Shown here: in pieces, positions 1 through 64,000 of the stretch | How the letters are laid out: each line of letters begins with the position of its first letter | How positions within the stretch are numbered: position 1 is the stretch's first letter | NCBI GenBank assembly: GCA_020444545.1 | Contig: JAHLKT010000003.1 | Span: 620,001 to 684,000, forward strand | Direction of reading: 5' to 3' | Source of the DNA: Desulfarculaceae bacterium | GTDB lineage: Bacteria > Desulfobacterota > Desulfarculia > Desulfarculales > Desulfarculaceae | Length of the DNA stretch: 64,000 nt | The notes under the pieces: model-generated | Databases searched by the model: none | The model's input: the letters and a program-made list of their open reading frames with translations, nothing else | Told to the model about the DNA's origin: nothing | Translations under genes and position numbers: made by a program

Positions 1-1
1 G

Positions 2-583
2 ATGCACTTTTTGCCCGACGTGTACGTGACCTGCGAGGTGTGCCACGGCGCGCGCTACAACCGCGACACCCTGGAGATCACCTACAAGGGCGCCACCATC
101 GCCGACGTCTTGAACATGACCTGCAACCAGGCCCTGGAGTTCTTCGCCAACGTGCCGGCCATTAGAGCCAAGCTCCAGACCCTGGTGGACGTGGGCCTGG
201 GCTACATCCGCCTGGGCCAGAGCGCCACCACCCTGAGCGGCGGCGAGGCCCAGCGGGTGAAGCTCAGCCGCGAGCTGGGCAAGCGGGCCACGGGCCGGAC
301 GCTCTACATCCTGGACGAGCCCACCACGGGCCTGCACTTCGAGGACATCAAGAAGCTCCTTGGCGTGTTGGAGCGGCTGGTGGAGATGGGCAACACCGTG
401 GTGGTCATCGAGCACAACCTTGAGGTGATCAAAACCGCGGACCACATCATCGACCTGGGCCCCGAGGGCGGCGACAAGGGCGGCACCGTGGTGGCCCAGG
501 GTACGCCGGAGGAGGTGGCCAAGGTCGCCAAGAGCTTCACCGGCAAGTACCTCAAAAAGGTGCTGGCCGGGCGCAAAGCTTGA
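2..583 (+). CDS. uvrA: UvrA, C-terminal part (gene enters from the left edge)
   Basis: This is the last 193 residues of the excinuclease ABC subunit A, the damage-sensing ATPase of nucleotide excision repair; full-length UvrA is about 940 residues, so only the C-terminal fifth lies here. Visible are the second CxxC pair of the C-terminal zinc finger (C11, C14), the ABC signature [15 protein letters not shown] (78-92), the Walker B segment [12 protein letters not shown] (about 101-112) and the H-loop histidine in VVVIEHNL (133-140). The first M is simply the first Met inside the window, not the start. The stop lies 57 bp before the ATG of the next gene, a glycosyltransferase with no obvious functional link. 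Confidence 0.97.
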
Positions 584-639
584 CAGGGGGCGGCCGGGCG
601 GTGCTTACTGGCGGGGATGTTTCGCTCGCCAGGGGGTCC

Positions 640-1344
640 ATGCTCGACTACAGCGTCTTCATACCGGTCTACAACGAAGAGGCCATCCTGGAAGGCAACA
701 CCCGCCGCCTGGTGGATTACCTTCGCGGGCTGGGCCACCCCTTCGAGCTGATCATCGGCTCCAACGGCAGCGACGACAACACCGTGGCCATCGGCGAGGC
801 CCTGGCCGGGGAGCTGCCCGAACTGGTGTTCTTCCACCTTTCCGCCAAAGGCCCGGGCTTCGCCTTTGCCCAGGCCATCCGGCTCTTCAAGGGCCGGGCC
901 CTGATCACCATGGACATGGATTTGGCCGTGGACCTGGAATTCATGCCCCAGGCCCTGGAGCTTTTGGCCGAGAATCAGGTGGTGGTGGGCTCCAAGCGCC
1001 AGGGCCGCCAAGAGCGCAGCCTGACCCGCATCCTGGGCAGCGGCCTGTTCATCAGCGCGGCGCGGGTGCTTCTGGACCTTCCCTTTCAGGACTACTCCCT
1101 GGGGGCCAAGGGCTTCGCCCGGCCGGTATTGGAGCGCTTCGCCGGGGCGGTGGACGGCCACACCTCCTATATCACCAACCTCATGTTCTGCGCCCGGCGG
1201 GCCGGGCTGCCCATGGTGGAGCTGGCCGTGAGCTGCTCGGACAACCGGGCCAGCCGCTTCAACCTGGGCCACGAGGCGGCCTATCGCCTGGCCTGGGCCC
1301 TGCGTCTCTTCTGGCGCGGCCGCATCCTGGGCCGCTACCCCTAG
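640..1344 (+). CDS. GT2 glycosyltransferase, DPM1/polyprenyl-phosphate type
   Basis: Predicted cytoplasmic GT-A fold transferase of 234 residues that would move a sugar from a nucleotide donor to a lipid or glycan acceptor. It opens with SVFIPVYNEE, the usual first strand of GT2 enzymes, has an SNGSDDNT loop, and the metal-binding DxD equivalent is probably in ITMDMDLAVD (about residues 89-98). There are no C-terminal membrane helices, unlike some DPM1 relatives. I start it at ATG 640 because AGGGGG precedes it by a few bases and the conserved first strand begins six residues later; an upstream in-frame TTG at 580 overlaps the uvrA stop and adds only low-complexity residues. Donor and acceptor cannot be told from sequence. 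Confidence 0.85.
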   Translation: MLDYSVFIPVYNEEAILEGNTRRLVDYLRGLGHPFELIIGSNGSDDNTVAIGEALAGELPELVFFHLSAKGPGFAFAQAIRLFKGRALITMDMDLAVDLEFMPQALELLAENQVVVGSKRQGRQERSLTRILGSGLFISAARVLLDLPFQDYSLGAKGFARPVLERFAGAVDGHTSYITNLMFCARRAGLPMVELAVSCSDNRASRFNLGHEAAYRLAWALRLFWRGRILGRYP

Positions 1345-1404
1345 TAGCTTTTCCTAAAAAACCGGCCGCCTGGTAAGATCAAGGGGCAAGGAGGCTGCCC
1401 CGAG

Positions 1405-1497
1405 ATGAAACAGGCCTGGTCCAAATATTGGTGGGTGCTGGTGGTGGCGGCGGTGCTGGCCGGCTGGTACAGCGGGGTGCTGCCCCTGCCGGTTTGA
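1405..1497 (+). CDS. 30-residue single-span membrane protein (small ORF)
   Basis: A short ORF of 30 codons with an AAGGAGG ribosome-binding site about 11 bases before its ATG. The product has a short basic N-terminus (MKQAWSKYW), one hydrophobic helix (about residues 9-27) and ends in LPLPV. This is the normal architecture of bacterial small membrane proteins. It follows the glycosyltransferase by 60 bp in the same direction. No family is recognised and the function is unknown; homologues conserved in position would be needed to call it with certainty. Confidence 0.5.
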   Translation: MKQAWSKYWWVLVVAAVLAGWYSGVLPLPV

Positions 1498-1540
1498 GTA
1501 TCCTCGGTGTGCGGGCTCCCCGGCGGGGCGCCTCAATAAC

Positions 1541-1840
1541 CTACTCGAAGCTCTGGGAGGATCTGAATTCCTCTCCAATGGCCGGGGCCTGCTTGGGGTC
1601 CTGGGCCCGCTCCAGGGCCTTTTTCTTGGCCTGGTTGGCCTTTAGCTTGCGCAGATGCTCCTTGAGGCGGATCACCTCGGGGTGGTCGCCGCGGTAAATG
1701 ATGCTCAGGCCGTCCAGCTGCTTCTGGATGTCCTCCACGCTGTTGGGCTCGTTGGGCCCCGCGGCCAGGGCCGGGGCGGCCGCGGCCAGCAGGCCCAGGG
1801 CCATCAGACAGGCCAGAATATAGACGCGCGGGCCGGGCAA
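1541..1840 (-). CDS. small exported protein, unknown function
   Basis: A 99-residue protein with a clear Sec signal peptide: a hydrophobic core (ILACLMALGLLAAAAPA) ending at ALA-AG. The mature part, about 70 residues, is charged and predicted helical, with a Lys-rich stretch (RLKEHLRKLKANQAKKKA) suggesting a short coiled coil. I prefer the TTG at 1840 as start because GGAGG sits six bases upstream; an in-frame TTG at 1873 would add an unlikely Pro-rich leader. It is convergent with the small ORF upstream and diverges from the DUF116 gene. No family recognised. Confidence 0.7.
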   Translation of the reverse strand: MPGPRVYILACLMALGLLAAAAPALAAGPNEPNSVEDIQKQLDGLSIIYRGDHPEVIRLKEHLRKLKANQAKKKALERAQDPKQAPAIGEEFRSSQSFE

Positions 1841-1991
1841 GGCCGCCTCCGTTGGGGGGTTAACGCGCGGCAAACCGGCAACGCCGCGCCCTGGGTTTCA
1901 AACTAGCACGCCATGGCCCCCCGGGCCAGCCCGAGCTTTTAGCCGGGATTTCCCTTGTGGGCCCGCCGCCCATCTGTCAAGATTCAGCCTC

Positions 1992-2693
1992 ATGGACCTA
2001 AATTCCCACTGGCCGTGGCTTGCCGTGGGCCTGCCCCTGGCCGTATTGGTGCTGGCCCTGTCGCCGCTGATCATGGGCCGCCTCCTGGCTCCCCGCTTCA
2101 CCTTGGCCCTGTTCCGCCGCTTCGGCTGGGCCCTGGCCGGGCTCCTGGGCCGCTTGCGCCCGGAGCTGGACCTGCGCCTCATGGTGCGGGCGGGCAACCG
2201 CTACTTCCAAAAGAAATTCGCCACCACCCCCTTTGCCCGGCGGGCCCTGTTTTTGCCCTTCTGCCTCAGGCCCCTGGACTGCCCCGCCGGGGTGGACCCG
2301 GAGCTGGGCCTGCTCTGCGCGGGCGGCTGCCCGGAGTGCGAGCTGGGCCGGGTGCGGGCCGAGGCCCTGGAGTTGGGCTACGCCGCGGTCTACGTGGTGC
2401 CCTCCTCGCGCATCATGCGTGGGAAAGGCCTTCTGCCCTCGGACCAGTTCATCAAGAAGAAAATAAAAGATAACGGCTTCGGCGCGGCCCTGGGGGTCAC
2501 CTGCCCCTGGCATTTGCGCAACCGCCTCCTGGCCCGCTACACCCTGAAAAACGGCCAGACCACCTCCCTGGGCGAGAGCGGCGGCACCATGAACTCGGCC
2601 TTGCGCGGGGTGCTCATGGACCGCCAAAACTGCCGCTGCGGCGTGGTCAACTGGGCCACGGTGCGCCGCTCCCTGCGCCTCACCCACGGCTAA
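1992..2693 (+). CDS. DUF116 family membrane-anchored cysteine-rich protein
   Basis: 233 residues with one or two N-terminal membrane helices (about 8-30 and possibly 38-53) followed by a cysteine-rich domain typical of DUF116: LPFCLRPLDCPA (about 89-100), CAGGCPECELG (about 109-119), a CPWH motif near 171 and CRCG near 214. The cysteine spacing suggests metal or iron-sulfur binding, but this is not proven for the family. DUF116 proteins occur mainly in anaerobes such as sulfate reducers, clostridia and methanogens. The biochemical role is unknown. It starts at an ATG right after a palindrome-poor spacer and stands alone, about 100 bp upstream of the next gene. Confidence 0.85.
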   Translation: MDLNSHWPWLAVGLPLAVLVLALSPLIMGRLLAPRFTLALFRRFGWALAGLLGRLRPELDLRLMVRAGNRYFQKKFATTPFARRALFLPFCLRPLDCPAGVDPELGLLCAGGCPECELGRVRAEALELGYAAVYVVPSSRIMRGKGLLPSDQFIKKKIKDNGFGAALGVTCPWHLRNRLLARYTLKNGQTTSLGESGGTMNSALRGVLMDRQNCRCGVVNWATVRRSLRLTHG

Positions 2694-2792
2694 AGCCCCA
2701 ATCCCCCCATCGCGTTTCCCTTTGCCCCCCGGCCCCGTGCTAGCATTATTGACATAGGCTATCGTTTCTCTCTCCAAGTCCGGAGGATTCCC

Positions 2793-3077
2793 ATGGCCGT
2801 TTATCCAGAGACCCTGAACCCCGAGCGCCTCACCGACCGCCAGGGCGTGGAGCTGTGGCGGCGCACCATCCAGGTGGGCGAAGGCAAAGTGGTGCTCCTG
2901 GGCGCCCATCACGAGGTGGAAGACCCCGAGCAGGGCCAGGTGGTCGAGGCCAGCGTCACCGTGACCAGTTATTGCTGCCCCCGCTGCCTGCCGGTGAGCA
3001 GCGTGGTCATTTTCAATGACACCGGGCCCGGCGCCATCGACAAGGTGAAAGCCATGGAGTCCGGCCTGAGCCTCTAG
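2793..3077 (+). CDS. conserved small protein with CPRC motif
   Basis: A 94-residue protein with a GGAGG ribosome-binding site six bases before its ATG. It is not obviously secreted: no signal peptide or membrane span. A CCPRC knuckle at about residues 60-64 could bind a metal, but there is no second CxxC to complete a zinc ribbon within the protein, so dimerisation or a redox role are alternatives. The rest is predicted beta-rich (VVLLGAHHEVED, VVEASVTVTSY). No family recognised. It is flanked by DUF116 upstream and a HEAT-repeat protein downstream, each apparently a separate unit. Confidence 0.6.
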   Translation: MAVYPETLNPERLTDRQGVELWRRTIQVGEGKVVLLGAHHEVEDPEQGQVVEASVTVTSYCCPRCLPVSSVVIFNDTGPGAIDKVKAMESGLSL

Positions 3078-3344
3078 CCCACAGGCCCCTTCCCGCCTGG
3101 CCTTTGGGGGTTTCCGCCCCCCGCGCCCCGGTGCCTTCCGGGGCTATATCCTGTTTTTCCTAATTAATTGGCGCACCTCAAATTAGGGTGCTCGCCCCCC
3201 CTCATTTGGGTCGTGTCCCTCATTTACCCTTTGCCCTTCTTCTGGTTAATTAAAACTCAAGACAGCGTGATTACTCAGCGTGGTAGGAAGACCCCCGTCA
3301 GAGATGACTAAATGAGGGCTTCAAGCCCAGTAAGGATAGAGAGA

Positions 3345-3881
3345 ATGAGAACCAGAAGCATAAAGATAATGGCCCTGACAGCGCTGATGGGCCTGTGCCT
3401 GGCCGCCGCTCCGGCGATGGCCGCCCAAGACGTTCCCCAGTACCTCCAGAACAAGGTCAACAAGACTTTGGCCCAGGCCGGTCAGCAGCCCTTGGCCGCG
3501 GTGAACGGCGAGACCCTGGTGGCCCTGCTGGACAGCCCGGACGCCAAGGTGCGTTACGTGGCCGTGTACACCCTGGGCGACATCCGCGAGACCAAGGCGG
3601 TGCAGCCCCTGGTGGCCATGCTCACCAGCCCGGACCCCAACCTGCGGCGCATGAGCGCCCACGCCCTGGGCAAGATCGGTAGCCCCGCGGCCTCCACGGC
3701 CCTGGCCTACGTGATCAACACCATTGACGAGCAGAGCCTGATCCGCCACGAGGCCGGCAAGGCCCTGTCCCGCATCCCCGGCGGCAAGGCCACCCGGCTG
3801 CTGATGGCCGCCCACTGCACCGACTGCCCCCTGGTGCACCGCACCGTGCAGGTCGCGCTGGCCGGCCGTTGCGTCAAGTAA
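3345..3881 (+). CDS. exported HEAT-repeat protein
   Basis: 178 residues with a Sec signal peptide (MRTRSIKIMALTALMGLC... AMA-AQ) and a mature domain of PBS-lyase-type HEAT repeats: units around VRYVAVYTLGDI, LRRMSAHALGKIG and IRHEAGKALSRI, each with the D/A-x-R pattern of these two-helix repeats. Such repeats act as protein-binding scaffolds, so a periplasmic adaptor role is likely but the partner is unknown. Three cysteines near the C-terminus (HCTDC and RCVK) are unusual for this fold. I start at ATG 3345, which has AAGGA eight bases upstream and gives a clean signal peptide, rather than ATG 3312, which adds eleven residues before it. Confidence 0.8.
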   Translation: MRTRSIKIMALTALMGLCLAAAPAMAAQDVPQYLQNKVNKTLAQAGQQPLAAVNGETLVALLDSPDAKVRYVAVYTLGDIRETKAVQPLVAMLTSPDPNLRRMSAHALGKIGSPAASTALAYVINTIDEQSLIRHEAGKALSRIPGGKATRLLMAAHCTDCPLVHRTVQVALAGRCVK

Positions 3882-4086
3882 CCCCCTAAGCCCCCTCCCC
3901 CTCCCGCTTTACCCCGGCGGGACGGGTCAAGGGAGGTCATCCATCGCCCGGTGGATGGCCTCCCTTCTTTTTTTTCCGCGGCCTCGCCGCTCCCGGTTAT
4001 ATTAGTAGCTAGCGTTGCCCTGCCTCGGGCAGCGGCGACAGCCCCCTCCTGGAGCCGCGCCACAAGCCAAGGAGAGCCGCCGCGTC

Positions 4087-4554
4087 ATGCACCGTCTCTT
4101 TTGGATGCTACTCGTCTGCCTGCCCGCCCTGCTGCTGGGCCCCTCCCCGGCCGGGGCCGCCCCGCCGCGCCCCTTTGTGGGCATCAACGCCGAGGTGACC
4201 GTGGTCTCGGGGAAAAAGCTGCCCCTCAAAGGCCTGTGCGTGGCCGAGCGCTGCGCCATCTGCCGCGATCTGGCCGCCGCCGGGGCCTGCCGCAATCCGG
4301 GCTTCGAGATCAAGTACATGGAATCAGACACCTTCCTGCCCTTGGACCGGGTGCAGGCCCTGGAGTTCCACGGCCGGGCCCGGGGCAGCGTGAACTACTA
4401 CCACGCCTCGGTGACCATCTGGGGCGGCAGGAAGTTCATGGCCAAGGTGCTGGTGCAAAAGCAGGTCCTGCCCGTGATCATGTGCGGGCTCAACGACATC
4501 GGCACCGTCTCCTGCCTGCCCCTGGGTAAGATCAAATCTTTCGTGGTCCGCTAG
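4087..4554 (+). CDS. exported protein with clustered cysteines, unknown function
   Basis: 155 residues starting at an ATG preceded by AAGGAGAG. The N-terminus is a Sec signal peptide (hydrophobic core LFWMLLVCLPALLLG, cleavage near AGA-AP). The mature part contains a cysteine cluster around residues 51-68 (GLCVAERCAICRDL, then GACRNP) and two further cysteines near the C-terminus (VIMCGLND, SCLPLG), suggesting structural disulfides or a bound metal. The remainder looks like a small beta-barrel or sandwich. I do not recognise a family. Confidence 0.7.
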   Translation: MHRLFWMLLVCLPALLLGPSPAGAAPPRPFVGINAEVTVVSGKKLPLKGLCVAERCAICRDLAAAGACRNPGFEIKYMESDTFLPLDRVQALEFHGRARGSVNYYHASVTIWGGRKFMAKVLVQKQVLPVIMCGLNDIGTVSCLPLGKIKSFVVR

Positions 4555-4669
4555 CCCGCATTTTTCATGAGGGTTGGGTGGCCTTGAACAGTCGGCCAAT
4601 GTTCTTGTGATCGTTATGAAACAAGCTCCTACTCTGCCAGGGCACGGTTTGAACCCTCGCCCGGCACAG

Positions 4670-4773
4670 CCAGCCGCCGGCGGACAAGGCGTCTGGCAAG
4701 CGAGGGCCGCGGGCGTAGCCAGAGCTACGTCGAGGCCCGAGCGCAGCCAGCAACACCGTATGCCGGTGGCTGG
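4670..4773. repeat. long imperfect palindrome / structured intergenic element
   Basis: The 306-bp space between the exported protein and the GT39 gene holds an element with nested inverted repeats. Outer arms CCAGCCGCCGGC (4670-4681) and GCCGGTGGCTGG (4762-4773) pair over 12 bp with one G-T; in the centre GTAGC and GCTAC (4715-4719, 4724-4728) form a tight stem with a CAGA loop, and GAGGGCC/GGCCCGAG lie between. Similar palindromic intergenic repeats are common in Desulfobacterota, but I cannot show copies elsewhere in this window. It could be a mobile palindromic repeat, a terminator-like RNA or a structured leader of the downstream gene. Confidence 0.45.
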
Positions 4774-4860
4774 CGCGGCCGGACACACGGCCCTTGTGAA
4801 ATATGCGGGCTGACTCAAGCGAAAGGACAACACCCGGCGGTATGTGCTATTAAAAGGCTA

Positions 4861-7800
4861 ATGAGCCTTCGTCTGCCATACCCGCGCCCGGGCCTTTCCG
4901 GGGCGTCTCCCCGGGCGGCCCTGGAGGCGGGCATCGCCGCCGGGGCCCTCCTGGGCCTCAAGAGCCAGCTATACTTCCTTTCGGTCGACGGCTGGTCCTG
5001 GGCCGTTACCCGCCTGCTGGCCGGGCTTTTGGCCGGGGGCCTGGCCGGGGGTCTCATCGCCTGGGCCTGGGGCCTGGTGGCCGGGCCCCGCGAGGAGCGC
5101 CCCGCCCTGGGCATGCACCGGGCCGCCTGGGCCTTGTTGGGCCTTTGCCCCTTCCTGTGGCTGAACTGGGAGGCGCTGGCCGCCTGGCCTTTGCTCTGGC
5201 TGCTGCCCCTGCTGCTCTTGGGGCTCATGCTGGCCCCGGCCATGGCGGTGTGGGCCACGGGCTGGGCCCTGGCCGCCCTGGTTCCCTCGGTGATGCTCTT
5301 CTGGGACTCCCTGGGCACCGGCTCGCCGGCCTGGCTGCTGGTCACCGCCGCCCTGGGGGTGCTCTACTTCCTGGCCCTGGGCCGCCGCCTGTGCCTGGAG
5401 CCCGAGGACGAACGCCCGGCCCCGCCCTGGGTGGGCCTGGCCCTGGCGGGCATCCTGGTCCTGGGCCTGGGCCTGCGCCTTGCCGGGCTGGACCATGCCT
5501 GGCCCTTTTACGTGGCCCACGTGGACGCGCCCAAGCAGCTCAGCCTGCTGCCCGCTTTCCTGCGCGGCGAGCTGGTGCCGCCCATCCAATATCCCCTGTC
5601 CCATGTCTATCTTTATGCCGCCCTGCAAAGCCTGATCAAATGGCTGAGCGGGCCGGGACAGGGCTTGCAGCAGTGGGCCCTGGGCCAGCAGGGCTGGCTG
5701 GCCTATGTCTTGGTGGCGCGGGGGCTCCAGGCCGTGTTGGGCGCAGTGGTGCCCCTGATGGCCTTCCTGGCCGCGCGGCGGCTCTGGGGGGTGGGCGCGG
5801 GGCTTATCGCCGGGTTCCTCCTGGCGGTGGACCCGCTGCATATCACCTATTCCCGGCAGCTTATGAGCGACGTGCCCCAGACGCTGTGGGTCTGGATCGC
5901 CTTTTTCTTCGCCGCGCGCATCCTCACCGGGGGCCGCTGGTGGGACTACCTCTTTGCCGGGCTCTTCGCCGGGGCGGCGGTGGCGGCCAAGATTTACGGC
6001 GGCTACGTCATCCTGGTGGTGCTGGTGGCCTGGGCCCTGGCCCGCCCCTGGCCCGGCCTGGCCCCGCTGGTGGTGCTCGCGGCCTCCATGATCGCGGGAT
6101 GTTTGCTCTTTTCGCCCCTGTTCTGGCTGGAGCCCGCCCGTTGGTGGCATGACCTCTGGCTGGTGGTGTCCAAGGCCGCCCCACGCAAGTACCTGACCTC
6201 ATCCACCCTGGGCCTGTGGTACGCGCTCAAGGCCCTGATCCGCCGCATGGATATGGTGTGGGTGGCCCTGGCCGGGGCGGGGTTCATCTTCCTGGGCATC
6301 CGTCTGGGCATCCGCCACCGCCGGGGCGACCTCTTGGCCCTGCTGGGCGCGCTGATCTCCCTGGCCATCGTGGGGGTGCGCCTGTCCTACTTGCGCGAGT
6401 GGGACCTGGTTAACCTGACCCCCTTCCTGTCCCTGGGCATTGCCGCGCTTTTGGCGGCCATTCTGGAGTGGCTCAAGCGCCCCCTCTGGCGGCGCACCGC
6501 AGTGGTTCTGGTCGCTATTTTCCTGGCGGCGCAAGGGGTTGGGGCCCTGGGCGACGCCTGGCTGGCCCGCCTGCCCGATACCGGCCAGATGGCCCGGCGC
6601 TGGGTGGCCCACGTGTTGGCCCCGGGCCAGCTCATGGCCGGGCAATACCCGGTGAGCAAGGGCCGCTGGCTCACCCCGGACATCTATCTGCGCTCCCACA
6701 AATGGGATTTGCGCAAGGAGCTGGCCCAGGGCGCCCTGGAGCGCTCGTCCGATCTGGGCCTGTTGGTGGTGGAGCGCTTCTGGTGGGACAACCTCTTGCC
6801 CCAGCGCGGCCTGCGCCCCTTGCAGCGCTTCGCCTCGCGCAACTATTACTGGGAGAACCCGGACATCGGCATCTACCTGCCGGCGGTGCCCGACTACGCC
6901 AGCCGGATCCTGCTGCCCCACGTTCGGGCGACCCTGCCCGGTCCGGCCTATCTCTACACCCCCTGGTCGCTCTCCCGGCCCCGCGACCTGCTGATCGGCG
7001 ACCGCTTCCCCGACAGCCTGGGCTACCGCGAGTCGCAGTGGTTCATCACCGATAAGCCATTGAACGGCCTTACCTTTGCCGCCCTTGGCCGGGGGAGGGC
7101 CCGTTTGTTCTCCGCCCCGGAGATCGGCACGCCCCTGGACCTGGCCTGGGACCGCGCCCAAAGCGGGCGCATCCACCCGGCCCGGCGGCTCATCCCGGCC
7201 AATCCCCGCACCTACGGGGTGGAGGCCAAGCCCCACCGCGAAGGCGCCTTCCTGTGGGTGGGGCTCTATCCCCGGCCCGAGGGGGCCCTGCCCGTGCTGC
7301 TGCGCGCGGGCGATTGGGCGGGCATGGCCCGGGTGGCCGAAAATCTGGACGCCCAGGCGCCGCCCGAGGCCCGGCTCATGGCCGCCGCCGCCCTGCTGGA
7401 GAGCGGCCAGCGCGAGGCCGCCGGCAAGGCCCTGGCCGAGCTGGCCAAGAAACATCCCGCCTTCCTGGGGGCTTACAAGACTTTGGCCACCGCGCCCGAG
7501 CAGGCGGCCTTTGACCTGGCCTTGGCCAACCTGACCACGGCCAGCCCGCCCCTGCTCTATTGGGAGCGCCTGGCCTGGCCCTACGAGGCCCGGGGATGGC
7601 CCGAGCCGGAGATAGTCAGCGACGACAAGGGGATGCGCCTCACCCTGCCCCAGCCCTTCCTGCCCGGGCGGGTGCGCCTGCATGTGGAGCTGGCCGCGCC
7701 CCTGGCCGCGGCGGGCCGCCTGAAGGTGACCGCCTCCGGCTGGGACCACCGGGCCGCGCTGGCCTCCGAGGAGCTGGCCGCGGGCGCCCGCCGGGTGGAG

Positions 7801-7971
7801 CTGAGCCTGGAGCTAAAGCAAGGCCCCCTGAACCTGACCCTGGAGCTGGCCGCGCCGGGCGGGGAGATCAAGCGCCTCATGATCGAGCCCGACCTCAGGG
7901 CCGAGTTCGCCTGGCGCTGGCAGGTGCTCTCCACCCGCCTGAGCGCCCTGGCCGCCTGGCCCGCCCCATGA
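4861..7971 (+). CDS. large GT39/ArnT-type membrane glycosyltransferase
   Basis: A 1036-residue integral membrane protein of the polyprenyl-phosphate-dependent (GT-C) class. The first 600 residues hold many hydrophobic helices; the second half (about 600-1036) is mainly soluble and presumably periplasmic. The motif region LDHAWPFYVAHVDAPKQL (about 208-225), with acidic residues in the first external loop, and later VDPLHITYSRQLMSDVPQTL, match the PMT_2/GT39 pattern in which an Asp/Glu pair binds the lipid-linked donor. The N-terminal 200 residues with extra helices and the roughly 400-residue C-terminal part make it larger than ArnT (about 550). Start ATG has AAAAGG just upstream. The next small ORF lies 11 bp beyond its stop. 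Acceptor unknown; lipid A, protein or polysaccharide are all possible. Confidence 0.75.
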   Translation: MSLRLPYPRPGLSGASPRAALEAGIAAGALLGLKSQLYFLSVDGWSWAVTRLLAGLLAGGLAGGLIAWAWGLVAGPREERPALGMHRAAWALLGLCPFLWLNWEALAAWPLLWLLPLLLLGLMLAPAMAVWATGWALAALVPSVMLFWDSLGTGSPAWLLVTAALGVLYFLALGRRLCLEPEDERPAPPWVGLALAGILVLGLGLRLAGLDHAWPFYVAHVDAPKQLSLLPAFLRGELVPPIQYPLSHVYLYAALQSLIKWLSGPGQGLQQWALGQQGWLAYVLVARGLQAVLGAVVPLMAFLAARRLWGVGAGLIAGFLLAVDPLHITYSRQLMSDVPQTLWVWIAFFFAARILTGGRWWDYLFAGLFAGAAVAAKIYGGYVILVVLVAWALARPWPGLAPLVVLAASMIAGCLLFSPLFWLEPARWWHDLWLVVSKAAPRKYLTSSTLGLWYALKALIRRMDMVWVALAGAGFIFLGIRLGIRHRRGDLLALLGALISLAIVGVRLSYLREWDLVNLTPFLSLGIAALLAAILEWLKRPLWRRTAVVLVAIFLAAQGVGALGDAWLARLPDTGQMARRWVAHVLAPGQLMAGQYPVSKGRWLTPDIYLRSHKWDLRKELAQGALERSSDLGLLVVERFWWDNLLPQRGLRPLQRFASRNYYWENPDIGIYLPAVPDYASRILLPHVRATLPGPAYLYTPWSLSRPRDLLIGDRFPDSLGYRESQWFITDKPLNGLTFAALGRGRARLFSAPEIGTPLDLAWDRAQSGRIHPARRLIPANPRTYGVEAKPHREGAFLWVGLYPRPEGALPVLLRAGDWAGMARVAENLDAQAPPEARLMAAAALLESGQREAAGKALAELAKKHPAFLGAYKTLATAPEQAAFDLALANLTTASPPLLYWERLAWPYEARGWPEPEIVSDDKGMRLTLPQPFLPGRVRLHVELAAPLAAAGRLKVTASGWDHRAALASEELAAGARRVELSLELKQGPLNLTLELAAPGGEIKRLMIEPDLRAEFAWRWQVLSTRLSALAAWPAP

Positions 7972-7982
7972 AGGAGCCCGCC

Positions 7983-8165
7983 ATGCCCCAAGACGACCTG
8001 CGCGCCGAGGTGGCCCGCCTGCAAAAGCAGGCCCAGGAGCTGTCGCGTATCGTAAGCGATGAGGGGCACTTCCCCGGCGCGGCCACCGCCAGGCTCATCG
8101 AGGACATGCTCAAGGTCCTGGCCGAGCTGGCCCAGCGCTGCCCCCGCATGCACGGCACTGACTGA
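7983..8165 (+). CDS. 60-residue coiled-coil protein
   Basis: A short protein beginning at ATG 7983, chosen because AAGGAG lies six bases upstream; an in-frame ATG at 7968 overlaps the stop of the preceding gene and lacks such a site. The sequence is helical and rich in Leu/Ala/Arg/Glu with heptad-like spacing (LRAEVARLQKQAQELSRI, then LIEDMLKVLAELAQRC), so a short coiled coil or helical hairpin is expected. It probably forms a unit with the GT39 gene. No family recognised. Confidence 0.6.
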   Translation: MPQDDLRAEVARLQKQAQELSRIVSDEGHFPGAATARLIEDMLKVLAELAQRCPRMHGTD

Positions 8166-8262
8166 TTTTCTTGGCCAAGCGCCGGGTTTTAGGCTATTTT
8201 TACAGCTTCAACGTGAACCGGGCGGCGGCAGCGGCGCGCCGCCCGCCAGCCAGGAGCGAGCC

Positions 8263-9429
8263 TTGAAACCGGTAAACCACCTCACCAACCAATTCGGCGA
8301 ATCGGTCATTCGCGGCATGAGCCGCGTGTGCGCCGCCAAGGGCGGCATCAACCTGGCCCAGGGCTTCCCGGACTGGGACACCCCCGAGGTGGTCAAGGAG
8401 GCGGCAATCAAGGCGATCCGCGACGGCTACAACCAGTACGCCGTGACCTGGGGCACCCCCAACCTGCGAAAAGCCATCGCCGAGCGTTGCGCGGCCTACA
8501 ACGGCTTCACGGTGGACCCGGAGACCGAGATCACCGTGACCTGCGGGGCCACCGAGGGCATGATCGCCGCGCTCAAGGCCATCATCAACCCGGGCGACGA
8601 GATCATCATCTTCGAGCCGTTCTACGAGAACTACGGGCCCGACACCCTGATGAGCGCGGCCACCCCGCGCTACGTGACCCTGCACGCCCCGGACTGGAGC
8701 TTCGACCCGGACGAGCTGGCCGCCGCGTTCAACCAGCGCACCAAGGCGGTGGTGATGAACACCCCTAACAACCCGACCGGCAAGGTCTTTTCCCGCGCCG
8801 AGCTGGAGACCATCGCCGAGCTCTGCCGCAAGTGGGACGCCTACTTCATCAACGACGAGATCTACGAGTACATCCTCTACGACGATTACGAGCACATCTC
8901 GCCGGCCGCCCTGCCGGGCATGAAGGACCTGGCCATCACCGTCAACTCCATGTCCAAGACCTTCTCGGCCACCGGCTGGCGGGTGGGCTGGGTCATCGCC
9001 CCGCCGCAGGTGACCAGTGCGGTGCGCAAGGTGCACGACTTCCTCACCGTGGGCGCGGCCCATCCCCTGCAAGAGGCCTGCGCCGCAGGCCTCATGCTGC
9101 CCGAGTCGTATTATCAAGGACTTAGGGGCCTATACACCGACTGCCGCGAGCGGCTGTTCAACGCGCTGGACCAGGCGGGTTTCCGGCCCAACAAGCCCGG
9201 CGGGGCCTATTACATCATTACCCAGGTGGGCCACTTCATGGAGCGCTTCGGGTGCGTGGACGACACCGAGTTCGCCTACAAGCTCATCGATATCACCGGC
9301 GTGGCCACGGTGCCGGGATCGAGCTTCTACTCCGACCCCGCCCTGGGCCGCGAGCAGGTGCGCTTCTGTTTCTGCAAGAAAGCCGAGACCTTGGACAAGG
9401 CGGCGGCGGGGTTGATGAAGATAGCCTAG
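8263..9429 (+). CDS. PLP-dependent class I/II aminotransferase (KAT/methionine transaminase-like)
   Basis: A fold-type I aminotransferase of about 388 residues. Conserved elements in order: INLAQGFPDWDTPE near the N-terminus, the cofactor-phosphate region CGATEGMIAA, the NNPTGKV motif, the DEIYEYILYDD strand that contacts the pyridine ring, and the Schiff-base lysine in NSMSKTFSATGWRVGW. The sequence around NQYAVTWGTPNLRKAIA resembles kynurenine/glutamine transaminase K and methionine aminotransferases (YbdL type), but substrate cannot be fixed from sequence. I start at TTG 8263, which has CAGGAG seven bases upstream; the next in-frame Met is at 8317 inside conserved sequence. Confidence 0.9.
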   Translation: MKPVNHLTNQFGESVIRGMSRVCAAKGGINLAQGFPDWDTPEVVKEAAIKAIRDGYNQYAVTWGTPNLRKAIAERCAAYNGFTVDPETEITVTCGATEGMIAALKAIINPGDEIIIFEPFYENYGPDTLMSAATPRYVTLHAPDWSFDPDELAAAFNQRTKAVVMNTPNNPTGKVFSRAELETIAELCRKWDAYFINDEIYEYILYDDYEHISPAALPGMKDLAITVNSMSKTFSATGWRVGWVIAPPQVTSAVRKVHDFLTVGAAHPLQEACAAGLMLPESYYQGLRGLYTDCRERLFNALDQAGFRPNKPGGAYYIITQVGHFMERFGCVDDTEFAYKLIDITGVATVPGSSFYSDPALGREQVRFCFCKKAETLDKAAAGLMKIA

Positions 9430-9480
9430 GCCCGGCTCGCCGGGAGGCTTTGGCGGCCCCTTGCTCTTCGGCTGAGCGAA

Positions 9481-9502
9481 CTTACTCTTAGGTTAGAGTA
9501 AG
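9481..9502 (+). promoter_or_regulatory. hairpin overlapping the Shine-Dalgarno of the next small ORF
   Basis: CTTACTCT (9481-9488) and AGAGTAAG (9495-9502) form a perfect 8-bp stem with a six-base loop. The 3' arm runs into the AAGGAGG ribosome-binding site at 9500-9506, so the structure would partly sequester it. This could regulate translation of the small ORF that follows, or be the tail of a terminator for the aminotransferase, although no T-run follows. Confidence 0.4.
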
Positions 9503-9515
9503 GAGGAAGAGAGCC

Positions 9516-9605
9516 TTCGCCCGCAAAACCATCAGAATACTGATCCTGGCCTTGGGCGTTTGCCTGGTGCTGGCCGCTGGCGGGGTGGCGGTGCATTCCT
9601 GGTAA
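9516..9605 (+). CDS. 29-residue membrane or signal-peptide-like ORF with apparent TTC start
   Basis: An ideal Shine-Dalgarno (AAGGAGG, 9500-9506) is followed after nine bases by an ORF whose product, beginning at the TTC codon, reads as a perfect basic-then-hydrophobic helix: FARKTIRILILALGVCLV followed by LAAGGVAVHSW and a TAA stop. There is no ATG, GTG or TTG in frame between the upstream TAG and this helix. Either initiation is non-canonical, or this is a decaying small gene, or the resemblance is chance. The PEP-CTERM gene 260 bp downstream shows the same arrangement, which is why I list it. Confidence 0.3.
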   Translation, partial: FARKTIRILILALGVCLVLAAGGVAVHSW

Positions 9606-9811
9606 ACCGCGCCCAAACAAGCGTTACAAATGACGATTCACACAGGATTGCGCCGCCGCTTCGGCCTTGGGTTACGCCTCGCTTCGCTCCAGACCAATTA
9701 ATCCGCGTGATATTTCCTTGCCCTTCCCTCATTAATCCTTAACTTAATAGTAGGAATTTAACGAGGAGAGGTGCTTTCGCCTATCGCTATATAAAGGTAC
9801 TGGCCCTGGCC

Positions 9812-10477
9812 GTGGCCATCAGCTTCGCGGCCCTTCCTGCCTGGGGCGGAAACATCGACCTGCTCGACAGCGTGTGGTCCCCGGCCACCGGCCTGAGCAG
9901 CTACACGGTCTATAACGTCTTGCCCGGCTTGGACGTGACGCTCACCGCCAGCGGCGGCGCGGGCACCCTGTGGTGGGACTCCAACAGCGGCTTCGGGGTC
10001 AAGGGCGCCACCAACGACCAGATCGACAAGAACGAATCCATCCTGGTTAGCTTCAGCCAGCCGGTGACCCTGAACAGCTTCGAGCTCTACAACCTGTACA
10101 ACCGGGGGGGCTACTACGGCTACGACCCCGAGAAGGGCAAGGCCAATCTGAGCCCCGGACCCACCATCGACTTCCAGGCGGATTGGTCTCAGGTGTACGG
10201 CACGCCGGGGTACAAGCTGGTCAGCGTGGGCCTGGGCGGGGTGAACGAGGTCCTGTTCTACCCCGACAGCAGCAGCTATAGCAGCTACGGCGGCCACCAC
10301 GGCGGGCATCACGGCAGCAAGCCCAACTTCTCCCTGGGCGGGCTGGACGTGAACTACGGCGGCGGTGGCGGCGCGGTGCCCGAGCCCGGCACCCTGCTGC
10401 TGGTGGGCTCGGCTCTGCTGGGCGGCGTGGGGGTGCTGCGCCGCCGGCGCGGCGTCCACTCCCACCGTGAGGCGTGA
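9812..10477 (+). CDS. PEP-CTERM sorting-signal protein
   Basis: 221 residues from the first standard in-frame start (GTG 9812). The C-terminus is a textbook PEP-CTERM signal: VPEPGTLLLVGSALLGGVGV followed by LRRRRG, recognised by an exosortase that is not in this window; such proteins are delivered to the cell surface in exopolysaccharide-producing Gram-negatives. The body contains aromatic/Gly-rich segments and a histidine cluster (SSYGGHHGGHHGSK, about residues 155-168) that could bind metal. The start is problematic: the GTG gives a truncated signal peptide, whereas the open frame continues upstream through YRYIKVLALAVAISF to a TTC codon at 9776, seven bases after a GAGGAG. A signal peptide starting there would be complete. 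Confidence 0.8.
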   Translation: MAISFAALPAWGGNIDLLDSVWSPATGLSSYTVYNVLPGLDVTLTASGGAGTLWWDSNSGFGVKGATNDQIDKNESILVSFSQPVTLNSFELYNLYNRGGYYGYDPEKGKANLSPGPTIDFQADWSQVYGTPGYKLVSVGLGGVNEVLFYPDSSSYSSYGGHHGGHHGSKPNFSLGGLDVNYGGGGGAVPEPGTLLLVGSALLGGVGVLRRRRGVHSHREA

Positions 10478-10483
10478 AACCGC

Positions 10484-10530
10484 TGACGGAGCGTCAAATA
10501 TACGTCACTAATGTGACGCAGCGTCATTTT
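10484..10530 (+). terminator. nested TGACG/CGTCA palindromes, possible terminator or operator cluster
   Basis: Just after the PEP-CTERM stop lie three overlapping palindromes: TGACGGAGCGTCA (10484-10496), CGTCACTAATGTGACG (10503-10518) and TGACGCAGCGTCA (10514-10526), followed by TTTTTAT; a further TGACGCC occurs near 10543. The first and third can pair with each other over 13 bp with two mismatches, giving a stem followed by T's, so a terminator is likely. The repeated half-site would equally suit a dimeric regulator. The remaining sequence up to the next promoter (10550-10790) holds no gene that I can support. Confidence 0.45.
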
Positions 10531-10792
10531 TATGGCATATTTTTGACGCCAAATCATTCCCCGGAATCACTTAGCTTTTACCCACAACGCGCCCCACGCC
10601 CGACCTCCGGGTTGGACTGAGGCGGCTTGGTTTTGACAAATCCGTGTCGCTTTGAGGCGCATCGCGGGTAAAACCGGGCCGAGGCCGGCCGCTTTGCCGG
10701 ACCGGAGACCCCACCACAACTTGGTAGGCTAGACCTCCGGCGACCCAACATGTCGTGGTAGCGCCCCTCTCAAGGCTTTTCCGGCTTATGAG

Positions 10793-10862
10793 TTGACAAA
10801 TCACGGGGTTATCATCAGAATAAGCAGCTGACTGATTTCGGAGGCCTTTTGCACGGCCTCCG
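10793..10862 (+). promoter_or_regulatory. promoter and leader hairpin of the winged-helix gene
   Basis: TTGACA at 10793-10798 is followed after 17 bases by CAGAAT (10816-10821), a fair sigma-70 type match. Downstream in the putative leader, CGGAGGCC (10839-10846) and GGCCTCCG (10855-10862) form a perfect 8-bp stem with an eight-base loop. The same string TTGACAAATC occurs at 10633, but without a plausible -10 element. Confidence 0.45.
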
Positions 10863-10968
10863 CGGCCCCCCCGGCGCGGGCCCCGAGTAGCGTGAAACAT
10901 CCAGCCCATGAGTTGGCACCGCTTTTGCTTGTATTATGGGCATACTGTTTCGCAGGAGTGCGCATATC

Positions 10969-12429
10969 GTGGTGAGTCACAAGACCAACGGAGCCAATGG
11001 CGGGCAGCCCGTCCGCCTGGACGCCTGGGTGGCAGCCAAGCACCCGCGCCTGCATCCCACGCGGCGCATGGTGCTCAAGGCGGTGGCCGCCCTGTGCTCC
11101 GACGGTGGTTGGGCCACCAGCAGCGACATCCGTGAGCGCACCGACCTGAGCCAGCAGCTACTCAACCGGCATCTCAGAGGCCTGGAATCCGAAGGCTTGA
11201 TCCGCATTGAAAAGCCCGGACCCGGCCTGCCCCTGAACGTCCTGCCCACCCCCCTTGGACTGCGCCTGCTGGGCCATGCCGAGGCGCCCCGTCAGCTCCG
11301 CCCCGAACCCGAGGTGGAGCCCGAGGCACCCGCCGAGGCCGCCCAGCCTGAAACCGAGCTGACCGCCCTGGCCAAGCGCCTGTATCAGCAGTTGGAAGAC
11401 CATCTGCTGGACCTGGACCGCCGCCAGATCGAGCAGCTTCTGCGCCAGACCCTGGGCAAGGCCGTGGCCGCCCCGGCCGTGGCCCCGGCTACCCCGGCCC
11501 CCGCGCCGGAACCGGAGTTGGATGAGCAGGATCTCGACTTCGGGCTGGAGCCCGAAGTGGTGGCCGAACCCGAGCCCCAACCGGAGCCCGAGCCCGTGGC
11601 GGCGGCCGTGGCCGTGCCGGAGCCCGAACTGGAGCCCCCGGCCCAGCCCCAGCCTCCCCGCCTTTCGCCGGTCGAGGCCACCCTGGAAGAGAAGCTGCTC
11701 CTAACCGCCCGCGCCGATTACCGAAACATTATCTGGTGGCAGCGCACCCGCGACCTGAGCGAGATCTGGGACCGGGCCCGACGCCGTCAATTGGGGCTGT
11801 TGAACACCTACTTCACCAGCTTCAAGCCGCGTTGGGAGTACCCTGAGTGGGAGGACTTCAACCTGGCCCGCCGCCAGGCTGATGCCCGGGGTGCTTCCTA
11901 TGGAGATTGGATCGAGGCCCAGTTCGACCAGGCCACCCGCGAAGGCGTCAACGACGTGCTGCCCAGCCAGCTGCACGGCGAAAAGGCCATAAAGGCCTAC
12001 ACCGGCTCGGAAAGCGGCCAGATGCAACCCGCGGTGGACCTCAGCCGTCCGCCCTACGATACCCTGGACGCCTTTGACCTCAACGAGCCCTCCCACGTGT
12101 CCTATGCCAGCGCCCTGTTGGACCAGCTCAAGAACCTGTCCCGCAGCGTGTACGGCGACGACCCCCTGGGCCCGGTGAACCTGTTGGTGGAGGCGGTCCT
12201 GAGGGGCAATCTGCCCCTGGAGGCGCTCAAGCTGCAACCCGAGTACCGCACCGCGGTCCTGGTGGTCCTGCAGCGGGAGCACCCGGACTTCCTGGCCATG
12301 CAAAACGGCTTGCCCTCGCCGGCCGCCCCCGGCCGCCCGGCCTCGGCCCAGGCCCCGGCCCGGCAGGCCAGCCAGCCCAGCGGCGACGGGGTGTTGCAGA
12401 CCAGCGCCAAGCCGCCTCTGCTCATTTAG
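10969..12429 (+). CDS. winged-helix protein with Pro/Glu linker and novel C-terminal domain
   Basis: 486 residues from GTG 10969 (AGGAG ten bases upstream; GTG 10972 and ATG 10936 are alternatives). Three parts are visible. Residues about 25-100 form a winged helix with MarR-like features (RRMVLKAVAALCSDGGWATS, then LSQQLLNRHLRGLESEGLIRI). Residues about 105-235 are an Ala/Pro/Glu-rich linker. Residues about 239-445 form a Trp-rich domain with WW, RRRQLGLLN, SFKPRW, NLARRQADARGASYGDWIEAQ (motif at about 302-322) that is clearly homologous to the C-terminal part of the ATPase at 16.04 kb; both proteins also end in PPL-[LI]-I. I do not recognise this domain. Likely a DNA-binding regulator or adaptor working with, or paralogous to, the ATPase. 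Confidence 0.75.
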   Translation: MVSHKTNGANGGQPVRLDAWVAAKHPRLHPTRRMVLKAVAALCSDGGWATSSDIRERTDLSQQLLNRHLRGLESEGLIRIEKPGPGLPLNVLPTPLGLRLLGHAEAPRQLRPEPEVEPEAPAEAAQPETELTALAKRLYQQLEDHLLDLDRRQIEQLLRQTLGKAVAAPAVAPATPAPAPEPELDEQDLDFGLEPEVVAEPEPQPEPEPVAAAVAVPEPELEPPAQPQPPRLSPVEATLEEKLLLTARADYRNIIWWQRTRDLSEIWDRARRRQLGLLNTYFTSFKPRWEYPEWEDFNLARRQADARGASYGDWIEAQFDQATREGVNDVLPSQLHGEKAIKAYTGSESGQMQPAVDLSRPPYDTLDAFDLNEPSHVSYASALLDQLKNLSRSVYGDDPLGPVNLLVEAVLRGNLPLEALKLQPEYRTAVLVVLQREHPDFLAMQNGLPSPAAPGRPASAQAPARQASQPSGDGVLQTSAKPPLLI

Positions 12430-12450
12430 CTGATTACCCCCCGGCTTTGG

Positions 12451-12479
12451 TTGACAGGCACCCGTCTTTCGGGTACCAA
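12451..12479 (+). promoter_or_regulatory. candidate promoter of tRNA-Ser
   Basis: TTGACA (12451-12456), a 17-base spacer and TACCAA (12474-12479) lie about 29 bp before the mature tRNA 5' end, the right geometry for a tRNA promoter. The -10 match is weak. Confidence 0.4.
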
Positions 12480-12507
12480 TGCGTTTACGTTTTTTGGACA
12501 GCTTTGC

Positions 12508-12601
12508 GGAGAGATGACCGAGCTGGCCGAAGGTGCACGACTGGAAATCGTGTGTACGCCCAAAAGGTGTACCGAGGGTTCGAATCCCTCTCTCTCCGCC
12601 A
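12508..12601 (+). tRNA. tRNA-Ser (anticodon GGA)
   Basis: A class II tRNA with acceptor stem GGAGAGA (12508-12514) pairing with TCTCTCC (12591-12597), discriminator G and encoded CCA to 12601. The anticodon arm CGACTGGAAATCG gives anticodon GGA, reading UCC/UCU serine codons. A long variable arm (TACGCCCAAAAGGTGTA region) and the T-arm GGTTCGAATCC are both clear. The discriminator G and long variable arm are serine identity elements. Confidence 0.97.
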
Positions 12602-12615
12602 CATAGATTAGTCAG

Positions 12616-12648
12616 GGAGCCCGCCGCCACGGCAGGCTCCTTTTTTTT
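12616..12648 (+). terminator. Rho-independent terminator after tRNA-Ser
   Basis: GGAGCC (12616-12621) pairs with GGCTCC (12635-12640), followed directly by eight T's (12641-12648). It ends the tRNA transcript and insulates the downstream GNAT gene. Confidence 0.85.
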
Positions 12649-12770
12649 GCGCACCCCTCCCCGTTGACCCCGCCGCAGCCGCTGCCTTACCATTTTAATT
12701 AGATAGGCATTCCCTCCCGCGCCCGCGGGGCGCGGAGAGGCCCGGCCCACCCCCTGCCAAGGAGGGCGAC

Positions 12771-13223
12771 ATGCGCCTACCCTCTTCCTCCACCCCCGAA
12801 ATCCGTTCCATGCAACCCTCGGACCTCGACCAGATCGTGGCCATCGACATCAAGGTGCTGGGCCGCCCCAGGCCCGAGTATTGGGAAACCAAGCTGGAGC
12901 TGGTGGCCAAACGCTCCCAGATGGCCGGCCTGGTGGCCGAGCTGGAGGGCCGGGTGGTGGGCTTCATCATCGGCGGGGCCAGCCGCTGGGAATACGGCAT
13001 GCCCGAGAACATCGGCTGGATCGACACCATCGGGGTGGACCCGGACTTCCAGCGCCGCCACATCGCCGACACCCTCTTCGCCCGCCTGACCGCGGACTTG
13101 AAGGCCCAAGGCGTGGACTCGGTGCACACCTTCGTCAAGAAGCGCGACTGGCGTTTGCTCAAGTTTTTCCACCACCTGGGCTTCGCCGAAGGCGACATGG
13201 TCAACCTGGAGCTTGACCTCTAA
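12771..13223 (+). CDS. GNAT family N-acetyltransferase
   Basis: 150 residues of the Gcn5-related acetyltransferase fold. It starts IRSMQPSDLDQIVAID, the usual first strand-helix, followed by VVGFIIGG (strand 3-4) and the acetyl-CoA pyrophosphate loop region IGVDPDFQRRHIADTLFARL (about 85-104), where RxxGxG/A is degenerate: QRRHIA replaces the normal Q/RxxGxG/A, so the usual glycine is His-Ile. Terminal HLGFAEGDMVNLEL matches the last beta strands. Substrate unknown. AAGGAGG precedes the ATG. Stands alone between the tRNA terminator and the HerA-like gene. Confidence 0.85.
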   Translation: MRLPSSSTPEIRSMQPSDLDQIVAIDIKVLGRPRPEYWETKLELVAKRSQMAGLVAELEGRVVGFIIGGASRWEYGMPENIGWIDTIGVDPDFQRRHIADTLFARLTADLKAQGVDSVHTFVKKRDWRLLKFFHHLGFAEGDMVNLELDL

Positions 13224-13377
13224 CCCCCTATTTCAGCATTTTTACTGGACTATTCTCTCGGGGGAAGGCTAACCTGAGGCGTTGGCGGGTTGTTCAACGC
13301 GGTCGCCCGCCGCTCTATTAAAATTTGGTCCGCCTTTGTCCCACGCGCTCCCCTCTCGCAGGAGAAAGGGCTGGTCC

Positions 13378-14982
13378 ATGGTTGCGTCTTCGTTGGAAAT
13401 CGGCCACGTCACCTCCATCAGCGGCTCCAAGGTCATGGGCGTGCTCTTGCAGCCCCAGGACTCGGGCGATGCCCGGGCCATGGCCGCCTCGGTGCAGATA
13501 GGCTCCCTGGTCAAGCTGGCCACCACGGGCTCGGTGGCCTTCGGGCTCATCAGCGGGCTCTCCATCCCCCGCCCGGCCTACCCCCTTTCCACCAATGATC
13601 TCAAGATGATGGAGATCGAACTCCTGGGCGAGGCCATGGCCGGTCCGGGCGGTCAGGTGCGCTTCCAGCGGGGGGTTTCGCTATACCCCAGCCTGGGCGC
13701 GCCCATCCTCACCGCCGGGCCCGAGGACCTGGCCGAGCTCTACACCAAGGGCAACGATTCCAACGTGCAGATCGGGGCCATCCGCCAGGAGTCCTCCCTG
13801 CCGGCCTACATCGCCACCGATGACATCTTCGGCAAGCATTTCGCGCTCTTGGGCAACAGCGGCACCGGCAAGTCCTGCGCCATCACCGCCATTTTGCGCG
13901 CCGCCCTCAACCAGCACCGCGAGGGCCACGTGGTGATCCTGGACCCCCACGACGAGTACGCCAAGGCCTTTGGCAACGCGGCCGAGGTCATCGGACCGGA
14001 CAAGCTCAAGCTGCCCTACTGGCTACTCAACTCCGAGGAGATCGTCAAGGCGCTGTGCAGCCAGGAGGAGGCCCTCAAGGAAGTGGAGGCGCCAATCCTC
14101 AAGGAAGCCATCGTGGCGGCCAAGAACGAGCACCCGGACAACAAGAACCTCTACGCCAAAATCACGGTGGACACCCCGGTGCCCTACTCCCTGGCGGCCA
14201 TGGTGGGCAAGCTCAAGGCGGCCATGGGCCGGCTCAACCGCCCCGAGGGCTCCCAGCCCTACTTGCGCATCATCTCCCGGGTGGAGTCCCTCCAGCGCGA
14301 CCGGCGCTTCGCCTTCATGTTTAGCAGCGTCATGGGCCAGGACTACATGGAGCAGATCCTGGGGCGCATCCTCAGGATCCCGGTGGAAGGCAAGCCCGTG
14401 GCCATCATCCCCCTGTCGGGCATCCCCTCGGAGATCGTGGACGTGGTGGTCTCCCTGGTCTGCCGCCTCATCTTCGACTTCGCCCTGTGGAGCGAGCGCG
14501 CCTCGGCGGTGCCCATCCTGCTGGTCTGCGAGGAGGCCCACCGCTACGCCCCCCGCGACCCCTCCCTGGGCTTCGCGCCCACCCGCCGGGCTATCAGCCG
14601 CATCGCCAAGGAGGGGCGCAAGTACGGGGTGGGCATGGGGCTGATCACCCAGCGCCCCTCGGAAATATCCGAGGCCATCCTCAGCCAGTGCAACACCCTG
14701 TTCGCCATGCGCCTGAGCAACGACAAGGACCAGGACTTCGTGATGGCCGCCCTGCCCGAGAGCGCCCTGGGGCTCATCAAGGCCCTGCCGGCCCTGCGCA
14801 CCCAAGAGGCCATAGTCACCGGCGAGGGGGTCAACTTCCCGGTGATCATCCGTTTCGCGGACCTGGACCAGGCCATCCGGCCCAAGAGCAACCTCTTGCG
14901 GGTGTCCGAAGGCTGGCGCCGCGACCCCGCCGCCGGCCTAGTGGCCCAGACCGTGGAGCGGTGGCGCAACCACGGCAATTAG
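13378..14982 (+). CDS. HerA-like hexameric ATPase (DUF87)
   Basis: 534 residues of the HerA/FtsK-superfamily DNA-translocating ATPase type. An N-terminal HAS-barrel-like beta domain (about 1-110) is followed by Walker A GNSGTGKS (about 159-166), ILDPHDEYAK, Walker B LLVCEEAHRYAP (about 381-392) and the arginine-containing GVGMGLITQRPSEI segment. In archaea and some bacteria HerA partners the NurA nuclease in end resection or in defence systems; no NurA, SIR2 or other effector gene lies next to it here. I start at ATG 13378 (AGGAGAAAGGG upstream), giving a normal HAS-barrel start, rather than at 13282. Confidence 0.85.
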   Translation: MVASSLEIGHVTSISGSKVMGVLLQPQDSGDARAMAASVQIGSLVKLATTGSVAFGLISGLSIPRPAYPLSTNDLKMMEIELLGEAMAGPGGQVRFQRGVSLYPSLGAPILTAGPEDLAELYTKGNDSNVQIGAIRQESSLPAYIATDDIFGKHFALLGNSGTGKSCAITAILRAALNQHREGHVVILDPHDEYAKAFGNAAEVIGPDKLKLPYWLLNSEEIVKALCSQEEALKEVEAPILKEAIVAAKNEHPDNKNLYAKITVDTPVPYSLAAMVGKLKAAMGRLNRPEGSQPYLRIISRVESLQRDRRFAFMFSSVMGQDYMEQILGRILRIPVEGKPVAIIPLSGIPSEIVDVVVSLVCRLIFDFALWSERASAVPILLVCEEAHRYAPRDPSLGFAPTRRAISRIAKEGRKYGVGMGLITQRPSEISEAILSQCNTLFAMRLSNDKDQDFVMAALPESALGLIKALPALRTQEAIVTGEGVNFPVIIRFADLDQAIRPKSNLLRVSEGWRRDPAAGLVAQTVERWRNHGN

Positions 14983-15002
14983 TTAATTTAGCTTGTCAAA
15001 AT

Positions 15003-15033
15003 AAGAGCTGGGCCCCACTCGGGCCCGGCTCTT
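15003..15033 (+). terminator. terminator hairpin after the HerA-like gene
   Basis: AAGAGCTGGGCCC (15003-15015) pairs with GGGCCCGGCTCTT (15021-15033) over 13 bp with one G-T pair and a five-base loop. The following sequence is T-rich but not a run. A second perfect stem, CCCCGACAG/CTGTCGGGG, lies at 15077-15098. Confidence 0.65.
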
Positions 15034-15135
15034 GTCTATATTAGAGTGTTTACTGCGATTCAAATATTTTTGCTGGCCCCGACAGCTCGCTGTCGGGGTC
15101 GCGCAGCGACAGGAAATCCTCTTAAAGCAATCGCT

Positions 15136-15270
15136 CTAAGATTGACCTCTCAGCCGCGCGATGCGCTCTTCCAGCGGCGGATGCGAGGCGAACAGCCGCA
15201 TCAGGCTGCGCCCCCGGCGATCTCCCTCGCCGCCCCGGCCCGCCCAGGGGGGCCGCGTCGATTTCAAAGC
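15136..15270 (-). pseudogene. htpX (M48 peptidase) C-terminal remnant
   Basis: On the minus strand, an open frame ending at TAG 15136-15138 encodes a segment including GRSLMRLFASHPPLEERIARL then RGQS. The SHPP-x-EERIARL tail is characteristic of HtpX and related M48 membrane zinc peptidases. The zinc-binding HExxH part and the membrane helices are absent: upstream in this frame lies the 3' end of another gene (stop at 15277). So only the last 40 or so codons of a former htpX survive, evidence of a deletion or replacement here. Confidence 0.6.
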
Positions 15271-15276
15271 GGTTTT

Positions 15277-15879
15277 CTAAGGCAGGGGTTGGAAGGCCTT
15301 GCCGTCCCAGCGCCAGGAGCGGGTGATCTCCTTGCCCAAAGTGTTGTCATACTGCGAGGCGCTGATCACCCCGCCTTGGGCCCGGATGGCCTTGGTGCTG
15401 TTGACGTGCCCCGTCCCGGAGACGAACAAGCCCACGCCCCCGGCCAGAGGCAGCTCGCGCAGGCGGCCGCCCCAGTCCAGACCGAACATGCGGTACAGGT
15501 TGCCGTTGCAGGAGCCGTACTGCCCCAGGTTGAACTCCAAATTGCCGTCGCCGTCGTAGTCAGCGGTTACGATCTTCAACGGGGCCCAGAAAAAGATATC
15601 CTCGCCCCGGCCCAACAGCTCAACAGCCCCCCGCCGGTCCAGAAGCTCGGCCCCGCGCCACACCCTGAGCTCGAAGCTCCCTTGCCACTGATCTCCGGCC
15701 CCGCACCAGGGGTCCGCGTCGTGCACCCGCCGCCCCTCCAGCAACACCACCTCCACCCGCTCCCGGGCGCCATCGCCGTCCAGGTCGGCGCTGAGGGCGG
15801 AGATAACCTTGGCCCCCCCGGCGGCGGAGGCCAGGGGGAATAGCAGCACGAACAACAGGGATATCAACAGGCTTTTCAT
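15277..15879 (-). CDS. exported protein with DxDGDG calcium-loop motifs
   Basis: 200 residues with a Sec signal peptide (MKSLLISLLFVLLFPLASA-AG). Two acidic loops, SADLDGDGARERVE (about 30-43) and TADYDGDGNLEFNL (about 100-113), match the D-x-D-x-D-G calcium-binding pattern of FG-GAP/VCBS or dockerin-like repeats, spaced about 70 residues apart as in FG-GAP propeller blades. The protein is too short for a complete seven-blade propeller. Start chosen at the Met that begins the signal peptide, not at 16026. It is divergent from the ExeA-like ATPase gene and its 3' end abuts the htpX remnant. Confidence 0.7.
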   Translation of the reverse strand: MKSLLISLLFVLLFPLASAAGGAKVISALSADLDGDGARERVEVVLLEGRRVHDADPWCGAGDQWQGSFELRVWRGAELLDRRGAVELLGRGEDIFFWAPLKIVTADYDGDGNLEFNLGQYGSCNGNLYRMFGLDWGGRLRELPLAGGVGLFVSGTGHVNSTKAIRAQGGVISASQYDNTLGKEITRSWRWDGKAFQPLP

Positions 15880-15940
15880 GGCTCTAAGTATAAAAGGGCC
15901 TGGCCCTGCGGGCAAACGGCAAGAGTTTCCTGGCGAAGTA

Positions 15941-15968
15941 TTGACAATAACATAATGTTTTTTATACT
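15941..15968 (+). promoter_or_regulatory. strong sigma-70-type promoter of the ExeA-like ATPase gene
   Basis: TTGACA (15941-15946), a 16-base AT-rich spacer and TATACT (15963-15968) make a near-consensus promoter. Transcription would begin around 15975, leaving a leader of about 65 bases before ATG 16042. Confidence 0.7.
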
Positions 15969-16041
15969 TTTCGGTAGCCGCCCTTTCGCAGCCCCGTAAC
16001 CGAAACGTGTCATGGCCTTTGCCCAAGGTCCGCGATTAGCC

Positions 16042-17664
16042 ATGAACCATAGGCCTTTTGGTTTACAACTCGACCCCTTCGGGCCGGAACCGGACCCCCG
16101 CTTCGTGGTGCTCACGCCGCCGCACCGGGAGGCCCTGGCCACCCTGGTCTATGCCTTGGACCAGCGGGAGGGCTGGGCCCTCTTGCACGGCTCGGCCGGC
16201 CTGGGCAAGACCACCATCCTCCAGGCCCTCATGCTCCAGCTCGGGCCGGAGGTCATCAGCGCGGTGGTGTCGCGGCCTTATCTCAAGGTGCTCCCCTTAT
16301 GCAACCAGATCGCCCTGGCCCTGGGGCTGGGCGGCCCTTATGACAGCAAGGGCCCGTTTTTAGACGACTTTAGGTCCCGCCTGGATACCATGCGCGCCCA
16401 GGGCCAAAGCTTGCTCCTGGTCATCGACGATGCCCAGATGTTGCCCCCCGATCTGCTCACCGAGGTGCGCCTTCTGGGCAACGAGGACCAGGGTTCGCCC
16501 CGGGTGCTCAACCTGTTCCTCTCGGCCCGCCCGCTCATCCAGGTGCAGATGGAGCGGGGCCACGAGCTGGCCCTGCGCCAGCTCCTGCGCCGCCAGCCCA
16601 AGCTGCTCCCCCTGGACGCCGCCGAGGCCATGAACTACGTGGCCAAGCGCCTGAGCATCGCCGGGGGCGACCCGGACCTTTTCCAGCCCGACGCGTTGCG
16701 CCTGATCCACCAGGAAGCCCACGGGGTGCCCCGGGCCATCAACCGCCTCTGCGGCCTATGCCTGAGCGCGGCCGCCGAGGCCGGGGCCGCGCCCATCGGC
16801 CCGGACACGGCGCGCGCGGTCCTGGAAAAAGCCCCCCGCCTGGAAGCCGCGCCGGGGCAGGGCTGGCTGGCCCCGAACGAAACCGCTCCGCCCCCCCAGC
16901 CCATGCCCCTGGACCAGGACGGGTTCCCCACCCCGGAGCACCCCTGGGACGCCTGCGCCCATCCCCATCCCCGCCCGGAGCCGACCCCGGAGGAGCAGGC
17001 CCTGGAAAACCGCCTGATGAACCGCTGCGCCAACCTCTACCGGGGCCAGAGCTGGTGGGAGAAGACCACCGCCTTCACCGTGGAGTGGGACAACCTGCGC
17101 CGCCGCCGCCTGGGGCTGCTGGGCCCTGCCTTCCCCAGCTTCTGCCCCCGCTGGGTGGATGCCCGCTGGGGATCGCTGAACCTGGGACGCCGCGCGGCGG
17201 ACTACGAGGGCGCCATATACACCGACTGGATCGCGGCCCAGTACCGCCGGGTGCTGGGCGAATCCCTGGGAGAGCTGCCCCTGAGCGAGCTGAGCAGCCC
17301 GGCGGCGGTGGCCTATTGGCGCGAGGAGGCGGCCGGCCAGGAGCCCGCCCCCCCGGCCCCGGTGGCCGCGCCCTTCGACGGCTGGGACGACTTCGACCCC
17401 GAACGGCCCGAGCACGCCGCCCACGCCGGCAAGGCGGTGGACGAGCTGTTCGACCTGGCCTCCTATGTCTGCGCCGACGAGCGCAAGACCGCCGAGGACC
17501 TGGTCACCGAGGCGGTGTGCCAGGCGGTGTTGCCCCTCAAGGCCCTGCGCGGCCTGCCCGCGGTGCAAAAATTCGTGTCTCAGTCGCTGAGCCGCCGCGC
17601 GGACGCCGCCCCGGCCCAGGCCTCCGAGCCGCCCCCCGGCGAACACCCGCCCCTGATCATCTAG
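16042..17664 (+). CDS. ExeA-like AAA ATPase with novel C-terminal domain
   Basis: 540 residues from ATG 16042 (the typical ExeA/GspA start NHRPFGLQLDPFGPEPDPRF; ATG 16012 adds ten residues). The N-terminal 265 residues form the AAA module: Walker A HGSAGLGKTT (about 49-58), Walker B LLLVIDDAQM (about 124-133), sensor region LFLSARP, then the lid with EAHGVPRAINRLCGLCL. ExeA-type ATPases help assemble envelope export machineries or act as transposition-type regulators. After a Pro-rich linker comes a Trp-rich domain (about 321-520) with WWEK, RRRRLGLLG, SFCPRW, NLGRRAADYEGAIYTDWIAAQ, homologous to the C-terminal half of the winged-helix protein at 10.97 kb, and the same PPLII ending. No peptidoglycan-binding domain is evident. 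Confidence 0.8.
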   Translation: MNHRPFGLQLDPFGPEPDPRFVVLTPPHREALATLVYALDQREGWALLHGSAGLGKTTILQALMLQLGPEVISAVVSRPYLKVLPLCNQIALALGLGGPYDSKGPFLDDFRSRLDTMRAQGQSLLLVIDDAQMLPPDLLTEVRLLGNEDQGSPRVLNLFLSARPLIQVQMERGHELALRQLLRRQPKLLPLDAAEAMNYVAKRLSIAGGDPDLFQPDALRLIHQEAHGVPRAINRLCGLCLSAAAEAGAAPIGPDTARAVLEKAPRLEAAPGQGWLAPNETAPPPQPMPLDQDGFPTPEHPWDACAHPHPRPEPTPEEQALENRLMNRCANLYRGQSWWEKTTAFTVEWDNLRRRRLGLLGPAFPSFCPRWVDARWGSLNLGRRAADYEGAIYTDWIAAQYRRVLGESLGELPLSELSSPAAVAYWREEAAGQEPAPPAPVAAPFDGWDDFDPERPEHAAHAGKAVDELFDLASYVCADERKTAEDLVTEAVCQAVLPLKALRGLPAVQKFVSQSLSRRADAAPAQASEPPPGEHPPLII

Positions 17665-17671
17665 CCCGGGC

Positions 17672-17702
17672 TTGACACGCGCCGCCCGGCGGGGGTTATG
17701 GT
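17672..17702 (+). promoter_or_regulatory. candidate promoter of the EF-Tu-domain-like gene
   Basis: TTGACA (17672-17677) and TATGGT (17697-17702) are separated by 19 bases, slightly long; the -10 matches four of six positions. Confidence 0.3.
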
Positions 17703-17732
17703 GAATCGATACCGGGATCAAGGGGGTTTGAT

Positions 17733-17987
17733 ATGTCCGAGCAAAAGGTGGGCGAGGTCTTCAAGTTCTTCGCCAAACCCATGGTGGCGGCGATCAAGAT
17801 AACCGCCGGCACGGTGGCCAAGGGCGACACCCTGCACTTCGCGGGGCACACCACCGACTTCGACGCGCCGGTGGATTCCATGCAACGAGAGCACGACACC
17901 ATAGAAGAGGCCGGGCCGGGCCAGTTAGTGGGCATCAAGGTGCCCGAGCGCTGCCGCCCCGGCGACGAGGTGTACAAGAAAGCCTGA
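17733..17987 (+). CDS. EF-Tu domain 2-like small protein
   Basis: 84 residues that align with the beta-barrel domain 2 of translational GTPases: VGEVFKFFAKPMVAAIKITA, TVAKGDTLHFAGHTTDF and GQLVGIKVPERCRPGDEVYK follow the order of strands in EF-Tu/IF2 domain 2, but no GTPase domain is present. Such stand-alone elongation-factor-like proteins are found in many anaerobic bacteria and archaea, often near U32 peptidases; their function is not established. A GGGGG tract lies upstream of the ATG. The OYE family gene follows 32 bp later in the same direction, probably as one operon. Confidence 0.8.
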   Translation: MSEQKVGEVFKFFAKPMVAAIKITAGTVAKGDTLHFAGHTTDFDAPVDSMQREHDTIEEAGPGQLVGIKVPERCRPGDEVYKKA

Positions 17988-18019
17988 GCCCCACACCGCC
18001 CCATCATCCGGAGCGCCTC

Positions 18020-19138
18020 ATGAGCACCTATCCCCATCTCTTCTCGCCGCTGGACCTGGGCGGGCTGCATCTGAACAACCGCGTCACCATGGCCCCGCTC
18101 TATCTGGGCTACGCCCGGGCCGACGGCCTGGTCAACCGCCGCCTGCGCGACCACTACGCCGAGCTGGGCGCTTCGGGCGCGGCCATGATCATGGTGGAGA
18201 GCGCCTCGGTGCATCCCCGGGGCGCGGGCACCCCCTACACCTTGCGCGCCGACCACGACGAGTTCATCGATGGCCTGAGCCGTCTGGCCGAGTTGATCCA
18301 CCAAGGCGGGGCCAAGGCGGGCTTGCAGATCAACCATGCGGGCCGCTTCGCCCACCATGGCGGGGTGCCCCTGGCCCCATCGGCGGTGCCGGTGGGCGAG
18401 ATGACCCCCATGGCTATCGAACGCGACGATTTGCCCGAGCTGGCCGATTATTACGCCGAGGCTGCCTGGCGGGTGAAGCGGGCGGGCTTCGACCTGGTGG
18501 AGCTGCACGGAGGCACCGGCTACCTGCTCTCCGAGTTCCTCTCCCCCCGCACCAACACCCGCGGGGACGAGTACGGCGGCTCCCTGGAAAACCGCCTGCG
18601 CTTCCCCCTACAGGTGATCGAGGGCGTACGCCACGCGGTGGGGCCGGACTATCCCATCGGCTACCGCTATTTGGCCGACGAGTGGCTGCCCGACGGCTTC
18701 CAGCTGAGCGAAGCGATTTTGGCCGCGCCCATCCTGGCCCGGACGGGCCTGGCCTATCTCTCGGTCATGGGCGGCACCTACGAGTCGTTCTTTTTGCCCG
18801 AGCGCCAGGCCCAGGAAAAGGAGCCCGGCTACATGCTCTCCCTGGCCGCGGCAGTGAAAAAGGCGGTGGATATCCCGGTGATCGCGGCCGGGCGCATCCA
18901 GGACCCGGCCCTGGCCGAAAAGGCCATCGCCGAGGGCCAATGCGACCTGGTGGGCCTGGCCCGGGTGCTCCTGGCCGATCCCCGCTGGCCCAAGAAGGCA
19001 TTGGAGGGCCGGGAGGATGAGATCGTGGCCTGCCAGCCCACCTGCAACCTGTGCTTCTCCCGGGTGGGCAAGGGCCTGCCTATCTTCTGCTCCCAGTGGC
19101 CGGCGGACAAGCGCGAGCGCTTCGCCACCCGCGACTAA
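18020..19138 (+). CDS. Old Yellow Enzyme family NAD(P)H:flavin oxidoreductase
   Basis: 372-residue FMN-binding TIM barrel. It shows LFSPLDLGGLHLNNRVTMAP at the N-terminus, the substrate/FMN segment QINHAGRF, the H-x-x-x-G-Y-L-L-x-x-F-L-S-P-x-x-N-x-R motif (HGGTGYLLSEFLSPRTNTR), and PVIAAGRI with DLVGLARVLLADP for the phosphate. Near the C-terminus cysteines in CQPTCNLCFSRVGKGLPIFC resemble the 4Fe-4S site of the 2,4-dienoyl-CoA reductase subgroup, but the C-terminal FAD/NAD domain of that subgroup (about 300 more residues) is missing, so electrons may come from a separate partner. CCGGAG lies seven bases before the ATG. Confidence 0.88.
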   Translation: MSTYPHLFSPLDLGGLHLNNRVTMAPLYLGYARADGLVNRRLRDHYAELGASGAAMIMVESASVHPRGAGTPYTLRADHDEFIDGLSRLAELIHQGGAKAGLQINHAGRFAHHGGVPLAPSAVPVGEMTPMAIERDDLPELADYYAEAAWRVKRAGFDLVELHGGTGYLLSEFLSPRTNTRGDEYGGSLENRLRFPLQVIEGVRHAVGPDYPIGYRYLADEWLPDGFQLSEAILAAPILARTGLAYLSVMGGTYESFFLPERQAQEKEPGYMLSLAAAVKKAVDIPVIAAGRIQDPALAEKAIAEGQCDLVGLARVLLADPRWPKKALEGREDEIVACQPTCNLCFSRVGKGLPIFCSQWPADKRERFATRD

Positions 19139-19151
19139 ACCGGAGAAAAGC

Positions 19152-19556
19152 ATGCGCCTGCCCCGCCTCGCCCTGATCGCCCTGGCCGCTCTCGGCGCCC
19201 TGGGCCTGGCCCTGTCTCCGGCTCTGGCCGCGCCCTGCCTGGTCACCGCCACGCTGCCCGTGGCCGGAGCCGAGGCGGTAAACCCCGGCCTCAAGGCCAT
19301 TACGGTCAGCTTCAACCAGGCCATGCTGCCCGGCTCCTGGTCTTTCGTGAAAAACCCCAAGCTGGGCCGCTTCCCTCGGCTGGCGGGCAAGCCTCAGTTC
19401 ACCAGCCCCAAGACCTGCGTGCTGCCCGTGGCCCTGGAGCCCGGCGTCACCTACGCCGTGGGCATCAACACCGAGGGCTACGGCAACTTCCGGCCCGCCG
19501 CATCGCCCAAGACGCCCTGCGCCAGCTATCAGATGATTTTTACGACAGCGAAGTGA
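19152..19556 (+). CDS. exported SbsA-type Ig-like domain protein
   Basis: 134 residues: a Sec signal peptide (hydrophobic LALIALAALGALGLALSPALA) followed by one bacterial Ig-like domain of the SbsA kind, recognisable by VTATLPVAGAEAVNPGL, then KAITVSFNQAM (the sequence where compound domains have the S-F-S/D-x-x-M motif) and LEPGVTYAVGIN. Such domains are found in surface and secreted proteins. GGAGAAAAG precedes the ATG 13 bp after the stop of the OYE gene, so they may be cotranscribed. Its 3' end overlaps the convergent cyclase gene by 17 bp. Confidence 0.75.
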   Translation: MRLPRLALIALAALGALGLALSPALAAPCLVTATLPVAGAEAVNPGLKAITVSFNQAMLPGSWSFVKNPKLGRFPRLAGKPQFTSPKTCVLPVALEPGVTYAVGINTEGYGNFRPAASPKTPCASYQMIFTTAK

Positions 19557-20742
19557 GAGGGGGCTCCTCGCCCCGGAGCAAGGACCACACCTCCAGCGGC
19601 TTATCAAAGCCCTTGAACTGGTGCGCCCCCCGGGGGTGAGCCTGCCACAGGTGCTTGGTCAGCTCGTGGGTGGTTTGGCTGATGAGGATGTCCCCGCCCG
19701 TGGCCAGGTCGGCCAGGCGGGCGGCCAGGTTGGTCACCGCGCCCGAGGCGGTGTAGGTCATGCGCGCGGCGCTTCTTCCCGCGAAGCGCGAGAAGCCCAC
19801 CAACGCCTGGCCCGAGTTGACCCCGATGTTCACCCTCAGCGGCTGGGCCTGGTCCCCCAGCATCCGCCCATTGGCCGCGGCCGTGGCCTGGATGTCGAAA
19901 GCCGCTTCCACCGCTTTCTTGGCCCCGGCCGCCGGGTCGTCGTCCACGAAGATGATCATCAGCCCGTCCCCGGCGGTTTCGTTGATGTCCCCGCCCGAGC
20001 GCTGGATGGGGTCCACGAAGCTGGAGAAGTAGGACTCCACCAGGCCGCTGACCTCCTCCTCGGGCATCCGGCTGAACAGGCTGGAATAGCCCTCGATGTC
20101 CACGAACAATACCGACACCTGCCGCCACTGCTTGCCCCCGGTCAGGCCCTCGGGCTCCTGCTCGGCCAGGCGGCGCACCGCGTGAGGCACGAAGGGGGTG
20201 AGCGAGCTGAGGGTCTGGCCGATGCGCAGCTTCTCCTGGGTCACCTCCCAGTGCAGCTTGGCGGCCAGGAGATGGTTGCCCGCGATGTCGGCCATGTCGC
20301 GCATGAGGAAGAACTCGCGCCGGGTGAAGCGCGCTCCCGGCTCGATGAGCACCGTGCCCACGGCCAGGGGCTCGCCCCGCACCATGATGGGCGTGGCCGC
20401 CTCGGGCCCGGTCGATATGACCCCGCCGTCGGGCCGGGTCACCGAGCCCGCCTGATTGAGCACCACCGCCTTGTGCTGCCGTAGCGCCTTTTGCACCGCC
20501 GTGCGGTTGCGCTTGCAGCTCAGGCAATTGCGGGGGGTGTCGTAGAGATCGCATTGCAGGGGCCGGGTGTAGGAGCCGGCCTCGGGGTCCAGGAGCAGGA
20601 TGCAGGCCTCCATGGCTCCGGGGATCAGGCGCTTGGCCTCGGAGCGCACCGCCTCCAGGATGTGGTTCACCTCCAGGTCGGCGGCCAGCTCCGCGCCCAG
20701 GCGGCGGTAGAGCAGGTAGCGCTCGCGGAAGTGCTTTTCCAC
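19540..20742 (-). CDS. GAF domain plus class III adenylate/guanylate cyclase
   Basis: 400 residues. The N-terminal part (about 15-160) is a GAF-like sensor domain; residues about 205-385 form a class III nucleotide cyclase: metal site VLFVDIEGYSSLFSRM, GGDINETAGDGLMIIF, and the helix with ASGAVTNLAARLADLA. The catalytic metal aspartates (VDIEGY and GDGLM) are present. The GAF domain contains CDLYDTPRNCLSC, three cysteines in C-x8-C-x2-C spacing, which could bind a metal or Fe-S centre or sense redox. Starts at GTG 20742 with GGAGG upstream, 14 bp after the DegT stop, so it is translated as the second gene of that operon. Confidence 0.88.
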   Translation of the reverse strand: MEKHFRERYLLYRRLGAELAADLEVNHILEAVRSEAKRLIPGAMEACILLLDPEAGSYTRPLQCDLYDTPRNCLSCKRNRTAVQKALRQHKAVVLNQAGSVTRPDGGVISTGPEAATPIMVRGEPLAVGTVLIEPGARFTRREFFLMRDMADIAGNHLLAAKLHWEVTQEKLRIGQTLSSLTPFVPHAVRRLAEQEPEGLTGGKQWRQVSVLFVDIEGYSSLFSRMPEEEVSGLVESYFSSFVDPIQRSGGDINETAGDGLMIIFVDDDPAAGAKKAVEAAFDIQATAAANGRMLGDQAQPLRVNIGVNSGQALVGFSRFAGRSAARMTYTASGAVTNLAARLADLATGGDILISQTTHELTKHLWQAHPRGAHQFKGFDKPLEVWSLLRGEEPPLTSLS

Positions 20743-20756
20743 TCGGCCTCCGGCCC

Positions 20757-21914
20757 CTAGTCTTTTTGGAGCAGCGCGGCGATCTTCTCCTGGTCGCTCC
20801 GTTCCAGGTAGGGGTGCATGGGCAGGCTGAAGACCCGCCCGGCGGCGAACTCGGCCACCGGGAAGTCGCCGGGGCGATAGCCCAAATGCTCGTACACCGG
20901 CTGCAAGTGCACCGGCTCGGGATAGTGCACCGCGGTGGGCACCCCGGCCGAGGACAGCTTGTCGCGCAAGGCCGCGCGGTGCTCGCCGTCCTTGGCCAGG
21001 ACCGAATACTGCGCCCAGGCCGACACGCAGCCCTCGGGCAGGCGCGGGGTCTCCACCTGGCTCCCGGCCAACAGCTCGCTGTAGCGCGCCGCCGCCTTGC
21101 CCCGCAGCTCCAGCTCCTCGGAGAATATCTCCAGCTTGGCCAAGAGCACCGCCGCTTGCATGGTGTCCAAACGGGCGTTGAGACCGATGCGCAGGTGCTC
21201 GTAGGCGTGGCGGCCGCTGCCGTGCACCCGGAGCGATACCATGCGGTCGGCCAGCTCAACGTCGTCGGTGAAGACCATGCCGCCCTCGCCGTAGGCCCCC
21301 AGGGGCTTGGCCGGGTAGAAGGAGGTGCAGCCGATGGCCCCGAAGCTCCCGGCCGCCTTGCCGCCGCGGCTGGCGCCCATGGACTGGGCCGCGTCCTCGA
21401 TCACCGCCAAGCCCTCGGCCTCGGCGATCTCGCCGATGGCCGCGTAGTCGGCGGGCAGGCCGTAGAGGTCCACCGCCACTACCGCCTTGGGCTTGAGCGG
21501 CCCCACGCCCGCCTCGGGCAGGGGGTGCAGGCGCGGGTCGCCCTTGCGCAGGGCCACCACCGCCCGCTCCAGCTTCACCGGGTCCAGGTTGAAATCCTCG
21601 CTGGCGATGTCCACGAACACCGGGGTGGCCCCCACCAGGCTCACCGCCTCGGCGCTGGCGAAGAAAGTAAAGGCCGGCACCAGCACCGCGTCGCCCCGCC
21701 CGATGCCCAGGGCCATGAGCGCCAGCAAGAGCGCGTCGGTGCCCGAAGCGCAGCTCAGGGCGCGGGCCGTGCCCGCCCGCGCGGCCATCTGCTTCTCCAG
21801 CTCGCCCACCTCCGGGCCCATCACGTAGGCACCGTGATCCAGCACCTTTTTGAGGTTGGCTTCGATCTTCTTGCGGATGCGCTTCTGTTGGGTGGCCAGG
21901 TCGATGAACTGCAT
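20757..21914 (-). CDS. DegT/DnrJ/EryC1/StrS sugar aminotransferase
   Basis: 385-residue PLP enzyme that aminates keto-sugar nucleotides, making amino sugars for surface glycans. Typical features: MQFIDLATQQKRIRKKIE, GPEVGELEKQMAARAGTARA, SGTDALLLALMALGIGRGD, the cofactor aspartate and Gln in VIEDAAQSMGA, and the Schiff-base Lys in SFYPAKPLGAYGEGG. The pattern is closest to WbpE-type 3-aminotransferases acting on 3-keto uronic sugars; the exact substrate is an inference. It leads a two-gene operon with the GAF-cyclase. No biosynthesis partner (Gfo/Idh oxidase, acetyltransferase) is next to it; the dehydrogenase at 37.9 kb could provide uronic substrates. Confidence 0.9.
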   Translation of the reverse strand: MQFIDLATQQKRIRKKIEANLKKVLDHGAYVMGPEVGELEKQMAARAGTARALSCASGTDALLLALMALGIGRGDAVLVPAFTFFASAEAVSLVGATPVFVDIASEDFNLDPVKLERAVVALRKGDPRLHPLPEAGVGPLKPKAVVAVDLYGLPADYAAIGEIAEAEGLAVIEDAAQSMGASRGGKAAGSFGAIGCTSFYPAKPLGAYGEGGMVFTDDVELADRMVSLRVHGSGRHAYEHLRIGLNARLDTMQAAVLLAKLEIFSEELELRGKAAARYSELLAGSQVETPRLPEGCVSAWAQYSVLAKDGEHRAALRDKLSSAGVPTAVHYPEPVHLQPVYEHLGYRPGDFPVAEFAAGRVFSLPMHPYLERSDQEKIAALLQKD

Positions 21915-22524
21915 GGTTTGTCGGTCTTTCTCTCGGGTTTCCGGCGGTTCGCTCGCCCCGCCAAGGGGCTTGTCACATTTTAACCCATGAACCGCCCCGC
22001 GCCACCGTCCCTCGTTCGTGGCGGCCGACCTTGCATGGGAAAAGACAGGAAGAGGTTGGTGAACAAAGTCTGCCTGGCTGATCCGTGGGTCAAGATGGCG
22101 ACTGGTGGCTGGGGGTGGCAGCCGGTGTCACGTTGTGGCAGTCCGTGGCTGCTCCCGGCTACCGTCCCTCTGTTACGAGAGCATCCGCCGCACCCCTGCC
22201 CAATACAGAAACGGAAGGTCATTGCGAGGGCCGCCGCTTCTCGCGATTACTGACTTTTCCTTTGTTCCGCTTCCTCCTCGTTTCCCCCAAACCCCCACCG
22301 GCGGGGTCGGCTCGGGGCCGGCATCTCCCCAAATCACCCCAGCCTGCCTCCCTCGGGCCGGTTGACATTTTGCCGAACCCATCTCCATTCGCCCAGGTCA
22401 GCGAGAACGCCCTGCCAACGAGCCTCCCTCGTTGGCCCCACCCCTTATGCCGGCCCTGGGTGACCCCGGCAAAAAAGCGCCCTTCTTTTTCTTTTCTTCC
22501 CCCCGGATCGTCCGGGGGCCGGCC
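21915..22524. other. long intergenic region with hairpins, no gene supported
   Basis: About 610 bp between the DegT operon promoter side and the sat terminator. I see no convincing ORF. It contains a stem CCAACGA/TCGTTGG near 22417-22437 and a perfect hairpin CCCCCGGA/TCCGGGGG at 22500-22518. The minus-strand promoter of the DegT operon should lie near 21915-22000 but no good -35/-10 pair stands out. The element at 22217-22254 is listed separately. Confidence 0.5.
22217..22254. repeat. TCATTGCGAG-type intergenic repeat, single copy here
   Basis: GGTCATTGCGAG (22217-22228) and CTCGCGATTACTGAC (22240-22254) form an imperfect inverted repeat around a GC-rich centre. Elements beginning GTCATTGCGAG are dispersed in many Desulfobacterota-type genomes; only one copy is visible in this window so the repeat status is inferred. 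Confidence 0.35.
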
Positions 22525-22567
22525 TAAAAAAGAACCCGCCCCCCGGTTTGCACCGGAGGGCGGGTTT
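22525..22567 (-). terminator. terminator of sat
   Basis: Read on the minus strand, AAACCCGCCCTCCGG pairs with CCGGGGGGCGGGTT and is followed by CTTTTTTAGG, a strong intrinsic terminator about 45 bp after the sat stop. Confidence 0.85.
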
Positions 22568-22613
22568 ACTTACTCAATCGCTCAGCGGCCGGGGCCGCTA
22601 AGCCACAGGCGGC

Positions 22614-23816
22614 TTACTTGCCGTCGATGGACTGATAGTAGTCCATGAGGATCTTGGCCACCTCGGGACGGGAGAACTCGGGCGGGGGCGCGATGCCCTG
22701 GCCCAGCATCTCGCGGACCTTGGTGCCCGACAGCAGGACGAAGTCTTCCTTGGTGTGACCCTCGGGAGCGTCCTTCATCATGATGACCTTGTCCAGCTTC
22801 TTGGAGTAGGCGGTGTGGTCGGCCTTGTAGATCTCGATGTCCAGGGCGTCGGCCGGCACCTCGTCGTCGAAGATGGTCTGGGCGTCGAAGCCGCCGTAGT
22901 AGTCGCCCACGCCAGCGTGGTCGCGGCCCACGATCAGGTGGGTACAACCGGTGTTCTGGCGGAACACGGCGTGCAGCACGGCCTCGCGGGGGCCGGCGTA
23001 GAGCATGTCGAAGCCGTAACCGGTCACCAACACGGTGTTGGGCTCGAAGTAGAGCTCCACCATCTTGCGGATGCAGGCGTCGCGCACGTCGGCGGGAATG
23101 TCGCCGGCCTTCAGCTTGCCCAGGAGCATGTGGATCAGGATGCCGTCGCACTTCAGGTCGTTGTAGGCCATGCGGCAGAGCTCTTCGTGGGCCCGGTGCA
23201 TGGGGTTACGAGTCTGGAAAGCCACGACCTTGGACCAGCCCAGCTTTTCCATGTCCTCGCGGATCTCGTAGGCGGTCTTGAAGGTGCCTTCGAAGTCCTT
23301 CTCGAAGTAGGAGTAGCTCAGGACCTTGATGGGACCGGAGATGCAGGTCTTGCCGACGCTGTTGAAGGCCTTCACGCCGGGGTGGGCCATGTCGTCGGTG
23401 CGGTAGATCTTGTCGGTCATCATGGCCATCTCCTCATCGGAGAAGGTCTCGACGGCCGTGACGTCCTGGATGGCCAGAACCGGGTTGCCGGCCACGTTGG
23501 GGTCGCGCAGGGCGATGCGGTCGCCGGCCTTGATGGCGCCGGCGTCCTCGACCATGTTCAGCACCGGGGTGGGCCAGAACAGGCCGGAGGCGGTCTTCAT
23601 TTCCTTGGCCACGCCCAGGGCGTCGGCCTTGCTCATGTAGCCTTCCAGGGGGGTGAAGTAACCACCACCCAACATCACGGCGTTGCCGGCCGCGGCGGAG
23701 CTGACGGTGATCGAAGGCAGCGACATGGCCTCCTTGGCCAGATCGGCGCGCTGAGCCTCGTCCATCACGAACAGCGGCTTCAGATTACCGCCGCCATGGG
23801 GTTTGATAAGTGCCAT
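22614..23816 (-). CDS. sat: ATP sulfurylase (sulfate adenylyltransferase)
   Basis: 400-residue homo-oligomeric ATP sulfurylase, which activates sulfate to APS in the cytoplasm, the first step of dissimilatory sulfate reduction. Diagnostic motifs are QTRNPMHRAHE (about 201-211) for ATP/sulfate binding, LLGKLKAGDIP, and LIVGRDHAGVGDYYG (about 296-310). There is no C-terminal APS kinase domain, as expected for the dissimilatory type. AAGGAGG precedes the ATG. It stands alone with its own leader and terminator; aprBA, qmo and pyrophosphatase genes are not adjacent. Heavily biased GC3 codon use suggests high expression. Confidence 0.97.
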   Translation of the reverse strand: MALIKPHGGGNLKPLFVMDEAQRADLAKEAMSLPSITVSSAAAGNAVMLGGGYFTPLEGYMSKADALGVAKEMKTASGLFWPTPVLNMVEDAGAIKAGDRIALRDPNVAGNPVLAIQDVTAVETFSDEEMAMMTDKIYRTDDMAHPGVKAFNSVGKTCISGPIKVLSYSYFEKDFEGTFKTAYEIREDMEKLGWSKVVAFQTRNPMHRAHEELCRMAYNDLKCDGILIHMLLGKLKAGDIPADVRDACIRKMVELYFEPNTVLVTGYGFDMLYAGPREAVLHAVFRQNTGCTHLIVGRDHAGVGDYYGGFDAQTIFDDEVPADALDIEIYKADHTAYSKKLDKVIMMKDAPEGHTKEDFVLLSGTKVREMLGQGIAPPPEFSRPEVAKILMDYYQSIDGK

Positions 23817-23845
23817 TTGATAAAGCCTCCTTACGCTGGTTACAT

Positions 23846-23879
23846 GCGCCCCACGACGGGGCGCCCGCCGCGAGGCGGG
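23846..23879 (-). promoter_or_regulatory. sat leader with two tandem hairpins
   Basis: Within the roughly 300-bp region upstream of sat, two adjacent perfect stems occur just before the ribosome-binding site: CCCGCC/GGCGGG (23864-23869, 23874-23879) and GCGCCCC/GGGGCGC (23846-23852, 23858-23864). Further upstream GTGCC/GGCAC (23942-23955) forms a third small stem, and a minus-strand TTGACA lies at 24085-24090 with only a poor -10 after it. No gene is seen in 23817-24118. The leader is probably transcribed and structured; it matches no riboswitch class that I recognise. Confidence 0.45.
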
Positions 23880-24118
23880 TAATTCCTATCGATCTTCATT
23901 GTCCGGGCCGGCGGCCCGGCGTAGCTTGCACCGGCCACCTTGTGCCTTTTGGCACTTTAGTGGTCAAAAACTTGGGGCCCAGTAGGCCCTCTCGGTTCAC
24001 CCCGGCCGCCGGCTAACACCCGCCGCCAGAGTTCTCGTTCCGGTTTATACGAGTCTTGGCTACCTTAAATAGAGTGTCCAACGGTGTCAAGCCTAAAGTA
24101 GATGGGCGTAAGGGGAGT

Positions 24119-24886
24119 TCAGGCCTCCTCGCGCTCCCGGCGCAGCTCGGCCAGACGGGCGTATTTACGCCAGGTGTAGCCCGCCTCCTCCCGCGCGGCC
24201 CGCCATCCGGCGGCCCCGTCCAAGAAACCCAGCCGGATCACATACCTGGACGCGAAATTCCCCACCGCGTGCAGCGCCCCGGCCAGCTTGCCCTCGCTGC
24301 GCCCGGCGGCCAGCATGTTCCGAGCCCCGGCCTCGGCATAGCGGGCGGCCCGCTGGCGGTATTCGTCCACCGAATCATAGGAATAATGGTCGTAGAGGCA
24401 CTCGTGCAGCCGTCCCACCGGGCCCTGAACCTCCAGGCGCTCGTGCACCTCCTGGCGGGCCCAGCGGGCCGAACCCCGGCGGTAGAGGCGCAGGTTCCAT
24501 TCCGGGTAAAAGCCGCCCCAGCGCAGCCAGGACCCGAAGAACCACACCCGGGAGGGGAGGTGGTAGGCCTCCACCCCGGGCTCGGGGTTGGCCTTGAATC
24601 CCTTGAGCACCTGGATGCAGGTGTCGTTGATCACCTCGTCGGCGTCCAGCATGAGTATCCAGTCGCCGCTGCATTTTTCGGCCAGGAAGTTGCGCTGGTC
24701 GGCGTAACCGGTCCAGGCCCGGTGATAGACCTTGGCCCCGGCCTTTTCCAACAATTCCACCGTGCGGTCGCTGGAGCCCGAGTCCACGGCCACGATCTCG
24801 TCGGCCACCGCGGCCACGGCCCCCAGCCAGCGAGGCAGGTTCTTTTCCTCGTTCTGCACGATTATGGCCACCGACAGCTTCAACAT
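24119..24886 (-). CDS. WaaE/KdtX-like GT2 glycosyltransferase
   Basis: 255-residue GT2 enzyme. MLKLSVAIIVQNEEKNLPRW at the N-terminus, VAVDSGSSDRTVELL, and the DxD in WILMLDADEVI are canonical; the C-terminal half with PSRVWFFGSWLRWGGFYPEW then NLRLYRR, and the VHERLEV segment, is typical of the LPS-core beta-glucosyltransferase WaaE family. The likely job is transfer of a hexose to an inner-core heptose or similar acceptor on the cytoplasmic face. Last gene of a three-gene minus-strand operon with a polysaccharide deacetylase and a GT4 enzyme, 10 bp after the deacetylase stop. Confidence 0.88.
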   Translation of the reverse strand: MLKLSVAIIVQNEEKNLPRWLGAVAAVADEIVAVDSGSSDRTVELLEKAGAKVYHRAWTGYADQRNFLAEKCSGDWILMLDADEVINDTCIQVLKGFKANPEPGVEAYHLPSRVWFFGSWLRWGGFYPEWNLRLYRRGSARWARQEVHERLEVQGPVGRLHECLYDHYSYDSVDEYRQRAARYAEAGARNMLAAGRSEGKLAGALHAVGNFASRYVIRLGFLDGAAGWRAAREEAGYTWRKYARLAELRREREEA

Positions 24887-24896
24887 GGCTTTTAGC

Positions 24897-25676
24897 CTAC
24901 CACCGGCTCTTGGCGCGGGTCAGCTTGAGGCCGAAGTCCAGCCCGGTGTCCGAGCGCTTGACGATGATGCGACCCACGGCCAGGGGGTCGCTGGCATCGT
25001 TGAGCATGGCGGGCTTGGTGGAGCAGGCCGCCGCGAAGCCCGCCGCTTTCACCGCGTGTTGCACCCGGTGGTCGAACAGGCCGTAGGGATAGGAAAATAC
25101 CTTGGGCGGCTCGCCCAGCAGTTCGGCCAGGGTGTCGCGGCAGGCGGCCAGGTTGGCGGATAGCGCCTCATCGTCCAGGCTGGTCAGGTCCACATGCTCG
25201 TGGCCATGCCCCCCGAACTCCACCCCCTGGGCTGCCAGCTCCCTTATCTGCTCGGCGCTCATCAGCGGCGCGCTGGGGATGCCCTTGTCCGCGTCCCATA
25301 CATTGGAGCCCGCCAGCTGGCTGGTCACCACGAACACCGTGGCGTTCATGCCCCGCGCCTTGATGAGCGGCCAGGCGGTTTCCAGGAAGTCCTGGTAGGC
25401 GTCGTCAAAGGTGAGCACCGCCGCCTTGGCCGGGCGGTCGGGCCCCAGGGCCCGGCCCAGGCTGATACCGGCGTAGCCCCGCTTTTGCAGGAGGTCCAGC
25501 TGCGCGGCCAATTGCTTGGGCCGCACCCGGAGCTTGGGCAGAGGGGTGTTTTCTAGGTCTTCGCGAATCTGGTGGTACATGAGCACCGGGGTGCCCGTCT
25601 GCCGGGGCCGCCACCAGTGCCAGCGGGCCGAGAAGCCCGCCGCCCCCAGGCCGGCCGCCAGCCACCACCAGATCAT
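24897..25676 (-). CDS. membrane-anchored polysaccharide deacetylase (NodB domain)
   Basis: 259 residues. An N-terminal hydrophobic segment (MIWWWLAAGLGAAGFSA) anchors a periplasmic NodB-homology domain: PVLMYHQI, the metal/catalytic motif LTFDDAYQDF (first D catalytic, second D metal ligand), the histidine pair in GGHGHEHVDLTS (metal ligands in H-x3-H spacing), and YPYGLFD for the third conserved motif. It is a CE4 family deacetylase acting on N-acetylated glycans. Its ATG overlaps the upstream GT4 stop (ATGA), showing translational coupling. Confidence 0.9.
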   Translation of the reverse strand: MIWWWLAAGLGAAGFSARWHWWRPRQTGTPVLMYHQIREDLENTPLPKLRVRPKQLAAQLDLLQKRGYAGISLGRALGPDRPAKAAVLTFDDAYQDFLETAWPLIKARGMNATVFVVTSQLAGSNVWDADKGIPSAPLMSAEQIRELAAQGVEFGGHGHEHVDLTSLDDEALSANLAACRDTLAELLGEPPKVFSYPYGLFDHRVQHAVKAAGFAAACSTKPAMLNDASDPLAVGRIIVKRSDTGLDFGLKLTRAKSRW

Positions 25677-26782
25677 GCGGCCCCCTTGGCGGCCAGCACC
25701 TTGGTGTAGATGGTCTCGGTGAGGGTGAGCATGTGCTCCAGGGAGTGGGAGGCCAATACCATCTCCCGCCCTTGCCGGGCCAGGCGCGCGGCCAGCTCAG
25801 GCTCGTCCAACATGCGGGCCACCCCAGCGGCCAGGGCCGAGGCGCTGCCCGGCTCCACCAGGATCCCGGTGTCCATGTTGCGCACCACCTGGCCCACGTC
25901 GCCCGCATCGGCGGCCACCACCGGGCGCTCGGCGGCCATCTGCTGGAGCACCGCCTGGGGCACGCCCTCGTTCTTGTCGCTGGCCAGGACGCACACGTCG
26001 CACAGGGGCAGGATGCGCTCCACGTCCGGCCTCATGCCGGTCATGCGCACCGCGTCCGCGAGCCCCATGCTCTGCACCAAGGCGCGAATCTCCTCTTCCT
26101 TGGGCCCGCCGCCCACCAGCATGAACTGGATCCGGCGGCCGGCGGCTAGCAGCTCCTGGGCCATCTGCAAGAAGAGGTCATGCCGCTTCCAGGAGCGCAG
26201 GATGGCCACGATGGCCACCACCGGCGTCCCCGGCTCGAGGCCCAGCTCGCGGGCCAGCCCGGGGTCGGGCTGGGCGGGAGCGTAGCGGCTGGTGTCCACC
26301 CCGGTGGGCACCGAGAACACCCGGGCCGCGGCCAGGCCGTAGTCCTGGATCAGATGCCGCCGGATGCCTTCCCCGGTGGTGGTCACCGCCTGAGGCAAAC
26401 GGTAGACGAAGTTGAAGGGATGGTTGGGCACCTTGGCCGAGAGGTGCCGGGTGCGCACGTTGGCCACCCCGCTCAGGCGGCAGGCCATGCCCCCCACCCA
26501 GCCGTCCACCGAGGAGTGAGTGTTAAGAACGTCGGTGCGCTCGCGCTTCATCAGGGCCATGAGGCCCCGGATGGCCGCGAGGTCCCAGGGGCCGCGCATG
26601 TCCAGGGGATGAAAGACGAGCCCGGCCTCCTCGGCGGCCTGCCGCAGCTTGCCGATGGGGCAGCCGCACAGGGCCACCTGGTGCCCCCGGGCGGCCATGC
26701 CCTGGCACTCGGTGAGGATGCGGATCTCCTGCCCACCCCAGCCGTTGGACCATTCCGTGTGAATTATGTTCAGAGGCTTCAT
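25673..26782 (-). CDS. GT4/GT1-type glycosyltransferase (GT-B fold)
   Basis: 369 residues with MKPLNIIHTEWSNGWGGQEI at the N-terminus, where the GG-Q-E loop contacts the donor, and GVDTSRYAP, VAILRSWKRHDLF, MLVGGGPKEEEIR, VLASDKNEGVPQAVLQQMA: the E-x7-E motif of GT4 retaining transferases is present as ENEGVPQAVLQQM-type (DKNEGVPQAVLQQM here, with the distal Glu replaced by Gln). It would add a sugar in LPS or surface-glycan assembly. First gene of the three-gene operon ending at 24119. Confidence 0.88.
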   Translation of the reverse strand: MKPLNIIHTEWSNGWGGQEIRILTECQGMAARGHQVALCGCPIGKLRQAAEEAGLVFHPLDMRGPWDLAAIRGLMALMKRERTDVLNTHSSVDGWVGGMACRLSGVANVRTRHLSAKVPNHPFNFVYRLPQAVTTTGEGIRRHLIQDYGLAAARVFSVPTGVDTSRYAPAQPDPGLARELGLEPGTPVVAIVAILRSWKRHDLFLQMAQELLAAGRRIQFMLVGGGPKEEEIRALVQSMGLADAVRMTGMRPDVERILPLCDVCVLASDKNEGVPQAVLQQMAAERPVVAADAGDVGQVVRNMDTGILVEPGSASALAAGVARMLDEPELAARLARQGREMVLASHSLEHMLTLTETIYTKVLAAKGAA

Positions 26783-26893
26783 GCTGCCTGTTCTTACGCC
26801 GGGACAATCCCGGCGTCAACCTTTGGCCCGGCGCGGCCTATCCCGGTTTGACATTCCCGCTTCATAGGCCGATACTGCACCCGGAGGATGTCC

Positions 26894-27616
26894 TTGGACC
26901 TGGAACAAAGTCAACTGCTTAAAGAGCTTTGCCGCCGCTTGGGCCATGAGTTCGCCAACCAGGCCCTGCTTCGGCAGGCGCTCCGGCACTCATCCTACAT
27001 CCATGAGCACCCCGAAGAGGACGGCGACAGCTACGAGCGCCTGGAATTCCTGGGCGACGCGGTGCTGGAGCTAAGCATCACCGAGATGCTCTTCGCCCGC
27101 TTCCCCGAGGCCAGCGAGGGCCAGCTCTCCAAGGCCCGGGCCGGGGTGGTCAACGAGAACCGCCTGGCCTCCACCGCCCGCGACCTGGGCATCGGCCCCT
27201 GCCTTATGCTGGGGCGCGGCGAGGAGTTGCAAGGCGGACGCGACAAGCCTTCCATCCTGGCCGACGTGGTGGAGTCCCTGGCCGCGGCCATATACCTGGA
27301 CGCCGGCCTGGAGGCGGCCCGCCGGGTGCTCCTGGATCTCCTGGGCCCGGCGGCGGAACGCGCCCTGGAGCGCGCTCCCAAAAAGGACTTCAAAACCCGC
27401 CTGCAAGAGGAGGTTCAGGAGCGCCTGCATCTGACCCCGGTCTACGAGATGATCGAGGCCGAGGGCCCGGACCACGCCAAGGTCTTCACCGTGGCGGTGA
27501 TCATCGGCGAGCGCTCCGTGGCCTCGGGCAAGGGCCGCAGTAAAAAAGAGGCCGAGCAGGAGGCCGCCTGCGCGGCCCTGGACTGCTGGCGCGACCTTTC
27601 CCCGGACGAAGCCTAA
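26894..27616 (+). CDS. rnc: ribonuclease III
   Basis: About 240 residues: an RNase III catalytic domain with the signature ERLEFLGDAVLELSI (E and D metal ligands) and the second acidic cluster in LADVVESLAAAIYLDAG, followed by a C-terminal dsRNA-binding domain (KTRLQEEVQERL through GKGRSKKEAEQEAACAAL). It processes rRNA precursors and structured mRNAs. The start needs comment: ATG 26888 directly abuts the GGAGG ribosome-binding site, whereas the in-frame TTG at 26894 is six bases from it and is the more likely start. Its TAA overlaps the convergent wecB stop. Divergent from the GT4 operon. Confidence 0.95.
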   Translation: MDLEQSQLLKELCRRLGHEFANQALLRQALRHSSYIHEHPEEDGDSYERLEFLGDAVLELSITEMLFARFPEASEGQLSKARAGVVNENRLASTARDLGIGPCLMLGRGEELQGGRDKPSILADVVESLAAAIYLDAGLEAARRVLLDLLGPAAERALERAPKKDFKTRLQEEVQERLHLTPVYEMIEAEGPDHAKVFTVAVIIGERSVASGKGRSKKEAEQEAACAALDCWRDLSPDEA

Positions 27617-28716
27617 ACTCCCAGTTGCAGCCGCAACGACTCCGCGCAACGATCCGCCGTATGCCCGTCCCACAGGGGCGGCACCTGGCCGTGGGGCCAG
27701 TCCCCGGCCAGGACCTCGCGCACCCCGTCGCCGATCTGCTCCACCGTAACCAGCCGGTTGGTTCCCAGCTCCACGGTCACCGGCCGCTCGGTGGAGGGCC
27801 GCACGGTCAGGCAAGGCAAATGCAGATAGGTGGTCTCCTCCTGGATGCCGCCCGAGTCGGTAATCACCAAGCGGCAGCCCAGCACAAGGCTCATGAAATC
27901 CAGATAGCCCTGGGGCTCCAGCATGATCAGCCCGCCCGCCTCGATGAGCCTGCCCAGGAGGTCGAAGCTCTCCAGACGCGCCCGGGTGCGGGGGTGGGCC
28001 GGGAAGACCAGGGGCAATTGCCCCGCCGCCTCGGCCAGGGCCTCGGCCAGCTTGGCCAGGGCCTGGGGATGGTCCACGTTGCCCGGCCGGTGCAGGGTCA
28101 CCACGCCGTAGCCGCCCTGGGCCAGGCCATGGGCCTCCCAGGCGCGGCGGGCCTCAATGGCCGGGCGCACCATCTCCAGCGAGTCGATCATGATGTTGCC
28201 CACCAGCTCCACGCGGGCCGGGTCCACCCCCTCGCGGGCCAGGTTGGCGTCGCCGTCGTCCGAAGGCGTCCACAACAGATCGGCCAACTGGTCGGTGAGG
28301 ATGCGGTTCTGCTCCTCGGGCATGTCGCGGTCCCAGGAGCGCAGCCCGGCTTCAAGGTGAGCCAGGAACACCCCCGCCCGCCGGGCCACCAGGGCGCAGG
28401 CCAGGGTGGAGTTCACGTCGCCCACCACCACCACCGCGTCCGGCTTGGGGCCCTCGTTGATCAGCTTTTCATAGGCCATGAGGCAGCGGCCGATCTGGTC
28501 GCCGTGGCCGCCGGAGCCCACCCCCAAATGGGCGGCCGGGTCGGGCAGGCCCAGGTCCGCGAAAAACGCCGCGCTCATGTTGTAGTCATAATGCTGGCCG
28601 GTGTGCACCACCGCCGGGCAACACCACTCCAGGGGCTCCAAGGCCCGGTAGAGCGGAGCCACCTTCATGAAGTTGGGCCGGGCCGCGGCGATGAGATGCA
28701 CCAGCTTCTCAGCCAC
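27613..28716 (-). CDS. wecB: UDP-N-acetylglucosamine 2-epimerase (non-hydrolysing)
   Basis: 367 residues. It interconverts UDP-GlcNAc and UDP-ManNAc, supplying ManNAc or ManNAcA for surface polysaccharides. Conserved: VVHTGQHYDYNMS, VVGDVNSTLA, HLEAGLRSWDRDMPEEQNR (catalytic acidic pair), VTLHRPGNVD (allosteric/UDP site), FPAHPRT and LVITDSGGIQEE. GTG start with GGGAGG six bases upstream, overlapping the preceding small membrane protein by 8 bp. With the UDP-ManNAc-type dehydrogenase candidate at 37.9 kb it could form the ManNAcA route. Confidence 0.93.
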   Translation of the reverse strand: MAEKLVHLIAAARPNFMKVAPLYRALEPLEWCCPAVVHTGQHYDYNMSAAFFADLGLPDPAAHLGVGSGGHGDQIGRCLMAYEKLINEGPKPDAVVVVGDVNSTLACALVARRAGVFLAHLEAGLRSWDRDMPEEQNRILTDQLADLLWTPSDDGDANLAREGVDPARVELVGNIMIDSLEMVRPAIEARRAWEAHGLAQGGYGVVTLHRPGNVDHPQALAKLAEALAEAAGQLPLVFPAHPRTRARLESFDLLGRLIEAGGLIMLEPQGYLDFMSLVLGCRLVITDSGGIQEETTYLHLPCLTVRPSTERPVTVELGTNRLVTVEQIGDGVREVLAGDWPHGQVPPLWDGHTADRCAESLRLQLGV

Positions 28717-28921
28717 GCCGCCCTCCCCGGCTCGCGGCCAGCCACCAAATCAGCGGCGGCGCGGTGAGCAGGATCAAGGCGGCCAGGCCCATCTGCCAGC
28801 CGCCGGGGAACATGGCCGTGCTCCAGGCGATGAGGGCGTAGAGCCCCAGGATCCCGCCCGCGATTACCGCGATCAAGGCCGCCTTGCTCCCTTGCTTGGC
28901 CTGGGTCTGCTCTTTGTCCAT
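28709..28921 (-). CDS. 70-residue two-span membrane protein
   Basis: Small protein with a charged N-terminus (MDKEQTQAKQGSK), two hydrophobic helices (about 15-36 and 43-62) and a basic end (ASRGGRRG). GGGAGG precedes its ATG and its 3' end overlaps wecB by 8 bp, so the two are translationally coupled. No family is recognised; a membrane organiser or chaperone for the epimerase pathway is only speculation. Confidence 0.7.
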   Translation of the reverse strand: MDKEQTQAKQGSKAALIAVIAGGILGLYALIAWSTAMFPGGWQMGLAALILLTAPPLIWWLAASRGGRRG

Positions 28922-29037
28922 GCCGCCTCCCGGTCGTGGCTCCCATATTAGCGTTTAGCGGGGCAAAAGGACAGGCCCCGGAGCGTGAGTTCCGAGACGC
29001 CAGGAGACAGAAAAATGGTTGGGAAATAAAAAGCCCG

Positions 29038-29361
29038 TCAGGCAGAGGCCGCGCTGGGATGCACCTTCACCTCGCGCTCCAGCCGCCCGGACAGCTTTTG
29101 GCGGGCGGTCTCCAGGTCAAAATCCTCCTGCAGGCCGGTCCAGAACCTGGCCGACATGCCGAAATAGCGGGCCAGGCGCAGGGCGGTATCCGCGGTCAGG
29201 GCCCGCTTGCCGTGCACGATCTCATTGATGCGGCGCGGCGACACCCCGAGGTCGCGGCCCAGGCGGTTCTGGCTCAGGCCCAAGGGGCGCAGGAACTCCT
29301 CCAAGAGCACCTCGCCGGGATGCACCGGCGGGAGTGATTTTTCCTTCCTAACCATTTCCAT
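29038..29361 (-). CDS. higA: HigA-type antitoxin (HTH_XRE)
   Basis: About 107 residues with a lambda-repressor-like helix-turn-helix: HPGEVLLEEFLRPLGLSQNR and DLGVSPRRINEIVHGKRALT, then TALRLARYFGMSARFWTGLQ, the standard HigA/VapI pattern. It neutralises the adjacent HigB RNase and represses the operon. I use ATG 29361 (AAGG a few bases upstream); an in-frame TTG at 29385 overlaps the toxin stop. The order toxin then antitoxin is the normal one for higBA. Confidence 0.9.
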   Translation of the reverse strand: MEMVRKEKSLPPVHPGEVLLEEFLRPLGLSQNRLGRDLGVSPRRINEIVHGKRALTADTALRLARYFGMSARFWTGLQEDFDLETARQKLSGRLEREVKVHPSAASA

Positions 29362-29381
29362 CCCTGCCTTACTCGTAAGCT

Positions 29382-29669
29382 TCAATGATAATCGACCATT
29401 TCCACTTCATCTGCCGTGGCGTTCGCTTCTTGCCAGACGAAGCAGATGCGAAAGCGGGCATTGACCCTGATGCTGTAGGAGCCTTGCCGGTCGCCCAGCA
29501 AAGCCTCTAGCCGGTTGCCTGGCGGTACCCGTAAATCGTTCAAGTCCGCCGAGTGATGAAGCATCATCAGCTTGCGCCGGGCTGCCCGCTGCACCTCCGG
29601 CGGGAAACGCCGGGACACCATGCCTTCGAAAATTTTGCGCGTCTCTTTGCACTTAAACCCAACTATCAT
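29382..29669 (-). CDS. higB: HigB-type mRNA interferase toxin
   Basis: 95 residues of the RelE/HigB family: IVGFKCKETRKIFEGM, LHHSADLNDLRVPPGNRLEALLGDR and YSIRVNARFRICFVWQ match HigB, including the R-x-R-I-C-F core strand and the end VEMVDYH that carries the C-terminal His. It would cleave mRNA on the ribosome unless bound by HigA. Operator-like palindrome lies just upstream. Confidence 0.9.
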   Translation of the reverse strand: MIVGFKCKETRKIFEGMVSRRFPPEVQRAARRKLMMLHHSADLNDLRVPPGNRLEALLGDRQGSYSIRVNARFRICFVWQEANATADEVEMVDYH

Positions 29670-29710
29670 CTTCCCCCCACCTGTCCGCTTTGCGGACAGC
29701 CAACTAATTT

Positions 29711-29731
29711 ATATAACGCGTAACGTTATAT
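29711..29731 (-). promoter_or_regulatory. higBA operator palindrome
   Basis: ATATAACG (29711-29718) and CGTTATAT (29724-29731) are perfect 8-base arms about a five-base centre, 42 bp upstream of the higB start, overlapping the likely -10 region. It fits autoregulation by HigA, which binds a palindrome at its own promoter. Confidence 0.6.
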
Positions 29732-29744
29732 GTAAAGATTTTTT

Positions 29745-30056
29745 CCACCAATCGTTGACCCCCAAAAATCCTTCTTGCCAGGCGATACGGGCCGTGCTAC
29801 AAACCTCTGCGAGCCGGGCCACCGCCCGGCCGCCCATCGTGGCAAGGAGATATCGCCGGCGACACCATGAGCAACAGCATCTCCCATAGCTCCCCCGCCC
29901 AGGCTTATCTCTATTCCTACGACTATCGGCCGCCCCGCGGCTGAACTACCCCCATACATACACCCCCATACCCCCTTTTTAGACCGACAGCTATATAGGC
30001 GCGCCCGGAATCTGTGACCATAAGCGCGGGCCGCCGCCCTCAACTTGGAGTGCGAC
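29745..30056 (+). other. intergenic region before the TRAP binding protein gene
   Basis: About 310 bp. A 25-codon ORF at 29867-29944 has an AAGGAGA motif, but 16 bases from its ATG, which is too far; it is not listed. TATATA at 29990-29995 could be a -10 box but no -35 is visible. Nothing else recognised. Confidence 0.4.
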
Positions 30057-31076
30057 ATGTTTATCAGCAAGCTCGTGCGGGCCTGGTCCCTGGCCCTGAT
30101 CCTTTGCCTGGGCCTGGCCGTGGCCGCCCCGGCCGCCACCACCCTGACCTACAGCAACTTCTTCCCCCCCACCCACGCCCAATCCAAGCTGGCCCAGGCC
30201 TGGTGCGATGCGGTGACCAAGGCCACCGACGGCGCGGTGAAGTTCCAGTACTTCCCCGGCCAGACCCTGACCAAGGCCAACCAATCCTATGACGGCGTGG
30301 TGGGCGGCATCTCGGACATGGCCATGGGCTGCTTCGCCTACACCCGGGGCCGCTTCCCGGTCATGGAGGCCGTGGACCTGCCCCTGGGCTACGTGTCCGG
30401 CAGCCAGGCCACCCAGACCGTGAACAACTTCTTCAAGCGCATGAAGCCCAAGGAGCTAAAAGAAGTTGAGGTGATGTACCTGCACGCCCATGGGCCAGGC
30501 CTGCTCTTTACCCGCTCGCGCCCGGTGGCCAAGCTGGAGGACCTGAAGGGCCTGAAGATCCGGGCCACCGGCACCTCGGCCCGCACGGTGGCCGCCCTGG
30601 GCGGCACCCCGGTGGCCATGCCCATGCCCGAGAGCTACCAGTCCCTGTCGCGCGGAGTGGTGGACGGCTCGGTCTACCCCATGGAGTCCAACAAGGGCTG
30701 GCGCCTGGGCGAGGTGGTGGAGCACGGCACCCTGTGCTATCCGGTGGGTTACACCACCACCTTCTTCGTGGTGATGAACAAGGACCGCTGGAAGGCGCTG
30801 CCGGCCAAGGTTAAGGAGGCCATCCGCAAGATCAACCAGAGCTGGATCGCCAAGACCGGCCAGGCCTGGGACGAGGCCGACCGCCAGGGCAAGGAGTTCT
30901 TCCTGGGCCTCAAGGGCCGCACCCTGATCAGCCTGACCCCGGCCGAGGCCGCCCGCTGGAAGCAGGCGGTGGAGCCGGTCTTGACCGGCTACGCCAAGCA
31001 GGTGAGCCAAAAGGGCCTGGACGGCGCGGCGATCCTCAAGGCCGCCCGCGAGGAAGCCGCCCGCCCGGTGCAATAG
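30057..31076 (+). CDS. TRAP transporter solute-binding protein (DctP family)
   Basis: 339 residues with a signal peptide (FISKLVRAWSLALILCLGLA...APA-AT). The mature protein follows the DctP pattern: LTYSNFFPPTHAQSKLAQAW, GAVKFQYFPGQTL, GISDMAMGCFAYTRGRFP, LKIRATGTSARTVAALGGTP (with the Arg that salt-bridges carboxylate ligands), and GVVDGSVYPMES. It would bind an organic acid or similar carboxylate in the periplasm. It is an orphan: no DctQ or DctM membrane subunit is adjacent. ATG 30057 is preferred (TTGGAG seven bases upstream) over TTG 30045. Confidence 0.92.
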   Translation: MFISKLVRAWSLALILCLGLAVAAPAATTLTYSNFFPPTHAQSKLAQAWCDAVTKATDGAVKFQYFPGQTLTKANQSYDGVVGGISDMAMGCFAYTRGRFPVMEAVDLPLGYVSGSQATQTVNNFFKRMKPKELKEVEVMYLHAHGPGLLFTRSRPVAKLEDLKGLKIRATGTSARTVAALGGTPVAMPMPESYQSLSRGVVDGSVYPMESNKGWRLGEVVEHGTLCYPVGYTTTFFVVMNKDRWKALPAKVKEAIRKINQSWIAKTGQAWDEADRQGKEFFLGLKGRTLISLTPAEAARWKQAVEPVLTGYAKQVSQKGLDGAAILKAAREEAARPVQ

Positions 31077-31110
31077 CGGATTCTCCCGCCTTACCAGGCG
31101 GCGCAAATTA

Positions 31111-31144
31111 TGGCCGGGGCCGGTTAATATTCCGGCCCCGGCCA
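31111..31144 (+). terminator. 13-bp perfect hairpin terminator after the TRAP gene
   Basis: TGGCCGGGGCCGG (31111-31123) and CCGGCCCCGGCCA (31132-31144) pair perfectly with an eight-base TTAATATT loop. Followed by TGGTATTCTT rather than a pure T-run, so its efficiency is unsure. Confidence 0.65.
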
Positions 31145-31195
31145 TGGTATTCTTGAAGCTCAGGGCGGCGGAATTGCTGCGCCGCGGGAGAAGAA

Positions 31196-32236
31196 ATGAC
31201 CACCCTGATCATAGCGGTGACCGCGTCCATTCTGATCTCGGCGCTGTGCTCCCTGTTGGAGTCGGTGCTCTATTCCACCAGACTCATCACCCTGGAGGCA
31301 GCCGCCGCCCAAGGCAACCGCCTGGCCCGGGCCATGCGTGCCTTCAAGTCCCAGGTAGACCGGCCCCTGGCCGCCATCCTCATCCTCAACACCGCGGCCA
31401 ACACCGCCGGCGCGGCCCTGGCCGGCTGGGCCGCCGGGCAGGTGTGGGGGGCGGGCTCCCTGTGGGCCTTCTCGGCCTTCTTCACCCTGGCCATCCTGCT
31501 GTTCAGCGAGATCATTCCCAAGACCGTGGGCGCGGTGTTCTGGCGGGTGCTGTGGGGGCCTTCCATCTACCCCCTCAAGATCATGGTGCTGGTGCTCCGG
31601 CCCTTCATCTGGCTGACCCAGGCGGTCACCGGGCTCATCACCGCCCGGCGCAAGAAGGGCTCGTCCATCAGCGAGGACGAGATCGTGGCCGCCGCCCGCC
31701 TGGGGGCCAGCGGGGGCGAGATCAGCCGCATGGAAGCGGAGCTGATCAACAACATCATCCAACTGGAAGAGATCACCGCCGAGGACATCATGACCCCCCG
31801 CACGGTGATGATGTCCCTGGACGGGGCGCTCACCGTGGACGAGGTGGAACTGCAGGCCCGCCACTGGCCCCACACCCGCCTGCCGGTCTGGCGCGACAAT
31901 CCGGACCAGGTGGTGGGCTACGTGCTGCAAGACAGCATCTTCCGGTCCGAGAGCCGCGACCAGGACAGGGCCCTGTTCGAGCTGGCCAAGCCGGTGCGCT
32001 TCGTGCCGCCGGGCATCAACGCCCTCAAGCTGCTGGCCAGCTTCCTGGGTTCCAAGGAGCACCTGGTCATAGTGGTGGACGAGTACGGCGGGGTCATGGG
32101 TCTGGTCACTCTGGAAGACGTGATCGAGTCCCTGGTGGGCTCGGAGATCGTGGACGAGACCGACGAGGAAGTGGACCTCCAAGAAGCGGCCCGCCGCCGG
32201 GCCAAGGCGGTGCTCAAGGCCAGCCGGGAAGCATAA
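31196..32236 (+). CDS. CNNM/CorC-type membrane protein with CBS pair
   Basis: 346 residues. The first 130 residues form the CNNM membrane domain with three to four helices and the conserved ILLFSEIIPKTVGAVF segment; residues about 190-330 hold two CBS motifs (ITAEDIMTPRTVMMSLDGAL and VVDEYGGVMGLVTLEDVIES). Members of this UPF0053/CorC/YfjD group are implicated in Mg2+/Co2+ homeostasis, often as exporters; CBS domains bind adenine nucleotides. The C-terminal CorC_HlyC transporter-associated domain is absent or very short, so this is a truncated-type member. Four bp separate it from the flavoprotein gene. Confidence 0.88.
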   Translation: MTTLIIAVTASILISALCSLLESVLYSTRLITLEAAAAQGNRLARAMRAFKSQVDRPLAAILILNTAANTAGAALAGWAAGQVWGAGSLWAFSAFFTLAILLFSEIIPKTVGAVFWRVLWGPSIYPLKIMVLVLRPFIWLTQAVTGLITARRKKGSSISEDEIVAAARLGASGGEISRMEAELINNIIQLEEITAEDIMTPRTVMMSLDGALTVDEVELQARHWPHTRLPVWRDNPDQVVGYVLQDSIFRSESRDQDRALFELAKPVRFVPPGINALKLLASFLGSKEHLVIVVDEYGGVMGLVTLEDVIESLVGSEIVDETDEEVDLQEAARRRAKAVLKASREA

Positions 32237-32239
32237 GAG

Positions 32240-33610
32240 ATGAGCAACTTTGATTACGACGTTTTGATCATCGGCGGCGGGGGCAGCGCGGGATTTACCG
32301 CCGCCACCACGGCCATGAAGAGCGGGGCCAAGGTGGCCATGGTGGAGGGCAGCCGCCTGGGCGGCCTGTGCATCCTGGCCGGGTGTATGCCCTCCAAGAC
32401 CCTTTTGCACAGCGCGGCCGAGGTCAAGCGCCTGCAAGTGAGCGGACTGGCCGCCTACCCCGAAATCCATCAATACACCCGGGGCGTAGTCAACTACCTG
32501 GCCACCGGGCGCGACGCAGCGGTCAAGGCCAAGGCGGCTAAAGGCCTGGAAGTGATCGAGGGGCGCGCCAAGGTCAGCGGCCCCCACGAGCTCATAGTCG
32601 AGGGCCGTGTGCTTAGCGCCAAAAGCATCGTCATCGCCACGGGCAGCACCGAGCAGGTGCCCCCGGTGCCCGGCCTGGCCGAGAGCGGCTTCCTGGACTC
32701 GGACGCCTTCATGCGCCTGGAGGCCCTGCCCGCCTCCCTGGTGGTCTTGGGCGGCGGCACCCAGGCGGTGGAGCTGGCCCAGTTCAGCGCGCGCATGGGG
32801 GTCAAGGTCACCATCATCCAGCGCAGCGAGCATCTCATCAGCAACGAGGACCCCCGGGTGGGCGAGCTCATCGCCCAGGCCCTGGAGGCCGACGGGGCCG
32901 AGGTGCTGGTGGGCACCGAGCTCAAGGCGGTCAACCGCTCGGGCGGCGGGGTCAGCGTGGAGTTCGAGCAGGCGGGGCGGCCCCGCTCCGTGAAGGCCGA
33001 GGCGCTGCTTCTCTCCCTGGGCCGCCGGGCCAACACCGACGATTTGGGCCTGGCCGAGGCCGGGGTGGAGTTGGGGCGCAAGGGCCAGGTGGTGGTGGAC
33101 CGCTATATGCGCTCCAGCCTGCCCAGCGTCTATGCGGCGGGCGACGTGACCGGCGGGCCCATGGTGGTCAACCTGGCCGTGCAGCAGGGTAAGGCCGCTG
33201 GGTACAACGCCACCCACGACGAGCCCCGGGAGGTGCAGGACCGGGTGCTGCCCCGGGCCATCTTCACCGACCCCCAGTTCGCGCGGGTGGGCCTGAACCA
33301 CGCCGAGGCCCACGCGGCGGGCCTGGATTTCATCGAGGCCGAGGAAGACCTGGGCGAGATGTCGGTGGCCCGCACCTACCCCCAACCGATAAGCGGCTAC
33401 CTCACCCTGCGGGCCGAGCGCCAGGGCGGGCGGCTCATCGGGGCCGAGTTGGTGGCCCCCGAGGCCTCGCTGATGATCCACGACATGGCCGTGGCCCTCA
33501 AGATGAACGCCACCGCCGGAGACATCGCGGCCATCCCCTACATCCATCCCTGCCTGTCCGAGGCCAGCGAGTTTGCGGCCGGCGGCCTGGCCCGCCAGGT
33601 GGAAGACTGA
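32240..33610 (+). CDS. pyridine nucleotide-disulfide oxidoreductase (Lpd/MerA-like)
   Basis: 456-residue FAD flavoprotein. FAD-binding YDVLIIGGGGSAGFTAA is followed by the redox-active disulfide LCILAGCMPSKTL (C-x4-C, about residues 45-57), the NAD(P) Rossmann motif LVVLGGGTQAVELA, and FAD-binding YAAGDVTGGPM. The C-terminal dimerisation domain ends with YIHPCLSEA, where Lpd has HAHPTLSE: the first catalytic His of the pair is Tyr here, so it is probably not a classic lipoamide dehydrogenase. Its substrate may be a thiol, disulfide or metal. Between CNNM (4 bp upstream) and the Ntn-hydrolase gene (1 bp downstream), apparently one operon. Confidence 0.88.
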   Translation: MSNFDYDVLIIGGGGSAGFTAATTAMKSGAKVAMVEGSRLGGLCILAGCMPSKTLLHSAAEVKRLQVSGLAAYPEIHQYTRGVVNYLATGRDAAVKAKAAKGLEVIEGRAKVSGPHELIVEGRVLSAKSIVIATGSTEQVPPVPGLAESGFLDSDAFMRLEALPASLVVLGGGTQAVELAQFSARMGVKVTIIQRSEHLISNEDPRVGELIAQALEADGAEVLVGTELKAVNRSGGGVSVEFEQAGRPRSVKAEALLLSLGRRANTDDLGLAEAGVELGRKGQVVVDRYMRSSLPSVYAAGDVTGGPMVVNLAVQQGKAAGYNATHDEPREVQDRVLPRAIFTDPQFARVGLNHAEAHAAGLDFIEAEEDLGEMSVARTYPQPISGYLTLRAERQGGRLIGAELVAPEASLMIHDMAVALKMNATAGDIAAIPYIHPCLSEASEFAAGGLARQVED

Positions 33611-33611
33611 G

Positions 33612-34481
33612 TTGACCCGCCGCCTGCTGGTCATCGCGGCGGTTCTCATCCTGCTGCTGACCGCCACGGCGGCCCACGCCTGCACCCTGTGGGGCGCGGT
33701 GGGCTCGCGCGCGGCCGGAGGCGGGGCCCTGGCGGCCAAAAACCGCGACTGGACCCCAAACAGCCCTGGCCGCTTGGAGCTGGTGAAGCCAAAGGAAGGC
33801 CGGGCCTACCTGGCCCTCATGGCCCGAGGCCCCAAAGGCTGGGGAGTGCGCGCCGGGATCAACCAGGACGGCCTAGTAGTGTTCAGCGCCTCGGCCTCGT
33901 CCCTGCCCAAGGCCCTGCGCCGCGAGGGCAAGGGGCGCAACCGCCGTTTGCTAGCGGGCTTCGCCTCGGTGGATGCGGTGCTGGCCGAGGCCGCCCTGTT
34001 CGGCGGAGCGCGCCCGGCCTTCTATTTTTTGGCCGACCCCCGCCGCCTGGCCGTGGTGGAGGCCGCCCCGGGCGGGGCCTACAAAATAACCAGCGCCCGC
34101 GACGGGGTGCTGGCCCACACCAATCATTACCTGGGCCCCGGCTTCGGCCAACACAACCTAAAGCCCGCCAAAAGCAGCCGGGCCCGCCTGGGCTTCATCG
34201 ACAAGCTCCTGGCCGGGCACCCGGCCCCCTTTACCCTGGCCGATTTCCTGGCCTACAGCCAGGACAAGAGCAACGGCCCGGACCACAGCCTGTGGCGGGT
34301 GGGCTCCACGCCCCGGAAAACCCGCACCCTGGCCGGCTTCATCGTGCGCCTACCCGTGAGCGGCCCGCCGGTGGTGGAGGCGCTGGTGGCCAACCCCGGC
34401 CAGAAGCCGGAGCGCCATCGCCTGGTGCTCGACGCCGGGTTCTGGCGGGGCGAGGCGGGGATTATCAGGGGGTCTCGTTAG
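33612..34481 (+). CDS. exported Ntn-hydrolase (C45/choloylglycine-like)
   Basis: 289 residues from TTG 33612, one base after the preceding TGA. A signal peptide (LLVIAAVLILLLTATAAHA) is followed exactly by CTLWGAVGSRAAGGG, so signal or self-cleavage would expose Cys as the N-terminal nucleophile, as in acyl-CoA:6-APA acyltransferases and choloylglycine hydrolases. The conserved N-R-D-W (AAKNRDWTP) and the later HTNHYLGPGF with N and H fit the Ntn fold. It probably hydrolyses an amide in the periplasm. The 3' end overlaps the convergent lipoprotein gene by 17 bp. Confidence 0.8.
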   Translation: MTRRLLVIAAVLILLLTATAAHACTLWGAVGSRAAGGGALAAKNRDWTPNSPGRLELVKPKEGRAYLALMARGPKGWGVRAGINQDGLVVFSASASSLPKALRREGKGRNRRLLAGFASVDAVLAEAALFGGARPAFYFLADPRRLAVVEAAPGGAYKITSARDGVLAHTNHYLGPGFGQHNLKPAKSSRARLGFIDKLLAGHPAPFTLADFLAYSQDKSNGPDHSLWRVGSTPRKTRTLAGFIVRLPVSGPPVVEALVANPGQKPERHRLVLDAGFWRGEAGIIRGSR

Positions 34482-34734
34482 GCTCCGGCTTTTCGTCGCA
34501 GGGATACCAGCCCAGGGATTTCATGCAGTCGTTGTAGCGCACCGGCAGCACGCTGCCCAGCACGCCGGCCTTGTTGCGGCAATAGTCCTGGTCCGTGTCC
34601 AGGGTGGAATAGTCGTTTAGCTTGTTGCACCACTGGTCCGTGGCGCAGCCGCCCAGGGCGCAGAGCAGCAGCAAAGCGGCGGCCAGGGCGGCGGTGCGTC
34701 GAGTGGATTGGGGGGAAGAATTGAGCCTGCGCAA
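34465..34734 (-). CDS. small putative lipoprotein with cysteines
   Basis: 89 residues from a TTG at 34734 with AAAGGG upstream (TTG 34749 is an alternative). A lipobox LCALGGC follows the hydrophobic AALAAALLLLC core, predicting an outer-membrane lipoprotein. The short mature part (about 60 residues) has four cysteines (WCNKLN, DYCRNK, DCMKSL, YPCDEK), probably paired as disulfides. No family recognised. Convergent with, and overlapping, the Ntn-hydrolase gene. Confidence 0.65.
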   Translation of the reverse strand: MRRLNSSPQSTRRTAALAAALLLLCALGGCATDQWCNKLNDYSTLDTDQDYCRNKAGVLGSVLPVRYNDCMKSLGWYPCDEKPEPNETP

Positions 34735-35005
34735 GGGTTGCCCTTTCAAGGTGATCCTTGGTGTTGTTCGGCGGAAAGCCGCCGACGGACAGGGATGAAC
34801 GGGCAGGAAAGATGCGAACAGCAACCGGGCAGGCCTTTATTCCGAGTAGTATACCCGGTTTTGTTTTTCAAGGCCAAGGGCGCTCCACACGCCGCGCCGC
34901 ATAAAAATCACCCTATCCCCGGGCGGCATTGTTTATACTCAGCAGGACGCCTCCGGGTACGCCGCCGGAGGGTTTCGCAAACGCGGCGACTGGTTTGAAG
35001 GTCTA

Positions 35006-36817
35006 ATGCCGAACAACCTCGCGCACAGGCTGGGGGGCTTTTTCGCGGCCCTTGTGGTCTGCCTGCTCCTGGGCGGCCCGGCCTGGGCCGGGGCCATGCC
35101 CCTGCCCCCGGGCATGGACGGCGAGGACACCTTTCCCTGGACCTCGGTGCTCCACGACCCCACGGGCAAGCTGAGCGTGGAGCAAGTACGCGCCGAGCCC
35201 TGGGCGGGCCGCTTCCGCCCCTTCGCGGGCGGCCGCACCCATCTGGGGGTGGCCACCGGAGCCTGGTGGCTGCGCCTGGAGGTGCATAACGCCTCGGCCC
35301 AAGCCCGCTCCTGGCTGGTGCAACCCACCCATCCCCAGTTCGACCAGGCCGCCATGTTCTGCTTCCCGTCCGCCGGGCCACCCACGGAACTGAGCCTGGG
35401 CGACCACGCGCCCTTCACCGCCCGGCCCGTGCCCCACCAGACCAGCGTATTTCCCCTGCGGCTGGCCCCCGGCCAGAGCGCCACCCTCTACCTGCGCCTG
35501 GCCTATGTGGAGGCGGGCATCGCCGACGTGCGCCTGCGCGTATGGTCCCCCGCGCTCTTCGAGTTTCACCAGACGCTTCACGTGGCGGTCATGGCCCTGA
35601 TGATCGGGGCCCTGCTCATGATCGCCCTGTTCAACCTGGTCATCGCCTTTTCCACCCGCGCCCCGGAATACGTCTGGTACGTGCTCTACATCCTGGCCGT
35701 GGTGGGCACCAGCCTGGGTTACCAGGGCCTGGGCTACCGCTTCTTTTGGCAGCAATGGACCTGGTTCACCGACACCGCGCCCATCTTGTTCCCGGTGCTC
35801 ATCCTTACCCTCTCCTCCCAGTTCACCCGCTCCTTCCTCAAGCTCAAGCAGACCATGCCCCGCATGGACCTGACCATCAAGGGATTCATCGCCTTCACCC
35901 TGCTCATCCTGGCCGCCATGCTCCTGGGCTATCGCCGCGAGGCCATCATCGTCTCCAACTGCGCCACCGTTTTCAGCCTGGTCTTCCCGGTGCTGGGGCT
36001 CCGGCTGTGGCTGCGGGGCCGCCGGGAGGCCCGCTACTACACCCTGGCCTTCACCGCCTGGGTGGCGGCTCTGGCCCTGGTGTTCATGCGCTATTTCGGC
36101 TTCAACCGCTCGGAGCTGGTCAACAGCGTCCTGCCCTTTGTCTTCATGTTGGCGGAGGCGCTTTTGCTGTCCATGGCCATGGCCGACCGCATCAACATCC
36201 TCAGGGGGCAAAAGGATAAGGCTGAAAGGAGCTATCTGGAGGCCCTCAGGCAAGACAAGCAGGAGCTGGAGCGCCAGGTGCGGGAGCGCACCGCCGAGAT
36301 CGAGCGTATGCACCAGCAGGCCCTGGAGGCCTCGCGCACCGACATGCTCACCGGCCTGCCCAACCGCCGGGCCTTTTATGACGGCGCGGCCCAAGAGCTG
36401 GAGCGGGCCGAGCGCTACGGCCGACCGGTCTCGCTGATCATGCTGGACATCGACCGCTTCAAGGACATCAACGACACCCAAGGCCACGCCGCCGGCGACG
36501 AGGTGCTGGGGCATCTGGCCGAGGTCTTGCGCCTTCAGATGCGCCGCAACGACCTGGTGGGCCGCCTGGGGGGCGAGGAGTTCGCCCTGGTGTTGCCCGA
36601 GACCTCGGCCGAGGAAGCGCTCAGCCTGGCCGAGCGCATGCGCGCCACCATGGCCGCCACCCCGGCCATGTACCAGGGCGAGGCCATCCCCTTCAGCGCC
36701 AGCTTCGGGGTGGCCCGCCAAATGCCGGGCGACAGCGTCGAGAGCCTTTTGCACCGGGCCGACCAGGCGCTCTACGCGGCCAAGGCCGCGGGACGCAACC
36801 GGGTGGAGGTCGCCTGA
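35006..36817 (+). CDS. 7TM-DISM sensor diguanylate cyclase
   Basis: 603 residues. After a signal peptide comes a periplasmic 7TMR-DISMED2-like beta domain (about 30-185), then seven membrane helices (about 190-390, 7TMR-DISM type), a short coiled coil (KDKAERSYLEALRQDKQELE) and a GGDEF domain (about 445-603) with RTDMLTGLPNRRAF and an intact GGEEF active-site motif near residue 523. A catalytically active c-di-GMP synthase sensing an extracellular, possibly carbohydrate, ligand. The RxxD I-site is not clear: about five residues before GGEEF the sequence reads RRNDLVGRLG, with R-N-D-L giving RRND, a plausible I-site R-x-x-D. c-di-GMP could control the exopolysaccharide locus. Confidence 0.92.
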   Translation: MPNNLAHRLGGFFAALVVCLLLGGPAWAGAMPLPPGMDGEDTFPWTSVLHDPTGKLSVEQVRAEPWAGRFRPFAGGRTHLGVATGAWWLRLEVHNASAQARSWLVQPTHPQFDQAAMFCFPSAGPPTELSLGDHAPFTARPVPHQTSVFPLRLAPGQSATLYLRLAYVEAGIADVRLRVWSPALFEFHQTLHVAVMALMIGALLMIALFNLVIAFSTRAPEYVWYVLYILAVVGTSLGYQGLGYRFFWQQWTWFTDTAPILFPVLILTLSSQFTRSFLKLKQTMPRMDLTIKGFIAFTLLILAAMLLGYRREAIIVSNCATVFSLVFPVLGLRLWLRGRREARYYTLAFTAWVAALALVFMRYFGFNRSELVNSVLPFVFMLAEALLLSMAMADRINILRGQKDKAERSYLEALRQDKQELERQVRERTAEIERMHQQALEASRTDMLTGLPNRRAFYDGAAQELERAERYGRPVSLIMLDIDRFKDINDTQGHAAGDEVLGHLAEVLRLQMRRNDLVGRLGGEEFALVLPETSAEEALSLAERMRATMAATPAMYQGEAIPFSASFGVARQMPGDSVESLLHRADQALYAAKAAGRNRVEVA

Positions 36818-36922
36818 GACGCGCCGCCTTGCCATCCCTGTCCCAGGGGCGCATACTGGTTATATTCATAAAACGCTAACGCATCCTGGGCGGGGCTCCC
36901 CGCCGGTAAAAGGAGACTGATC

Positions 36923-37132
36923 ATGAAGGTAAGCGCGCGCAATCTCATTCCCGGCAAAGTCAAGGAAGTGACCGTGGGCATGGTGGCCGCGGAGGTATTG
37001 GTCGAGGTGGCCCCCGGCGTAGAGGTGGTCTCGGTAATTACCAAGCACTCGGTGGAATCCCTGGGCATCAAGGAGGGCGCGGAGGTCAAGGTCATGGTCA
37101 AGGCCACCAGCGTCATGCTGGTCACCGACTAG
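36923..37132 (+). CDS. molbindin-like single TOBE domain (Mop) protein
   Basis: 69 residues, the size and sequence of a molybdate/tungstate-binding Mop protein: SARNLIPGKVKEVTVGMV, then EVLVEVAPGVEVVSVITKHSVESLGIKEG and VMVKATSVML are the standard TOBE strands. Such proteins store or shuttle molybdate or tungstate in the cytoplasm for molybdopterin enzymes. AAAGGAG precedes the ATG. Followed by a terminator shared with the convergent TPR gene. Confidence 0.93.
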   Translation: MKVSARNLIPGKVKEVTVGMVAAEVLVEVAPGVEVVSVITKHSVESLGIKEGAEVKVMVKATSVMLVTD

Positions 37133-37155
37133 ACCCACGCCGCCTGAAAAAACAA

Positions 37156-37183
37156 AAGCGCCCCGCCATCTGGCGGAGCGCTT
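37156..37183. terminator. bidirectional terminator
   Basis: AAGCGC-CCCGCC (37156-37167) pairs with GGCGG-A-GCGCTT (37172-37183) with one mismatch and an ATCT loop; A-rich on the left and TCTTATTTAT on the right, so it can end both the mop transcript and the opposite TPR transcript. Confidence 0.75.
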
Positions 37184-37208
37184 CTTATTTATCTGCTTGC
37201 TTGGGCGT

Positions 37209-37925
37209 CTAGCTGGCGGAGGGCTCCTCGCCCAGGGCGGTCAGGGCCGCGCGGGCCCGCTCGGCCAGGGGCGCGCCGCCGGGGGTGTCCCCGGCCTGGC
37301 CCAGCACCTCGCGGTAGAGCTGGGCGGCGGCCTTCTTGTCGCCGGCCGCGGCCAACACCCGGGCCCGGTCCAGCTTGTACATGGCCCCCAGGCTGGGTCC
37401 GGCCAGGGACACCGCCTTGGCATAGGCCTCACCCGCCTTGGAGTAGTCCTTCTGGCCTTCCAGGCCCTGGCCCAGGCCGTGCCAGGCCAGGGGGACCAGC
37501 TCCGGCGCCAGGCCGCTCTCCTGGGTCAGGGAGTGCAGGGTCTCCACCGCCTTGGCGTATTCGCCGGTGCTCAGGTAGAGGTCGCCCAGGGCCAGGCGGG
37601 CCTGCAAGCCGGCCGGGGTGGAGCCGTACTCGGCGGTCACCCTTTGCAGCTCGGCGCTCAACTTGGTCAGGGCGGCCTTGCCCGCGCTGCCCTCAACCGC
37701 CGCGATATAGGCGGTCATCACCGGGGCCAGCTCGGCGGCGGCCTTGCGCTCCTGCCAGTCGAACCAGGCCTTGGCGCCCAACACCGCCGCCGCGGCCAGG
37801 GCCACCACCGTGGCGCCCCAGAGCACCTTTTGCAGGTTCACCCTGCTCCAGCGGATAACCCGGTCGCTGATGGTTTGGAACTCGTCGGGCTCTTTGAGGA
37901 GCTTCTTGCGGTCCACCTTGGCCAT
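37209..37925 (-). CDS. YfgM-like membrane-anchored TPR protein
   Basis: 238 residues. A basic N-terminus is followed by a single membrane helix (VLWGATVVALAAAAVLGAKAWF, inferred about 35-56) and a periplasmic helical-repeat domain with TPR motifs: LQARLALGDLYLSTGEYAKA and WHGLGQGLEGQKDYSKAGEA, spaced about 37 residues. This is the YfgM/TPR_21 architecture, an ancillary factor at the SecYEG translocon, but a structural partner for the upstream sugar dehydrogenase cannot be excluded. AAAGGAAGG precedes the ATG 24 bp after the stop of the dehydrogenase. Confidence 0.8.
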   Translation of the reverse strand: MAKVDRKKLLKEPDEFQTISDRVIRWSRVNLQKVLWGATVVALAAAAVLGAKAWFDWQERKAAAELAPVMTAYIAAVEGSAGKAALTKLSAELQRVTAEYGSTPAGLQARLALGDLYLSTGEYAKAVETLHSLTQESGLAPELVPLAWHGLGQGLEGQKDYSKAGEAYAKAVSLAGPSLGAMYKLDRARVLAAAGDKKAAAQLYREVLGQAGDTPGGAPLAERARAALTALGEEPSAS

Positions 37926-37948
37926 GTTCGCCTTCCTTTAAATTATCT

Positions 37949-39601
37949 CTAGGCCTTTTGGTCGGCCTTCAACTCTTCCTTGATGCGCTTCACGTGGCCC
38001 CGGCCCAGGCCCTTGACCTCGCAGCCCAACTCAAGATAGCGCCTGATGCGCGCATCGTCCAGCAGGGCGAAGCAGTCCACCATTGCCACCGGCTTGCCGC
38101 AGGCGGCCACCACCCAATCCGGGTCCAGGCCCAGATACTCGGCGTGGCGCACGCACAAGACCACCGCGTCCGCCCCCTTGAGGGCGGCGGCCAGGTCCTG
38201 GCCCACCTCCAGGTCCTTGAGCCCCTCCTGGTTGCGGAAGAAACGGGCCCGCCCCGCGCTGGTGGCCGGGTACTCGTCCTGGTTGGCGAACTCCCACCAC
38301 TTGAGCACATAGGGATCGTGCACCACCAGCTCGGCCCCCATCTCGGCCAGGCGCCGGACCACCAGCTCGGAGCCGGAGTAGCGGGTGTCGCCCACGTCCT
38401 CGCGGTAGGCCGCGCCAAGGACCACGATGCGGCTGTTGGGCACCAGGGTGCCCATGTTCCTCAGGGCGTCGCGCACCAGCCCGGCCGCGTGCAGGGCCCG
38501 GGAGTCGTTGATGTCGATGGCCATGGGGGTCATTTTGAACAGCGGCTGCTGGAAGCCCATGAGGTGGTGATAGGCCCACACCCCCAGGCCGCCGTCTTTG
38601 GGCAGGCAATAGCCGCCGATGCCCGGGCCCGGGAAGATCAAGTTGTTGTGGGTGGGCCTCATGCGGATGGCGTTGATCACCTTCACGATGTCCACGCCAT
38701 TATTCTCGGCAAAGGTGCTCCATTCGTCCATGAAGGCCAGAATCGAGGCCCGGAAGCTGTTCTCCACGATCTTGGTGGTCTCGCTCTCCATGGGCCGGTC
38801 CAACACGGTCAGCGGATACTCCTCGGTATTGAGCACCTCGGTGAGGAACTTCTCCACCTTGTCCCGGCTCTCGGGGTTTATGCCCGAGCACACCCGCCAA
38901 AAGTCGCGGATGCTCCGCACGTACTCGCGGCCGGGCATGACCCGCTCGAAGGAGTGGGCCAAAAGGGGCTCGCTGCTGATGCCCCGCTTCTCGAAGGCCT
39001 TTTTCATGATGGGATGGGCCACGTACTCGGTGGTTCCCGGCGGCACCGTGGTCTCGATGAGCACCAGGCACTCGGGGGGCACCTTCTCGCCGATGATGCC
39101 CAGGCTGGCCTCCAGGGCGGCCATCTCCACCGTGCCGTCGGTCACGTTGGCCAGGGCGGCCTTGGAGTAGTCGCACTGCACGTCCACCACCACCACGTCG
39201 GCGTGGGTAAGCGCCTCGTAGGAAAAGGTGGCGGTTAGGGTCTTCTTGTCCTTGACGCAGCGGGCGATGGTGATGTCCACCTCGGGGTCCTCGGCCTTCA
39301 CCGGCGACTGACCCCGATTGAGCAGAGGGATTTTCCAGAAGCTCCTGGTGCTGGGCCGCTGCATCCCGATGACGAATTTGCCGGGCTCGCCGTCCGGTCC
39401 CACGCTGTCGGCCACCACCGCGGCCATCACCGCGCCCACGAAGCCCACGCCCATGACCACCACGATCTCGCGGCCCATCTCCCTCTGGGCGGCCACCAGA
39501 CCGGCCAGGCGTTGGTTCTCGGCCTCGTACTCCGCCTCGCCGGGAAGGGGAAAGGTTTCGCCTTCGGGGCTCAGGCTGACCTGGAGACGTTCTTGATCCA
39601 T
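37949..39601 (-). CDS. UDP-glucose/GDP-mannose dehydrogenase family enzyme with N-terminal extension
   Basis: About 550 residues, some 100 longer than UDP-glucose dehydrogenases. It has a Rossmann motif VVVMGVGFVGAVMAA (about 47-61), the NDP-sugar-binding FPGPGIGGYCLPKD with the catalytic Cys, LIETTVPPGTTEY, and the C-terminal domain with VVLGAAYREDVGDTRYSGS. Such enzymes oxidise C6 of NDP-hexoses to uronic acids; UDP-ManNAc or UDP-GlcNAc are the likely substrates given wecB, but it could be another sugar. The extra N-terminal segment (DQERLQVSLSPEGETFPLP) is unusual. I start at ATG 39601 rather than GTG 39673, because the latter adds a Pro/Ala-rich unconserved stretch. Confidence 0.87.
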   Translation of the reverse strand: MDQERLQVSLSPEGETFPLPGEAEYEAENQRLAGLVAAQREMGREIVVVMGVGFVGAVMAAVVADSVGPDGEPGKFVIGMQRPSTRSFWKIPLLNRGQSPVKAEDPEVDITIARCVKDKKTLTATFSYEALTHADVVVVDVQCDYSKAALANVTDGTVEMAALEASLGIIGEKVPPECLVLIETTVPPGTTEYVAHPIMKKAFEKRGISSEPLLAHSFERVMPGREYVRSIRDFWRVCSGINPESRDKVEKFLTEVLNTEEYPLTVLDRPMESETTKIVENSFRASILAFMDEWSTFAENNGVDIVKVINAIRMRPTHNNLIFPGPGIGGYCLPKDGGLGVWAYHHLMGFQQPLFKMTPMAIDINDSRALHAAGLVRDALRNMGTLVPNSRIVVLGAAYREDVGDTRYSGSELVVRRLAEMGAELVVHDPYVLKWWEFANQDEYPATSAGRARFFRNQEGLKDLEVGQDLAAALKGADAVVLCVRHAEYLGLDPDWVVAACGKPVAMVDCFALLDDARIRRYLELGCEVKGLGRGHVKRIKEELKADQKA

Positions 39602-39773
39602 GGCGTGGGTCGCTCCCGCGGTTGCCGCCTCAGGGGCGGGGCCATATCTGGCCGGAAAAGGCGGCTTTTCCACCGCCTGCTACTCGCGATTTAAATCAAT
39701 ACCGGGCGGGAGGAACTCAGTCAAGCCGTAAACCCGGCCTCGGGGCGGCAAGGGGGTTAATTCGTTTATGGAT

Positions 39774-39782
39774 TGTTATAAT
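39774..39782 (+). promoter_or_regulatory. extended -10 promoter for cysC
   Basis: TGTTATAAT (39774-39782) is a perfect extended -10 (TGn-TATAAT) in an AT-rich patch of an otherwise GC-rich divergent spacer, 107 bp before the cysC ATG. No good -35 is needed or seen. Confidence 0.5.
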
Positions 39783-39889
39783 TAATGATACATTAAACTC
39801 CTGCGAGCCGCCGGCGGCCCTCCCGGCCCGGCCGAGCCGGTTCATCAACCAGAACAACCCCCGCCCCGGGCGGGCCCACAGGCCGACTG

Positions 39890-40513
39890 ATGGAACTTCC
39901 ACACAATAAAGCCAAACATATCTTTCCGTTCCAGTCATCCATCTCCTGCGGTATGCGCAACCGCCTCAACCAGCACGGCTCGGGCCTGCTGTGGTTCTAC
40001 GGGCTCTCGGGCAGCGGCAAGAGCACCCTGGCCCACGCCGTGGAGTACACCCTGCACCAGCGGGGGGTGCGCTCCTACGTGCTCGACGGCGACAACGTGC
40101 GCCGGGGCATTAACCGCGACCTGAGCCTGAGCTCCGAGGACCGGCGGGAGAACATCCGCCGGGTGGCCGAGGTGGCCAAGCTGATGGTGGACGCCGGCCT
40201 GCTGGTCATGGCGGCCTTCATCACCCCCTTTGAGGACGCCCGCCGCATGGTCAAACAGATCATGGGCCCCCAACCGGTGTACCAGTGCTATTTGGATTGC
40301 CCCCTGGAGGTGTGCAGCGGGCGGGACCCCAAGGGGCTCTACGCCATGGCCAAGGCGGGTCAGCTGGAGGGGCTCACCGGCTACAGCGCCCCCTTCGAGT
40401 CCCCCGCGGACCCGGACCTTGTCATCCCCACCGCCGAGCTCAGCCTGGATCAGGAGGTGGAAGCGGTCATCTCCTTCCTCATCGAACGGGAACTGATCAA
40501 GGCCACTGATTGA
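39890..40513 (+). CDS. cysC: adenylylsulfate kinase
   Basis: 207 residues. It phosphorylates APS to PAPS, the sulfate donor for sulfotransferases and assimilation. Walker A is LSGSGKST, LDGDNVRRGINRDLSLSSEDR is the APS-binding segment, and the Lys-rich DPKGLYAMAKAGQLEGLTGY mobile lid is intact. Dissimilatory sulfate reducers do not need PAPS for respiration, so the gene suggests PAPS use in assimilation or in sulfation of surface glycans. It stands alone; no cysD/N, and sat is 16 kb away. The N-terminal PHNKAKHIFPFQSSIS is a small extension. Confidence 0.95.
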   Translation: MELPHNKAKHIFPFQSSISCGMRNRLNQHGSGLLWFYGLSGSGKSTLAHAVEYTLHQRGVRSYVLDGDNVRRGINRDLSLSSEDRRENIRRVAEVAKLMVDAGLLVMAAFITPFEDARRMVKQIMGPQPVYQCYLDCPLEVCSGRDPKGLYAMAKAGQLEGLTGYSAPFESPADPDLVIPTAELSLDQEVEAVISFLIERELIKATD

Positions 40514-40626
40514 GTATATAATGCGGTCTAGGCCAGCCAACGCCGGCCGCCTGGAACCAACCCGCCGAGAGGCCCCCGCCGGTGGGTTGTTTACCAACCC
40601 CTACTGAGCTGTCTGGTGGCCCCTCC

Positions 40627-41523
40627 ATGACCACACCGGCCCAATGCCCCGCCTGCCAAGGCGACCGAATCCATCGCTCACGGCGGCGTGGCGCTTTGGA
40701 AAGGGCCTTCAGCCTCCTGGGCTACCTGCCCTACCGCTGCCACAAGTGCAAGCACCGCTTCTTTTTCCACCCGGGCAAGCCGGGGCCGATGCTCTTGCGC
40801 CTGGGCATGGCCTTGCTGGTGCTAATCCTGGCCGCGGTTGTTATCTGGAACTTGTCCGCCCACCAGGGCCCCGCGCCGGTGGCCCCCCAGACTCAGGCGG
40901 CCAACGAGGCGGCCCAGCTCACCCAGGAGGTGCAGCGTCTACGCGAGGAGGTACGGCTCTTGCGTGCCCAGTTGGGCCAGCCGCCCATGGCCCCCAACCC
41001 GTCCCCACTGCGCGGGATGGCAGCCGCTCCCTCCCCGGCTCCGGCCCCTCTGTCCGGCGTTGCCACCTCTCCGACTCCGGCCCCGCTGCCCGGCGCCGCT
41101 CCCTCTATCGCCCCGGCGCCGCTGCCCAAGGCCGCGCCCCCTCCGGTTCCGTCCCCGGCTCCCCTGCCCAGTTACATCCGCCCCACGCCCGATCCCGGCC
41201 TGGGCCGACATGCCCTCCTGGGCCAGGACGTAGCCTTACTGCGCCAGGAGATGACCCGCCTGGAGATCCAGGCCGGCAAGGAAATCGGGGAAGCCGCCCT
41301 GTTGTGGCGCGAGCTGGTCAAGCAGGGCAAGGCGCCTAAACCGGCCCAAGGTCTCGCCTCGCCCTTCACACCCAACTCGGGCCTGGCCTCGTCCCGTCCC
41401 AGCCTGGCCGGTCTGTCGCCCCAGGCCGCCGCGGCCAGCCTGCGTCAGCGCATCGCCCTATTGGAGCACCAGATCCGCGAGCAGCGGGCCAAGAACCAGG
41501 TCATGCGCTCGGTGCTCTACTGA
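40627..41523 (+). CDS. zinc-ribbon, single-TM, coiled-coil protein
   Basis: 298 residues from ATG 40627. Cytoplasmic N-terminus with a zinc ribbon, QCPACQGDR and YRCHKCKHRFFF (two CxxC knuckles about 29 residues apart); a membrane helix MLLRLGMALLVLILAAVVIW (about 55-74); a coiled coil (NEAAQLTQEVQRLREEVRLL); a long Pro/Ala/Ser-rich periplasmic linker; and a second coiled coil at the C-terminus. Zinc-ribbon plus TM plus coiled coil suggests an assembly or sensing factor; function unknown. Followed after 63 bp by the two-gene operon below. Confidence 0.7.
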   Translation: MTTPAQCPACQGDRIHRSRRRGALERAFSLLGYLPYRCHKCKHRFFFHPGKPGPMLLRLGMALLVLILAAVVIWNLSAHQGPAPVAPQTQAANEAAQLTQEVQRLREEVRLLRAQLGQPPMAPNPSPLRGMAAAPSPAPAPLSGVATSPTPAPLPGAAPSIAPAPLPKAAPPPVPSPAPLPSYIRPTPDPGLGRHALLGQDVALLRQEMTRLEIQAGKEIGEAALLWRELVKQGKAPKPAQGLASPFTPNSGLASSRPSLAGLSPQAAAASLRQRIALLEHQIREQRAKNQVMRSVLY

Positions 41524-41586
41524 GCACCGGACCGGGGCCATCAAGCAAATTGACCCCCCGGGGGTTTAGAGGGCAGACTAGGGCCC

Positions 41587-42396
41587 ATGCCTAGCCGCCG
41601 CGCCATAACCTTTTGCTTGGCCCTGTTGGCCGCCCTGTTCTGGGCCGCCCCCGCCCGGGCCAACATCAAGCTATCCATCACCGTGCGGCCGGCTCTGCAA
41701 GGCTCAGCCCTCACCGTGCGCATCGGCGTGGTCAACCAGGGCAACGAGGCGGCCAAGCGCCTGGGCTACGCGGTGTACCTGGGCGAAACCGTGGCCCGGG
41801 CCCAGGGCGCGGCCGACCTGCCGCCCGGCGGCCGCGACCAGGCCGAGCTGACCCTGCCCTTCTCCCCTACCCTGCCCGGCGGCTACGGGGTGGGGGTACG
41901 GGTGGACTACCACGACATCAACGGCTACCCCCTGAGCGCGGTGTCCTGGGGCCTGTTCAAGAATCAGACCCTGGCCATAGCCCCCAGGCTTTTGCGGGGG
42001 CGGCCCGGCAACCCCTGGCCTGGCAAACCCCCCGCCTTTGAGCTGCACAACCCCCTGGACAGTCCCCTGGAGGTGACCCTGCGTGTCCTGGCCCCGGCGG
42101 AGTTCGTTCCCGACCGGCTGACGCGCACCCTCACCCTGGGGCCGCGCCAGGAGGTTCGAGTGCCCCTGGAGCTGGAGAACCGGGCCGCCCTGGTGGGCAG
42201 CACCTATCCCCTGGCCGGGCTGGTCAGCTACGTGCACCAGGGCAAGCACCACATCGGCGCGGCCCAGAGCCTGCTCTCGGTGGGCCTCTTGAGCGACCCG
42301 CTCTACGCCTGGCGTCCCTGGCTGTGGGCTCTGGCCGGGCTGCTCCTGGCGGCTCTGCTGGCCCTGGCCTGGGTGCGTCGCCGGAGGGCGGCATGA
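41587..42396 (+). CDS. exported Ig-like protein with C-terminal anchor
   Basis: 269 residues: signal peptide (FCLALLAALFWAAPARA), two tandem beta-sandwich modules of the CARDB/NEW3 kind (about 25-125 with VRIGVVNQGNEAAKRLGYAV and 130-225 with LEVTLRVLAPAEFVP then LTLGPRQEVRVPLEL) and a C-terminal helix (LWALAGLLLAALLALAWVRRRR) with positive charges. Type I membrane topology with the Ig domains outside. It overlaps the following gene by 4 bp (ATGA), so it may assist the large membrane enzyme. Confidence 0.75.
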   Translation: MPSRRAITFCLALLAALFWAAPARANIKLSITVRPALQGSALTVRIGVVNQGNEAAKRLGYAVYLGETVARAQGAADLPPGGRDQAELTLPFSPTLPGGYGVGVRVDYHDINGYPLSAVSWGLFKNQTLAIAPRLLRGRPGNPWPGKPPAFELHNPLDSPLEVTLRVLAPAEFVPDRLTRTLTLGPRQEVRVPLELENRAALVGSTYPLAGLVSYVHQGKHHIGAAQSLLSVGLLSDPLYAWRPWLWALAGLLLAALLALAWVRRRRAA

Positions 42397-45032
42397 GCGC
42401 GCCGGGGGAGAACCGCGCCGCCCGCCTGGGCCTGGAGCTGGCCGTCCTGGCCGCGGTGTGGGCCTATCTGTTGCTCTACTTCCGGCCCGACCTGCTCACC
42501 AGCCCGGGCATCACCACCGGCGGCGACACCGGCAGCCACGTGTACGCGGCCTGGTATATGAAAAACGTGCTTCTGCCCTCGGGAAGCATCCTGGGCTGGT
42601 GCCCGGGCAACCTGGCCGGCTACCCCATCTTCCAGTTCTATTTCCCCCTGCCCTTTTTGGGCATGGCCGCCCTGGGCTGGCTCATTCCCCTGAACATGGC
42701 CTTCAAGCTCATCACCGCGGGCGGGGCCTTCATCATGCCCCTGGGCCTGTACCTGGGCCTGCGCCTGGCCCGGGCCCCCTTCCCGGCCCCGGCCCTGGGC
42801 GCGGTGTTCAGCCTGCTGTTCTTGTTCAACAACACCAACAGCACCTATGGCGGCAACCTGCCCAGCCTGCTGGCGGGGGAGTTCACCTATTCCTACAGCC
42901 TGGCCCTGATGGCCGTGTTCCTGGGGGCCCTGTGGGGCGACCTTGAACAGCGCAAGCACCCGGTGCGCACGGCCCTGTGGCTGGCCGCCACCGGGCTGAG
43001 CCACGGCGGGCCGCTCCTGTTCGGGGTGCTGGCCGGGGGCCTGGTGCTCTTCCACCGCCAGTTCGCGGCCCGGGCGGTGTATTTGGGCAAGGTCTACGCC
43101 CTGGCCTTTGCCTTCATGGGCTTCTGGATCGTGCCCCTGTTGGTCTTCGCGCCCTACAACAGCCCCCACAACATGGTGTGGATCATCACCGACTGGCAGG
43201 CGGTGGTGCCGCCCCTGCTCTGGCCGCTCATGGCCGTGGCCCTGGCCTCGCTGGTCCTGGGCCTGGCCGCCCGCTTGCGCCAAGGCCAGCCCCTGGGCGC
43301 GGCGGCCTTTTTCCTGGGCCAGGTGCTCCTGGCCTCGCTGCTTTATCTGGTGGCCTTCCACATCAACGTCATCGACATCCGCTTTTTGCCCTTTGCCTGG
43401 CTGGCCATCACCATGTGGGCCGCCTGGGCCCTGGGCTCCTGGCTGGCCCGAGCGCCGGGCCGGGCCCTGGCCCCGGTGCTGGCCCTGGTGCTGGTGGTGC
43501 TGGCGGTGGGCTACAACGTCAGCTACCTCCCCCGCTGGATCGCCTGGAACTATGCCGGGTATGAATCCGCCCCCGGCTGGGAAGATTACCAACGGCTCAA
43601 CGACTACCTCAAGGGCGGCCCGGCCGATCCCCGGGTGATGTACGAACATTCTGTTTTGCACCGCCGGGCGGGCACGGTTCGGGCCATGGAGTGCCTGCCC
43701 CTGTTCTCGGGCCGGTCCACCCTGGAGGGGCTCTACATCCAGTCCTCGCCCAACTCGCCGTTCATCTATTACTTGCAATCCCTGACCTGCCAGGCCCCCA
43801 GCACCCCCATCACCGGCTACAACTACGCCCGCTTCGACCTGGCCCGCGCCCTGCCCCGTTTGGGTCTGTTCAACGTGAGCCAGCTCGTGGCCATCAGCCA
43901 AAAGACCCGCCGCCTGCTGGACGCGGACCCCACCTACTCCCTGGCGGCCGAGATCGGGCCCTACGGGGTCTACCGGGTGGCCGGCGGAGGCGATGGCTAC
44001 GTGGTCCCCCTCAAGTACAAGCCAGTGCTGGTGACCGCCCGCGACTGGAAAAGCGAGGCCTTTGAGTGGTTCCGGCGCGGCGACCTGGAGGTGCCCCTGG
44101 TCTTCGCGCCCCGGGCGGAGGCCGGCGACCCGGCCCGCTACGCCGCGGTGCTGCCCAAGGCCCCGGCCAAGCCGCCCCGTAAGCCCCTGCCTCCGGCACG
44201 GGTGAGCTCGCGGGTGGGCTGGCAGGAGATCGAGATCACCACCGATTCCCGCGCCCCCTTGCTTATCAGAATGTCCTATCACCCCAACTGGAAGGTGGAG
44301 GGAGCCGAGCGGGTGCTCCTGGCCAGCCCGGCCTTTATGCTCATCTACCCCACCCGGGACAAGGTGCGCCTGTACTTCGGCCAGACCTGGCCCAATTATC
44401 TGGGGCAGGTGCTGTTCGTGTTGGCCTGTCTTGTCGGAGTGTTGTGCCTGCCCGGCCTGCGAGGCGCGGTCTGGAGCATGGCCCTGCGCGGTGCGGTCGA
44501 CCGCCCCCTGGAGAGCCTGGCCACCGGGTTGGAGCGCATCCTGGCCAGCCCCCTGGACTGGGCCTCGCGCCACACCCTGGCCCTGGCCCTGGCCGGGCTG
44601 CTCGCGGTGGCCACGGGGGCCGGGGCCTACGTGGGCCTGGGGCTAAAGGCCGATTCCACCGTGGCCTACAACCAAGGCAAGGTTGCGTTCGACGCCAAGG
44701 ACTACGCTCGCGCCGCCGAGCTGTTCGCGGACGCGGCCCGCCGCTTCCCCCGCTCCCTGATGATCGACTACATGCTGTATCACCAGGGCCTCAGCCTGAT
44801 GAAGCTCAAGGAATACGACCAAGCGGTGGAGGTTTTCCAGGGCTTGGCGCGCCGCCTGCCCGAATCGCGCGTGGTGCCCGAGGCCCTGTTCCACGCCGGC
44901 CTTTGCTATGAGCGCGCCGGACGTCCGGAGCGGGCCCGGGTGGAGTGGCGGGAGCTGATGGAGAGCTTCCCCTTCACCCATTGGTCCGACCTGGCCCGCA
45001 AAGGCCTACAACGCCTGCCACACGGCCAGTAG
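42393..45032 (+). CDS. polytopic glycosyltransferase-like protein fused to TPRs
   Basis: 879 residues from ATG 42393, translationally coupled to the Ig-like gene. The N-terminal 390 residues hold about ten membrane helices with a conserved TGGDTGSHVYAAWYMKNVLL loop (acidic Asp in the first external loop), resembling GT-C transferases of the 6-pyruvoyl-tetrahydropterin-synthase-related/YfhO-like membrane family. A periplasmic domain with ITGYNYARFDLARALP and GWQEIEITTDSRAPLLIRMS follows, another helix pair near 690-760, then TPR repeats (AYNQGKVAFDAKDYARAAEL, LKEYDQAVEVFQGLARRLP, AGRPERARVEWRELM), like YbgF. Role likely glycosyl transfer across the membrane; substrate unknown. Confidence 0.72.
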   Translation: MSAPGENRAARLGLELAVLAAVWAYLLLYFRPDLLTSPGITTGGDTGSHVYAAWYMKNVLLPSGSILGWCPGNLAGYPIFQFYFPLPFLGMAALGWLIPLNMAFKLITAGGAFIMPLGLYLGLRLARAPFPAPALGAVFSLLFLFNNTNSTYGGNLPSLLAGEFTYSYSLALMAVFLGALWGDLEQRKHPVRTALWLAATGLSHGGPLLFGVLAGGLVLFHRQFAARAVYLGKVYALAFAFMGFWIVPLLVFAPYNSPHNMVWIITDWQAVVPPLLWPLMAVALASLVLGLAARLRQGQPLGAAAFFLGQVLLASLLYLVAFHINVIDIRFLPFAWLAITMWAAWALGSWLARAPGRALAPVLALVLVVLAVGYNVSYLPRWIAWNYAGYESAPGWEDYQRLNDYLKGGPADPRVMYEHSVLHRRAGTVRAMECLPLFSGRSTLEGLYIQSSPNSPFIYYLQSLTCQAPSTPITGYNYARFDLARALPRLGLFNVSQLVAISQKTRRLLDADPTYSLAAEIGPYGVYRVAGGGDGYVVPLKYKPVLVTARDWKSEAFEWFRRGDLEVPLVFAPRAEAGDPARYAAVLPKAPAKPPRKPLPPARVSSRVGWQEIEITTDSRAPLLIRMSYHPNWKVEGAERVLLASPAFMLIYPTRDKVRLYFGQTWPNYLGQVLFVLACLVGVLCLPGLRGAVWSMALRGAVDRPLESLATGLERILASPLDWASRHTLALALAGLLAVATGAGAYVGLGLKADSTVAYNQGKVAFDAKDYARAAELFADAARRFPRSLMIDYMLYHQGLSLMKLKEYDQAVEVFQGLARRLPESRVVPEALFHAGLCYERAGRPERARVEWRELMESFPFTHWSDLARKGLQRLPHGQ

Positions 45033-45164
45033 GCCCAAAGCGGGCAATCAAATCGTTCTCAGCGCACAAATCCACGCGACATTTTTGTATTTCTGCCACC
45101 AAATCTTCATGAAGTCGAAACTCGCGCAATCAAAAAATTCCCGCCGTATAACGAAACCGGCCAC

Positions 45165-45195
45165 AAAAAAGCCCCGGACCGCATGGGCCCGGGGC
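45165..45195 (-). terminator. terminator of the Ala-repeat protein gene
   Basis: Read on the minus strand, GCCCCGG (45195-45189) pairs with CCGGGGC (45177-45171), followed by TTTTTT. Intrinsic terminator 34 bp beyond the stop. Confidence 0.85.
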
Positions 45196-45228
45196 GATAG
45201 TTTTCAGCTTGGTGCTAGATGATTATAT

Positions 45229-45876
45229 CTAGCGAACCTCCAGCTTGGCCAGCTTGTGGTACAGCTCGGTGGAAGGGCTGGCCGAAGTGGTAGTGGTCTC
45301 CGTGGTGGAGGTGGTGGAGCTACTGCTGCTGGTGGTGACCGTAGCCGAGGTGGCGGTAGTCGCAGTGCCGGTGGTCACGGTGGTGTAGTCCGTGAACTTG
45401 GCGGACATGGCCTGGTTGACCTCTTCGGTCTGATCCGGGGCCACATCTACAACCGCCTGGGCGATCGCCTGCTTGGAGGCATCCGGAACTGCATCGCTCA
45501 CCGCCACGGCGATGTTGGAAGCCTGGGCGGGAACCACCTGAGCCACGGCCGCGGCCACGGCCGCAGCCTGTGCGGGGTTGGCCTTCGCCGCGGCAGCCGC
45601 GATCTCGGCCGCCAGGTCCGGGTTGTCGGCCGCAGCCTGGGCCGCGATCTGAGCCGCCTGCTCGGGGTTGGCCGCCAACTGGTCCAACACCGACTGTGGC
45701 ACCCCGCGTTCCACGGGTAACCGTCCCGCTTGGATCCCTTGCAGCAGCGCCTTGGGCGGCGCAGCCACTGCGGGCACGGCAATAAAAGCCAGGACCATGG
45801 CCGCCATGACAGCCATGAGTGCAATTCGTAGGCAAGCTTTGCTGCTGGACCTGCTATGAGTTAATTGACGTCTCAT
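45229..45876 (-). CDS. secreted protein with 15-residue Ala-rich repeats and Ser/Thr tail
   Basis: 215 residues. A signal peptide (LRIALMAVMAAMVLAFIAVPAVA-AP) is followed by about five tandem degenerate 15-residue units of the form N/V-P-x-x-A-x-x-I/V-A-x-A-x-A/V-x-x: NPEQAAQIAAQAAAD, NPDLAAEIAAAAAKA, NPAQAAAVAAAVAQV, VPAQASNIAVAVSDA, VPDASKQAIAQAVVD. Next comes a Thr/Ser-rich stretch of 40 or so residues (TTGTATTATSATVTTSSSSS) that looks like a mucin-type linker, and a basic HKLAKLEVR end. I recognise no family. It is divergent from the polysaccharide-locus beta-barrel gene, so a matrix or surface role is plausible. Confidence 0.75.
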   Translation of the reverse strand: MRRQLTHSRSSSKACLRIALMAVMAAMVLAFIAVPAVAAPPKALLQGIQAGRLPVERGVPQSVLDQLAANPEQAAQIAAQAAADNPDLAAEIAAAAAKANPAQAAAVAAAVAQVVPAQASNIAVAVSDAVPDASKQAIAQAVVDVAPDQTEEVNQAMSAKFTDYTTVTTGTATTATSATVTTSSSSSTTSTTETTTTSASPSTELYHKLAKLEVR

Positions 45877-45904
45877 AAGATCATCCCCGCAGTTTAATAG
45901 AATA

Positions 45905-45950
45905 TGCCCTCGGCGTAACTACAGATGCATCCCCGCCCATGGCGAGGGCA
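45905..45950 (+). promoter_or_regulatory. leader hairpin upstream of the beta-barrel gene
   Basis: TGCCCTCG (45905-45912) and CGAGGGCA (45943-45950) form a perfect 8-bp stem with a 30-base loop, followed by CTTTTC on the plus strand. It may be an attenuator in the beta-barrel leader or a binding site shared by the divergent genes. Confidence 0.35.
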
Positions 45951-46042
45951 CTTTTCTTACCAAGGCTAGGTCATTATAGAACATGCATCGCACCGAAACG
46001 CAATAATTATTTTTAAAAATTCCTTGCCTTCTTCCATCGATT

Positions 46043-46054
46043 TTTGTTAACAAA
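46043..46054. promoter_or_regulatory. 12-bp palindrome in the polysaccharide-locus promoter region
   Basis: TTTGTTAACAAA is a perfect palindrome 60 bp before the beta-barrel start, within the AT-rich divergent region, followed by TTATAC. It is a candidate operator for a dimeric regulator. Confidence 0.35.
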
Positions 46055-46113
46055 TTATACGAGGAGAATTTGAATCTTTCAAAAAGCATACCCACACAAA
46101 GGCGGGGGTAGCG

Positions 46114-47406
46114 ATGAAGCGCGTCCACGCGAAAATTTTCGTTATCGGAATGGTACTTGCGGGCCTGCTCATGCTCGGAGTTCCCCAACTGGCGCAAGCC
46201 CAGTCCGGTCCAGGTCTTTCCCGAGAAACGGTAATCCCAACTCCAGCTTTGGACGAGGAAGGTACCTTCCTCAGCCGAGGGCCCTTCAAAATCAAGGGCG
46301 GCCTTGAAGCCGGGTGGATGAACCGTTCCAACATCTACCTGTCCCAGAACAACACCGTCTCGGACAACATCCTGCAGGTCATGCCCTATATCGGTGTGAT
46401 GCACAACTTCACCCCGACCAGCTACTGGTCGCTTTCCTATAACGGCACCTACGCTTGGTACCAGGAAAACGACCAGAACAACTGGGCCAGCCACTACATC
46501 CCCTTTGACTTCTTCCTGGGTGGCAAAACCGGGGCCTTCGTGGAGCTGTCCAACGACTTCTGGCGCTCCAGCGACCCCTACGGCAGCCAGGACCTGTACA
46601 AGCTGGGCCAGCAGGTCTCGCGTACCCAGAATATCACCTACCTGGCTCCCGGCTGGACCTTCAGCGAGAAGACCAAGGCCAAGGTGTTCGGCCGCTACAC
46701 CATTCTGGAATATGACGACGACCAAGACCGCTACCAGAACCAGCGGGAGTGGAACGTGGGCGGCGTGTTCTACTACAAGTTCATGCCCAAGACTTCGGCC
46801 CTGTTCGAGTACAAGTACGTCAACCGTGAGTATCCCGACCAGCCCACCGGCGCCTCGGAAGACCAGTACCGCCACGACTTCATGGTCGGCGTGACCTGGG
46901 ACGCCACCAGCAAGATCCAGGGCGAGGCCAAGGTCGGTTACGGCTTCATGGACTACGACAATGAGTACAACACCGTCGGCCAGAAGTACGAGAACAAGAA
47001 CACCTGGATCGCCGAGATGAACGTTACCTGGCAGGCTACTCCCAAGGTGCTGGTGACGGGTACCTTGCAACGAGCCATCCGCCAGTCCACCCAAGGTGTG
47101 GTTGGCACCTCCTTCCCCAACAACTACTATGTTGACACTTTTGCAGGCCTGGGCGCCCGCTGGACCTTCATCCGCAACCTGACCGCCTTTGCAAACCTGG
47201 GCGCGGGCCTCAACGACTACAACAGCCTGGATGGCACCTCGGCCCGCGAGGACGACATCTACAAGGCCCAGGTCGGCCTCGAGTACGCATTCCTGAAGTA
47301 CATGTACGTGCAGGGCTACTACTACTACGACTACCGGGACTCCAACAAGGACAACCTCGGTTACACCGACAACGTGTTCTACGTCGGGCTGGGCGGCCGC
47401 TTCTAA
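46114..47406 (+). CDS. outer-membrane beta-barrel of the exopolysaccharide locus
   Basis: 430 residues with a signal peptide (KIFVIGMVLAGLLMLGVPQLAQA-QS) and a mature part with about 16-18 amphipathic strands alternating aromatic residues: SYNGTYAWYQENDQNNWA, YFVGVTW-like strands, FYVGLGGRF at the end, with terminal Phe for BAM recognition. The architecture resembles the PEP-CTERM/XrtA system outer-membrane barrels found beside Wza/Wzc genes, and secretion pores such as PelB/AlgE in general. Role inferred: polysaccharide export or attachment. First plus-strand gene of the locus; GGGGG just before the ATG. Confidence 0.8.
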   Translation: MKRVHAKIFVIGMVLAGLLMLGVPQLAQAQSGPGLSRETVIPTPALDEEGTFLSRGPFKIKGGLEAGWMNRSNIYLSQNNTVSDNILQVMPYIGVMHNFTPTSYWSLSYNGTYAWYQENDQNNWASHYIPFDFFLGGKTGAFVELSNDFWRSSDPYGSQDLYKLGQQVSRTQNITYLAPGWTFSEKTKAKVFGRYTILEYDDDQDRYQNQREWNVGGVFYYKFMPKTSALFEYKYVNREYPDQPTGASEDQYRHDFMVGVTWDATSKIQGEAKVGYGFMDYDNEYNTVGQKYENKNTWIAEMNVTWQATPKVLVTGTLQRAIRQSTQGVVGTSFPNNYYVDTFAGLGARWTFIRNLTAFANLGAGLNDYNSLDGTSAREDDIYKAQVGLEYAFLKYMYVQGYYYYDYRDSNKDNLGYTDNVFYVGLGGRF

Positions 47407-47433
47407 AAGCCCTCCAGCAGATACAGTCACATG

Positions 47434-47468
47434 ATGCGGGGCAGGGGGCATGGTTCCTTGCCCCGCAT
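47434..47468 (+). terminator. hairpin between the barrel and wza-like genes
   Basis: ATGCGGGGCA (47434-47443) pairs with TGCCCCGCAT (47459-47468), loop of 15 bases, followed by TTCATTG. An attenuator that reduces read-through into the wza-like gene, or a true terminator. Confidence 0.6.
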
Positions 47469-47550
47469 TTCATTGCAACCGTGTTATACAGTGGGTAGAA
47501 TCATCGCATAGCTCATAGTCCCTCACGCTAAATCCGAATTAGGGGAACCA

Positions 47551-48696
47551 GTGAAAGCCTTTCGCGTCTTCCACCTATTCATATTTGCTCTGGCTATTTC
47601 ATCCTTTTTGATCCCGGCCTCTTCCGGGGCGCAGGGCATGAACCTTCAGCGGCGGTTGTTCGACCACAAACCCAGTGCTCCCACTGCCGAGCCCGCCAAG
47701 CCCACTCCGCCGCGTCCCGCCGTGGCCCAAGCCAAGGCCCCCGAAGCCGCCCCGCCGGCGTCCGACAAGGCCAAACCCCAGATGGCCAAGCCGGAGCCCC
47801 CCAAGGAAAACCCACTCACTGCAGCGGTTGCCCAAGAGTTCGAGAAGGCCCGCCAGATGACCGTGGGCGAATACATCCGCACCTACGGCGTACCCAAGGC
47901 CCACGCGGACTACAAGGTGGGCCCTCAGGACGTGCTCAATATCAGGGTGTTCGATGAGCCTGAGCTTACCCGCGAAGACCTGCGCGTGTCCTCCCAAGGC
48001 AAGATCACCATGCCCCTGATCGGGCCGGTCAAGGTGGACGGGCTTTCACCACGCCAAATCGAGACCCTCCTGCAAATCCGCTACAAGCAAGAAGGTATCC
48101 TCAAGCATCCCCAGATTTCGGCCCACATCAAGGAATTCCGGGGACGTTGGGCGCTCATCCTAGGCGCGGTCAACCAGCCGGGCCGCCATCCCATGGAGGG
48201 CAACGAGCGCCTCATGGAGATGCTGGCAAAGGCGGGAGGCATCAAGTTCGACGCGGAAGGCGACATCGCAGCTAACAAGATTCGCATTCTGCGCCGCATA
48301 TCAGGTAACGGCAAGGACTCCAACCGCGATCGGGTGTCCATGGAGATTGACCTGGAATCCATGACCCGCGGCGACCATCCCGAATACAACCTTTCCATGC
48401 AGCACCGCGACGTCATTTATGTGCCCGAAGCAGCCCGCTTCTTCATCACCGGCGAGGTCAAGAGCCCAGGATATTACAAAATCAAGGACCGGGATATTAG
48501 CGTGGTCGAGGCCATCACCATGGCCGGCGGCCTCACCAGGATAGCGGCCGGCAACCGCACCAAGCTGGTTAGGGTTAAGGACGGCAAGGAAGTAACCATC
48601 AAGGTTCCGGTTGACGACATACTCGATGGTGACAAAAGCGCTGACGTGGACGTCCAGCCGGACGACGTCATCGTGGTGCCGCAAAGCTACTTCTAG
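47551..48696 (+). CDS. Wza-like polysaccharide export protein
   Basis: 381 residues: signal peptide (FRVFHLFIFALAISSFLIPAS), Pro/Ala-rich linker (about 50-90), then the poly_export domain YKVGPQDVLNIRVFDEPELT (about 125-144), and two SLBB motifs in GAVNQPGRHPMEGNERLMEM and GEVKSPGYYKIKDRDISVVE followed by AGNRTKLVRVKDGKE. Forms the outer-membrane/periplasmic conduit for exopolysaccharide with the Wzc partner 19 bp downstream. There is no lipobox cysteine, unlike E. coli Wza, and no C-terminal amphipathic Wza helix, so the separate beta-barrel gene may supply the outer-membrane pore. Confidence 0.9.
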   Translation: MKAFRVFHLFIFALAISSFLIPASSGAQGMNLQRRLFDHKPSAPTAEPAKPTPPRPAVAQAKAPEAAPPASDKAKPQMAKPEPPKENPLTAAVAQEFEKARQMTVGEYIRTYGVPKAHADYKVGPQDVLNIRVFDEPELTREDLRVSSQGKITMPLIGPVKVDGLSPRQIETLLQIRYKQEGILKHPQISAHIKEFRGRWALILGAVNQPGRHPMEGNERLMEMLAKAGGIKFDAEGDIAANKIRILRRISGNGKDSNRDRVSMEIDLESMTRGDHPEYNLSMQHRDVIYVPEAARFFITGEVKSPGYYKIKDRDISVVEAITMAGGLTRIAAGNRTKLVRVKDGKEVTIKVPVDDILDGDKSADVDVQPDDVIVVPQSYF

Positions 48697-48714
48697 AAGT
48701 CAGGCGTAGAACAT

Positions 48715-50874
48715 ATGATAGGTTCGGGCCAAGAAAAGTCCATACACCTGCGCGATTACATTGACGTAATTAAACGGCGCCGCCTACCCATCCTGGCCGT
48801 GTTCCTGGTCGTTGTGGGCCTGGTAGCTACATACACCTTTTTAGCGACCAAACAATACACCGCCACCACCCAGTTGCTCATAGAGCAAGGGGCCCAGCGC
48901 TCCTTCTCCCTGCAGGACGCCCTGGCCGTGGACGCTTCGGCCATGGACTTCTACCAGACCCAATACCGCCTCATAGAGAGCCGGGCCATTGCGGAAAAGG
49001 TGGTCAAACAGCTTCAACTGTACAAGCTGCACGAGTTCGGAGCGCCGCTTCCCGGAGAAACCCCGGAAAAGAAGCTCACTCCAGAGCAGAAAATCAGGCA
49101 GGCGGCTGAGATCTTTCTGACCAAAGTCAAGGTGACCCCCATCCGGCAGAGCCGCCTGGTCAACATCTCCTTCACCAGCGGCGAGCCGGTTTTGGCGGCC
49201 AAAGTGGCCAACGCCATCGCCAAGGCCTACATTGACTACGTGTTGGACCGCAAGCTCAGGATCAGCCAGATGGCGGTCAACTTCCTGGGCCGGCGCATCG
49301 ACGAGCAGCGCCGCAAGCTGCAGGCCTCCCAACTGTCCCTGCAGAAGTACATGGAAGACAACAAGCTGGTCAATGTAATCTCCGACGATTACAACACCAT
49401 CACCTCCCAAAAGCTGGCCGAGCTGAATCAAAAGCTCATCGAGGCCGAGACCTCCCGCAAGGAGGCCGAGGCCCGCTACCGCCTGGCTCTCAAGGCCCGC
49501 AGCGACACCAGGAAGCTCGACAGCATCCGCGAGTTCCTGGACAGTCCGGTGATCCAAAAGGTGCGGGAGCGCGATCTGGAGATTAGCAAGCGCGAGGCCG
49601 AGCTCTCCCAGAAGTACGGCTCCCGGCACCCCAAGATGTTGGCCCTCCAGGCTGAAAAAAAGGCCATCGAACAACAGCGCAACGGCGAGATCAATCAGAT
49701 CATCAACTCCCTGGACAACCAATACCGCATCGCCCTGACCAAGGAAAATGCCATCCGCCAGGCATTGGAGCATCAGAAAGAAGACGCGATGATCACGCGC
49801 AAGAAGGCCATCGGCTTCAATGTGATCAAGCGCGAGGTGGACACCAACCAGCAACTGTTCAACATGCTACTGGCCAAGGTGAAAGAGGCACGCATCACCG
49901 AAGAGATTGATGTGGGCTCGGTGATGGTGGTGGACTCGGCCGAGGTCCCCCATGGTCCCTCCAAGCCTCGGGTTAGGCTGAACCTTGCCCTGGCCGTGCT
50001 AGGCGGCCTGATATTGTCATTGTTCTGGGGTTTCCTATTGGAGTACATGGACAATACCATTAAGCTGCCCAGTCAGATCGAGGACCAGCTGGGACTTCCC
50101 TTGTTGGGCAGCGTGCCCTTTGACACCACCTTGCATAGTCCCCGCGGCAAGGGGAACACAGACCAGGCCCCGGTGGTGTTGGCCGCCCTGTCGCGGCCCA
50201 ACGCCTCCACCATCGAACCGCTACGCATCGTGCGCACGGCCATATCGCTCTCTAAGGCGGGCAGCCCGCCCCGCTCCATCGTGGTGAGCAGCTCTCTGGA
50301 GCGCGAGGGCAAAAGCGTCACCGCCGCCTGTCTGGCCGTGGCTTTTGCCGAGGCCAACAAGCGAACCATCATTATCGATGCCGACCTGCGCAAACCCCGG
50401 CAGCACCGTCTGTGGAACAAGAACAACAACCTGGGGCTCTCCACGGTGCTCAGCGGCCAATCCAGCATCCAGAACTGCGTCCACGCGGATGTCATCCCCA
50501 ACGTGGACGTGATCACCTCCGGCCCCATCCCGCCCAGCCCCTCGGAGCTATTCCAGTCCGAGCTCATGGGCCGGGTCATGGAGGTGTTGGGCAAGGCTTA
50601 TGACCAGATCATCATCGACTCGCCGCCCATTCTGCCCCTGGCCGACCCCCTGATCCTGGGCAGCCTTGCCGACGGCCTGATCCTGGTGGCCGCAGCGGCC
50701 AAAATCCCGGTCCACGTCCTGGAGCAGTCGGTGAACAAGCTCAACAAGGCGGGAATCGATCTGCTGGGGGTGATCCTCAACCAGGTGGAAAAGGGCCGCT
50801 CAGACTACTATTACGGCGGCTACAAGCACCGCTACTACTATCAGTATGGATACGGCGAGCAAAAATCCAAGTAA
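48715..50874 (+). CDS. Wzc-like chain-length regulator and bacterial tyrosine kinase
   Basis: 719 residues. Wzz domain with first helix LPILAVFLVVVGLVATYTFL (about 24-43), long periplasmic coiled coil (about 180-400), second helix near 424-444 (ALAVLGGLILSLFWGFLLEY), then a BY-kinase domain: Walker A region SSLEREGKSVTA (about 525-536), Walker A' IIIDADLRKPRQHRLW, Walker B IIIDSPPILPLAD, and a tyrosine-rich tail DYYYGGYKHRYYYQYGYG for autophosphorylation. The A motif is degenerate: PGEGKS of relatives is EREGKS here. Couples assembly and export of the polysaccharide. Confidence 0.9.
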   Translation: MIGSGQEKSIHLRDYIDVIKRRRLPILAVFLVVVGLVATYTFLATKQYTATTQLLIEQGAQRSFSLQDALAVDASAMDFYQTQYRLIESRAIAEKVVKQLQLYKLHEFGAPLPGETPEKKLTPEQKIRQAAEIFLTKVKVTPIRQSRLVNISFTSGEPVLAAKVANAIAKAYIDYVLDRKLRISQMAVNFLGRRIDEQRRKLQASQLSLQKYMEDNKLVNVISDDYNTITSQKLAELNQKLIEAETSRKEAEARYRLALKARSDTRKLDSIREFLDSPVIQKVRERDLEISKREAELSQKYGSRHPKMLALQAEKKAIEQQRNGEINQIINSLDNQYRIALTKENAIRQALEHQKEDAMITRKKAIGFNVIKREVDTNQQLFNMLLAKVKEARITEEIDVGSVMVVDSAEVPHGPSKPRVRLNLALAVLGGLILSLFWGFLLEYMDNTIKLPSQIEDQLGLPLLGSVPFDTTLHSPRGKGNTDQAPVVLAALSRPNASTIEPLRIVRTAISLSKAGSPPRSIVVSSSLEREGKSVTAACLAVAFAEANKRTIIIDADLRKPRQHRLWNKNNNLGLSTVLSGQSSIQNCVHADVIPNVDVITSGPIPPSPSELFQSELMGRVMEVLGKAYDQIIIDSPPILPLADPLILGSLADGLILVAAAAKIPVHVLEQSVNKLNKAGIDLLGVILNQVEKGRSDYYYGGYKHRYYYQYGYGEQKSK

Positions 50875-50892
50875 GCATGTGTCAGCTTAAAA

Positions 50893-52278
50893 GTGCTAAT
50901 CCTAAGGTGCGGGAAAGCGACCGTGGGAAAAGTTGCATGCCATACCTTATTGAGCGCATTGTTAGCCACAGCGGTCTTGCTAGTGGCTTTGTGGACGGCT
51001 GGCGCGTTCTACTATGCCCAGGCTTTATATGCAATACCGGCCAAGTCGCCGACCAGGGATATCCCGGAGGAAGCCAAGGCGCGGTTGGCCAACTGCCTTT
51101 TCTCTCTGAACAACAGCCTCACGCTCAATCCCGTTGACTATGAAAATTGGTATTCCCGCAGCAAGGTTATTGAACTGGGCTACGCCGCCCTGCCTGACTC
51201 CTGGAAAAACCATGCCTGGGAATTCGACCTGACCCGTGCCATTGTCAGATCACCCGGCACGGTGTCGCCCGTGCTGCGTTTAGCTCTGGCGTGCGCGGCG
51301 GGCCAACGGCGTTTGGTTCCAAAAGCCAACGGCTGCAATGGCATTTTTGAGGCCGCCATCCAGCGGGCGCCTATGTATGCATATGCCCATCTTAGGTATG
51401 CCGGATACCTTTACACCGAGGCCTTGAGCAAACCGAAACAAAGACAGGAACTTGCCGAGAGGGTTTGTCAAAACTACGGCTTCGCCCTTTCCAGTTTGTT
51501 CGCCAGCAGACTGCTCAAGGGTTGGCACCAAGATCGGGCCTATTACGATTGCCCAAATCTGGCCGACCGCTTTACCCAGATGGAGCCTTTGAATCCCATA
51601 TCCAAAGAACAATGGTATCTACTGGGTAAGGGAGTCGCTAGAAAAGGCGAGCGCTTCTTAAACACGAATCAAGCAAGCATCATTGCTTATATGCAAAACC
51701 AGAACGCTTCTGTGGCTGATTACGAGGCCTTTGCCAGAGGTTTGGCCCAATTTGGACTCGTTAAGGGTGGCGAGAACATTTTATATTCCTACCTGATGGG
51801 ACACGAGCAGGATGGCAAGGGATGGGAGGCCATACTGCGCTACCTTGATAACAACCGGAAAGCTTTAGGAAAAGAGCGAATGGCCTTGGCCCTCTCGTTA
51901 GCGGTTCAAAGGGTGGTGCCAGAAGCTTCATCAGGCTTGTTTCTCATGGATCAGGCACGCAGACTTTCGAGGGTAGATCTGGTCGAGGCCATGTTCAAGA
52001 GACTAGTTGCCTCCTTCCCTGATGATCCCGAAATTTATCTTGGCATGGGTCGGTGCCAGGCTAGGTTGGGCCGCCGGGCGGAGTCTGTCGCTTACTTTCG
52101 CAAGGCGGTTCTTTTAGATCCTAATTCTCCAAGACTACACATCGAGCTTGGGCGTGCCTACGTAGCGATCAAACAGTTTAATTTGGCCATTGACGAATTC
52201 CAAAAGGCTTTGGACCTGAGTCCAGACAGTAAATTGGCAAAAGAAGAAATGCGGCGTATGGGAATATATGAAAATTGA
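50893..52278 (+). CDS. membrane-anchored TPR protein of the polysaccharide locus
   Basis: 461 residues from GTG 50893 (GTG 50923 is an alternative). One N-terminal helix (LLSALLATAVLLVALWTAGAF) is followed by a helical domain with clear TPR motifs only near the C-terminus: PEIYLGMGRCQARLGRRAES and PRLHIELGRAYVAIKQFNLA. The middle part (about 90-340) is probably degenerate solenoid. Such proteins next to wza/wzc scaffold synthesis or export complexes. GC content falls towards the 3' end, marking the left boundary of the AT-rich island. Confidence 0.75.
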   Translation: MLILRCGKATVGKVACHTLLSALLATAVLLVALWTAGAFYYAQALYAIPAKSPTRDIPEEAKARLANCLFSLNNSLTLNPVDYENWYSRSKVIELGYAALPDSWKNHAWEFDLTRAIVRSPGTVSPVLRLALACAAGQRRLVPKANGCNGIFEAAIQRAPMYAYAHLRYAGYLYTEALSKPKQRQELAERVCQNYGFALSSLFASRLLKGWHQDRAYYDCPNLADRFTQMEPLNPISKEQWYLLGKGVARKGERFLNTNQASIIAYMQNQNASVADYEAFARGLAQFGLVKGGENILYSYLMGHEQDGKGWEAILRYLDNNRKALGKERMALALSLAVQRVVPEASSGLFLMDQARRLSRVDLVEAMFKRLVASFPDDPEIYLGMGRCQARLGRRAESVAYFRKAVLLDPNSPRLHIELGRAYVAIKQFNLAIDEFQKALDLSPDSKLAKEEMRRMGIYEN

Positions 52279-52404
52279 TCGCAAGCGTCAGTCCCTTAAA
52301 TAGTTTAACTTCTACAGTATAATTATATCATATTATTTTTTTGATAATGCGATGCGGCTTCGTTTTGACATATACCCTCAAACACACCCGTGCGAGGCTA
52401 TTTA

Positions 52405-53508
52405 ATGGTTTTCTTAATCATAGATCCTTATGGTGAAAAAGGCGGAGGCGCAATACTTTTAAAAACTCAAATTGATATTTTGCGTAAGCTAAGACCTGAA
52501 GATGATTTTATTATTTTTAAAACCAAAGTCGCCACCCGCAACAAGTTCGCTAGTTATTTCCTACAATTTTTAAACGTTACCCAAAAAGCCAGCATTATCA
52601 AAAAGGCTGACCTCGTAATAATTTGCAGCGTATATCAGATTGAAAATATACTGATCGCCCGCAAGTTGAAAAGCCTTAATATACCCTATATTCTATTACC
52701 GAAAGGCGACTTTCCCCCACACGTATCGCTGAATAAAAGTATAAACAAATATGTTATCAAAAAATTCCTTTGGGGTTTTTTTATAAGAAATATGATGAAT
52801 AATGCAACTCGCCTGGTCACAACTTCTCACAACGAAATATTTTGGTACAAATGCAGCGGATATTCAAGCAACCGTTATGCTGTAATTTCAAACCCCTTAG
52901 ACATAAATTTCAATCCAATCAGCGAATTTAACAAAGAACAGCGCGAGCGTCCTCTTGTATTGTGGTTGGGTCGATATTCTCCAGAAAAGAATTTAGAATT
53001 TTTACTTGAATCCTGGAAGCTTGTTGTGCACGAAATACCAGAAGCCGTTCTTTTTCTGGCAGGCTATCAAAAAAACAAAAAGTATGTCAATAAAATTAGA
53101 CGGAGAATACAGAGATACAATCTTCAAAACAATGTGATTTTGAGTGATTGGTTAAATTTAGATTTCAAACAGCAGTTGCTTGACTTATGCAATTGCCTTG
53201 TTTTGCCCAGCCACTATGAATCATTTGGCAATGTTGTCTTGGAAGCTATTTCCTCTAACACTCCAGTTGTTGTATCAGACAACACACCTTGGCGTGATTT
53301 GCCTAATCAAATTGGGGCATGCATCCCTTTATGTCGTGAAGACTGGGCCCGCTGGATCATTAGATATATTAATTCAAACGAGGATATCTCAGCGGGTATT
53401 AATTTACGTAAAAAATATTTAGAGAAGTTTGAATATAACGTTATAATGTCCAATTGGAATCGCCTGCTGGAGGCAGTTTGCAGTGAGATCGCAACCAAAA
53501 AAGCTTAA
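52405..53508 (+). CDS. GT4-like glycosyltransferase (AT-rich)
   Basis: 367 residues. GT-B fold: MVFLIIDPYGEKGGGAILLK at the N-terminus, and the C-terminal Rossmann domain with PLVLWLGRYSPEKNLEFLLE, AVLFLAGYQKNKKYV, and the catalytic loop LPSHYESFGNVVLEAISSNT, with the E-x7-E motif of GT4 enzymes (ESFGNVVLE). I start at ATG 52405 (GAGG eight bases upstream) rather than GTG 52390. Sugar specificity unknown. Its 3' end overlaps the next gene by 26 bp. Confidence 0.87.
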   Translation: MVFLIIDPYGEKGGGAILLKTQIDILRKLRPEDDFIIFKTKVATRNKFASYFLQFLNVTQKASIIKKADLVIICSVYQIENILIARKLKSLNIPYILLPKGDFPPHVSLNKSINKYVIKKFLWGFFIRNMMNNATRLVTTSHNEIFWYKCSGYSSNRYAVISNPLDINFNPISEFNKEQRERPLVLWLGRYSPEKNLEFLLESWKLVVHEIPEAVLFLAGYQKNKKYVNKIRRRIQRYNLQNNVILSDWLNLDFKQQLLDLCNCLVLPSHYESFGNVVLEAISSNTPVVVSDNTPWRDLPNQIGACIPLCREDWARWIIRYINSNEDISAGINLRKKYLEKFEYNVIMSNWNRLLEAVCSEIATKKA

Positions 53509-54532
53509 GATTTACTACGTAGGACCTGTCGTTCATGGTTCTTTGAGTGCGCAAAGAGCTATGATTATGAAACGGCTTGGTCATAGCGTTACCATACAAA
53601 ATATTGCCATTCGTGTTGGGCAAAATAAAAATCAACTTAAAAACAGATTGCTGGCCAAATTAAAACTAGCTCAGCACCGTAAAAAATTAAACGCTCAAAT
53701 AATTAGCGCAATAAAAAATGACAATTTTAACATCTTGTGGGTCGACAAAGGTCTTGATATTCTACCCAGTACTCTCCATGAAGTAAGGCTAAACAATCCT
53801 AATGTTAAAATTGTAAACTTCAACCCTGACAACCCTTTTGGCAGCAAGGCTACTGGCTGGAAAAACCATATAAATAGCATACCATATTTCAATATTGTTT
53901 TTGTTCCCCGTGACAGAAATATCGCTGAATACAAAGAGCATAATGCACAACATGTATCACGTTTTTATTGGGGATATACGCCTGAAATACATATGCCACT
54001 GTATATCAGTTCGGAGTTAAAGAATCGAATTGGAGGAAGCGTTGGCTTTATCGGGTCTTACGAAAAGCAACGTTTTGATTATTTATTATACGCCGCCCAA
54101 AATGGGATTCGCATTAGAGTATGGGGCGGCGGATGGTCTAAGTACAGACTGAAATCTAAGAACCTTATTATTGAAAACAGGGAGCTGTGGGGAGGTTATT
54201 TTACCAAAGGCATTAACTCTTTTGATGTCAACCTATGCTTTCTAAACAAGGCTAACTTCGACACTTTTAACACCCGATGTGTCGTGATACCTGCGTGTAG
54301 ATCTGTAATGTTATGTGAGCGAACTAAAGATACAACAAAATATTTTAAAGACAACAGCGAGGCAATGCTGTTTGACTCAAAAGATGAATTTCTCTCTAAA
54401 CTTCAATATCTAACTCAAAATCATGCCGCGCGAGACAACATGAAAAATAACGCTTACAATAGGTGCCAAAAAGACAAATATAGCAACTACCATCTAATTA
54501 TAAACCTGCTTAACCAAGTCAACAAAAATTAA
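53483..54532 (+). CDS. CgeB-like glycosyltransferase (AT-rich)
   Basis: 349 residues; GT-B fold of the CgeB/DUF3880 group. LKIYYVGPVVHGSLSAQRAM at the N-terminus, DILPSTLHEVR with VKIVNFNPDN, a RVWGGGW segment and NSFDVNLCFLNKANFDTFNTRCVVIPAC, the latter being the typical F-x-x-R-x-F/C-E site where the catalytic Glu is expected. Starts at GTG 53483 inside the previous gene. Assignment to the family is by motif pattern; specificity unknown. Confidence 0.75.
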   Translation: MRSQPKKLKIYYVGPVVHGSLSAQRAMIMKRLGHSVTIQNIAIRVGQNKNQLKNRLLAKLKLAQHRKKLNAQIISAIKNDNFNILWVDKGLDILPSTLHEVRLNNPNVKIVNFNPDNPFGSKATGWKNHINSIPYFNIVFVPRDRNIAEYKEHNAQHVSRFYWGYTPEIHMPLYISSELKNRIGGSVGFIGSYEKQRFDYLLYAAQNGIRIRVWGGGWSKYRLKSKNLIIENRELWGGYFTKGINSFDVNLCFLNKANFDTFNTRCVVIPACRSVMLCERTKDTTKYFKDNSEAMLFDSKDEFLSKLQYLTQNHAARDNMKNNAYNRCQKDKYSNYHLIINLLNQVNKN

Positions 54533-54572
54533 TGCATTTCCCACCAACAACATACTGTATTGGAGCATAACG

Positions 54573-55235
54573 ATGAAAGACAAGCTAAACAACTGGGCAA
54601 ACGCAGCACAGAGTTATTTGCGAAAAACTAATTTTTTACAAGCAGACTTTCATTATCTAGATTTGGGATGTGGTTATGGTAACTTTAGCTATCTACTACA
54701 AAAAAATGGCATTAATAATTCAGTGGGGGTTGATTTAGATAACCATAAAATTAAAATCGCCAAAGAACTTACTCAATCTGGTAATTTTATTGTCCATGAT
54801 GCAATTGCTTACCTGGAAAATACTGAACAACAATTTGATGTCATTACTTGTTTTGATTTTCTAGAGCATTTACCGCAGAATTTGCTTGACAAGTTTTTTG
54901 TGTTAGTCGCACGCAGACTCAAAGCTGGCGGTAAATTTATAATCCAAACTCTTAATGCTGAGAATCCAAATAGCTTAGTTTATTTATATGGAGACGAGAC
55001 ACATCAAACCTCTTTTTCTACCGACCTCATTAAAAAATATTTAACCAGACACGATTTTTCCAACATCAAGTTTTATGAATGCGGCCCTTATATTCACAAC
55101 ACAACTAGTTTTATTAGATATATTGCTTGGCACTTTATCCGAACACTTAAGATAATCTATAACCTTATCGAACTAGGAGACACAGGCAGCAAAGTTTACA
55201 CAAGGGTAATAATTGTTGTGGCAGAGAAACGCTAA
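54573..55235 (+). CDS. class I SAM-dependent methyltransferase (AT-rich)
   Basis: 220 residues. Motif I HYLDLGCGYGNFSYLL (about 26-41), acidic loop VGVDLDNHKIKIAKE (D binds the ribose), motif II-like DVITCFDFLEHLP and motif III VARRLKAGGKFIIQTLNAEN define a Rossmann-fold methyltransferase. In this context it probably methylates a sugar or lipid-linked glycan. It ends 63 bp before the convergent asparagine synthetase. Confidence 0.88.
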   Translation: MKDKLNNWANAAQSYLRKTNFLQADFHYLDLGCGYGNFSYLLQKNGINNSVGVDLDNHKIKIAKELTQSGNFIVHDAIAYLENTEQQFDVITCFDFLEHLPQNLLDKFFVLVARRLKAGGKFIIQTLNAENPNSLVYLYGDETHQTSFSTDLIKKYLTRHDFSNIKFYECGPYIHNTTSFIRYIAWHFIRTLKIIYNLIELGDTGSKVYTRVIIVVAEKR

Positions 55236-55298
55236 CTTTGTCTAGTAACAAATAATTTATTAAACGCTAGCTATTTCACAACTTCGCTCGACACCCAC

Positions 55299-57221
55299 CT
55301 AGAAAGTGACAAACTTCTTATTTACATAATAGCTAACGACAACAACAGCCCATATTCTCGACCAATGAACATTGCCAGCAATAAAATTTGACCATAATTC
55401 ATTCAAGCTTTTTTTATTAAAAATGTAACGGTCTGCTTCCATGATCATGGTTTCTACAAATTCATACAATTCATTCCTCATCCAAGAATCCATCGGCATT
55501 ACAAAACCCTTTTTTACTACACGGTTTTTTATTTTATCAGGCAATAAGTCCGGAAATGAATCGATCAATAATTTTTTCTTTTTTATGAACGCATGCTTAT
55601 AGTGGCAAGGCAACGTTAAAACGTATTCAACAAGCTGATCGTCTAACAAAGGCACTCTCACCTCGAGAGAGTGGGCCATACTCATCACGTCTGTATCTCG
55701 CAACAATTGGTTGCATGTAAAATTTAGCAAATCGGCAATACTGCAAACGAGAAAAGCATCTTGATTATTTTTAACATTATCAAAATCGATATTTCTTGGC
55801 TTTCTTATATATTTTTTAAAGTCATAGCCAGCCTTTTCATTAATATCGTAGCTTAATATATTACCTACTTGCTCTTTTGAAAATAATCCTCTCCTCGCTA
55901 AATACAAAGACGAAAAATTAATTTCTCCTTTTATAGAATCAAGGAACTTACCCCAACGATTTGGATTAAAATATTTCCAAATTATATTTCTTACTAATGG
56001 CATGCCGTAAGGAATTTTTGAAAATACACCAAGCATAGATAATAATATGGGTATATCTCTGAACACATTAGCATATCCCCCAAACAGCTCATCACCCCCT
56101 AGCCCACTCAAAGATACCGTTAGGCCCGTATCTTTTGCTACCTTTGAAACAAAATAGGAATTTACACCATCTATAGAAGGCTGGTCCAAATAATAAAGTA
56201 TATCTTCAATCTTATCCACCACCTCCTTACCTGATACAATATATTCATGGTGCTTGGAGCCAATTTTATTAGCCAACTCCTTTGAGTATTTGTCCTCTGA
56301 ATATTTTTTATCATCAAATTTTAAAGAACAGGTGTTTATCGGTATGCTTAAATTTTTTTGCATCACTGAAGACACGATACTAGAGTCAATACCACCACTT
56401 AAAAAGCTCCCTATTGGAGCATCACTTATACAATTTAATTTTACAGCCTCCTCGACTTTTTCTCTTACGGCACTTATTACATTTTTCCTGTTACCAACAA
56501 TTCTATTCAGTTTATTTGGGAATTGCCAATAACTAACCGTTTCCATAGTTACTCTATCATTCAGTCTAACTACGGAATAAGTTGCTGGCTCTATCTGCTG
56601 TACTGTTTCATAAATAGTCCAAGGGCAAGAAACCGAACCAAAAGCAAGAAAATTTAAAAAACTTTCCGGCCTTACTCTATTCGAACTGTCATTCAACTCA
56701 AAAATACCTTTAATTTCAGAAGAAAAACACAAAGCTTCATTGTTAATTGTATAATATAAAGGCTTAATGCCAAATTTATCTCTAGCTAATATTAGCTTGC
56801 CATCATTATCATGTATGCCCTCATCATAAATGGCAAAGGCGAACATTCCTCGCAGACGATTAACAACTCCGGGCCCCCAGTACTCATAGCCTGCCAAGAT
56901 GACTTCAGTATCTGAATTACTTTTAAAGCGGTAACCGGCAGATTGTAACGTTGACCTCAATTCATTCGCGTTATAAATCTCACCATTATGTACAATCCAT
57001 ATCTTGTTATCACTGTTCCCCATCGGCATATTACCATTTGGGCTTAAATCTCTTATCGAGAGCCTGCAGCTTGCTAATCCGGCTTTAGAATTGGGTGACA
57101 GATATATTCCCGTGGCATCCGGCCCCCGATGTCGTAATACATATAATGTGCGCTCGAGGCTTTCTGTCATCGCTTCTGGTTTTTTGGCTGTCTGGCCAAA
57201 TACACCGGCTATACCACACAT
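55299..57221 (-). CDS. asnB: asparagine synthetase, glutamine-hydrolysing
   Basis: 640 residues. Class II amidotransferase with catalytic Cys2 (MCGIAGVFG), LRHRGPDATGIY, HNGEIYN and DTEVILAGYE in the N-terminal domain; the synthetase domain has the PP-loop LSGGIDSSIVSS, LSGLGGDELFGGY and LLRDTDVMSMAHSLEVRVPLL with D-E/Arg substrate contacts. It may make asparagine, but in glycan loci members such as WbpS/AlbG-like proteins amidate uronic acids to uronamides. Its ATG overlaps the GT9 stop by one base (TAATG). Confidence 0.92.
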   Translation of the reverse strand: MCGIAGVFGQTAKKPEAMTESLERTLYVLRHRGPDATGIYLSPNSKAGLASCRLSIRDLSPNGNMPMGNSDNKIWIVHNGEIYNANELRSTLQSAGYRFKSNSDTEVILAGYEYWGPGVVNRLRGMFAFAIYDEGIHDNDGKLILARDKFGIKPLYYTINNEALCFSSEIKGIFELNDSSNRVRPESFLNFLAFGSVSCPWTIYETVQQIEPATYSVVRLNDRVTMETVSYWQFPNKLNRIVGNRKNVISAVREKVEEAVKLNCISDAPIGSFLSGGIDSSIVSSVMQKNLSIPINTCSLKFDDKKYSEDKYSKELANKIGSKHHEYIVSGKEVVDKIEDILYYLDQPSIDGVNSYFVSKVAKDTGLTVSLSGLGGDELFGGYANVFRDIPILLSMLGVFSKIPYGMPLVRNIIWKYFNPNRWGKFLDSIKGEINFSSLYLARRGLFSKEQVGNILSYDINEKAGYDFKKYIRKPRNIDFDNVKNNQDAFLVCSIADLLNFTCNQLLRDTDVMSMAHSLEVRVPLLDDQLVEYVLTLPCHYKHAFIKKKKLLIDSFPDLLPDKIKNRVVKKGFVMPMDSWMRNELYEFVETMIMEADRYIFNKKSLNELWSNFIAGNVHWSRIWAVVVVSYYVNKKFVTF

Positions 57222-58291
57222 TATTTTTCTCCTCCCATTAGATCCGAAATCATCTTTTTTGCTGACTCTACCACATCGTCAATGTCTATCTGAGCTAAGC
57301 ATAGGGAGGGATTTACATAACATGTGTCCAACATACATCCGGCACACGGAACGGACGGGAATAAATTTATGTTTTTTTCGCCATACGGAAACCACCTGCC
57401 TTTTAAATCCCTACTGGCAAATAATGTTATACAAGGGACTCCATGAAGAGAAGCCAAATGCATTGGACCAGTATCATTGCCAATATATAAACTACATTTA
57501 GACATAGTACTGCTTACAAAATCTAAGCTTGATCCTGTAACTTCAAATACATTGTTATTTCCCAAATAATCCCTTAATTTCTCCGCAGCTTTTTTTTCGT
57601 CACGTCCACCTACTACTAAATAAATTACATTTGGGAATTTATCTTTAATTCTGCGAAACACCTCAAAATAATTATTCACTGACCATCTTTTTGACTGCAT
57701 TTTGCTGCCTAAACACACAGCAATTACAAACCTATCGCGCAAACCATTTCTCCCCCAAAAATCATTTGCCCCATCACTATCAATAATAAATTTAACACAA
57801 TTTGATTTATCAGCACTGACATTTATAAATCGAAACACACTAAACAACCTGTCATATTCTTTAGAATATATTGTACATTTTTTATCATTATATAATTGAA
57901 CCAAGTGCCCGATAAAACCTGCGCATCGATAGTAACCTAATAACTTAAAAAAAACATAATCGCGCAGAATCGACTTTATCGATTTTTTTTGATAACTAGC
58001 ATATAGGAATAAATCACCAACGCGTGGTTTTAGACTTTGTTTCAATTTATTATATATCAACTTTGGCGGATCATGGGCCTCAAAGTAATGGACATTTATA
58101 TTTAAATCGACAAGACTAAATACTATTTCCGGAGTTATTATATTATCATTTTGATGTTTTTCTGATATGTATTCTATAGAGCAATTCGGATACTTATGGC
58201 AAACATAAAATAATAGTGGCAATGCCGTTAAGGTGTCTCCAAAGGTGCCTGGCCTAAAAACTACGATCCGTTTTGCCGAATCAATAGCCAT
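57221..58291 (-). CDS. GT9 heptosyltransferase-like protein (AT-rich)
   Basis: About 356 residues from ATG 58291 (an upstream TTG at 58303 is possible). RIVVFRPGTFGDTLTALPLL, then IAVCLGSKMQSKRWSVNNYF and the donor-binding YIGNDTGPMHLASLHGVPCI TLF region fit ADP-heptose:LPS heptosyltransferases. C-terminal cysteines (VPCAGCMLDTCYVNPSLC) are unusual and may bind metal, though such Cys-rich tails occur in several GT9 proteins. Substrate may be a heptose or another hexose. Followed by a Cys-rich end and asnB. Confidence 0.87.
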   Translation of the reverse strand: MAIDSAKRIVVFRPGTFGDTLTALPLLFYVCHKYPNCSIEYISEKHQNDNIITPEIVFSLVDLNINVHYFEAHDPPKLIYNKLKQSLKPRVGDLFLYASYQKKSIKSILRDYVFFKLLGYYRCAGFIGHLVQLYNDKKCTIYSKEYDRLFSVFRFINVSADKSNCVKFIIDSDGANDFWGRNGLRDRFVIAVCLGSKMQSKRWSVNNYFEVFRRIKDKFPNVIYLVVGGRDEKKAAEKLRDYLGNNNVFEVTGSSLDFVSSTMSKCSLYIGNDTGPMHLASLHGVPCITLFASRDLKGRWFPYGEKNINLFPSVPCAGCMLDTCYVNPSLCLAQIDIDDVVESAKKMISDLMGGEK

Positions 58292-58314
58292 TATAAGTAT
58301 CAAGCCAAACAGAT

Positions 58315-59523
58315 TTAATCAATTGGCTCATCATATCCTATTTCGTCCACTTCAATTTCTCTTACCCAAGTTGATCTACAAATAATTTTAGATTTATCGC
58401 ATCGTTCTTTGTACTTGTCAGCTATTTCATATATTTCCTCCATTAACCCATCGTTAAGCGTTATTGGATCTAATCCAAGATTTATCAAATTATCATTGCA
58501 TACTTTAAGCGTATTTTCTTTTGCTTCCTTCCTAGGATTTACAAAGTACTTGATCTCCGCGCCAGTTAATTTTGCCACTTTCAAAGCTAAATCATTTACC
58601 GTATGCACCTCAGTAACCTGATTGAATATTTTTACCTTATCACCCCTATCCGATGGATTTTCTAGGGCCAATTTAATACACTTTACCGTGTCATTAATAT
58701 TAATAAAGGCACGAGTCTGGCCACCTTTTCCGTGGACAGTTAGAGGAAACTTAACGGCCGCTTCAATTAAAAATCTGTTCAAAACTGTGCCGTAGTCACC
58801 ATCATAATCGAATCGATTAACGAGTCTTGGGTCTAAACTAGTCTCCTTTATATTGGTCCCCCATACAACGCCTTGATGTAAATCTGTGACCCTTATTCCA
58901 TCGTTTTTATTGTAAAAAGAAAACAAAAGGGCATCCATTGTCTTTGATGTATGATAGACACTGCCTGGGTCCGGCGGATATATAATACTCTTTTTAAATT
59001 GATTTTTATCGTCCCCTTCTATGAACACCGTTAAATAACCTTCAGGGATAGTAGTTCCAATCGAACCATAACCATATACACCCATCGTACCCAAATGAAC
59101 CAGATGAATATCGTAACCGGAATCCACTATAGAGCAAAGTATATTATTCGTAGCATTAAGGTTGTTATTAATCGTATAAATTTTAGTTTTGGATGACTTC
59201 ATAGAGAACGGAGCAGACCGCTGTTCTGCAAAATGAATAATAGCATCTGGTTTAAATTCTTTAATAAAAAATAATAAAAGTTCGAATTCGCAAGCTATAT
59301 CAATATTTAAGAATTGTATTGATTTTCCAGTGGCACTCGACCACGCATTCAATCTCTCTTCTATTGAGGCAATTGGTGTTAGTGATGAACAATTTAAATC
59401 GATATCAATCTTGCGCCTTGACAGGTTATCAATTATAGCCACATCATAACCATTATTAGACAAATAAAGAGATGTCGGCCATCCGAGATAACCATCACCT
59501 CCACAAACTATTACCCTGCTCAT
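58315..59523 (-). CDS. UDP-sulfoquinovose synthase homologue (SQD1/Agl3-like SDR)
   Basis: 402 residues; extended short-chain dehydrogenase. It parallels plant SQD1 nearly motif by motif: GGDGYLGWPTSLYLSNNGYD, SLTPIASIEERL, HFAEQRSAPFSM, HLGTMGVYG (T146), P-EGYLTV, the catalytic YxxxK in VYHTSKTMD (Y190, K194), LHQGVVWGT, LNRFLIEAAVKFPLTVHGKG with GQTRAFININDT, IFNQVTE. SQD1 joins sulfite to UDP-glucose to make UDP-sulfoquinovose. In sulfolipid synthesis the partner is SQD2; here it lies in a polysaccharide locus as in archaeal Agl3. Substrate UDP-glucose and sulfite are inferred from the family. Confidence 0.85.
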   Translation of the reverse strand: MSRVIVCGGDGYLGWPTSLYLSNNGYDVAIIDNLSRRKIDIDLNCSSLTPIASIEERLNAWSSATGKSIQFLNIDIACEFELLLFFIKEFKPDAIIHFAEQRSAPFSMKSSKTKIYTINNNLNATNNILCSIVDSGYDIHLVHLGTMGVYGYGSIGTTIPEGYLTVFIEGDDKNQFKKSIIYPPDPGSVYHTSKTMDALLFSFYNKNDGIRVTDLHQGVVWGTNIKETSLDPRLVNRFDYDGDYGTVLNRFLIEAAVKFPLTVHGKGGQTRAFININDTVKCIKLALENPSDRGDKVKIFNQVTEVHTVNDLALKVAKLTGAEIKYFVNPRKEAKENTLKVCNDNLINLGLDPITLNDGLMEEIYEIADKYKERCDKSKIICRSTWVREIEVDEIGYDEPID

Positions 59524-59752
59524 TACGATATCTCCTAGGATATTACCAATAATTCTTGGGTATTATGCCACTTTGGCTATCCCAAAGCAACAAAAATTGG
59601 TTTTAGCGCCGCTATTGTCAAATACATGTGATGAAGCTATTCATTGCTGGCATCCATTAAAATTAATATTTACATCTAGCTCTAAAGCTAGGTTCAGTCA
59701 TCTTAGGATATTGTTTTCACGAATTAACCTTGCGACTCATATCAATCTCTTA

Positions 59753-60718
59753 CTAACGGGGTAGATTAGCACGCATTTCTTTTATACCTCGGTCTTCTAT
59801 GACCATGGCCAGGAGCAGCGGTAGGTTAATCTCGTGGTGCCCGGTGATGCTGATACCCCGGCCGCCGGTGAGCACCGGGCGGGTGACCACGTTGGTCATG
59901 GGCCGGTAGTGGCGGATCATGTCCAGGTTCACGGTGGTGAAGTCCTTGACCTCGTTGCCCAGGTTGCGCGCGGCCGAAAGGGCCTTTAAGAACACCTCAG
60001 GCAGCATCACCGCCGAGCCCACGTTGAACAGCACCCCGCCCTTGAGCTCGGCCACCTGGGCCGTGAAGCGGCGGAAGTCCACGTGACTGGCCTGGCCGGT
60101 GGCCGCGCCGTCGAAGCTGGGATGCATGTGGATGATGTCCGCGCCGATGGACACGTGCACCGTGGCCGGCAGGCCCAACCGGGCCGCCGCGGCCAAAAGC
60201 GAGACCGAAACGCAGTTGGGGTTGGCTTCCTGCAAGGCCCGCCCCACAGCCAGGCCCAGCCCGGCCCCGGGGTCGGCGGCGATGGCCCCGTTGATGAACT
60301 CCCCGGTCTGGCGGGCGGTGCCGAAGCTGCCGTCGGCCAGGGCCTCGGCCACGTCCTCGCTGGTGCGTCCGGCCAGGGCCATCTCGGTGTCGTGCACCAC
60401 TCCGGCCCCGTTGAAGGCCAGGCCGGTGACGATGCCCCGCTCCATGGCGTCTATGATCAACGGGCTCAGGCCCACCTTGATCACGTGGGCCCCCATGGCC
60501 AGCATCACCGGCTTGTCCGCCTTGCGGGCGGCGATCACCGCCCCGGCGGCGGCGCGCAGATCGTCAGCGGCCAGCACCTTGGGCAGGGAGGCCACGAACT
60601 GGTTCAAGCTGCCCCCGGCTTGCCAGGGCTTGCCCAGCATGTCGGCCGCCACCTTGGAGGGCCGCATGTCCAGGTCCGAGAGCTTGAGCTTGCCCAGGTC
60701 TATGGGTTGCTTGCTCAT
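59753..60718 (-). CDS. deoxyhypusine synthase-like family protein, role unknown
   Basis: About 321 residues from ATG 60718, back to GC-rich composition. The sequence pattern AGVIAARKADKPVMLAMGAH-like, VIKVGLSPLIIDAMERGIVT, LAFNGAGVVHDTEMALAGRT SED, LADGSFGTARQTGEF and VHVSIGADIIHMHPSFDGAA is that of a conserved bacterial family with deoxyhypusine-synthase-like Rossmann fold (NAD-binding) but without evident eIF5A substrate in bacteria. In several genomes it accompanies sugar-nucleotide genes; the reaction is not known. It lacks the obvious catalytic Lys context of DHS, so a true DHS activity is doubtful. Confidence 0.55.
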   Translation of the reverse strand: MSKQPIDLGKLKLSDLDMRPSKVAADMLGKPWQAGGSLNQFVASLPKVLAADDLRAAAGAVIAARKADKPVMLAMGAHVIKVGLSPLIIDAMERGIVTGLAFNGAGVVHDTEMALAGRTSEDVAEALADGSFGTARQTGEFINGAIAADPGAGLGLAVGRALQEANPNCVSVSLLAAAARLGLPATVHVSIGADIIHMHPSFDGAATGQASHVDFRRFTAQVAELKGGVLFNVGSAVMLPEVFLKALSAARNLGNEVKDFTTVNLDMIRHYRPMTNVVTRPVLTGGRGISITGHHEINLPLLLAMVIEDRGIKEMRANLPR

Positions 60719-60879
60719 TGACTGCATCCGAACAGGGTGAGATCCACCAGCTTGGTTAACAAATGCTGGGCGTATGCGACCGAGCCCCGTTGCCAACTGC
60801 CATCGACCTGCCCCGGGCGGCCATGCCCGGTGACATTATTTTGCCCGCTTCTTCGACTTCCATAAGATCGCTTCTCATA

Positions 60880-61836
<957 letters not shown>

Positions 61837-61923
61837 CTCCACGTTTATTTCCTTAACTACGCCAACATTTGCTTCTGGCCATACAATTTATTCATTTAAA
61901 TATTCTGCAATTATCAAATAAAT

Positions 61924-62742
61924 TTATTGCTGATTACCCCAAATTATAACGCAATTTGTTGGATGGGATCGTGGAATTTCTTCAAATCTTTTTGCAGCTG
62001 GTATCATCTCCAAGAGCTCCTGCCAAGAGTAACAATTATATTCAGACGGCGATTCGTTATAAGTTATGTACCCAGCCCTGGCGTTTTTTATTATCTTTTC
62101 TATATAGACATCCTGAATTTCCCTATTTAATTCAGTAAAAGCATAATTGCTGACGACCAAATCGTAACTGGAAACCTCAAGCTCATTCATGGTTAGGTAG
62201 CTAATGCTGGAATGCATTATAAAATTGTCAAGGTATCTCTGAGCTAATAGCAAGGCTGGTTTAATGTCAACCAAAGTATATTTAAAAGGCCTCGCATAAG
62301 CATTTATTACCCGACATTGTCCACCATATCCGACCCCGATTTCGCATATACTTATTCCATCTAGCTGACTGAAATATTTTATTAAATCACCGAGAACCTT
62401 AATATAGCGAAGAGTGGTGGGCGATACGTTTCCCACCTCTGGATAGCGGCACAGGACAGGACCGCCATATTCATCGTTCATCTTAAACAATGGCAACTTG
62501 TCCCACAAATATTGGCTTTTTCTAATTTCTGCGATATATTCTTTTCCTAATTCTTTTGACACGTGTTCCAATATCTCATTATAGATAGGATTGCGCCTAA
62601 ACTTGTTAAAGCAACGATAATTAAATGCTGCCCTCATACAAACGTGCGGGTATGCTTGATTGTTAGACACACTAATAAGTGATCGTTTTTTATTAGCCAA
62701 CGATCTATAAGCTTTTCGGTAAATTCTCTGTAAGATACCCAT
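61924..62742 (-). CDS. putative sugar O-methyltransferase (AT-rich)
   Basis: About 272 residues from ATG 62742 (TTG 62775 and ATG 62751 are also in frame). ISICEIGVGYGGQCRVINAY (motif I with G-x-G-Y-G-G), YTLVDIKPALLLAQ for the ribose-binding Asp, and DLVVSNYAFTEL match the putative sugar O-methyltransferase family found in polysaccharide loci. It lies between two 47-bp repeats and has a much lower GC content than fcl on either side, so it was inserted as a cassette. Confidence 0.78.
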   Translation of the reverse strand: MGILQRIYRKAYRSLANKKRSLISVSNNQAYPHVCMRAAFNYRCFNKFRRNPIYNEILEHVSKELGKEYIAEIRKSQYLWDKLPLFKMNDEYGGPVLCRYPEVGNVSPTTLRYIKVLGDLIKYFSQLDGISICEIGVGYGGQCRVINAYARPFKYTLVDIKPALLLAQRYLDNFIMHSSISYLTMNELEVSSYDLVVSNYAFTELNREIQDVYIEKIIKNARAGYITYNESPSEYNCYSWQELLEMIPAAKRFEEIPRSHPTNCVIIWGNQQ

Positions 62743-62808
62743 CGGCACCATTCCCGAATAGGTCACCTTTGTCAACTCATCACAACAAAGACCAACGTTG
62801 CCGTGTAG

Positions 62809-62922
62809 CTAATGAGGTTTGGTTATTTTATCATCGACAAAAGCACTCAAACCCCATTGTTGTAAAGACAGCGCACTATAACCTCCGCCGACCATAACCC
62901 TGCGCGCGGACCAAAAACTCAC
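62809..62922 (-). pseudogene. truncated fcl start fragment
   Basis: GTG 62922 begins the exact first ten or so codons of fcl ([10 protein letters not shown]) right after the gmd stop, then the frame runs into unrelated sequence and ends at TAG 62809-62811, 37 residues in all. It is the ancestral fcl start, separated from the remainder when the methyltransferase cassette arrived. Confidence 0.75.
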
Positions 62923-62937
62923 GGGCGGCTATCCTTT
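62891..62937. repeat. 47-bp direct repeat, copy B (behind gmd)
   Basis: Matches copy A with a single G/A difference at one position. Includes the gmd stop and the fcl GTG start, so this is the original gmd-fcl junction. Confidence 0.9.
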
Positions 62938-63522
62938 TTCCAACTCTTGCATATCCGAATCCACCATCATCCTCACCAGCTCATCGAAGCTCACCTTGGG
63001 CTCCCAGCCCAGCTGGCGTTTGGCCTTGTCCGGATCGCCCTTCAAATACTCCACCTCGGCCGGGCGGAAGTAGCGCGGGTCGATCTCCACGTAGTCGTGC
63101 CAGTCCAGGCCCACGTAGCCGGAGGCCGCCTCCACGAAGTCCCGCACGCTGTGGGTCTCGCCCGTGGCGCCGGTGTCGCAGGTGTGCTCGGGAACATCAA
63201 AGCTCACCTTGACGTGGCTCTGGGCCCCTAGGTTGTAGATCTCGGTGGGTTGCACCTTCATCAAAATCTGGTTGATGCTCGAGGCGTCGGCGAGGTCGCC
63301 GTAGACCAGGCGCAGATGGGCGCCCTCGGCCTGAGGCGGATGATACAGATGATCGATGCGGCCGGTGCTGAAAGAGCTGGAGCGGCGGATGATGCCCCAA
63401 ACCTCGTAACCTTTGGGCAGGAGAAGCTCGGCCAGGTAGGCCCCGTCTTGACCGGTGATGCCGGTCACCAGTGAGCGTTTGTCCAAATCCAATTTAAAAT
63501 AACACCTACTGGCTGCAACCAT
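62929..63522 (-). pseudogene. gmd: GDP-mannose 4,6-dehydratase with internal deletion
   Basis: The 197-residue frame starts like Gmd ([56 protein letters not shown]) and ends like Gmd ([45 protein letters not shown]), but in between, at about residue 117 (near 63170), some 130-150 residues are missing. The normal enzyme has about 345. The lost part contains the SDR catalytic S/T-E and the YxxxK motif, so the product should be inactive. The deletion is in frame. The 5' end is also odd: extra residues [13 protein letters not shown] before the conserved start; TTG 63486 is the likely original start. Confidence 0.85.
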
Positions 63523-64000
63523 ACAACCAAACAGAAGGATTAGGGGAATAAATGTGTTGAACTGTAAGCCTTGCGGTCCTCATCTGGACAAAACATCTTC
63601 TCTCTCAAACGCTCAACTATCCGCCTGTTATGATACATAAGTCGTGTGAGTATACAACAGGAAGAGGTTACGTTTGCATTCTTTTTGCCAGCGCAAAAAG
63701 ATATACATCAACGTAGTCTTATGCCTTCGTCGCCTTAAGCTGTTGAAATATATAAACTATAAGCAATTTACCTAGCGGACCGCCTGAGTTTCAACGGAGC
63801 CACGCCACAGCTTATCGGCTGCGAATATCACAGGTTTAGCCACAGAGTAAGTTCGATTGGCATTCCCTAAATATTTGCCAGGCGGGCACTTGAGATTGCC
63901 CATACAGTCCTTACTGCCATTTCCACTTGAATACAAAGAGATTATAACCGCATTGGTCTAATTGTAATGAACACCAACCCCGACGGCTTTATTTTATGTA
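63523..64000. other. right-edge intergenic region, no supported gene
   Basis: About 480 bp of mixed composition. A 43-codon minus-strand ORF (63772-63903) ending in KLWRGSVETQAVR has no ribosome-binding site or known family and is not called. Nothing else is seen. Confidence 0.4.

Follow-up and report, generated by a model that had tools for sequence, protein, structure and literature searches.

Two neighbouring open reading frames (ORFs) of a Desulfarculaceae genome, here G000, carry TTC where a start codon would be expected, and the question raised by this locus is how their translation begins. The initial annotation had offered three answers: initiation at UUC, inactivation of the genes at the start codon, or an ancestral leader common to both neighbours. 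We analyzed the window, the whole 64,000-nucleotide stretch of G000 DNA in which these ORFs lie, along with a genus set composed of G000 and seven other genomes.

The two TTC sites of the window

The larger ORF (positions 9776 to 10477, 233 codons plus stop; all window features given here are on the plus strand) encodes a PEP-CTERM surface protein, referred to as family A. Its product matched PF07589 with an E value of 2.6e-5 and 24.6 bits against the curated Pfam cut-off of 20.7, and a motif scan placed the PEP-CTERM sorting motif at 10373 to 10447 (G000:C3:630373-630447). Exosortase (PF09721) was found in all four genomes searched, scoring 247.7 bits in G000, and the upstream neighbour, given as context only, is a class I/II aminotransferase gene (8257 to 9429; Pfam PF00155, E 4.1e-62). 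A Shine-Dalgarno (SD) AGGAG, read from the sequence, occupies 9764 to 9768, and TTC stands at the start-codon position (9776 to 9778), 7 nt after GGAG. An in-frame stop lies 12 codons upstream with no ATG, GTG or TTG between it and TTC, and the first downstream in-frame canonical codon is the 13th, a GTG within the hydrophobic stretch. The N-terminus FAYRYIKVLALAVAISFAALPAWGG (9776 to 9850) was judged by eye to be basic-hydrophobic and signal-peptide-like, and a simple hydropathy rule likewise picked it out. An out-of-frame GTG mini-ORF (MLSPIAI, 9771 to 9794), also found by eye, overlaps the start of the gene.

The second site belongs to a 29-codon ORF, FARKTIRILILALGVCLVLAAGGVAVHSW (9516 to 9605), which is a candidate gene only. 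Here, TTC (9516 to 9518) lies 9 nt from the end of the SD AAGGAGG (9500 to 9506, read from the sequence) and 10 nt from the end of GGAG, and the upstream stop is 9 codons off with nothing canonical in between. TTC GCC behind an SD, and no in-frame ATG, GTG or TTG ahead of the hydrophobic stretch, were thus confirmed at both sites, as the initial annotation had described them. The seven other genomes of the genus set yielded only weak matches to the 29-codon ORF (best E 0.037), and its start resembles that of family B, described below (TTC GCC CGY), by eye only. A screen of short ORFs, of the same kind as the signal-peptide screen reported below, returned 15 positions, among which TTC occurred once, at 9516, and a 7-nt SD was present only at the 9513/9516 site. 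This ORF may encode a small membrane protein or represent a remnant; it is weak evidence and should not bear the argument.

TTC at the aligned start position in relatives

A family A search returned matches at an E value of 1e-6 or better in 12 of 60 genomes, G000 included, some of them to the PEP-CTERM tail only. In three of them, namely, G000, G001 and G003, the aligned start position is occupied by TTC. The start region reads GGAG-AGATGCC-TTC GCC TAC CGC in G001 (same genus, 78% identity) and GGAG-TGGAGCC-TTC TTC GTC AAA in G003 (54% identity), and the same TTC start sequences are found in the public contigs JAIPEN010000015.1 (G001) and JANQFN010000126.1 (G003), which are Desulfarculaceae MAGs. 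Sequencing error in one genome was therefore rejected, since two further genomes of the genus also have TTC; the argument made earlier from two adjacent TTC sites is weak when taken alone, and it is the other genomes that now carry the point.

An ATG elsewhere in homologues, which the initial annotation had named as a refutation, was not seen: the other homologues compared carry a normal ATG or GTG at this very place. These are the G004 copy, beside the same aminotransferase (GGAG-GGGTCCA-ATG GGC AAG), G008 (Dethiosulfatarculus sandiegensis; GGAG-GACAGCC-ATG GCA CGT), G010 (GTG, 7 nt after GGAG), two copies in G011 (ATG, 6 nt from GGAG to the start) and G018 (GTG GCC CGC, without GGAG). The three TTC genes share a GGAG-to-start distance of 7 nt with G004, G008 and G010. 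The aminotransferase gene also adjoins family A in G001 and G004 and lies about 5 kb apart from it in G003. The G004 copy (L023) has kept ATG and lost its middle part and PEP box, and it looks like a decaying gene.

No canonical codon occurs between the upstream stop and TTC of family A in G000 and G003, and G001 has an in-frame TTG 26 codons upstream. By eye, an out-of-frame start precedes TTC in each of the three, the ATG of G001 being at the same offset as the GTG of G000 and the GTG of G003 lying 3 nt further upstream. In a family A tree of 9 rows, the support bearing on the number of TTC origins was 32/0, and TTC may have arisen once or more than once in this family. Of two scans of genome contigs for close relatives, the first returned none and the second 4 loci, and the plasmid collection gave no match.

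A second PEP-CTERM family, family B, is represented in G000 by a gene on the minus strand (G000:C2:479593-480294), the start region of which reads GGAG-AAGAGGAA-TTC GCC CGT. The G001 orthologue (82%) has the same start region with CGC instead of CGT, and the PEP-CTERM motif is present in the proteins of both families. Family B was found at 14 places in 20 genomes, with TTC at two (G000 and G001), GTG at six, ATG at five and a startless fragment at one. From GGAG to the start, both TTC genes and three of the six GTG genes have 8 nt, and the other three GTG genes have 9 to 10 nt; the GTG genes L213, L211 and L208 read GTG GCN CG at the 8-nt spacing. An in-frame canonical codon is present upstream of TTC in both species (TTG, 6 codons, in G000; ATG, 5 codons, in G001), in each case with no SD by eye. 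Directly ahead of their family B SD, G000 and G001 carry a GCGGC...GCCGC inverted repeat (L009 and L203, of which only L203 was folded).

Selection, frequency and translation machinery

We determined dN/dS by the Nei-Gojobori method, using the GTG-started family B pair L213/L211 as the control. Between G000 and G001, family A gave 0.38 over 225 codons and family B 0.24 over 240 codons, next to 0.27 over 238 codons for the control; family A compared against G003 gave 0.67 and 0.76. At the scale of the whole gene, dN/dS speaks for translation of the proteins. When only the first 24 codons were counted, it was 0.57 (family A, G000/G001), 0.27 (family B) and 0.06 (control), and the TTC genes are therefore under weaker constraint at their N-termini than the control. 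The codons directly after TTC show synonymous changes (TAT/TAC and CGT/CGC) with the basic residue retained, as would be expected for translation beginning at or before TTC, on very few codons. The occurrence of TTC in near relatives may be due to chance, as other N-terminal codons are also identical between them. Taken together, TTC takes the place of ATG or GTG in two families and more than one species, with the alignment and spacing preserved, and the proteins are under purifying selection.

The PEP-CTERM motif had 61 matches in seven of the eight genus genomes, and TTC is at the start in only a handful of these genes. A motif scan taking in the window, L001-L029, L105-L124 and L145-L194, which included some false frames and some non-genus loci, gave 78 PEP-CTERM-like ORFs, 73 with a recognisable hydrophobic N-terminus. 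TTC occupied the SD-directed position in five of these ORFs (three of family A and two of family B), and no other non-canonical codon was seen by eye in the start role among the ORFs scanned; three further rows listed as lacking a canonical codon have ATG slightly further on. A GGTCCG-like stretch upstream of the SD was noticed in several PEP-CTERM genes of the genus, e.g., L152, L147, L168 and L183.

We also screened about 864 kb of G000 (about 20% of the genome), consisting of the window and 40 stretches of 20 kb, 20 of which had been chosen for PEP-CTERM or tRNA genes or for flanking the window. An SD, a signal-peptide-like N-terminus and the lack of a possible canonical start nearby were combined at 32 positions. 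TTC accounted for two, 9776 and a site in L114 (~9740), the latter in a non-coding frame by eye; GCC accounted for three, and TTC is therefore unremarkable by count. No further convincing TTC start was found in this 20% of the genome. A filter for TTC at SD spacing that lacks canonical codons both upstream and shortly downstream, applied to all loci examined, left 18 rows; by eye, a signal-peptide-like protein begins at just two of them, 9776 and its G003 orthologue. The filter is blind to G001 family A and to family B because these have upstream canonical codons. Genome-wide, GGAGN{4,14}TTCGCC occurred 265 times in G000 versus 256 for the reversed control, and AGGAGN{5,9}TTCGCC occurred 28 versus 16 times in G000, a small excess, and 26 versus 22 times in G001. 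A first codon tally (TTC at 22 of 991 positions, behind several ordinary codons) was dropped, antisense frames being mixed in. Widespread UUC starts were seen neither in the motif counts nor in the screens: UUC at starts is rare and not a general reassignment. The one-genome statistics are weak, and the case rests on the comparison with relatives.

The tRNA set of G000 comprised 43 RF00005 matches, and aragorn gave 44 distinct rows, one of which is probably spurious. It includes a CAU tRNA with features of the initiator type, two further CAU tRNAs and one ordinary tRNA-Phe (GAA); no initiator tRNA with anticodon GAA was present among the 43 matches and 44 rows. Neither tRNA-Ile(GAU) nor tRNA-Ala(UGC) was seen among the G000 tRNA matches, so the set is incomplete, and these two possibly lie in rRNA operons absent from the assembly. 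Loss of IF3 was rejected, as IF3 scored over the cut-off in all four genomes searched. Its gene, infC, itself appears to start with AUA: AUA GCC AAG CAA follows a strong SD in four of four genomes (L252 in G000, L251 in G001, L250 in G003 and L253 in G004), with no canonical codon from the upstream stop to AUA in any of them. Thus, the genus keeps a non-canonical start elsewhere.

Hairpins pairing the SD and TTC were predicted in several leaders, and z-scores lay between -0.59 and 0.57 in all six, giving no support for them. An RNA family search over five loci returned two tRNA matches and one sub-threshold sRNA match. A programmed -1 frameshift from the out-of-frame family A start was also rejected, no slippery heptamer being found by eye.

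Proposed initiation at UUC weighed against other readings

The leading explanation, to which we give about an even chance, is that these PEP-CTERM genes really do start at UUC, with very low efficiency. Among its rivals, the one we rank highest, though unlikely, is re-initiation, in which ribosomes translate the out-of-frame mini-ORF and restart a few codons downstream at a near-cognate AUA, AUC, AUU or GUG. An out-of-frame start just before TTC is present in all three family A TTC genomes (GTG, ATG and GTG), the mini-ORFs end by eye in the signal-peptide region near an in-frame AUA (G000), AUA/AUC (G001) or AUU/GUG (G003), and use of AUA starts in the genus is indicated by infC. However, these out-of-frame starts are too near the SD (in G000 and G001 they follow GGAG by about 2 nt, and in G003 the start overlaps it), no such start is seen by eye in family B or the 29-codon ORF, and TTC at the aligned start position and spacing is left unexplained. 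Still less probable is that an upstream in-frame canonical codon is the true start and TTC is internal. Such codons are available in family B of both species and in G001 family A, but in family A of G000 and G003 the interval from the upstream stop to TTC contains none, and those of family B are without an SD by eye, do not occupy the same codon in both species and would bring three glutamates into the signal-peptide n-region.

Ranked between these two, and likewise improbable, is that the start codons have been lost, leaving genes silent or expressed at background level, with the constraint a trace of recent loss. The weaker constraint on family A in the comparisons with G003 (dN/dS 0.67 to 0.76), the lower constraint on both TTC families than on the control over the first 24 codons and the decay of the G004 copy despite its ATG all speak for such a loss. 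On the other hand, TTC is common to G000 and G001 in both families, with later divergence at dN/dS 0.38 and 0.24 and with intact frames, and under loss no one codon would be preferred in both families. Why TTC should occupy precisely the former start position, at the former spacing, in both families is explained by none of the three rivals.

Of the three options of the initial annotation, UUC initiation thus has the best support in the case of the PEP-CTERM gene, three genomes having retained TTC at the aligned position and spacing; purifying selection on the coding sequence speaks against inactivation at the start codon, and an ancestral leader common to both neighbours was not shown, since the 29-codon ORF is without a clear relative in the genus. 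We infer initiation at UUC, insertion of formyl-methionine, and low expression or IF3 control as its purpose. In such initiation, the strong SD at an ordinary distance (7 or 8 nt) would hold the 30S subunit so placed that the P site contains UUC, where the usual initiator tRNA, with anticodon CAU, would be accepted at low frequency despite two mismatches and against IF3 proof-reading. UUC could then act as a throttle, keeping a secreted protein scarce and tying its synthesis to IF3 activity, as does the non-canonical start of infC. The fuller proposition, that UUC is a naturally conserved start in one Desulfarculaceae genus, arose in two or more unrelated families of secreted proteins and acts as a throttle gated by IF3, with two mismatches to the initiator anticodon, is put forward tentatively, at somewhat less than even probability.

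If UUC does initiate, natural start codons go beyond those with two of the three bases of AUG, genes of this type are shortened or overlooked by gene finders, and a start with two mismatches offers a natural test bed for IF3 proof-reading and SD rescue. If it does not, these conserved secreted-protein genes have a hidden start.

Comparison with known systems

The infC gene of E. coli starts with AUU and is limited by IF3, and Hecht et al. in 2017 reportedly examined all 64 codons as starts in E. coli. Bacteria are not known to start genes with UUC in nature, and no naturally conserved UUC start was found in the literature searched, where "UUC start codon" and like phrases occurred in a single paper, on in vitro work. 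According to PMC7907450, no 30S complex formed on UUC in the complete E. coli system, and without IF3, subunit joining on UUC proceeded at 22.9 versus 25.6 per s for AUG with a 30% lower amplitude, 70S complexes forming at near the AUG rate. PMC13009471 describes conserved AUA and AUU starts with an extended SD in S. aureus, giving about 10% of AUG expression and up to 30% in rich medium, and an AUA start for S. aureus infC; according to PMC9845219, an engineered UUC start of petA affected cytochrome f levels in Chlamydomonas chloroplasts. An IF3-limited throttle on a surface protein would fit these published UUC, AUA and AUU data.

The TTC genes resemble infC of E. coli and S. aureus in having a conserved, IF3-disfavoured start behind a strong SD, and infC of the genus itself has AUA in four of four genomes. 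They differ in that AUU and AUA are one base from AUG and UUC is two, and in that they encode surface proteins rather than an initiation factor. The cvfC1 (AUU) and ccpN (AUA) genes of S. aureus likewise combine a conserved non-canonical start with an extended SD and lowered expression, but the starts of these genes were demonstrated by ribosome profiling and reporters, as described in PMC13009471, whereas the codon here is UUC and its use as a start is predicted from sequence. The engineered UUC starts of E. coli in vitro (PMC7907450) and of Chlamydomonas petA (PMC9845219) use the same codon but are laboratory constructs. Finally, both families share with PEP-CTERM/exosortase surface proteins the sorting motif and an exosortase gene in the genome, and they stand apart by the TTC start, which only a handful of the motif-bearing genes of the genus carry.
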